Shown here: positions 1-29,069 of the stretch, one piece after another
Numbering within the stretch: the first letter of the stretch is position 1
How the letters are laid out: every line of letters begins with the position of its first letter
Source: a virus
Direction: 5' to 3' (one strand)
IMG/VR virus record: IMGVR_UViG_3300020192_000208
Coordinates: 1-29,069 of that record
DNA: 29,069 nucleotides
Position numbers and translations under genes: made by a program
The notes under the pieces: generated by a model
The model's input: only the letters and a program-made list of their open reading frames with translations
Told to the model about the DNA's origin: nothing
Databases searched by the model: none

Positions 1-42
1 GATGTGTTTATGGCTCGTACTGATTCACCCACTAAGGAGTAA
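1..42 (+). CDS. 3' end of an upstream gene (partial)
   Basis: The first 42 bases read as an open frame, DVFMARTDSPTKE, ending in TAA. They run directly into the Shine-Dalgarno AAGGAG (34-39) of the next gene, the tight spacing seen in the late gene cluster. Only 13 codons are visible, so the product cannot be named. The frame is chosen because it stays open to the window edge and stops just before the next start. Confidence 0.5.
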   Translation, partial: DVFMARTDSPTKE

Positions 43-47
43 CCAGC

Positions 48-533
48 ATGACCTTATTTGAAGTAATTCGAGATATCATCAATCCTGCAGCACTGCTGCT
101 ACCAGCATCCATGGACTCGTCTCGGGCGCGAGTTATGCTGATAGCAATCGCTCTGCAGGAATCCCGATTCACGCACCGGCTGCAGATCATGGGACCAGCC
201 CGCGGGTTCTGGCAGTTTGAGAGGGCAGGTGGAACGCTTGGAGTGTTGCAGCACGCAGCATCAAAACCTTATGCACTCGAGACTTGTGATACTCTGAACT
301 GCGCTCCAAACTCGCGAGCCGTGTATATGCAAATCGCTACTGATGATTTGCTAGCGTGCTGCTTTGCTCGCCTACTGCTGTACACAGACCCGCGCCCCCT
401 GCCGCAGATCGGCGATATCGAGGGATCCTGGCAGTATTACCTTAACAACTGGCGTCCAGGGAAGCCGCATCGGCGCACCTGGAACGAGCTATACGACGAA
501 GCTACTATGTTTGTAGCTGTTTCGGAGATGTGA
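48..533 (+). CDS. Small lytic-transglycosylase-like virion protein
   Basis: 161 residues. A lysozyme-like core is suggested by ALQESRF (Glu38 as the candidate catalytic acid) followed by GPARGFWQFE (49-58). This resembles the Glu...GxxQ arrangement of SLT-type transglycosylases, which cleave peptidoglycan between MurNAc and GlcNAc. No signal peptide is evident. The start is set by AAGGAG eight bases before ATG. It is first in a row of virion-interior genes, so local cell-wall opening during DNA entry is more likely than host lysis. Conservation beyond the two motifs is weak, so it could be a related but inactive structural protein. The fold call is inference from motifs only. Confidence 0.6.
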   Translation: MTLFEVIRDIINPAALLLPASMDSSRARVMLIAIALQESRFTHRLQIMGPARGFWQFERAGGTLGVLQHAASKPYALETCDTLNCAPNSRAVYMQIATDDLLACCFARLLLYTDPRPLPQIGDIEGSWQYYLNNWRPGKPHRRTWNELYDEATMFVAVSEM

Positions 534-606
534 CATTCCTTACTTGTAGTTTTCTAGCCTTCATGAGATACTACAAACATTAGATATTCCGTTTAGGAGA
601 AAGCTC

Positions 607-2481
607 ATGGCTATTCAAGAGAAAACTATGCAAGGCGGTGGACTGCCTGAAATTCTAATGCAATTGCTTGGCAGTAAAAGCAGTACCAAGCAGTCTACCA
701 AGGCTAATACTGGGCCGTTGCAGCAGGTATTTAATCAAGCGTCGCAGCCTATGGATCAAGGGCTGTATGATAACCTGATTGCTAGCATCATGCAATCAGG
801 GGCGGCGCAAGTACCGACACTGACAGCTGCCTTAGCTAATGCTACTGGCGGCCGCTCTAGTGGTAATAGTGCACTAGCACTCGCATTGCAAGAGCAGATG
901 CTCCGAAGCTCCAAGGACTCTGCCACTGCAATCCTGTCGCAAAAGAATGCACAGCAGCAGGTTGCAGGAAATGCAGCAGCTGGGATTGCACAGGCTACCA
1001 AGAGCAGCACTACTACGGAAAAAGCCGGCACTGGTGGGAATCCCTTGGCCCTGGCACTTGGCGGATTTCTTCTGAATCAAGCTGACAAGCGTGGCTGGAT
1101 GGACAAACTTGGTGGTATGTTTGGCGGGACTGCTGCGTCTCCCACTGCCATGGCTAGCAATTTCCCAGTGTCTGCTCCTTCATTCGGCACAGCAGACTCT
1201 TTGCAGGGTACTCCGCAGTTTTCTCCTAACATGCTGACTAGCGTCCCTGGCAGCGACTTTGGATTGGCTGGAGAGTTTACAGCGCCCACTAGCGGCGGGA
1301 TTGACTTTAGTAACTTTGGCGGCGGGGGAGATCCTGGGTTCAGCGACCTTCTCAGTGGGTTTGATTTTGGCGGTGCCAGCGATGCTTTCGGCTCATTCAA
1401 TCTGCCAGACTTTGGTGGCGCCTTAACAGGTGGAGTTGGAAGCTTCGGCGATATCTCGATGCTTGATGAAAACCTTTTTAACTTCATCCCTTCGTTTGCA
1501 GATGGTGGTGTAGTGCGGAATCGTGCTAACATGGGACCTGCTCAGCGGCGCCAAGGTCAAGCAGCTATCAATGAGGTAGTCACTCCGACGCTTGGATCTT
1601 CTGCTAGTACGGGCCTAGGCAGCAACACGCTTATGGAAATGATTACTCGTATGAATGGTGCGGCTCAGGCAAACCCTGCAAAACAGGGGGCTCCTATGGA
1701 AGCTACTAGTGGCATTGGGGATACTACTCCAGGACGCACGACTGCTGGCGGTGAGCTTAACCGCCTGTCTGGAAATCCTTTAGGGCAGAAAGTAGGTACC
1801 GCATTTGCCAGTGCTATTATTGGTATGATGGCCCCACAAATAGCTTACGGGGTCACAGGATCAATACCTGCAGCACAGCTTGCTAATCCTCTCGGGCGCG
1901 CAGCAGGACTTCCAATAGGTAGCCAGCTTGGTGCATTAATAGCAATGGCTAGAGCTGCTATGGCTGAGCACGACGCGACTACAGCAATCGAGTCTGCAGA
2001 AGATCCGCTTGGTGCTTTCCTTGCAGGACTTGCAGGTACTGGTGCTCTTGTTGGCGATACCAGCGGCCTTAGCAGCGACAACCGTGCAGCAGGTGCAAAT
2101 GCTCTTAGCAGTGTCACTGGGATGGATGAGATCAGTGCCTTGCTGGCGACTAGTAGCGGCTTCGGAACTATGGATCCAGGTCAGGGTGGCGGAAGCATCG
2201 GAGGCTTTGGCGATCGTGGCCCTGGAGGATCTTCTGGAGAAGCAGGAGCAGTTGCTGGTGGAGCAACTCCTGCAGGGCCTGGAGACTTTGCAGATGGTGG
2301 TATGATTACAGGTCCAGGTACTGGCACCAGTGACAGCATCCTTGCCAAGAATAAAACTCCCGGTGGAAAGCCGATCAAAGTTTCCAACGGAGAAAGGATC
2401 ATACCAGCGGACACAGCGCTCCGCTACAAAGATCTGTTCGATCACTTGGTTGCAATGAGTCACACTCCTGTAAAACGGTAG
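607..2481 (+). CDS. Virion protein, Gly/Ala/Ser-rich (internal or tail component)
   Basis: 624 residues, rich in Gly, Ala, Ser and Phe, with long low-complexity stretches (roughly residues 190-290). FADGG occurs twice: FADGGVV at residue 297 and FADGGMI at residue 561. The second is followed by GPGTGTSDSI and VSNGERIIP, a C-terminal signature I associate with phage tail, tape-measure and internal virion proteins. AGGAG lies seven bases before ATG. It sits immediately before two larger virion proteins, in the place where podoviruses carry the smallest of three ejection proteins. No enzymatic motif is visible. A structural role is likely; the exact position in the particle is inferred from gene order. 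Confidence 0.6.
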   Translation: MAIQEKTMQGGGLPEILMQLLGSKSSTKQSTKANTGPLQQVFNQASQPMDQGLYDNLIASIMQSGAAQVPTLTAALANATGGRSSGNSALALALQEQMLRSSKDSATAILSQKNAQQQVAGNAAAGIAQATKSSTTTEKAGTGGNPLALALGGFLLNQADKRGWMDKLGGMFGGTAASPTAMASNFPVSAPSFGTADSLQGTPQFSPNMLTSVPGSDFGLAGEFTAPTSGGIDFSNFGGGGDPGFSDLLSGFDFGGASDAFGSFNLPDFGGALTGGVGSFGDISMLDENLFNFIPSFADGGVVRNRANMGPAQRRQGQAAINEVVTPTLGSSASTGLGSNTLMEMITRMNGAAQANPAKQGAPMEATSGIGDTTPGRTTAGGELNRLSGNPLGQKVGTAFASAIIGMMAPQIAYGVTGSIPAAQLANPLGRAAGLPIGSQLGALIAMARAAMAEHDATTAIESAEDPLGAFLAGLAGTGALVGDTSGLSSDNRAAGANALSSVTGMDEISALLATSSGFGTMDPGQGGGSIGGFGDRGPGGSSGEAGAVAGGATPAGPGDFADGGMITGPGTGTSDSILAKNKTPGGKPIKVSNGERIIPADTALRYKDLFDHLVAMSHTPVKR

Positions 2482-2485
2482 TAGC

Positions 2486-4699
2486 ATGAAGTTCAGTCCT
2501 GATGAGGTCTTTGCCGAGATTGAGCGTCAAGCTCCTACTTTTGGCATTGATCCTAAAATAGCTAAAGCATTCCTACTGGCAGAGAACACTGCTGACGGAG
2601 TGCTTAAGTCGGGGTCTGAACTTCGTGGTGATAGAGTATCAAAAGCCAAAGCTCGTGGCTTATTCCAGACTCTGCCTTCTACTGAAGAAGCACTGAAGCG
2701 TCAAGGTTTTCTACCTTCAGGCTGGCAGTTTAATTCTGGAGACATGCTAGGTCAAGTTACTGCTGGCCTTGCAGCGATGAAAGAAATGAGAAGTCGTCAG
2801 AGTGATCCAGATGATGTACTGGAGCTTGGCGCTATGTATAACGGAGGCACTGCTCCTTGGAGAGCCTACCGTGAAGGGAATCTTGCCGGTATCCCTAGAG
2901 ATACTCAGGGGTACTTTAAGAAGTTACAGACAGCATTAGGATTGGAGCAAAAACCTATGGGCGCACAAGCAATCGAGAAGGCAGCAGCAGCCGGTGTAGC
3001 TAGCAACCCCGTTAGCACCAGTGCTAGCACTTCTCGGACTACCTCCACACGCAGTAGCCTCTTTGACCCTACTGCGTTTGCGGCTGCTATGAATTCTACG
3101 ATGGAACTCATTCGGAGTGGTGGCAGCATTGACACTGCTATGGAGGAACTGGGGCGAGCAGCAGCTAGTCGCAAGGAGGCTGAGGCTGCACAGCAGGCAG
3201 CCATCGGACAATATTCTATTGATGCTGGTGCAGCCGTAGTAGCAAAGACAGCGATTGATGCTACTAATGCAGCTCAGCGGCGCGACACTCTGCGAATAGC
3301 GAATCTTGATCCAGCTGAGATCAACAACAGGTTCAATCAAACTAGCGAGCTAATCAATCGGCTTGACCCTTTCCGCGAACAGCTTGGTACTGAGATTGAC
3401 CGCCGCCAAAGCATCGGCTTCTTTGATAATCCGCTTGAGTTCTTAGTTAACTCAGTGCGCTTGCCTGGCATGATTGGTGAATACAACACAGTTGTAAGAA
3501 AGCAAAACCGTGCTGCAGAGTCTCTTAAAGAGCTTCAAGGTCTTGCAGGAACTCAACAGGCTCTTACCGCTTCTATTGATGCTGATGTTATTACTGCGGC
3601 GGGACGCTTTGCTGCAGCAACAGAAGCAAGCAAAGCCCAGGAAGTCCTGGCACGAGCGCAAGCTGAGGCTGCTGGTGCTGTTGGTCGTGACGCTGCTAAT
3701 GCTGCTGCCTTGGCAGGCCAACGGGCTACAGCTGCACTGTCTCTTGCTCAGCTGACTAAGCAGATTCGGATGGACAATGAAGGCATGAGTGAACGCGACG
3801 CTGCCAGGCAAGCAGAGAAAGTGCAAGTCGATAAAATCAATGAGTACATGAAACTCATTGGCTCTGAGACGCAGTATACTCCTGAGCAATTCAAGATCAT
3901 TGGATCTGAGCAGCGCACTCGTTTGATTAATGCTGCAGGCACTGGCGTCATTGCTAAGACGTTCTCTGAAGCTGCAGCTAACATCGATCAGATGGGAAAT
4001 CACAATACGATCGCAGCAACTGGGGATGCCGCTGCGATGAATTGGTTCCGAGCAACTATTAATGAGGCTCAGAAGACAACAGCAGAAGATACAGCCACGG
4101 CTGTTGCTCAATCCCGGATAACAGGAAAGCCTGTAAAGACTGAAGAAATCCGGCAAGGAAATCTTGACCGACTGCAAGAAGTCTACCAAGCGCAAACTAC
4201 TAACATGCGGACGGCGTCTGAGAACAATCCTATCAAGCTTGCGTATCCAGCAATTGCTAAGATGGAGCAGTTCAATGGAAATCCTATTGCTGAGTTTATC
4301 AAGCAATACGGCCCACTGGCTAAGGATCCACTGTATCAGAAGATTGATGAGAAGGTCATCCTTGATCGTATCACTGTGGGGATTGAGCAAGGGAAATACA
4401 CCAGTGGCCAAGCCGCCCAGTTCATTGGTGACTTCTATCGGAAGGCTGTTGACATTCAAGCGCAGCGCACCAAATATGCGCTCTTTGGACTTGACAAGCC
4501 TATTAATGGCTACACAGTGGCTATTCCTGAATCTGGATTCTTTACCCTAAAACGTAACAGTCAAAACGCGGGAGTAATCAACATGGCAGATCAAGCACAA
4601 GTTGAATTATATCTCATTCGTAATACCGCCGCTCGTGTCCGTGCTACCGATGCTGGTCCCAAGAACCTAATGGGTTCTGGTGTTGGAGGATTCCGATAA
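2486..4699 (+). CDS. Internal virion protein with N-terminal SLT transglycosylase domain
   Basis: 737 residues. The first 150 residues look like an SLT domain: FLLAEN with Glu33 as candidate catalytic acid, ARGLFQT (56-62), AMYNGG (116-121) and DTQGYFKKL (139-147), which matches the family's closing ETxxYVxxV-like motif. The remainder is Ala- and Gln-rich, probably helical and coiled (roughly 215-470), as expected for an ejected tube protein. T7 carries an SLT domain on its ejected protein gp16; here it is on the middle protein of the set. Only four bases separate this gene from the previous stop, and its own Shine-Dalgarno is weak, so translation may depend on coupling. The stop overlaps the next start (TAATG). 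Confidence 0.72.
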   Translation: MKFSPDEVFAEIERQAPTFGIDPKIAKAFLLAENTADGVLKSGSELRGDRVSKAKARGLFQTLPSTEEALKRQGFLPSGWQFNSGDMLGQVTAGLAAMKEMRSRQSDPDDVLELGAMYNGGTAPWRAYREGNLAGIPRDTQGYFKKLQTALGLEQKPMGAQAIEKAAAAGVASNPVSTSASTSRTTSTRSSLFDPTAFAAAMNSTMELIRSGGSIDTAMEELGRAAASRKEAEAAQQAAIGQYSIDAGAAVVAKTAIDATNAAQRRDTLRIANLDPAEINNRFNQTSELINRLDPFREQLGTEIDRRQSIGFFDNPLEFLVNSVRLPGMIGEYNTVVRKQNRAAESLKELQGLAGTQQALTASIDADVITAAGRFAAATEASKAQEVLARAQAEAAGAVGRDAANAAALAGQRATAALSLAQLTKQIRMDNEGMSERDAARQAEKVQVDKINEYMKLIGSETQYTPEQFKIIGSEQRTRLINAAGTGVIAKTFSEAAANIDQMGNHNTIAATGDAAAMNWFRATINEAQKTTAEDTATAVAQSRITGKPVKTEEIRQGNLDRLQEVYQAQTTNMRTASENNPIKLAYPAIAKMEQFNGNPIAEFIKQYGPLAKDPLYQKIDEKVILDRITVGIEQGKYTSGQAAQFIGDFYRKAVDIQAQRTKYALFGLDKPINGYTVAIPESGFFTLKRNSQNAGVINMADQAQVELYLIRNTAARVRATDAGPKNLMGSGVGGFR

Positions 4700-7600
4700 T
4701 GGGACTCTTTTCTGACTCTCTAGTCTACGCAGCAGACTCTGCAGCAGTTCAAGCTGGTGATCTGTCATTTGGGCAGAAGGCTGGAGCCAGTCTCAGCGGG
4801 GCTGTAATCTCTGGGCTTGGTAGCATTTATAATACTGGAGCTGCTGCGGCTAATGCACTTGGTGCTAACGTAGAAGAGCTCAGTACGTATAATACGCTGC
4901 AGCGTTTGGATGACGATTGGGCGACGTATTATAAAGCAAATGCTACTGCCATTGATGTTGGTGGATTTATAGCTACGTCTCTTATTCCTGGGATGGCCGC
5001 GGTCAAGGGACTTAATGCTGTTCGGGCCGGCGAAGCTACTGGTGCTTTTGGGCGAGCATTAAATTTTACTCGCACGCGGCAGGCAGCTTCGCTAGAGCGA
5101 GGACTTGCAGAGCTAGCAGTTGAAGGCGGCTCCGTGTTTACCCGGATCAACAAGAACAAGATGGCTACGCTTGGTTGGGGGTTTGCAGACCAGACGCTGC
5201 AAGCTGCTTTCTTTGAACTTGGCGTAGCTGTTACTATGAAGCAGTCTCCACTGCTTGCAGATGATAGCTGGTGGGACATTGGTAAATTCATGGCTACAGG
5301 CGCTGCTCTTGGCGGTGCCATCGGCGGTGGACTCACAGCTCTTGGAATCAACAAGGCGTTTAAGGTAGCTGTCAAAGAAGTCAGCCGCCGCAGTAATGAC
5401 TACACGGCGCTTAGCGGTCTTGGTAAGCTCGGGCTGGATACTGGCGACGAGGCCATTGGAATTCTTGATTCTATCCTGCGGCTTCCGACTGAGGTGCTTG
5501 AGCGCGACAAGTTCCTGGAACTGACATTTCCTCTTGGCTCTGGCCCTGTCACGCGCAGAGTAGATTTGACAACCGTTCTTACTAACGTCACAAGGAGCAG
5601 CACCAAGCGAGCAATGGAAGAGTTTGAAATCAAACTGCGGGAAGTAGTCGGCGGCAATAAAGCTGGTGTTGGTGGCGTAGAACCTGAAACTGCACAAGCA
5701 TTCTCTCAGTACGTTCTTGGGCGATACGTAAAACTGAAACAAGCTAATGCATCACCGTCAGCCATTCGTGAAGATATGGGGGATGTTCTTTATAATCTCC
5801 GCAACGTCAAAGCTGTGACTGATGAACCCTTCTATGATGCATCCGACTTGTTCTATTTCAGGAAATCACTGACCCCTGAAGAAGTTGCCAAAGTAACCAG
5901 CATTGAAGACTTGCGAGATTTGCAAGTTAGGAACACCCCGTTCGGTAAAGCTGAGCAGGCGTATAATAAACCCTACATCTTTACCGGCACTAAAGAACAA
6001 TTCAAGGCAGAGAGATTAGCAATTATTGGAGGTAAGGGTGATGATGCGTTTCCTACTCTTGAAGCTGCTTGGAAAGCTGGTTTTAATATTGCTAAGACTC
6101 CAGATGGCGCTCTTAGAATTAACCAAAAGTCCCCACTCTGGAAGCAGGTACAAGATCCAGTCTTTGACGCCCGGCGATATCTTAATACTCGCACAGGTGC
6201 AATCAGTGAGGATGCTGTGCTGACCGCTGCTGACAGAATGCCTGGCGGCAAGGCACTCAAGGTAGATCCGGGCGGTGTCACTCTGGATATGCCGGAGGGC
6301 CTCAAGCGCGTAAAAATGAGCGAAGGCTACAAAGCTGGAGAGTCTATCGCATACGCCACTGCTAGGCATGCGTGGGCCTCAAAACTCAGTGATGACCAGC
6401 TGCCTGCAATCATTGATGCAGCTGATATCTCCCTGCTTCAGCGGCTAACTCTGCTGCCACCAGGTGCTAAAGATGCATTGCAGATTCGCCTGCTTGATGG
6501 CACTCTTGTCTCAGGAGAAGATGCTACTCGTGTATTGCTGAATAGCAAAGTTGATGGCTTGAAACTAGAATTCTCCACTGGGCCTTCTGGCAGCAAAGAC
6601 ATTAGAGAACTGGCTTATCGCTACGCAGTCTCTGAGTCTTGGCTGGAAGCTCTTATTGCTAAAGAGTTTGGGGCAAGTGTGAGAAGCTTAGACGAGCTAT
6701 CCAAGGGGATGAATCGTAATCTTGAGGACTTCTTGTTACGAGAGAATCTCTTGGCAACGTATGCCAAGCCTACGCAATTCCAATACATGGATGATGCGTT
6801 TGCTAAACTCCCTGCAAAGCAGAAGGTGAAAGAGATAGTAGAACTAGCTGGCCGCCATGGTGGACAATTTGTCACTGGCGAACTAGCTTACGCCTACCGC
6901 GTGCAGGCTGCTGTTAGAGCTAATCAGAATGCATCAGCTAGTGTGCTAGGTGCTGAGAAGCATGCCAGGCTAATCAAGCTGAATCAAGATGCCGCAGGAC
7001 TTGCAGATTCTCTTGGATCTGGAGCTAGCTTCCTGGGATCAAGCAACGCTAGCTACGGTGACACCCTGCGGCTTGCTTCACAGGATACGGGCAAGCATGT
7101 CCACCAGTGGATTCAGGACTCTAGTAATGATATCACTAGCGCATTCGCTTCTATTGGCGCCAAGCTTCTCAGTAATCCCCGGGCGGGAGCTGAGGTAGGA
7201 ATAGTGACTGCGGTACTACGGAACAGCCCTGAGAAGTTTGTGCGTATGCCAAGCCTCTTAAACGATTCTAACACTCTTATCATTCGCGAGCTTGATGAGT
7301 TTATAGGTGATCCTATCAAGTTTGCTACTAAGGAAGCAGAGTTTCTAGCAGCTGGTCGTAGGACTCGCATTGATGTGAAATATCAAGACGCCATGGATTG
7401 GCTGGTAATGCATCAGAAACTGACAAGTGAGCGCACGCAGAAGCAAAGCGTACTTGCGTCGGCGCGAGGACTCGTCAGTAACAAAGACTCTGCTGTATTT
7501 TACGCACCGCCAGTAGATACTAATTACTTCCAGCACTTTGCGTTTGTGCGCCCAGTGGAAGGCCGCGCATTCAGCACTAGCGAAGTGTCTATGATCTTTG

Positions 7601-9831
7601 GCCGCGATGCTGCAGAATTGCAAAAGCGGATTGCTCTTGTTGACCAGCAAAAGTTTGACGTCATTACTAAAGACGCAGGCGAAAGATACAAGAAGGCCAA
7701 GGGTGACTACGACTTTGACCAGACAATCAACGAACGTAATATTGATTCCTCGTTGCAGCGGACTGGTGCCTTGGCCAACTTCTTCCCAGAGACTAGGACG
7801 CAGAACATCATTGAAGACTATCTCCGCTGGCACCAGAATCAAGGGAGTCGGCTCATACGGAACGCGGTTGAGAGTAACTACTCACAGCAGGTAGAAGAAC
7901 TGCGGGCGCTAGGGAAAAGCTACTCCGAAGATGCGACTTCAAAGTTCTCAGGAACTCTACGCGCTGCTAAGTCTGAGATCACTAATCCCTACGAGGATTA
8001 TATCAAGACCATGCTGGATGTTTCCAAGCGTAGCGAGTATAGCTTTTTCCACCAGGCCAATGAATTTGTAGATGCTCTCGGGACTAGAGCTTACAGGGTG
8101 CTAGCTGATATTACTGGCAAAGCTCAGAAGGGTTTGCTGCCATACACTGAAGCTAATGCTATCATGCAGAGGCATGGCATTGGTGGCATGTACTCTGGCG
8201 GTTTAGATTATTTCACCAGTAACGTACCTAGGGATCGCAGCCTGGTCAAGGAGTTTGTAGCTAAAGCAAACACACTGCTTGCAAACCTAGTGCTGCGTTT
8301 CGACTTTGCTCAGTCTATCATGAACGTAGTCTCTACGCCATTGCTGCTCAGCACTGAGCTTGCGAGTATTAGAAGTCTGGCGGCCAAAGATCCTACAAAC
8401 ATCGGGGCGTTGGCAGAGTTAACTCGCGTAGCAGTTCCAGGTATGCCGGGCCAAAGCATCCCCAGTACTATGAAGTTGTTGCATCGCGCAATAGCAAATT
8501 TCCACGGCCCTGAGAAAACTGCGCTGGTAAAGCGATACTCAGACAATGGTGACATCAAAGATACTCTGGCTCTTTACCACTCTGCTATCAGTGACCTCGG
8601 CGTTAGTCCTAACTTCAAGGTGTTCTCTGATGGAGTCACTGCGGCTGCTGACAAGGTAGCGACACTGACAGGAAATAACTGGGCAGAAGAATTTACTCGG
8701 TTCGTATCTGCTGACGTGATGCGACAACTGACAGAGCCTCTTGTCAAAAGTGGTAGGCTTTCTCTGCAAGAATCTAATGCATATATCAGCACTTTTGTAA
8801 ACCGCGTGCAAGGAAATTACATTTCCAGCCAGCGGCCCGTAGTCTTTCAAGGAGTACTCGGTGGAGCCATTGGTTTGTTTCAGACTTATTCCTTTAACTT
8901 GCTCCAACAGCTCTTGCGGCATGTCGAAAACAAAGATGCCAGAGCAGTTGCAACGATGTTCGGAATGCAATCGGGATTGTTTGGTCTTAACGGAACCCCA
9001 CTATTTGACGCAATCAATACTCATGTCATCGGTACAGCGGCAGTTAACCAAGGACACTACGACGCCTACTCAATTGCGCCTGGACTTCTAGGAAAAGAAG
9101 TAGGAGACTGGCTGATGTATGGCACAGTTTCTGCTATGCCTGGCTTCGGAGATAAGTGGCCAGCACTGTATTCTCGTGGTGATATCAACCCACGGCACAT
9201 GACAATCCTGCCGCTGACCCCTACCGCAGTTCCTGCGATTGATGCTAGTATCCGTGTTGTAAGCAACATCATGGACATTGGTAAGAAGCTAGTAGGCGGT
9301 GCAGATATCAGTGAAACTCTGCTGCAAGGGCTGGAGCATAATGGTATAAACCGCCCGCTTGCAGGACTCGCGCAGGTGGTCGGGCGCCAAAGCACCACTA
9401 GCAAGGGGGCCTTGATATCAGCTTCTAGTGATATGGAACTCATTGGTACTGCGTCTCGCATCCTAGGTGCTAAGCCTATGGATGAAGCTATCGCACTTAA
9501 TAATATGTACCGGCTGAAAGCATACCAAGCGTCTGATCGTGATCGCATGACTGCGCTAGGTGAAGTGGTGAAAACTAAACTCACTAAAGGCGGCACTCCT
9601 ACTGAGGAGGAAATGCTAGAGTTCATGGGAAATTATGCCAAGATTGGTGGACGTGTTGAGAATTTTAATGCCACGCTGCAAAGCTGGATGAAGGATTCTA
9701 ACATTTCTACTGTTGAAAAAATGCGAGCATCCTTTAGGACTACTACGGGCCAGCGCTTAAATGAAATCATGGGCGGTGTCGGACTTCCTGGATATACACC
9801 GGAACCTGCCAGTGGTATAGTGACAGAGTAG
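4699..9831 (+). CDS. Large internal virion (DNA ejection) protein
   Basis: 1710 residues, by far the largest gene in the window. I see no SLT domain, and no enzymatic motif I can name. A Gly/Ala-rich hydrophobic stretch near residues 197-217 (ATGAALGGAIGGG) could insert into a membrane. Long predicted-helical, charged segments dominate the rest. Size, position after the SLT-bearing protein and before the tail spike, and one-base overlap with the preceding stop all fit the large ejected core protein of podoviruses (T7 gp16 is 1318 residues). GGAGG lies nine bases upstream of ATG. The role is inferred from context and length; a giant tail-associated protein is the main alternative. Confidence 0.6.
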   Translation: MGLFSDSLVYAADSAAVQAGDLSFGQKAGASLSGAVISGLGSIYNTGAAAANALGANVEELSTYNTLQRLDDDWATYYKANATAIDVGGFIATSLIPGMAAVKGLNAVRAGEATGAFGRALNFTRTRQAASLERGLAELAVEGGSVFTRINKNKMATLGWGFADQTLQAAFFELGVAVTMKQSPLLADDSWWDIGKFMATGAALGGAIGGGLTALGINKAFKVAVKEVSRRSNDYTALSGLGKLGLDTGDEAIGILDSILRLPTEVLERDKFLELTFPLGSGPVTRRVDLTTVLTNVTRSSTKRAMEEFEIKLREVVGGNKAGVGGVEPETAQAFSQYVLGRYVKLKQANASPSAIREDMGDVLYNLRNVKAVTDEPFYDASDLFYFRKSLTPEEVAKVTSIEDLRDLQVRNTPFGKAEQAYNKPYIFTGTKEQFKAERLAIIGGKGDDAFPTLEAAWKAGFNIAKTPDGALRINQKSPLWKQVQDPVFDARRYLNTRTGAISEDAVLTAADRMPGGKALKVDPGGVTLDMPEGLKRVKMSEGYKAGESIAYATARHAWASKLSDDQLPAIIDAADISLLQRLTLLPPGAKDALQIRLLDGTLVSGEDATRVLLNSKVDGLKLEFSTGPSGSKDIRELAYRYAVSESWLEALIAKEFGASVRSLDELSKGMNRNLEDFLLRENLLATYAKPTQFQYMDDAFAKLPAKQKVKEIVELAGRHGGQFVTGELAYAYRVQAAVRANQNASASVLGAEKHARLIKLNQDAAGLADSLGSGASFLGSSNASYGDTLRLASQDTGKHVHQWIQDSSNDITSAFASIGAKLLSNPRAGAEVGIVTAVLRNSPEKFVRMPSLLNDSNTLIIRELDEFIGDPIKFATKEAEFLAAGRRTRIDVKYQDAMDWLVMHQKLTSERTQKQSVLASARGLVSNKDSAVFYAPPVDTNYFQHFAFVRPVEGRAFSTSEVSMIFGRDAAELQKRIALVDQQKFDVITKDAGERYKKAKGDYDFDQTINERNIDSSLQRTGALANFFPETRTQNIIEDYLRWHQNQGSRLIRNAVESNYSQQVEELRALGKSYSEDATSKFSGTLRAAKSEITNPYEDYIKTMLDVSKRSEYSFFHQANEFVDALGTRAYRVLADITGKAQKGLLPYTEANAIMQRHGIGGMYSGGLDYFTSNVPRDRSLVKEFVAKANTLLANLVLRFDFAQSIMNVVSTPLLLSTELASIRSLAAKDPTNIGALAELTRVAVPGMPGQSIPSTMKLLHRAIANFHGPEKTALVKRYSDNGDIKDTLALYHSAISDLGVSPNFKVFSDGVTAAADKVATLTGNNWAEEFTRFVSADVMRQLTEPLVKSGRLSLQESNAYISTFVNRVQGNYISSQRPVVFQGVLGGAIGLFQTYSFNLLQQLLRHVENKDARAVATMFGMQSGLFGLNGTPLFDAINTHVIGTAAVNQGHYDAYSIAPGLLGKEVGDWLMYGTVSAMPGFGDKWPALYSRGDINPRHMTILPLTPTAVPAIDASIRVVSNIMDIGKKLVGGADISETLLQGLEHNGINRPLAGLAQVVGRQSTTSKGALISASSDMELIGTASRILGAKPMDEAIALNNMYRLKAYQASDRDRMTALGEVVKTKLTKGGTPTEEEMLEFMGNYAKIGGRVENFNATLQSWMKDSNISTVEKMRASFRTTTGQRLNEIMGGVGLPGYTPEPASGIVTE

Positions 9832-9875
9832 AAATCCAGCCTATTCCAGATTAACAGTTTTAGGAGCTAACAGTT

Positions 9876-11315
9876 ATGACTAATCGTACCGCGTATCGTA
9901 ACCAGGGTGGAATGCCAACTTGGCAACAGATTAATGATCCTGGGAAAGCGGATGAGAATTTTTTGCGTTTGGTAAACGGCGTAGTGGTGGATGGGGCTGG
10001 GGATTTAATTACCACCTACGCATCCGGCAAGCTGTCTAAACTGGCAGGCAACCGCAACGAACCGCTCGACATAACTTATGCGAACGGGCGCGTGCAATAC
10101 GTAGCAAATGCGCAGCCGCCGTGGATGTATCTCACCTCGAATGGCCCTGTAAATTTCATGCTGCAAACCGCTATTCGTGGAAGTGGCTTTGGGGTCGGTG
10201 GTGAGATCCATTGCATTAGCACTTTCGACAAGAAGTTTTACAAATACACCGCAGGCGCATGGACTGGCCCCCTATCCGCTGCTATTGACGCATCTGGCGG
10301 GCTTTTCACGCTGATGTATATGGATTCGCGGGGCAACTTGTTTGCAAGCTGGAGCGGATCGTCGAGTAAAGCGCTCTACCGATCTGCTGACGGCGGCGCC
10401 ACGTGGACGACGGTGCTTGGCGCAGCCGATCTGCCGGATACTGATGACCACATCGGGTCGATGGCGGAATCTGACAACGGCTATTTGTTTGCCACAGGCT
10501 ACAACTCGGTAGCTGCTGCGCCCACAGCAGTCAATAAAATCTGGCGCAGCATTGATGGAGGGGCTACCTGGGTCAACATCACCCCGAATCTTGCCTTCCA
10601 GTACCAGCGACACACGCACTCCGTAACTTGGGACATTTATCGCAAATGCCTCTGGCTCGGGGGAGGAGATAGCTCAGGGCAGTTCATTCAAGTTTCTAGC
10701 GACTATGGCAATACGTGGGCATCGTGGACCGCCAGTTTTCAATGCACGGCCATTGTTGCTGACGCTGATTACGTCTACTACTGTAGCGATCTTGCTGGCG
10801 ATCATGGACTTTACCGGGCGCGTGGTGCTACTGTTGCGCAGGTGCTGGCGACAACCCCCCGCCGCGTGGCCAAGATCACCGACATTGCAGGCACTGACGG
10901 CACAGAGTTTGCCTGGTGGGGAGATACTAACGCGCAAGGGCAGGTTTACTTTCCGTACAGCAAGGGGGCTAAAGCTGCGGTGCTAGCTTCCTCTGATCAA
11001 GGCTTGTCGTGGACGGATGTGCTGGACACGCAAGTTTCGGGAACGCTGAATTTTGGGCCTGAGTTTGTACGTGTCAGTAAATACAAGAGCGGTTGGGATG
11101 GTTTCAACATCAGTGCAAGCACCACAGTGCGGTACTCTATCCGGTGGCGCGTCTATCCTTCGGCCATGGAGTGGCTTGTGAATAACGTGAATGGTGATGA
11201 CGATTTCGGAGACGGCATCAGTACTGCGACAAAGACAGTGCCGGAGTTTGGTGTCAAACCTAATGCAGTCGTCAAGTTGTCTAGCAACTACTCTGCAAAT
11301 GCCAGTCTAGGATGA
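9876..11315 (+). CDS. Tail spike/fibre, sialidase-like beta-propeller with four Asp boxes (ends at in-frame UGA)
   Basis: 479 residues up to a UGA at 11313-11315. Four Asp-box (BNR) motifs of the form SxDxGxTW are visible: SADGGATW (170), SIDGGATW (225), SSDYGNTW (274) and SSDQGLSW (372). Such repeats build sialidase-type beta-propellers in glycan-binding or glycan-cleaving proteins, so this is probably the receptor-recognition protein. The first 60 residues may be the virion anchor. AGGAG lies nine bases before ATG. The same frame continues past the UGA for another 240 codons with a plausible C-terminal domain, giving 720 residues if read through. CTAG is scarce here compared with neighbouring genes, suggesting a different origin. 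I cannot tell an enzyme from a binding protein. Confidence 0.72.
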   Translation: MTNRTAYRNQGGMPTWQQINDPGKADENFLRLVNGVVVDGAGDLITTYASGKLSKLAGNRNEPLDITYANGRVQYVANAQPPWMYLTSNGPVNFMLQTAIRGSGFGVGGEIHCISTFDKKFYKYTAGAWTGPLSAAIDASGGLFTLMYMDSRGNLFASWSGSSSKALYRSADGGATWTTVLGAADLPDTDDHIGSMAESDNGYLFATGYNSVAAAPTAVNKIWRSIDGGATWVNITPNLAFQYQRHTHSVTWDIYRKCLWLGGGDSSGQFIQVSSDYGNTWASWTASFQCTAIVADADYVYYCSDLAGDHGLYRARGATVAQVLATTPRRVAKITDIAGTDGTEFAWWGDTNAQGQVYFPYSKGAKAAVLASSDQGLSWTDVLDTQVSGTLNFGPEFVRVSKYKSGWDGFNISASTTVRYSIRWRVYPSAMEWLVNNVNGDDDFGDGISTATKTVPEFGVKPNAVVKLSSNYSANASLG

Positions 11316-11321
11316 AAGGGC

Positions 11322-12038
11322 TTGCTGCTCGACACCAATGGCTACTCGCTCGGAACTGCCGTTTCTGGAGCGGTTGCAGTCAATGAGACGTTCGAGGGCA
11401 CATCGTCTCTTACAGTCACTGCAGCAGCTAGCGGAACGGTCGATCAGGTATCAACGACAAATCCGTTTGCAGGAACCCGCTGCGCTCGTTGTATCACTGC
11501 AGCGTCCGCTGGTAGCACGGCGCTCGTCGTCAAGGCGACGATCATACCCGGCGTCAGTGGTGACACCGTATGGGGTCGAGGCGACTTCCATCTTGCGACG
11601 GCCACGATCACAGCATCGACCATTATTCTGCAAATGCAGGCTGGCGTAAGCGTCATCATTGACACGACGGCGGGAGGTGGGGGATTGTGCGTGCAGACCA
11701 ACGCTGACAGCAAGATCTTCCGGCAGGTGCTGGATGACTATGTTGCATTCCCGCAGGCGCAATACGTCAACGTCAAGTTGGCTGTGTACCTGCATGCAAC
11801 AAAGGGAGAAATACGCCTGTGGCAGAACGGGATACTGGTTCTTTTTGTGAAGGGTGTAAATACGATTGGCACCTTCGTCGGCACTGTACGCATGGGCGTT
11901 ACATCAGCGCAAATCCTAACGATGGACGTTGATAACGTCAAAGCGTCACTCAACGTCGATCCTGATCTTCCGCTGGCGTACATGCTAAACGGTGCCGGGC
12001 AGCTTTTGCTGCGTGAGCTTGAGCGCAGCGAGTATTAA
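11322..12038 (+). CDS. C-terminal lectin-like (LamG/concanavalin-type) domain of tail spike, downstream of in-frame UGA
   Basis: 238 residues if started at TTG 11322, in the same frame as the tail spike and only six bases after its UGA. The C-terminal half is a series of short beta-strand-like segments, including GEIRLWQNGILVL and a closing VRMGVTSAQILTMDVDNVKAS. This pattern resembles LamG/concanavalin-like sugar-binding domains at the ends of phage fibres. AGGA at 11309-11312 lies nine bases before the TTG, so reinitiation of a separate chain is possible. Alternatives are UGA readthrough giving a 720-residue spike, a disabling mutation, or an assembly error. The domain assignment is inference from strand pattern; no catalytic residues are evident. 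Confidence 0.5.
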   Translation: MLLDTNGYSLGTAVSGAVAVNETFEGTSSLTVTAAASGTVDQVSTTNPFAGTRCARCITAASAGSTALVVKATIIPGVSGDTVWGRGDFHLATATITASTIILQMQAGVSVIIDTTAGGGGLCVQTNADSKIFRQVLDDYVAFPQAQYVNVKLAVYLHATKGEIRLWQNGILVLFVKGVNTIGTFVGTVRMGVTSAQILTMDVDNVKASLNVDPDLPLAYMLNGAGQLLLRELERSEY

Positions 12039-12090
12039 TTCCCATCCCCTGCCGGTACACTAGCAACTCTTAGCTAAGACCACAAATAGA

Positions 12091-12116
12091 AAAGCCCTCG
12101 ATGTGAGGGCTTTTTT
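12091..12116. terminator. Bidirectional rho-independent terminator between converging arms
   Basis: Perfect stem AAAGCCCTC / GAGGGCTTT with a five-base loop (GATGT), followed by T on the plus strand and, read on the minus strand, by TTTTC. It lies between the stop of the tail spike (12038) and the stop of the MazG-like gene (12142), exactly where rightward late and leftward early transcription would collide. Confidence 0.9.
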
Positions 12117-12141
12117 ACGTCTGGAGATTTAGTAGCGCTTG

Positions 12142-12966
12142 TTATTCTGTATCTATGTGCTTCGCTTTAAACGCTGCAATAGTGTCGCCGATCTTATCAT
12201 TCCTGCTAATCGCCTGAGCATCAGAGTACTCGAAATCCTTGTAGCGTTTAGCCAGCTTGGCCATGTTAGCATCAAGAATCTGCTGGCGATCAAGCTTCAG
12301 CGCCTGCCGCAAGCCTTCAAGATAATACTCCAAGTCTCCAAGCTCCTCAATAACATTATCCATATTCAGCTCTTTGCCGTAGATTGCATTCTTCTTGATT
12401 GCATCAAGCAACTCGCCAGCCTCACCACTGATTCCAATCACCATGTGAATGAGATCTACTTTGATATCACTGAGATCAAGATTGATTACGTGAGGATCTT
12501 TCTTAGTCTTTCTCACCATTTCGCTATGAGTAATCCTGGCAGGTTTGGGCAGTGCGGGCGTGGTCTGGGTATTTGCTGCAAATCCAAGAGCTTCCCGCAT
12601 GTATGTTTCGCGAGCGATCATCTCAGCAGTTTCCGCGCTTGTCAATCCTGCTGCAAGTTCAATACCTTCTCGGATCTCTGTTTTAATCCTGTTGAGCGCA
12701 GCAAGCTCCGCATCAACAGCAGTCCAAGGCTCTGACCCCGCTCGCGTCAGTTTATTCTTATCTTGTGTCCCTGCTTGTGCGTGATAGTCTTGCATGATTT
12801 TTCCATTGGTAATCCAGTCTGCGAATGCTTTGATTTCTGGCGGCGCATCAGGCCACAGATTGGCGCCACGTTGAATCAACTCCTTGAATGCGGGTACATC
12901 AGGCTGGTCGATAAGCCAGACACTCGCGCTATCTAAGCGACGTATGCTAATTGTGATAGTTGTCAT
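12142..12966 (-). CDS. MazG-like nucleotide pyrophosphohydrolase with extra N-terminal region
   Basis: 274 residues. The C-terminal part carries the MazG/all-alpha NTP-PPase signature: Glu182-x2-Glu185 (in ISGEAGELLDAI) and Glu208-x2-Asp211 (in VIEELGDLEYYL). These residues bind Mg and cleave NTPs to NMP and pyrophosphate; phage versions are linked to nucleotide-pool cleaning or lowering ppGpp. Residues 1-130 are not part of the usual small MazG fold and I do not recognise them. The start overlaps the stop of the upstream ATPase gene by ATGA. It is the last gene of the replication block, just before the convergent terminator. Confidence 0.75.
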   Translation of the reverse strand: MTTITISIRRLDSASVWLIDQPDVPAFKELIQRGANLWPDAPPEIKAFADWITNGKIMQDYHAQAGTQDKNKLTRAGSEPWTAVDAELAALNRIKTEIREGIELAAGLTSAETAEMIARETYMREALGFAANTQTTPALPKPARITHSEMVRKTKKDPHVINLDLSDIKVDLIHMVIGISGEAGELLDAIKKNAIYGKELNMDNVIEELGDLEYYLEGLRQALKLDRQQILDANMAKLAKRYKDFEYSDAQAISRNDKIGDTIAAFKAKHIDTE

Positions 12967-14330
12967 CTCATTTCTTCCAGTAATTTGAAATCAACAAACA
13001 GCGCTTGCCTATTCATCGGGCGTTGCAGTGGCAGAAATCCTGTAACTCCCTTCTTAGAATCTGGTGGCTGTATTTTACCAGATTGCATAAGTCCCTGTAG
13101 GATATCTGTTAGGGCGTCTCTCTTGTCAAGATCGCGAGACACTACCTTCCAGAGATCCTCAAACGTCAGTGCTTTCTTAGCTTCATACAATGCTGTCATC
13201 ACAGCTTGTGTAGCCTCACTATTCTTGCTCTTACCAAACTCGCCCAAGGCTTTGCTCATACCAGCCTCTGCATGTGTGAGCAGTGTGTTTGCCATCAGCA
13301 CATCTTGCATGTCTATGTTGGTGCTGCATCTCATGGCAGTGACAATAAGCAGTAGCTTCATCAGGTGTGAGAATCTCCTAGTAGAGTAATATTTGAACCT
13401 GAAATCTTCTAGCTCCTGCCACGAAGAATAGATCATAACTAGCGCATCTTTGGCGGCCTTAGTTATTGTTGCTTCCCCGCGGACCTCAGCTTTAATCCTT
13501 CCAAGTAACTCGCAGATTCCTTCAGCAAGCTCTGCTGGTGGTTTTGGAGGGAACGCAATTTTTCTGCCACTAGGCTCTCCATGAATGAGAAGCAGGCGTG
13601 ACATGAACCCTTGTCCAATGGATTGAGCAGGAAATGCTTCCTGCAATCCAGTATGGGTATTGCCCCCGAGGAGGGAGATAGTAGGCTGATAGATGGATAC
13701 GCTCTTAGAATTCTTGAGCCGGTACTTATAACTTGCAGACTCATCATCCCAATCCCAGAGGCTACCGAGGAGTGAGAGAAAATCAAGATTTCCGCTACCG
13801 GTGAACTCATTAAATTCATCAGCGACAATAAAGACTTCTCTAGGGTGTCCGTCACCGCTAGTCGCGTTGTCGGTAATCTCAAGATTTCTAAGGACATCTT
13901 CAGATGTAATACTTTCAGACTTAGGAGATCTTCCTCCCGTTCGCCCATTGCTTCTATTTGCATAACTATCTCCTGAGTTGAATTCATTCTCTGGCAAACC
14001 TTCTAGGTCTAGAAGGAACTTTTCTTTCGTCGTCTTTTCCGCACTAAAGAAATCATAGCCACTAACTGCTAACAGTTTCCTGCTCAGCTTAATGGCGCTG
14101 GATTTTCTGGTACCTGGGTTTCCTATAAGCATGACATAGCTGTTAGGAAAGATTCTAGTGGTGCCGTGAGGAAACCAAAACTGCCGGCCAAGCATGGCGC
14201 CAATGCAGCCTAGCAAGCTCCAGCGATGATAGGTTTTCGGGGCCTCCGTGTCTTTGGTGTATTGGAAATACATCGCAAAGAGATCTCCTGGCGGCGGCGT
14301 CGCTGCACGTAGCAATGGAACTACACTCAT
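12963..14330 (-). CDS. DUF3987-type P-loop ATPase (probable replicative helicase)
   Basis: 455 residues. Walker A is GNPGTRKS (70-77, Lys76), Walker B is VFIVADEF (Asp171, Glu172), followed by a sensor-like Asn224 in LLGGNTHTG and an arginine-finger-like GFMSRLLL (Arg245). This motif order and the N-terminal HRWSLLG...GRQFWFP region match the DUF3987 family, common as the helicase part of phage and plasmid primase-helicases. No primase motifs are present; a separate primase was not found in the window. Start and stop overlap its neighbours (DNA polymerase upstream, MazG-like gene downstream) by ATGA, placing it in the core replication operon. The helicase role is inferred from family and context. 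Confidence 0.8.
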   Translation of the reverse strand: MSVVPLLRAATPPPGDLFAMYFQYTKDTEAPKTYHRWSLLGCIGAMLGRQFWFPHGTTRIFPNSYVMLIGNPGTRKSSAIKLSRKLLAVSGYDFFSAEKTTKEKFLLDLEGLPENEFNSGDSYANRSNGRTGGRSPKSESITSEDVLRNLEITDNATSGDGHPREVFIVADEFNEFTGSGNLDFLSLLGSLWDWDDESASYKYRLKNSKSVSIYQPTISLLGGNTHTGLQEAFPAQSIGQGFMSRLLLIHGEPSGRKIAFPPKPPAELAEGICELLGRIKAEVRGEATITKAAKDALVMIYSSWQELEDFRFKYYSTRRFSHLMKLLLIVTAMRCSTNIDMQDVLMANTLLTHAEAGMSKALGEFGKSKNSEATQAVMTALYEAKKALTFEDLWKVVSRDLDKRDALTDILQGLMQSGKIQPPDSKKGVTGFLPLQRPMNRQALFVDFKLLEEMR

Positions 14331-16606
14331 TTGAGTTCGCTCCAGCGAGTCTTTCCAGCACTGATGTCGCTAGGGATAAACATATTTCTCGTGACTCCAT
14401 CGGCGCCCTTGACTGCAACAGTTGTGTTCATTATCCCTGCTATTATCTCCGGTATATCAGATCGTATTTCTTTATACTGAAAGAGGATAGAGTCGTGAAT
14501 CTGCGCTTTAATTCTAACCACACCTCGGAGGGCGCACTCGATAAGTCTCCCATCTTTATAGTAACTATTATATACGGAAGCTCTCCAGACATTGTAAAAC
14601 TCTTCATTGATAATATCAACGGAAAGATTCTGCGGAGGATGCGCGACTGCGGCATTGAGAAGCGGCTTGTTACTTCTGCTTGGCTTGCCAAAGAAAATCC
14701 TAGTCCAGCCTCGCGGAGAAACAATGCGGCCTGTAGTGTTAACCTCTTTAATAATATGGTCATACCAAAGTCCTTTAACTCGGGGGTAGGTTTTCTCGTA
14801 AACATCTAGCATGTATCGGCACACTTGCTTGAGAGAGTACAATGCTGGCAATTTAAGAATGAGCTTAGCATGAGCGACTTTGGCCGGACCCATAGTTGCA
14901 AGCATCACGTTTTCACCCATGTTATAGTTTGCTCCGTGGTTGACACGCTTTGCTAAGTCCCGCAGATCTTTGTCTAACTGCTTGTGCAGGACTTCGTCAT
15001 AGATTTTCTCGTAGGGTACGCCAAAGAAACTGGCAGCATTCCAGGAGTGGTAATCATGCGGCCCTTCAACAAGATCTATTAGGGCAGTCTCTCCAGCAAG
15101 ATACGCAACACACCTTGCCTCTGACTGAGCCTTATCAATCTCTGCAAGTAGCCAGCCTGGATCAGACATGACGCACTGTTTAACAGCGTCGCCCCTGGGC
15201 ACAACTTGGATCGGAAATCCACACCAGTAGTTGGAAGCTCCGCTAGCAAGCCTGCCAGTATCTGTACCTGCGGGGTTAAGTTTGTAATGGAGTCTCCCAT
15301 TCCAGAACTTCTCCGCAACAAAATACGTTGACAGCAGCTTCTTCTCTTTCTTAATCTCTACAAGCTCTGTGAGAATTCTGTTATTCAAGGGATGACTGGC
15401 TTGAGCTTTAAGCATGTTGGCAGCATCAGTGCTTTCAAGATTCTTAAGCCCAAGGACAGTGAAAAGATTCATCACCTGCTTTGGTGAATTCAAATTGAAA
15501 GCAGGAGCTGCGATCATCTTAACAAACTCACGCTCACGGGAGTCTGCATCAATACGCTTTTTCTCAGCAACAATCTTAGCTCGCTCGCTATCCCACTTGA
15601 GGCCCTCTACTTCGCAGTGAAGGCTAGGGAATACTAATGGAAACTCTTTCAGGTAATTCTTAATAGCGTATGGTTCGCAAAGCTCTAGCAGCGCGAGATA
15701 TGCATTAAGAGTAGCCCAACAATCACGAGCATTGTAGCGGTAGTAATCGCTAAGATCACCAGACTTGCCATCATCCTTCCAATAGCGTACTTTTCTGATT
15801 GCATATGCAGTAATGAAATCGAGTCGTTTAGGGTACTCCGACCACATGCTATGGAATAAATGCTGGGTATCATGGAGCCAATTATAGATAGGGCAACACC
15901 AGCGCATAAAATAGAGACTATCATATAAACCATTTTGCATCACCTTAGGTTGTGGGAGATTGTTAAAACGCTGGACCCACGCGTGGAAGAACATGTCTGT
16001 GAATGGAATTACCAGGCACTCTGTAGTATGCGTCTTAGGAAAGTACGCGCAATAGCCTACGCAGTTGATCCTACGATCTGGATCGTCTATCAGTGTCTCA
16101 ATGTCTACGCTGATAAGAATGCTGTCTTGGCGCCAGACTTCGAAGATAGCATCGAGGTTGGCGGGAGTAGCAAGAGTCCAAGTGAACTTGGTTTGCGGAA
16201 AGAAGCTGTCAGGCTTGGTTAGCTTACTGATGAACCGCTTTGCAGCTGGCGTAGCATGCGGCTGCGTTATCAGATTGGCTAGAGGATTGATGAAAACTAC
16301 TGGGATCTTGGCGCCCGGAGTCTCTATCAGTGAGCCTTGGTAATCATCTAGCGTGATGCCGCGCCTGTTGTTCGGCGGTGTGAAATCTGCTTGAGCAAAC
16401 AACAGTTTCTTTAAGAATTCTGCATCCGTACAAACAATGCCAGCAATGCCGCCAGTGCTTTTAGCAACAGTAGATTCTAAATCTGTGATGGTGAGCGGTG
16501 TACGCAGCAGTGATTTCCATGCTACGTTATCGCCTGCTGTGAGGCCCGCTAGTTTATGCTGGTAACTTCCGTCATCTGGAGTACCAAGGTGAAGAAGTGT
16601 TTTCAT
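14327..16606 (-). CDS. Family A DNA polymerase with 3'-5' exonuclease
   Basis: 759 residues. The exonuclease domain has Exo I (ISVDIET, Asp168/Glu170), Exo II (QNGLYDS, Asp229) and Exo III (YNARD, Tyr291/Asp295). The polymerase domain has TDTGRLAS (448-454), motif A (AEIDKAQSEAR, Asp491), motif B (KRVNHGANY, Lys553, His557, Tyr561) and motif C (QIHDSIL, Asp705). Both metal-binding aspartates are present. Two variations from Pol I stand out: His at the Phe762 position of motif B, and HDS instead of HDE in motif C. It should be the main phage replicase. The start has no Shine-Dalgarno, being preceded by ACTGGCCCCC, and a long inverted repeat lies just upstream. Confidence 0.93.
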   Translation of the reverse strand: MKTLLHLGTPDDGSYQHKLAGLTAGDNVAWKSLLRTPLTITDLESTVAKSTGGIAGIVCTDAEFLKKLLFAQADFTPPNNRRGITLDDYQGSLIETPGAKIPVVFINPLANLITQPHATPAAKRFISKLTKPDSFFPQTKFTWTLATPANLDAIFEVWRQDSILISVDIETLIDDPDRRINCVGYCAYFPKTHTTECLVIPFTDMFFHAWVQRFNNLPQPKVMQNGLYDSLYFMRWCCPIYNWLHDTQHLFHSMWSEYPKRLDFITAYAIRKVRYWKDDGKSGDLSDYYRYNARDCWATLNAYLALLELCEPYAIKNYLKEFPLVFPSLHCEVEGLKWDSERAKIVAEKKRIDADSREREFVKMIAAPAFNLNSPKQVMNLFTVLGLKNLESTDAANMLKAQASHPLNNRILTELVEIKKEKKLLSTYFVAEKFWNGRLHYKLNPAGTDTGRLASGASNYWCGFPIQVVPRGDAVKQCVMSDPGWLLAEIDKAQSEARCVAYLAGETALIDLVEGPHDYHSWNAASFFGVPYEKIYDEVLHKQLDKDLRDLAKRVNHGANYNMGENVMLATMGPAKVAHAKLILKLPALYSLKQVCRYMLDVYEKTYPRVKGLWYDHIIKEVNTTGRIVSPRGWTRIFFGKPSRSNKPLLNAAVAHPPQNLSVDIINEEFYNVWRASVYNSYYKDGRLIECALRGVVRIKAQIHDSILFQYKEIRSDIPEIIAGIMNTTVAVKGADGVTRNMFIPSDISAGKTRWSELK

Positions 16607-16834
16607 GGGGGCCAGTAGTTAAAACTATTTGGAGGATGCTGTTGGTTTCCTAACGGCCACTTGTTGCTTTATTCGCAAAGCTCATTGGACTAGCTAGTAC
16701 TTTGAACAGCATCCACCAAATAGAATTGGGGAGAAGGTGAGCAGTTTGAAGTCATGCTCAGGACTGAAGCTAGTAGCAGTGCTGGCGTCACTTCGCCGAG
16801 CTTTTAAGGACTGTGCCAACTGCTACCAACCTAA
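16607..16834 (-). promoter_or_regulatory. Structured leader upstream of the DNA polymerase gene
   Basis: 228 bases without a credible gene, between the SSB-like gene and the polymerase. Its main content is the inverted repeat at 16625-16723. I see no consensus promoter and no ribosome binding site for the polymerase. A 21-codon frame starting with MTSNC lies on the minus strand over one arm of the repeat but lacks a Shine-Dalgarno, so I do not call it a gene. Likely roles are a 5' untranslated control region, a transcript-processing site or part of a replication origin. Confidence 0.5.
16625..16723. repeat. 19-bp inverted repeat with 61-nt spacer
   Basis: Left arm CTATTTGGAGGATGCTGTT (16625-16643) and right arm AACAGCATCCACCAAATAG (16705-16723) are complementary at 18 of 19 positions. 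On the minus-strand transcript the stem is followed by UUUUAAC. The loop itself can form small helices (GCTTT/AAAGC, and the palindrome ACTAGCTAGT), so a branched RNA is possible. The long loop and the AT-rich end of the stem make an ordinary terminator unlikely. Confidence 0.8.
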
Positions 16835-17278
16835 TCAAGCCACCGTGATATTCACTACGTTACCGTAGATCTTATCTGGATCTTCCTTGTCCTTGCGAGT
16901 CTTGACAAGACCAGAAATCTGCACACGCTTGACGTGATCCCGCACCAGTTCCCCGATGTTGGTGCATTCAAAGTGCTCGGAGAACGGCTTCAGGAACTTC
17001 TTCAAGTTACCAACGCCGAACTGGTTGTCCAAGAAGAACGCAGTGCTGAACTTGGTTCCAGGAAGCACTTCAACGCTTGCAGGATCTGCCAGTTCCACTG
17101 TTTCGATCACAGTGAATGAAGCTTCCACTGCTTGCTTGTTGACGATCTCCTTCACGTCAGTCGTGACTTCCAAGACGTAGCTGCCAGCAGGCGGCACTTC
17201 AAAGGAAGGCAAGTCTGCCAGTTGGTCAATGTCCATGCTAAACAGCGTATTGACATCAATTGCTTTATTATCAGCCAT
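16835..17278 (-). CDS. Probable single-stranded-DNA-binding-like protein
   Basis: 147 residues, acidic at the N-terminus, with a body of alternating strand-like segments (SYVLEVTTDVKEIV, VEASFTVIETVEL, TKFSTAFFLD) and a central motif GVGNLKKFLKPFSEHF. The C-terminus (HVKRVQISGLVKTRKD...YGNVVNITVA) reads like a beta-barrel edge. I recall similar phage proteins beside recombination genes being treated as ssDNA-binding or DUF669-like proteins, and here it lies between Sak4/DUF6378 and the polymerase. GAGGATAAT precedes ATG closely. No OB-fold signature is decisive, so the function is inference. A weak promoter candidate lies just upstream. Confidence 0.45.
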   Translation of the reverse strand: MADNKAIDVNTLFSMDIDQLADLPSFEVPPAGSYVLEVTTDVKEIVNKQAVEASFTVIETVELADPASVEVLPGTKFSTAFFLDNQFGVGNLKKFLKPFSEHFECTNIGELVRDHVKRVQISGLVKTRKDKEDPDKIYGNVVNITVA

Positions 17279-17288
17279 ATTATCCTCG

Positions 17289-17317
17289 TATATATGAGAA
17301 GTTTAAGAACAGTTCAA
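17289..17317 (-). promoter_or_regulatory. Weak sigma-70-like promoter candidate
   Basis: On the minus strand TTGAAC (17317-17312), 17-base spacer, TATATA (17294-17289). Each box matches consensus at four of six positions. It would start transcription just before the SSB-like gene with a very short leader. Much weaker than the other three promoters listed; it may be chance. Confidence 0.3.
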
Positions 17318-17337
17318 TTGCGACCGCATTGCGGCTA

Positions 17338-17670
17338 TCAGGGCAACGCCCTAGAATCAATGATAGCGCCAGCCAGTTCTGGTTTCAGCTGGCGCTCATC
17401 TTGCAGAATAGAGTAGCAGCCAGCATAGCCTGCTACATCGAGAATAGAATCCTTGTGGTCAGGACTCTTGGAAAGCCTTGCCATCTTCACAGCAATCATG
17501 CAGAGTGCTACCAGCTCCGGTGTGATCCTCGCAGTCGGAGCAAGCTGCGGCGCCAAGATACCTTGCCACAGCATTGCAATCTGGGAAAAGTTCTGCAGCT
17601 TATCGCCGTAGTCTTGCTGGCGATCTCCTGTGATCGTAGCCTGCGCTCGCAGAAGCATGGATTCTCTCAT
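17338..17670 (-). CDS. DUF6378-like phage protein
   Basis: 110 residues, all-helical in appearance. The pattern ITGDRQQDYGDKLQNFSQIAMLW, then LVALCMIAVKMARL, then KDSILDVAGYAG matches what I know as the DUF6378 family, a common small phage protein of uncertain biochemical role whose helices recall MazG-type folds. GGAG lies eight bases before ATG, and the start overlaps the stop of the Sak4-like gene by ATGA. Encoded between recombination and replication proteins, it may act in nucleotide metabolism, but no catalytic residues can be assigned. The family match is from memory. Confidence 0.6.
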   Translation of the reverse strand: MRESMLLRAQATITGDRQQDYGDKLQNFSQIAMLWQGILAPQLAPTARITPELVALCMIAVKMARLSKSPDHKDSILDVAGYAGCYSILQDERQLKPELAGAIIDSRALP

Positions 17671-18461
17671 TTGAATAACTCCAGTAGTGATGGCGTCTCC
17701 GCCGTTTCAAGAACCTTGCCAGCCCTTGAGCCAAGAACAATGCTGTTGCTGTAGGTAGTGCTACTAGCTGCCTTGTGCTTCTTATTGACGAGTTCGCAAT
17801 AAACTACGTCGTCAAAATACTTTGCAAATGTCTTGGAGAATTGCGAGGTACCGCCAATTGGTACTATCTTCTTCTTGCCATCCTCCATTTCAACCAGCTG
17901 CTCGTGGCTAATAACTACTACGTTGAAGGGAGCCTGCTGGAGAATCGAAAAGATCCTATCAAGGACACGACCCTGCTTGGCATAGTCATCCCAGTCTGGC
18001 TTCTTATCGTAATTATCTTTGAGGATAATGTCCCGCTGGATGTAGTTCATAATAGACATGGCCAACTGTGAGGCGCTGTCTATTACCATAACATCCTGGT
18101 TGGTGAATTCTCCTACGTTGATAGGCGAGCTAGCAGTAGGATCTGCTTTGCACTTCACGCAATTCACAGTGCCATGGGCATGGCAGATTTGGTGAGTGCC
18201 GCCCTTGATGACACGCAGTAACGTGTCAACAGCAACTGGAAACGTCTGCGTATCTGGGATGTGGAAGTAATTAATATTGTCCAACCACTCCTTCTTAACC
18301 CTGGGAGAATTGAATAGCGTCTTGATGCCATCCTCAAGATCAAACCAGTGGAGCTTGTAGCTCTGCGACAGCTGACCTACCAGATCAGTCTTGCCTGTCT
18401 TGGGACCACCATAAACTAGGATCTTCCTAGAGAGTGATGGCTTGTAGTCTGAGAGTTTCAT
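17667..18461 (-). CDS. Sak4-like RecA-fold ATPase (recombinase), with Cys/His insertion
   Basis: 264 residues. Walker A is YGGPKTGKT (17-25, Lys24) and Walker B is DVMVIDSA (Asp128), with the later VVVISHEQ strand typical of RecA-like folds (AAA_24/Sak4 group). Sak4 proteins are minimal recombinases that promote single-strand annealing and exchange together with an SSB; both a Cas4-like nuclease and an SSB-like gene flank it here. Residues 93-104 hold CHAHGTVNCVKC, a likely zinc knuckle inserted between the Walker motifs. AGGGG lies upstream of ATG. It is first after a strong promoter (18507-18534), so it heads the replication operon. Confidence 0.78.
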   Translation of the reverse strand: MKLSDYKPSLSRKILVYGGPKTGKTDLVGQLSQSYKLHWFDLEDGIKTLFNSPRVKKEWLDNINYFHIPDTQTFPVAVDTLLRVIKGGTHQICHAHGTVNCVKCKADPTASSPINVGEFTNQDVMVIDSASQLAMSIMNYIQRDIILKDNYDKKPDWDDYAKQGRVLDRIFSILQQAPFNVVVISHEQLVEMEDGKKKIVPIGGTSQFSKTFAKYFDDVVYCELVNKKHKAASSTTYSNSIVLGSRAGKVLETAETPSLLELFK

Positions 18462-18506
18462 GGCTTGCCCCTAGATGAATGTATAAATTTTTGCGACAGA
18501 ATAAAC

Positions 18507-18534
18507 AGTATACACGAAGCTATTCCTTTGTCAA
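18507..18534 (-). promoter_or_regulatory. Strong sigma-70 promoter for the replication operon
   Basis: On the minus strand TTGACA (18534-18529), 16-base spacer, TATACT (18512-18507). The -35 box is perfect and the -10 box matches five of six. It lies in the 101-base gap after the nuclease stop and before the Sak4-like gene. The bases around the -35 box (CGGGG TTGACAAAGG) recur at the promoter near 28804. Confidence 0.85.
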
Positions 18535-18562
18535 CCCCGAATTTCGTTTATTGTTAGGGAGT

Positions 18563-19705
18563 TTATGACTTCTCCCGCTGGGCTGCTACCAATTCGGCCA
18601 GCGTAAACGTGTAGTCTACTATCGGAAAATCTGCCAGTGTTTGCAGCTTTGGCGGCACGACTCCTGGAAACAGGGAGGAGTTGCGCATCTGGCAAGTGCC
18701 ATACCATTCGCACTTACGGCCCCACTTGTTAACGCAAGAGTCTCCGCGCTTAGGATAAAACTCCAATTCTTCATACTTTGCAAGTACTGAATGTGTAATC
18801 AGTAGATCCTGCAACCACTCCGCCCGCTGTGCGCGGTTCTTGGGGAATGGCATCAATGTGAACTCACGAGTCTTACTGGAGTAGACAATGTAGAAGACTT
18901 CGTAGTCACTACCTGGTAGTCCGAGTTCTTTAGAGATAGCATCCACAACAACACTATAGCCAAGAGCCTGATACGAATTAGCATAAGCCGCCTCATCAAC
19001 AGTTTCTAACCCAGTAGTCTTACCCTCCCACACTGCCAGCCTCTTGCTCTCTTTGTGCTGCAAGATTGTATCAATGTGGCCCACATGGAAGTACCCGTTA
19101 GCAGTGTCTACTGCAAAAGATAGCTCAACAGCAGGCTTGCCGTTCGGTAGAGTCAGCACTTCCCACTCGCTGAGATGCTGCTGGTAGAACCAAGCAAACT
19201 TCTCGACAGCGAGTAACGCCCAGTGGATACTCTTACCTGCGGGCTTACCACTCTTGTCAGTTTTCTCTTGGTCGTAGGGTGCTCTCCATGCTGTGAACGC
19301 AGCAAACTGCGCAGCAACTAAGCTACCTGTTGCTGCGTAAGTTTGAATGCCTGCGCCAACTGCGTGGCCATAAGCAAAATCGTAATTGACTACGACTGTT
19401 GAAGGCCCCGGTAGATCTACATCCTTGGCGCCCGAAGAAGCTCTAAGCATGCCCAGTTCGTAACGCCTTGGACACTCATGCAGCCCTTGCAGCTTAGAGT
19501 TGCTAGTCACGTTTCCATGAGCTACAATTTTCCTGTAGGCTTTATCGGAGGTATTCCCAGAGATGCTTGTAGCCGTGCCAATCGCGTTAGCTGTGGGACT
19601 GGCGCTGAAGAAATCTGCTGTGCCAGTGTCGGCCCCAGAAAAGATTTCATCAAGTCGATTGAAGATTGCAGTTCTTGCTGCGTCACTAGTGTTGGAGGTA
19701 GCCAT
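18563..19705 (-). CDS. Cas4/RecB-like PD-(D/E)XK nuclease with Fe-S cluster cysteines
   Basis: 380 residues. The PD-(D/E)XK core is visible: GHIDTI (Asp212), AVWEGKTT (Glu227-x-Lys229) and YANSYQALGY (Gln246, Tyr250), with an upstream His in AYGHAVG (114). One cysteine in ECPRRYELG (Cys78) and three near the C-terminus (Cys324, Cys332, Cys338 in CVNKWGRKCEWYGTC) fit the Fe-S cluster arrangement of Cas4 and AddB nucleases. It probably resects DNA ends for the Sak4/SSB pathway. No CRISPR array is present, so a Cas adaptation role is unlikely. The start at 19705 has only a weak Shine-Dalgarno and lies ten bases after the preceding stop. The first 60 residues are low complexity, so a later start is possible. 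Confidence 0.83.
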   Translation of the reverse strand: MATSNTSDAARTAIFNRLDEIFSGADTGTADFFSASPTANAIGTATSISGNTSDKAYRKIVAHGNVTSNSKLQGLHECPRRYELGMLRASSGAKDVDLPGPSTVVVNYDFAYGHAVGAGIQTYAATGSLVAAQFAAFTAWRAPYDQEKTDKSGKPAGKSIHWALLAVEKFAWFYQQHLSEWEVLTLPNGKPAVELSFAVDTANGYFHVGHIDTILQHKESKRLAVWEGKTTGLETVDEAAYANSYQALGYSVVVDAISKELGLPGSDYEVFYIVYSSKTREFTLMPFPKNRAQRAEWLQDLLITHSVLAKYEELEFYPKRGDSCVNKWGRKCEWYGTCQMRNSSLFPGVVPPKLQTLADFPIVDYTFTLAELVAAQREKS

Positions 19706-19715
19706 GATGAGTGTA

Positions 19716-20135
19716 CTAGCTCAAGTGTTGCACGGTAGATCTGGAAATATTCCTTCGGTCTACTCCATCGCTTGCAGGAGTCACAGCTGTAAGTAAGCCC
19801 ACCAGTTGTAGCTGGAGATTTGCAATAGAAGCAAAGATTTCCGCAAGCCTCGCCGTAAGTTCTATCCCAGAACTCGTGGGGGAACTGACCAACAGGTCGT
19901 AAGAGATTCCAGCACACTTCAAGTGCAGGACATTGGTTGTATCCAGTAACTCCTTCAAGTCTGAAATCCCACGGGAACTGCAAACTTCTTGCACGTACTG
20001 CGTGGGCGTAACTTGTGGCCATCGGTATCCTCGCTCAGTTGGCTGGTATTTTACTGGGGTCTCAGTGACTGGCGTAGGGTCTTGTATGCTTAGTTTTTGT
20101 GCGCTCATTGTTCCACCTGTATTTGTATTTGTCAT
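19716..20135 (-). CDS. Hypothetical protein (139 aa), overlapped out of frame by a zinc-ribbon-like frame
   Basis: 139 residues, not recognised. The start is well supported: GGAG seven bases before ATG, with the preceding gene's stop overlapping as ATGA. It ends ten bases before the nuclease start, which is tidy operon geometry. The N-terminal 38 residues are polar; the rest contains a leucine/alanine-rich helix (LTARLAEIFASIANLQLQ). Codons favour purine at the first position, as in coding DNA. A second frame with its own AGGA starts inside it at 20022 and encodes a CxxC...CxxC pattern; both cannot easily be conserved, and I favour this one. Confidence 0.55.
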   Translation of the reverse strand: MTNTNTGGTMSAQKLSIQDPTPVTETPVKYQPTERGYRWPQVTPTQYVQEVCSSRGISDLKELLDTTNVLHLKCAGISYDLLVSSPTSSGIELTARLAEIFASIANLQLQLVGLLTAVTPASDGVDRRNISRSTVQHLS

Positions 20136-20410
20136 TTTAATTCTCCCACTGTTGCATTCTCTATCAAGGCGTCTAAGAAGTTTGCACCGCCCAGACGTAT
20201 AAATGTAGCGTGTTGCTCAGGTGTAAATCTAGCACAGGTTTGCACACGCTTAGCAGCGCCAGCAGGTCTAGGCATCTTTGCTAGCTTGTCTATCTCTTTA
20301 CGGAGCCACTCAGATCCGCCTAAGTCTTTCAACTTATCCCGGTTAGCTGGCCTAATAGTCAGCGTAACTCGGTACACTGGATAGCTCGGATAATTTAATC
20401 GTGGCATCAT
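20132..20410 (-). CDS. Small protein with a duplicated LGG helix motif (possible DNA-binding)
   Basis: 92 residues containing two tandem copies of one motif. Copy one is NRDKLKDLGGSEWLRKEIDKL (from about residue 23), and copy two is TPEQHATFIRLGGANFLDALI (from about residue 64). Single copies of the form TPEQHxxFxxLGGxxWLRxxID occur in many small bacterial and phage proteins, which I recall as ribbon-helix-helix-like or uncharacterised. A fused dimer binding DNA is a reasonable guess, perhaps regulating this gene cluster. It overlaps both neighbours by ATGA. Function is not established. Confidence 0.6.
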   Translation of the reverse strand: MMPRLNYPSYPVYRVTLTIRPANRDKLKDLGGSEWLRKEIDKLAKMPRPAGAAKRVQTCARFTPEQHATFIRLGGANFLDALIENATVGELK

Positions 20411-20703
20411 AAGTCTCCCATGTTGAGGCCAGTAGACTTCTTGCTTGCAGAAGCCTTACCAGCTTTGCCTGTCATAGAGCCGACAAGCACGGTGTTAGTG
20501 ATAAGCTGCTGCGCTTCCATGAGCTTGGAGATTTGCTCCACACTAAGCAAATGCACTAGCTCTTCGTGCGAGATCAGCAGCTTGTGCATCTCTCCTACGT
20601 GGCTCTTCATTGCAGGGTCTTGCGTAAGCAGTGCAGTCTCAAGAAGGTGCAGGCGCTGGAGGATCGCATCCATCTGCGGACTTTGGATAGTGTCAGTAGT
20701 CAT
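20407..20703 (-). CDS. Hypothetical helical protein (98 aa)
   Basis: 98 residues, not recognised. A long amphipathic helical part (residues 10-65, rich in Leu, His, Glu and Met) precedes a flexible basic C-terminus with several lysines (KAGKASASKKS). Such a layout could suit a small nucleic-acid or partner-binding protein, but there is no specific motif. The stop overlaps the next start as ATGA. AGGGG lies eleven bases before ATG, rather far. It belongs to the chain of coupled small genes between 22501 and 18563. Confidence 0.6.
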   Translation of the reverse strand: MTTDTIQSPQMDAILQRLHLLETALLTQDPAMKSHVGEMHKLLISHEELVHLLSVEQISKLMEAQQLITNTVLVGSMTGKAGKASASKKSTGLNMGDL

Positions 20704-20709
20704 GGCTTG

Positions 20710-20979
20710 TTATACCCCTGGTTGCCCAGTAAGCCTCCGCTGTAACCGGATGCCTATGAGTTTAGCCTGATACGGACTGACTGCAACCACTGGCATCCAA
20801 GCATCCAAGTCAGGCGTAGTAGATGCCTGAACCTCAGTAGCATTTACTACGTACACATCCCACGGCTGAATGAGAATGTAATGTGTCACTCGCGGTGGCA
20901 GCTTGCTGCGACTACGCTTCGCTGGCTTAGCTGCCTCGCCTGCCATCTCATTGGCAAGCTGTTCTGATAGACTGGTCAT
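20710..20979 (-). CDS. Hypothetical protein (89 aa)
   Basis: 89 residues from MTSLSEQLAN. This start is preferred over one 34 codons earlier because GGAG lies seven bases before it and the upstream segment overlaps nothing conserved. An acidic/amphipathic N-terminus is followed by a basic patch (KPAKRSRSKLPPR) and then a strand-rich part (THYILIQPWDVYVVNATEVQ). The basic patch could contact nucleic acid; no family is recognised. The next gene starts seven bases after its stop. Confidence 0.6.
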   Translation of the reverse strand: MTSLSEQLANEMAGEAAKPAKRSRSKLPPRVTHYILIQPWDVYVVNATEVQASTTPDLDAWMPVVAVSPYQAKLIGIRLQRRLTGQPGV

Positions 20980-21016
20980 AATAGTCTCCACAAAAAGAGT
21001 CACCGGAACTGCCGGC

Positions 21017-21448
21017 TCAGTGTAACGGCCCGAGGCCACGCTTCTTCCTAAGCAGATCAAGATAGATCTGGCAGATTTCATCTACTTTGCCGCTGTCAAA
21101 TTGCACTCGCACTTCCAAGCCTGCGTTCATAATAGCAGCAAAGTCCTCAGGCTTGTGCGCCATAGCCCAGCCTGCTAGCGGCCACAGCTCAGGCCACTGT
21201 TCGTAGAGTTCTCGCCGCAAAGCATTATAGCTTTCTGGAAACATCATAATCTTCTGATCGAAGTTTTTACTTTTCGAATCAGTAATATCATGCTGCACAG
21301 CGTCTGAAGCTACTGGAGTTACAATCATCTGCTTAATAGCAGCGACTTCGGCGCCGGACTGGTCTAGCAGTCGCGTAGCTTGCTTGTCCAGATTAGGTGC
21401 CAGGTGATGCACTTGCGGTGGTTTCTTGTTGTCAGTAGGCTTAGTCAT
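21017..21448 (-). CDS. Hypothetical protein (143 aa)
   Basis: 143 residues, not recognised. The N-terminal MTKPTDN is repeated almost base for base at 21629-21648 within the neighbouring gene. The central and C-terminal parts look globular and aromatic (ALRRELYEQWPELWPLAGWAMAHKPEDFAAIMNA), ending KVDEICQIYLDLLRKKRGLG. GAGGGACGAC precedes ATG and the start overlaps the previous stop as ATGA. No enzymatic or binding motif is visible. Confidence 0.65.
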   Translation of the reverse strand: MTKPTDNKKPPQVHHLAPNLDKQATRLLDQSGAEVAAIKQMIVTPVASDAVQHDITDSKSKNFDQKIMMFPESYNALRRELYEQWPELWPLAGWAMAHKPEDFAAIMNAGLEVRVQFDSGKVDEICQIYLDLLRKKRGLGPLH

Positions 21449-21744
21449 GTCGTCCCTCTTGCAGCGTCGATAGCTGCGTCAAGTGTCTCCTGCGCCTGCT
21501 CCTTGCTGTTGATCCCGATGTACGGCACCAAAAACATTTCAACCAGTATGTGCGTTGGATTGAAGTCGCGCAGATAGATGTAACGCTCCGCATTAGCCCG
21601 CAGTGATGCTACCTCAGCGTCGTTAGTATTATCAGTAGGCTTAGTCATAACCTGTTCCTTGCCGTGTTTGTGGGAAGCAAGTTGTACAGCAGGCCAGACA
21701 ACAATCCCAGTGTAACGCTCCGGGTCTTTAGTATTATCAGACAT
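21445..21744 (-). CDS. Hypothetical protein (99 aa), possibly two fused small genes
   Basis: 99 residues from MSDNTKDPERYTG, with AAGGA upstream. A second start with equally good AAGGA (MTKPTDNTND, 21648) lies in frame 32 codons later and is a near copy of the start of the downstream gene. The C-terminal part (RANAERYIYLRDFNPTHILV...LDAAIDAARG) resembles a common small phage protein ending in DAAIDAA, of unknown role. The first 32 residues look like a remnant of another small gene joined in frame. Which start dominates cannot be read from the sequence. Confidence 0.6.
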   Translation of the reverse strand: MSDNTKDPERYTGIVVWPAVQLASHKHGKEQVMTKPTDNTNDAEVASLRANAERYIYLRDFNPTHILVEMFLVPYIGINSKEQAQETLDAAIDAARGTT

Positions 21745-21754
21745 GGTCTTTTCC

Positions 21755-21958
21755 TTAGTGGCCGCTGCTCTGTATCGAACGCAGTTTACGAGCAATCAAT
21801 ACCGAAGCCGCAGCTTCAGAGATCTCTCGTTTAATCATGAGCGCTCCTGCCGGGCCAAGTTTCTCCAGCTGGGCTACTAACCCCTTAGAAGTTTCAGCTT
21901 CGTTTTCCAGCCAGGTAGCAAACTTGTCTCGCTCTGCCTGAGTAAGCAATAAATTCAT
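21755..21958 (-). CDS. Hypothetical protein (67 aa)
   Basis: 67 residues from MNLLLTQAERDKF. The start is chosen because GGAACAAGG lies just upstream and ATGA overlaps the preceding stop; a start six codons earlier lacks a ribosome site. The N-terminal TQAERDKFATWLENEAETSKGLVAQLEKLG is a charged helix, and the remainder is also helical. Similar short phage proteins beginning LTxAERDKFAxWLE are common, I believe, but have no known function. Confidence 0.6.
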   Translation of the reverse strand: MNLLLTQAERDKFATWLENEAETSKGLVAQLEKLGPAGALMIKREISEAAASVLIARKLRSIQSSGH

Positions 21959-22227
21959 AACCTTGTTCCATCCCATGAAAGTTTAAAAAATACTATCACG
22001 TACCCATTAGGATAACATGGTAGCTCCCGGATTTCTAGCTTGCCTGCAAAGCGCATCCCTAGTTTCTTCCTTGCAGCAGTCTCTATGCTCTTCTCTTTGA
22101 GCACTGCTTGGCGCAGAGTCTTGCTAGCAGTGCCATGGATTTTCACCTGCACTTCTTCCCCGACTGGTGCAGTTTTAATTGCATTCCAGATCGGCTGGTA
22201 TTGTCTAGGCTTGATTGGCATTGGCAT
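21955..22227 (-). CDS. Hypothetical protein (90 aa)
   Basis: 90 residues from MPMPIKPRQYQ. GGAG six bases upstream supports this ATG over one five codons earlier. Predicted strand-helix-strand: the segment WNAIKTAPVGEEVQVKI, then basic SKTLRQAVLKEKSIETAARKKLG, then YVIVFFKLSW. It may bind nucleic acid through the basic helix. The gene overlaps the end of the upstream gene by 23 bases and its stop overlaps the next start (ATGA). Not recognised. Confidence 0.6.
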   Translation of the reverse strand: MPMPIKPRQYQPIWNAIKTAPVGEEVQVKIHGTASKTLRQAVLKEKSIETAARKKLGMRFAGKLEIRELPCYPNGYVIVFFKLSWDGTRL

Positions 22228-22501
22228 CAGAGACTCCGTCATCTACAATAATAGTGTACTCTACATCTACCCGCTTTCTCGGGCGCAAGAACATCTTAGC
22301 AGTCGCAGGTTCTACCCACTCACAGGAGACTACAAGATCCTCCATTGAATCATCAAAGAATCCTAATGCTATCATTTGCTGCTTGTAATCTTTGAACTTC
22401 CGTAACAAGGAAACTCTCAAAGACTCTGATTGTTTACGGGACATTACAAGAGCAATCTTGCGCTCGGTCAAGAGAATATCAAAGATATGTTCGAGCTTCA
22501 T
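22205..22501 (-). CDS. Hypothetical protein (98 aa) starting just after a terminator hairpin
   Basis: 98 residues from MKLEHIFDIL. The N-terminal half is helical and basic (TERKIALVMSRKQSESLRVSLLRKFKDYKQQM), the C-terminal half strand-rich (DLVVSCEWVE...RVDVEYTIIVDD). No Shine-Dalgarno precedes the ATG, which lies three bases after the T-run of the upstream hairpin. Another start eight codons earlier would place the hairpin inside the gene. Its expression is therefore odd: either readthrough of the terminator or a leaderless-like start. Function unknown. Confidence 0.55.
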   Translation of the reverse strand: MKLEHIFDILLTERKIALVMSRKQSESLRVSLLRKFKDYKQQMIALGFFDDSMEDLVVSCEWVEPATAKMFLRPRKRVDVEYTIIVDDGVSDANANQA

Positions 22502-22503
22502 AC

Positions 22504-22541
22504 TAAAAGAAAAACCGCTGGCCATTGCTGACGAGCGGTTT
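22504..22541 (-). terminator. Rho-independent terminator (minus strand)
   Basis: Stem AAACCGCT / AGCGGTTT (22541-22534 and 22519-22512) with a 14-base loop, followed on the minus strand by a T-rich run (TTTTTCTTTT including the stem's last Ts). It lies downstream of the gene ending at 22568 and directly before the gene starting at 22501, so it could also act as an attenuator for the cluster below. Confidence 0.75.
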
Positions 22542-22567
22542 ATTCTTAGATTGGAGACAGGCTGACA

Positions 22568-22864
22568 CTAGTCACTTGGCTCGGGGCGCTCTGCCATTTC
22601 CAGTGCTGCCAGCCGTACTGGCTCGGAGCAGTTGATTCTACCCGTAACTTGAATTGCCCACCTAAGATACTCGGGGTCACACTCAAGAATCTGAACAGGA
22701 GTCTTGGCCCTGTATTTACCAAACCCTATGGGAGTGTTATTCCCTTCTTCAGGCGAAACTGCAAACAGGGAGTCACGCGGCTCTGGTTTAGCAAATGACA
22801 GGTCAGTGCTGCGCTTGTCAGGATCACTGTCAAAGTCCCAGGAACTAAGATGACCCTTGTTCAC
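22568..22864 (-). CDS. DUF3820-like / exonuclease-X C-terminal-like small protein
   Basis: 98 residues with a GTG start, supported by AGGAG six bases upstream and a GTGA overlap with the preceding small gene. Residues from about 46 on read IGFGKYRAKTPVQILECDPEYLRWAI, the FGKYxGKT...DPxYLRW signature found alone in DUF3820 proteins and at the C-terminus of exonuclease-X-like enzymes. No exonuclease domain is fused here. The motif probably binds DNA or a partner; the mechanism is unknown. The first 45 residues are polar and probably disordered. A terminator follows 27 bases after the stop. Confidence 0.65.
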   Translation of the reverse strand: MNKGHLSSWDFDSDPDKRSTDLSFAKPEPRDSLFAVSPEEGNNTPIGFGKYRAKTPVQILECDPEYLRWAIQVTGRINCSEPVRLAALEMAERPEPSD

Positions 22865-23034
22865 ACTGTTCTCCTAGTTTGCCGCAGTTCCAGCTGCCTA
22901 GCAGCAATCGCATTTGCAGTGCTGACCTTCTTATTGGTGCTCCTGAATTCGCTTGGCGCCGCGCTTGCGCGAATCACACCCTGCTTAAGAAGGACTTCAC
23001 GCACCATGTTCTGCTCTCTCTTGGATTTTGCCAC
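22861..23034 (-). CDS. Small basic protein (57 aa), GTG start
   Basis: 57 residues, MAKSKREQNM..., rich in Arg, Lys, Gln and Ala. GTG at 23034 is preceded by AGGAG nine bases away, and the stop overlaps the next GTG start (GTGA), both of which support it as a real gene despite its size. An in-frame ATG at codon 10 is a possible alternative start. The sequence is a charged helix, then a Ser/Asn linker, then a second helix ending RQLELRQTRRTV. It may bind nucleic acid. No family is recognised. Confidence 0.6.
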   Translation of the reverse strand: MAKSKREQNMVREVLLKQGVIRASAAPSEFRSTNKKVSTANAIAARQLELRQTRRTV

Positions 23035-23158
23035 AGTAAGATTCTCCTAGTGTTAATGGTTGTATGCAGGTGAGAGGGTAGTCAGTCTGGCCAGAGTCTA
23101 ATCCCATCTTCGCGACTACTCGCTATTGCTATGCTGTGAAATAATGGCTGCCTCTCAT

Positions 23159-23199
23159 AAAAGGAAAAACCCGGAGCCAATTTCTTAGCTTCCGGGTTT
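23159..23199 (-). terminator. Rho-independent terminator (minus strand)
   Basis: Stem AAACCCGGA / TCCGGGTTT (23199-23191 and 23175-23167) with a possible GC extension inside the loop. On the minus strand it is followed by TTCCTTTT. It lies about 75 bases after the stop of the 237-residue gene and closes a single-gene unit that begins at the promoter near 24091. Confidence 0.85.
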
Positions 23200-23273
23200 C
23201 TCACAAGGCTAGCAGTTACACGGGGTATCGAGTCACTAGCCTACTGGCGAACACATCACCAGAATCCTACAGA

Positions 23274-23987
23274 TTACAGATTATCCATCGTAATCTTTTC
23301 TTCCGACTTGAGCAACTTCTCCAGACGGTTCTGGTAGTATTCCAACACTTCCATGTGCTCCTCGACTGTCTCCTCGCCAACAGTAGACACATACACTGCC
23401 AGTGCATTCAAGAACATTTCCAGGATCTCCTTCTGCGATTTCTGCTTCTTGAAGCTAGCAGTAAAGCAGGCAATGTGATTCTCGATATTCTTCTTGGGTT
23501 TGGACAATGCTTCTGGCATGACCTGCAAGTAAGAGTCCAAGAAAGCCTTGGTATCCTCGTCGCTCGGCACCGTGCTGGCACGTTCGCCTTTGGGCATGTT
23601 GGCAATAGCAGACCAGGACAGCTTGTCGTAGTCCAAGCTAGCAGCAGTCACAACTGCATCAATGCTCTTCTCGCGGAAGTCATTGATCTGGCCACGAGCG
23701 ATACGATAGACCTGATCTTGCAACGTGGAAAACAGCAGTTCCAGTTCCTTGCCGTAACGCTTGGTATCATTCAAGTACGACTGCAAAGTACCGATGCTTG
23801 GAATCGGAAGATCAATCTCGACAGAGGGATGCTTCTTGCCAGTACCGATCTCGTTACCCTCAGCATCGCGGAGTTTTTCCGTCTTGAAGTGGAACTTGTT
23901 CTTGACCATACTCACGCCAGCAGTAGTGGTCATTGGGGTCTCAACTGGTGCCTCGTCAGCATCCACAGGCAGGAAATTTTCGTTCAT
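23274..23987 (-). CDS. Unknown protein (237 aa), single-gene unit with strong promoter
   Basis: 237 residues from ATG 23987; GGAG six bases upstream favours it over the adjacent GTG. Highly charged and mostly helical: a flexible N-terminus, a Lys-rich strand-like part (MVKNKFHFKTEKL), a long helical middle (TLQSYLNDTKRYGKELELLFSTL) and an acidic C-terminal helix (VEEHMEVLEYYQNRLEKLLKS). No known motif is recognised. It alone lies between a near-consensus promoter and a terminator, so it is probably made in large amounts early in infection. A nucleic-acid-binding or host-takeover protein is possible; the sequence does not decide. Confidence 0.75.
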   Translation of the reverse strand: MNENFLPVDADEAPVETPMTTTAGVSMVKNKFHFKTEKLRDAEGNEIGTGKKHPSVEIDLPIPSIGTLQSYLNDTKRYGKELELLFSTLQDQVYRIARGQINDFREKSIDAVVTAASLDYDKLSWSAIANMPKGERASTVPSDEDTKAFLDSYLQVMPEALSKPKKNIENHIACFTASFKKQKSQKEILEMFLNALAVYVSTVGEETVEEHMEVLEYYQNRLEKLLKSEEKITMDNL

Positions 23988-24062
23988 CACATTCTCCAGT
24001 AATACAGCTGTTGCTGCGGGTTAGTAACTCAGCCAGTGCGTTAAATTCCGCAATGGAAATAC

Positions 24063-24091
24063 AGTATAGCATGGCACTAGCTGGCTGTCAA
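24063..24091 (-). promoter_or_regulatory. Near-consensus sigma-70 promoter
   Basis: On the minus strand TTGACA (24091-24086), exactly 17 bases, TATACT (24068-24063). This is the best promoter in the window. It lies in the gap between the 162-residue gene and the 237-residue gene, and transcription would begin around 24056, about 70 bases before the start codon at 23987. Confidence 0.92.
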
Positions 24092-24111
24092 GAGGGTTTT
24101 TGCTTTGATGC

Positions 24112-24600
24112 TTAGAGTGTCTGTCGGTTAAACATCTCCTTGTTCATTAGTGCCAGGGTTCTATCAGACTTGATAGCTAGCACAGCTGGTATTAGCTTGT
24201 TTTCCCATGGATTATTCCCATACCACAGCTTAAGAACTACATGCTGCATACAAGTTACCTTGTTAATACGGAAGCTAATGCCAACATGCTTGGCTAACAT
24301 TAGAAACAGCATCGGGAAGTCCGATTCTACTAGCGCAGTCCGCGGCCAAAGTGCCAACACCTTAGGTAGCTGATCTCCTGAGATAACATAGACCGGGCTG
24401 ATAGTGTAATATGGGGAATTCAACAGATCAGCAGGTAGGAAGAAACTGTTAGCAAGCATAGCATTTGCTAACTCTGCCATAGTGTCTACAGGCTCTGGTG
24501 TCAGGTTGATACTGGTTGCATCAAATACATCAAGAATGCTCTTGACTGTTTCTGTCTTGGCGCGCCATTTGTAGCTAGGTTCGTTTGAAAGTATAGTCAT
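24112..24600 (-). CDS. Hypothetical protein (162 aa)
   Basis: 162 residues, not recognised. AAGGAAC lies just before ATG. The sequence is mixed helix and strand with hydrophobic segments (DFPMLFLMLAKHVGISF, MQHVVLKLWYG) too short or too polar for clear membrane spans. It lies nine bases after the 398-residue gene, so both are probably one unit from the far-right promoter. The strong promoter at 24063-24091 follows its stop. Confidence 0.65.
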   Translation of the reverse strand: MTILSNEPSYKWRAKTETVKSILDVFDATSINLTPEPVDTMAELANAMLANSFFLPADLLNSPYYTISPVYVISGDQLPKVLALWPRTALVESDFPMLFLMLAKHVGISFRINKVTCMQHVVLKLWYGNNPWENKLIPAVLAIKSDRTLALMNKEMFNRQTL

Positions 24601-24609
24601 GATAGTTCC

Positions 24610-25806
24610 TTAGTCTTCGGTTTCGCCAGTGATAGGCGTGTCACCAGTTGATAGATCAAACAATGCAGGAGTGTCAGAATCTTCCCGCCCCAAAATATCT
24701 TCAAAGTCTGGTACTTCGTGAACAGTTCTAACAGTTACTTCACTTTGCTCTGCTAGCACATCGCGACGATGCTTGCCAGTATCAGTATGTGCTAGTTTCC
24801 ACTTGCTGTGCGCCACAATCCACTTGACTCTGTTGCTGTAATCTGCCAGCACTGGCTCGTCTGCACTGATACTACCATCTGCTACGCCAGCTGCAATCGA
24901 GTCTGGTATCAGAATCTCAAAGGTACGGAATTTGACCTCTAGCAGCTTACGCTTCTGACCAAGCCGCTCCAAGAAAGCATGAGATACTGCTGATCCTAGT
25001 TCTACCTCATAGAGAATGATAGACTCAAACAGGTCGATATCTGCTAGTGTGAACTCACTGATTTCTGATTCAGTCTCTGCATCAAACAAGTCCCACATCC
25101 AGGAGTCTGTATCCTTAGCGTACTTTTGCGGGATATTCGCCAAGAACCAACGCCACAGCAGTTTTTTGCTACGTGGAGCTTTCCCTGCTAAGTCATCACG
25201 CAAAACCTTCAGTGCTGCTTCCGCTGCTTCTAGCTTCTCCCGCTCTACTGCTTCCCTGACATGGGTTTCATATTCTTTCTTGACCAGCCAGCAATCCTGC
25301 AAGTATCCTGCTAGTGTGATACCTTTGTTGAATTCACTGATTCGGAGTGCTGGAAACTTGAACCGCTTAGATTCTAGATAGTTTTTCCAGTAGGACAATT
25401 GCAGTATTGACTGCCAGCCGTAGAGAACCTCACTCATGGTAGGCATCCAAACAGTGGTCTGGTCTACATCCCCAAGCTCATGAAGCATTGCAAGAGTAGC
25501 TACCCGCAACAGTGTTTCCTGCTTATGTGTCAGCTTGGAATCTGCTGCCTGATCTGGTGTGAAGTTACAGACATGGTGCCACAGCGATTTGCTGAAATTA
25601 AGCAAGGCTGTTGGTGGCAGTGAGAACAACGGATGCAACGCTTGGGTCTCTTTCCACTGACTAAGGTAGGGTATATGGCCCGCCACCTTGACAACAGTTA
25701 TAGATCCTATTACTAAGCCTGTTCGGTTACAAATGATAGGATGATTTTGTCTTGACACCCAATCATTGATTTCAGGTATTTGTAGATTCAGATTAGATAG
25801 GGTCAT
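24610..25806 (-). CDS. Unknown protein (398 aa)
   Basis: 398 residues with no motif I recognise. Trp- and Leu-rich helical regions dominate (LLRWATLAM-like helices around 100-160, a charged coil near 195-225 in VREAVEREKLEAAEAALKVL). An acidic tail closes the protein. AGGAG lies just before ATG. No P-loop, Cys cluster or nuclease motif is visible. Its place after the SF1 helicase and zinc-ribbon gene suggests a role in early DNA metabolism or takeover. A diverged primase is conceivable because none is otherwise seen, but nothing in the sequence shows it. Confidence 0.7.
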   Translation of the reverse strand: MTLSNLNLQIPEINDWVSRQNHPIICNRTGLVIGSITVVKVAGHIPYLSQWKETQALHPLFSLPPTALLNFSKSLWHHVCNFTPDQAADSKLTHKQETLLRVATLAMLHELGDVDQTTVWMPTMSEVLYGWQSILQLSYWKNYLESKRFKFPALRISEFNKGITLAGYLQDCWLVKKEYETHVREAVEREKLEAAEAALKVLRDDLAGKAPRSKKLLWRWFLANIPQKYAKDTDSWMWDLFDAETESEISEFTLADIDLFESIILYEVELGSAVSHAFLERLGQKRKLLEVKFRTFEILIPDSIAAGVADGSISADEPVLADYSNRVKWIVAHSKWKLAHTDTGKHRRDVLAEQSEVTVRTVHEVPDFEDILGREDSDTPALFDLSTGDTPITGETED

Positions 25807-25825
25807 AGTTGCTCCTAGAGTTAAT

Positions 25826-25843
25826 CGGTTAACCGTATCGGTT
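25826..25843. promoter_or_regulatory. Operator-like CGGTT inverted repeats
   Basis: A perfect palindrome CGGTTAACCG (25826-25835) shares a half with AACCG-TAT-CGGTT (25831-25843), giving three CGGTT half-sites in alternating orientation within 18 bases. It lies between the zinc-ribbon gene's stop and the 398-residue gene's ribosome site. A repressor site or small RNA hairpin is possible; no promoter was found beside it. Confidence 0.35.
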
Positions 25844-26154
25844 CAATTGCAGAAAATGATACAACCTTCAGCTGTGCTGAGCAGGATGATTCCTACGAAT
25901 ATGACAGCACAAACGGCCGTAACAACGATGTCAATCAGGTTGTTTCTACGCCTGACCTGTTCGTAGTTAGTAGTTGCGTTGCCAAAACTAGCAAGCTCAT
26001 TCTTGTCCTGCGTTGCTGCTAGTTCTTCTTCTAGTACGCGATAGCAGCGTGGGCAGTAGTTGACGCAGTAAATGTGTACTAGCGTGGGGCTAAGACTTCC
26101 ACAACCATCACAGATTCTAGAATCCCGAGGGTCTACAGGCTTTGTTGGAATCAT
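25843..26154 (-). CDS. Zinc-ribbon protein with one C-terminal membrane segment
   Basis: 103 residues. CDGC (15-18) and CPRC (34-37) form a likely zinc ribbon, with an extra Cys30. A charged helix follows (LEEELAATQDKNELA), then one hydrophobic span, LIDIVVTAVCAVIFVGIILL (about 73-92), preceded by RRRNN, which by the positive-inside rule places the zinc domain in the cytoplasm. It overlaps the helicase stop by ATGA. A membrane-tethered zinc domain among early replication genes could anchor replication or interfere with a host membrane complex; that is a guess. The topology is read from sequence. Confidence 0.65.
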   Translation of the reverse strand: MIPTKPVDPRDSRICDGCGSLSPTLVHIYCVNYCPRCYRVLEEELAATQDKNELASFGNATTNYEQVRRRNNLIDIVVTAVCAVIFVGIILLSTAEGCIIFCN

Positions 26155-28058
26155 GATTCTTCCTCTATCAGGTTTTGCCGCTTCTCAGCAGCTTCTTGGT
26201 CAAACTTGGCTTTAAGACTTACTAGTTTCTCCTCCAGTGTATCTCCTTTGAGTCTAGGACTCTTTGCTGCTTTCGTTAGTGTCCCTGCTTTCATACCACG
26301 GTCAGGCTCGCAGATTATGTACAGTTCCTTAGCTGCACGAGTGATTCCAGTGTAGACTAGTTCGCGCGAACACATCTGATGCAAGGAAGAATGCAGTATT
26401 AAGAATACTCTCCTCCACTCGCTGCCTTGGCTCTTATGAACAGTGCAAGCATACCCGAACAGTGTCTCGTTAACTTCTCCTGCGGATTCTAAGGTGTAAT
26501 CCTCGTAATCTTCGTCAGTCTCTGCACTGTTTTTGTCAGTCCACTTTGTGGGATCTCCACCATTGATGAATCTGACCTTGATAGTGTGACTGCTGCTAGC
26601 TTTGCGGTCTTCCACAGTAGTCATCGTAGACATGAGGCTTTGCAGGATTGCATCTACGTCAGTATCTGCATTCTCTAGCTCCCATGCTTCAGACTTGCTA
26701 GTATCTGGCGCTGCTCGCTTGATAGCACCGCCCCAACGGTCTAGTTTATACAGATCTGGATTTACTGGTCGCTTGCCACTGTAGTTGCGGTTCCATTGAA
26801 TTCTCTGGATGATTGCCTCCCGCTTATGCACTAGGAGTTTGTCTCCTACTGCAAAGTAGTGTGTCTTGAAGCCTGCTACTACTTCGTAGACTTTAGCATC
26901 ACGCTGACGCCCCATCCAGTCTGCTAGTTGCTGGTTGATCTCTAGCACTCCAAAGCTAACATTCTGCGGACACAGTATCATATCCTTGTAGGGATCATAC
27001 TGGTTCTGCTGGACTGCTGCCTTGCAGAAATCGCAAGCTAGTTGCAAGGCATCATCAAATTTTAGTGCTTTGCTCCAAGGATGGATTGTCAGTTTGCCCT
27101 GTTCGCCTTTGTCAATTACGATCTTTCCGCCAGTAGCAGATACTGGAATCGCCTTACCATCTTTGACTTTCAGCGCCAGATCAATAATAGGAGATTCCAG
27201 AGCTTGTCTGTAGACTTCAGTAAGCTCGATGATCGGCAGTTCTAGCAGTTTCTTGCCTAGAATCGGACCGCCATATGTTGGTGGCAGTTGGTTCAAGTCC
27301 CCAATGATAACCCACTGGACACTAGCTGGGTCTGGCAGTGCATCTATTAGCTGACTCACTAGGTCGATTGATACCATCGAACCCTCGTCAATAATGATGG
27401 TGCGTAGACTACGTGGCAGCTTGTTGAACCTGTTTCTGCTAGGTTCGAATCGCCTAGTCTTACGGACTGTCCCATCTTCTGCAGTGACTTCGTAGAATAC
27501 TGGAATATATTCTAAGAGCTTATGCAAGGTGACACAAGTGATGTCATTGGAGAAGTGCTTGGCAATCTGGCGGACTGCCATGTTAGTAAAGCTGGTAAGC
27601 ACAATCCCAGGTCTGCCAGGTTTAAGCCACTTAGTCGCTTCTTCCGGCCGAATGTATGAGACTATGTTGTTAAGCAAGGCACTGTTAACCATGCCCTTTA
27701 AGCCACTAGTCTTGCCTGTTCCTGCGCTGCCGATGTAGCAGAAACTCTTGCCGCCTAAGAATGCATGTATTCCAGCGTTCTGACGTTCGTTCCATGGCTT
27801 ACTATCGTCGATTCTCCAGCCTAGTGCAGTTCCAGTGTTTCCAGTGTTTCCGCCACTAACAGATAGCGGTGGCACCATGATTGTCCGCGCCCGAATTGCT
27901 TCTTTCTGGTCTGCTACCCTTGCAGCCGCTTGTTCTCTTAGCACCAGTAGTCTGGCCTTAGCCTTCTCCACTGCGCTTTCTGCGTTAAAATGTTCTGTCA
28001 TGATTGGTGTGATTGGTTTGTTCGGATTGGTGAAAGGATTGGTGGGAGTAATAATCAA
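26151..28058 (-). CDS. SF1 DNA helicase, RecD/Dda-like
   Basis: 635 residues from TTG 28058, or 616 from ATG 28001. Motif I is GSAGTGKT (110-117), Ia TSFTNMAVRQI, II IIIDEGSM (Asp224, Glu225), III GDLNQLPP (253-260), IV ELTEVYRQ, then C-terminal VHKSQGSEW and YTGITRAAKELYI (motifs V-VI, UvrD_C_2). This is a superfamily 1B 5'-3' helicase of the RecD2/Dda type, likely unwinding DNA at replication forks or displacing proteins. The start is unclear: a good GGAGGGAG lies 19 bases before the TTG, neither start has a well-placed site, and a Thr/Asn/Pro tail (TNPFTNPNKPITP) encoded by an ATTGGT repeat lies between them. Confidence 0.88.
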   Translation of the reverse strand: MIITPTNPFTNPNKPITPIMTEHFNAESAVEKAKARLLVLREQAAARVADQKEAIRARTIMVPPLSVSGGNTGNTGTALGWRIDDSKPWNERQNAGIHAFLGGKSFCYIGSAGTGKTSGLKGMVNSALLNNIVSYIRPEEATKWLKPGRPGIVLTSFTNMAVRQIAKHFSNDITCVTLHKLLEYIPVFYEVTAEDGTVRKTRRFEPSRNRFNKLPRSLRTIIIDEGSMVSIDLVSQLIDALPDPASVQWVIIGDLNQLPPTYGGPILGKKLLELPIIELTEVYRQALESPIIDLALKVKDGKAIPVSATGGKIVIDKGEQGKLTIHPWSKALKFDDALQLACDFCKAAVQQNQYDPYKDMILCPQNVSFGVLEINQQLADWMGRQRDAKVYEVVAGFKTHYFAVGDKLLVHKREAIIQRIQWNRNYSGKRPVNPDLYKLDRWGGAIKRAAPDTSKSEAWELENADTDVDAILQSLMSTMTTVEDRKASSSHTIKVRFINGGDPTKWTDKNSAETDEDYEDYTLESAGEVNETLFGYACTVHKSQGSEWRRVFLILHSSLHQMCSRELVYTGITRAAKELYIICEPDRGMKAGTLTKAAKSPRLKGDTLEEKLVSLKAKFDQEAAEKRQNLIEEES

Positions 28059-28070
28059 TTTGGTATTGGT
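28003..28070. repeat. Five ATTGGT repeats at the helicase start
   Basis: ATTGGT occurs at 28003, 28012, 28026, 28038 and 28065 on the plus strand, with a related ATTTGGT at 28058. Spacing is irregular (9, 14, 12 and 27 bases). They lie between the Shine-Dalgarno-like GGAGGGAG and the internal ATG of the helicase gene. They could be protein-binding sites or simply encode a low-complexity N-terminal tail. Confidence 0.6.
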
Positions 28071-28094
28071 ATTTGCTCCCTCCGGTCGGTGTTT

Positions 28095-28343
28095 CTAGTT
28101 ACCGCCCGTCTGCTGATTCCAAGGGTTCCGCATGTCTACTACTTGACCAGCCTGCCGCTTTATCTCCCAGTCATAGGTTACTTTGGCCCTATTGGAAATA
28201 GTAAGTGCATCAGTCCTGTATCTGTACGGCCCGATAACAGACCCATCAGGTGTCTTGTAGAAGAATCCCGGAGTACCATTTGCTGACAGCCCCCCAAAGA
28301 CTTTCCATGGTGGGACCGGTAATAATTTGATTTCTTCATTCAT
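28095..28343 (-). CDS. Hypothetical protein (82 aa)
   Basis: 82 residues, not recognised. AGGAG lies nine bases before ATG. The middle reads as short beta strands with glycines (PWKVFGGLSANGTPGFFYKTPDGSVIGPY) followed by a helix (YRTDALTISNRAKVTYDWEIKRQ). The compact beta-alpha layout is like many small early phage proteins that bind host enzymes, but nothing specific can be said. It is the second gene after the far-right promoter, and the helicase gene begins about 40 bases beyond its stop. Confidence 0.6.
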   Translation of the reverse strand: MNEEIKLLPVPPWKVFGGLSANGTPGFFYKTPDGSVIGPYRYRTDALTISNRAKVTYDWEIKRQAGQVVDMRNPWNQQTGGN

Positions 28344-28367
28344 ATTAGATTCTCCTGCTATCTATGT

Positions 28368-28655
28368 TCAAACGTTGCCGTTGACAAAGAACCTTGGAAT
28401 CAGCTGGTCTGCTTTGCTAGTATACCCTGCTGTAGTCCAGGTGATACTCCACACTGCACCATCAAACTCACGGATACAATGCTTGTAATTGAATACTGCA
28501 ATATGACGACTAGGGAAACTACCATCCCTGTAGGCCGGCATGCCAGCGATTGGAGTAGAATCAATGAAAGATTCTATTAATACTTCGCTGCCATCTGGCA
28601 TATTTGGCAGGACTATTCTAGTATCTTCGCCAGTAAACAAATTAAGGTGATTCAT
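28368..28655 (-). CDS. Hypothetical early protein (95 aa)
   Basis: 95 residues, not recognised. GGAG lies eight bases before ATG. It is mainly strand-like, with aromatic and Ile/Val segments (DTRIVLPNMPDGSEVLIESF, HIAVFNYKHCIREFDGAVWSITWTTAG). It is the first gene after the promoter at 28782-28809, with a leader of about 120 bases, so it would be the first protein made from the leftward early transcript. Phage genes in this position often encode host-takeover proteins; that is context, not sequence evidence. Confidence 0.6.
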   Translation of the reverse strand: MNHLNLFTGEDTRIVLPNMPDGSEVLIESFIDSTPIAGMPAYRDGSFPSRHIAVFNYKHCIREFDGAVWSITWTTAGYTSKADQLIPRFFVNGNV

Positions 28656-28781
28656 TTCAGGTTCTCCAATTGATTGATGGGATAAACTATTAGCTCCGTT
28701 AGCAGGGAACCAGGCTACGCAGGCTACTATCTCTAGTTACTACTAATAAAACTGCCAGGCACGCTTCGTCCTGACCCTTCT

Positions 28782-28809
28782 ATTATGCCTGAATGAATAC
28801 CTTTGTCAA
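28782..28809 (-). promoter_or_regulatory. Strong early sigma-70 promoter
   Basis: On the minus strand TTGACA (28809-28804), 16 bases, CATAAT (28787-28782). The -35 box is perfect, the -10 box five of six. The flanks CGGGGC before and AAGGTAT after the -35 box repeat those of the promoter at 18507-18534. It would drive the leftward operon starting with the 95-residue gene. Confidence 0.82.
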
Positions 28810-28891
28810 GCCCCGATTGCCATATTAGCTTGAGATACTCTGGATGATTGCAGTACTTACAGCCTTTGCTCCAACTTCCTCATGTAATTCA

Positions 28892-28915
28892 TGTAACACT
28901 GTAACACTGTAACAT
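28892..28915. repeat. Three tandem octamers TGTAACA(C/T)
   Basis: TGTAACAC at 28892 and 28900 and TGTAACAT at 28908 stand head to tail with a period of eight bases. A related ATGTAATTCA lies just before. They lie about 80 bases upstream of the early promoter's -35 box, so they could bind a regulator or replication protein. Confidence 0.75.
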
Positions 28916-29001
28916 GGGTCCAGTATGCCCTATTCCGGTGTCTTTGCCCCTGTCCCCTATTACTCCCTTATTTTTGCAGTCCCTGCTACTCAACTGGACC
29001 C
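28916..29001. repeat. 9-bp inverted repeat with 68-bp spacer
   Basis: GGGTCCAGT (28916-28924) and ACTGGACCC (28993-29001) are exact reverse complements. The left arm directly abuts the octamer repeats. With so long a spacer a looped protein-bridged site is more likely than a hairpin; chance occurrence cannot be excluded. Confidence 0.5.
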
Positions 29002-29069
29002 CCTGTCAGCCTAACGTATGTTTTACCCCCCACATTAATTTAAAAAGAAAGAAAGAAATAATATAATAC

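Follow-up and report, generated by a model that had tools for sequence, protein, structure and literature searches.

The stretch of DNA analysed here, referred to as the window, is an IMG/VR virus record of 29,069 bases and represents an environmental phage contig. Its plus strand carries part of a late operon, which includes a protein with an SLT domain and an ejection-type protein of 1710 aa, and its minus strand carries the replication genes, with a family A DNA polymerase, convergent to the late operon. The 1710-aa protein and the polymerase are ~25–34% identical to their counterparts in Pseudomonas phages of the 119X/PaP2 type (Fredfastierviridae, genus Jamesmcgillvirus), Polaromonas phage Tiera, Aeromonas phage P5, and EBPR podovirus 3, and the gene order is the same as in those related phages wherever their annotation was read. 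Judged by the polymerase, the ejection-type protein, and the gene order that they have in common, the whole phage is a podovirus related to Fredfastierviridae.

The last gene of the late operon is interrupted. An open reading frame on the plus strand (9876–11315) begins with ATG behind a good ribosome-binding site, AGGAG, and encodes 479 aa. It ends at a UGA stop codon (11313–11315, in the context CUA GGA UGA AAG GGC), after which the same frame remains open on the plus strand for 240 codons (11316–12038), up to a TAA at 12036–12038, as the initial annotation had described. Reading the UGA as one residue would give a product of 720 residues. The single stop is the sole lesion in these 720 codons, and the extension features no further stop or frameshift. 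The first in-frame ATG of the extension is at 11634, 106 codons in. A strong Shine-Dalgarno-like run, GGGAGGTGGGGG, with a duplex energy of about -11 kcal/mol, is located inside the extension (window 11660–11693) upstream of an in-frame TTG at 11685 and a GTG at 11691; the run also encodes a series of glycines and may therefore be incidental.

The extension genuinely codes for protein, in frame with the upstream open reading frame. A codon log-odds score trained on the other genes of the window is +0.153 bits per codon upstream of the UGA and +0.135 bits per codon downstream of it, and it is negative in all other frames of both strands. The probability that a frame of 240 codons stays open by chance is ~5.5e-5 given the base composition of the extension, and ~4e-8 given the rate of stops in the wrong frames of this phage's genes. 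Because the extension scores as well as the upstream part, the other frames score negatively, and the open frame is improbable by chance, the earlier proposal that the extension is no accident holds. A terminator-like hairpin, AAAAGCCCTC-loop-GAGGGCTTTT, T-rich on both strands, is located just past the extension at the convergent junction (12090–12114), so that the extension appears to be within the late transcription unit. Long open frames downstream of a stop are by themselves not unusual in phages, since adjacent genes often use the same frame: same-frame pairs of long open reading frames split by one stop account for 37 of 682 long open reading frames in the related loci, mostly with an early methionine in the second member. 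Two such cases occur on the minus strand of the window, where the stops at 25843 and 28095 are followed by same-frame open stretches of 410 and 647 codons, respectively, because the next gene happens to use the same frame.

The upstream part of the protein features four Asp boxes (SxDxGxxW), found by motif search at residues 170, 225, 274, and 372 and spanning residues 170–379. It also gives weak matches of the Sortilin/BNR (Pfam) and glycosylhydrolase types, all under the curated cut-offs. The N-terminal part is thus a probable Asp-box (BNR) beta-propeller. The extension has no match above chance in Pfam, PHROGs, or NCBIfam. A Pfam ETX_MTX2 match to 38 residues of the extension (E = 0.064) was under the cut-off and at chance level, and it was discarded. 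Residues ~432–500 were considered as one beta-helix-like unit spanning the UGA; this was rejected, as profile searches lent it no support and a motif search of the related loci gave nothing comparable. AlphaFold2 single-sequence models, computed for the read-through form and for residues 425–720, had a pLDDT of 31 and were unusable. The gene had been called a tail spike and its extension lectin-like, however, neither part matches a tail, spike, fibre, receptor-binding, or lectin family, nor any PHROG, so both names must be regarded as guesses. The protein is probably a phage surface protein, either an accessory adhesin or an enzyme, with an Asp-box beta-propeller, and its identity as an adhesin is plausible.

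The position of the gene bears on its role. It sits at the convergent junction that follows the ejection-type protein at the end of the late operon. Phages of the Fredfastierviridae (119X, PaP2, and Neko), Tiera, and P5 likewise have an ejection-type protein, then a convergent junction, then replication genes (primase and DNA polymerase); their polymerases, however, are only ~30–34% identical to that of the window over most of its length, and none of them has the interrupted gene at the junction. Closer relatives are found among 80 related loci, which are IMG/VR loci with related polymerases fetched by polymerase alignment. Three of these (L003, L005, and L006, with 68–72% polymerase identity) have no late-strand gene at the junction. 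The junction of L004 features a late-strand gene of 186 aa (within 13631–15025), and that of L010 features several late-strand genes, one of which encodes 545 aa (within 13386–17353). Late-strand products of L059 (open reading frame in 11111–13256) and L060 (13895–16319) have a common N-terminus, 50% identical over 68 aligned positions, and then diverge. The junction looks like a variable accessory site at which accessory virion or adhesin genes may be swapped. Such a site makes an adhesin plausible, and since close relatives have either no late-strand gene there or unrelated ones, loss of the gene would probably be tolerated, as would its truncation.

No homologue of either half of the protein was detected by tblastn in 50,697 phage records (E values up to 10) or in 72,556 plasmid records, and none was found in the 80 related loci. 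Parts of the protein were also used in pattern scans of IMG/VR and genome contigs, which catch close copies and not distant homologues, and these returned none. These same searches of phages, plasmids, IMG/VR and genome contigs, and the 80 related loci yielded neither an uninterrupted homologue nor one with a conserved UGA.

The accuracy of the contig can be judged from the other genes. The closest of the 80 related loci (L002) is 98.9% identical at the DNA level and is the only near-identical contig; it covers only window positions 14243–21465 and ends before the interrupted gene. The two differ at 82 of 7,223 bases, 67 of the differences being transitions, and none is an indel or a stop change; the coding differences comprise 46 synonymous and 26 nonsynonymous changes. 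The polymerases of 81 loci contain no stop in 58,732 codons and show one apparent frameshift. In L055 the polymerase match splits into two frames at ~8859–8861, an apparent frameshift or assembly error, and this is the clearest such lesion among the 81 polymerase loci. Consensus errors in such contigs look rare.

The proposal made initially was that the phage produces two functional spike forms, by readthrough of the UGA or by a restart of translation. UGA is the leakiest of the stop codons and is misread chiefly as Trp in E. coli (PMC11126739), and the extension beyond it is intact and coding. A functional readthrough site would yield mostly the 479-aa protein and a minority of the 720-aa protein with Trp at the UGA, and virions would carry a few long forms with an additional C-terminal domain, as with the A1 protein of Qbeta. 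Passive readthrough of UGA varies with the host: a test UGA was read through at ~12% in E. coli and at only 0.04–0.08% in two Pseudomonas species (PMC9481147), and Pseudomonas is the host genus of several relatives. In favour of readthrough, the gene ends at TAA with T as the next base, and its internal UGA has A in that place. In the E. coli study, G at this +4 position promotes readthrough and T protects against it, and A does neither (PMC11126739). Shuffled sequences fold at least as stably as the RNA around the UGA (z = +1.2), which argues against a stimulating structure, so neither RNA folding nor the +4 context gave a readthrough signal. UGA also serves as the ordinary stop in 13 of the 25 other predicted genes, and no homologue that conserves it was found, all of which makes functional readthrough improbable. 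The same count speaks to whether the phage or its host reads every UGA as a sense codon. One in-frame UGA within a coding region is what reassignment would produce, but TGA terminates genes throughout the window and the hosts of the named relatives, Pseudomonas, Aeromonas, and Polaromonas, all have the standard code; the code here is thus taken to be standard, and reassignment, being extremely improbable, was rejected.

A restart at the stop would instead give a separate C-terminal protein. The AGGA (11309–11312) and TTG (11322–11324) pointed out in the initial annotation are both present on the plus strand, and together they form a possible restart site at 11309–11324. Ribosomes that end at the UGA would use the AGGA to restart at TTG 11322 and make a protein of 238 residues, which may assemble with the first one. 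The AGGA nine bases before the TTG, and the TTG six bases past the stop, form a layout typical of translational coupling, and adjacent same-frame genes, as counted above, are common in this phage group. The Shine-Dalgarno duplex of -4.0 kcal/mol, however, is weaker than at 19 of the 28 predicted gene starts and is equalled or bettered at 17% of internal start-like codons. TTG is also rare as a start in this phage, with ATG used in 24 of the 28 predicted genes, and an in-frame ATG comes only 106 codons into the extension. A restarted protein is, on balance, an unlikely product. More broadly, the idea that a phage with a dsDNA genome maintains a leaky UGA within an accessory adhesin gene, whereby readthrough or restart adds a C-terminal domain to a minority of the molecules and gives two binding forms, would cover both routes and is still rather unlikely; the unremarkable fold, the neutral +4 base, and the weak TTG site do not support it.

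The locus is probably best explained as one continuous adhesin gene of ~720 codons that acquired its UGA either by a nonsense substitution that arose recently in the phage population sampled or by a one-base consensus error in the contig. Nonsense mutation or assembly error had been put forward initially as the plain alternative, and coding continuity without a recoding signal now makes it the favoured explanation. The codon signal before the UGA equals that after it, no other frame is open or coding, there is no other lesion in the 720 codons, and no structure that would stimulate readthrough was detected. The extension also has no early ATG, unlike most same-frame neighbours in the related loci, the variable junction makes loss of the gene probably tolerable, and stops of this kind are documented in spontaneous phage mutants (PMC6445280). 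We infer that the gene was ancestrally continuous, although the homologue searches returned no uninterrupted copy that would display this continuity, which counts against the interrupted-gene explanation. A long-established nonsense mutation should have brought further decay, and none is seen in the extension, which argues against an old event. Since the 58,732 polymerase codons are free of stops and the near-identical contig shows neither an indel nor a changed stop, a consensus error is the somewhat less likely origin, and we lean slightly towards a real nonsense mutation. If the UGA is real, the main product would be the truncated protein of 479 residues, and any full-length product would arise only through background misreading of UGA by the host, without a dedicated signal.

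As found, the locus is one interrupted accessory gene on one contig, with a kind of lesion that is already known. What it most clearly contributes is a pointer to a variable gene site where the late operon of these podoviruses ends. Nonsense mutations and stops that split genes have been described in spontaneous phage mutants, tail-fibre genes included (PMC6445280). Host-range mutants of kayvirus 812 carry genes interrupted by nonsense mutations, and a tail-fibre gene is also divided in them, by deletion (PMC6445280); those changes were seen against a sequenced parent, whereas the window gene has no known parent or homologue. In the leviviruses, the coat/A1 gene of Qbeta resembles the window gene in that a UGA is followed by a long in-frame coding extension of a virion-type gene. 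The A1 protein arises by misincorporation of Trp at the UGA about 1 time in 15 (PMC8067240), and its extension is made as protein and has been observed in virions, whereas the extension in the window is seen at the DNA level, and the searches gave no homologue for it. The window phage also differs from Qbeta in having dsDNA and in that its protein is not a coat protein. A conserved, leaky stop would make the gene the equivalent of Qbeta A1 in a DNA phage and a simple route to two forms of an adhesin.
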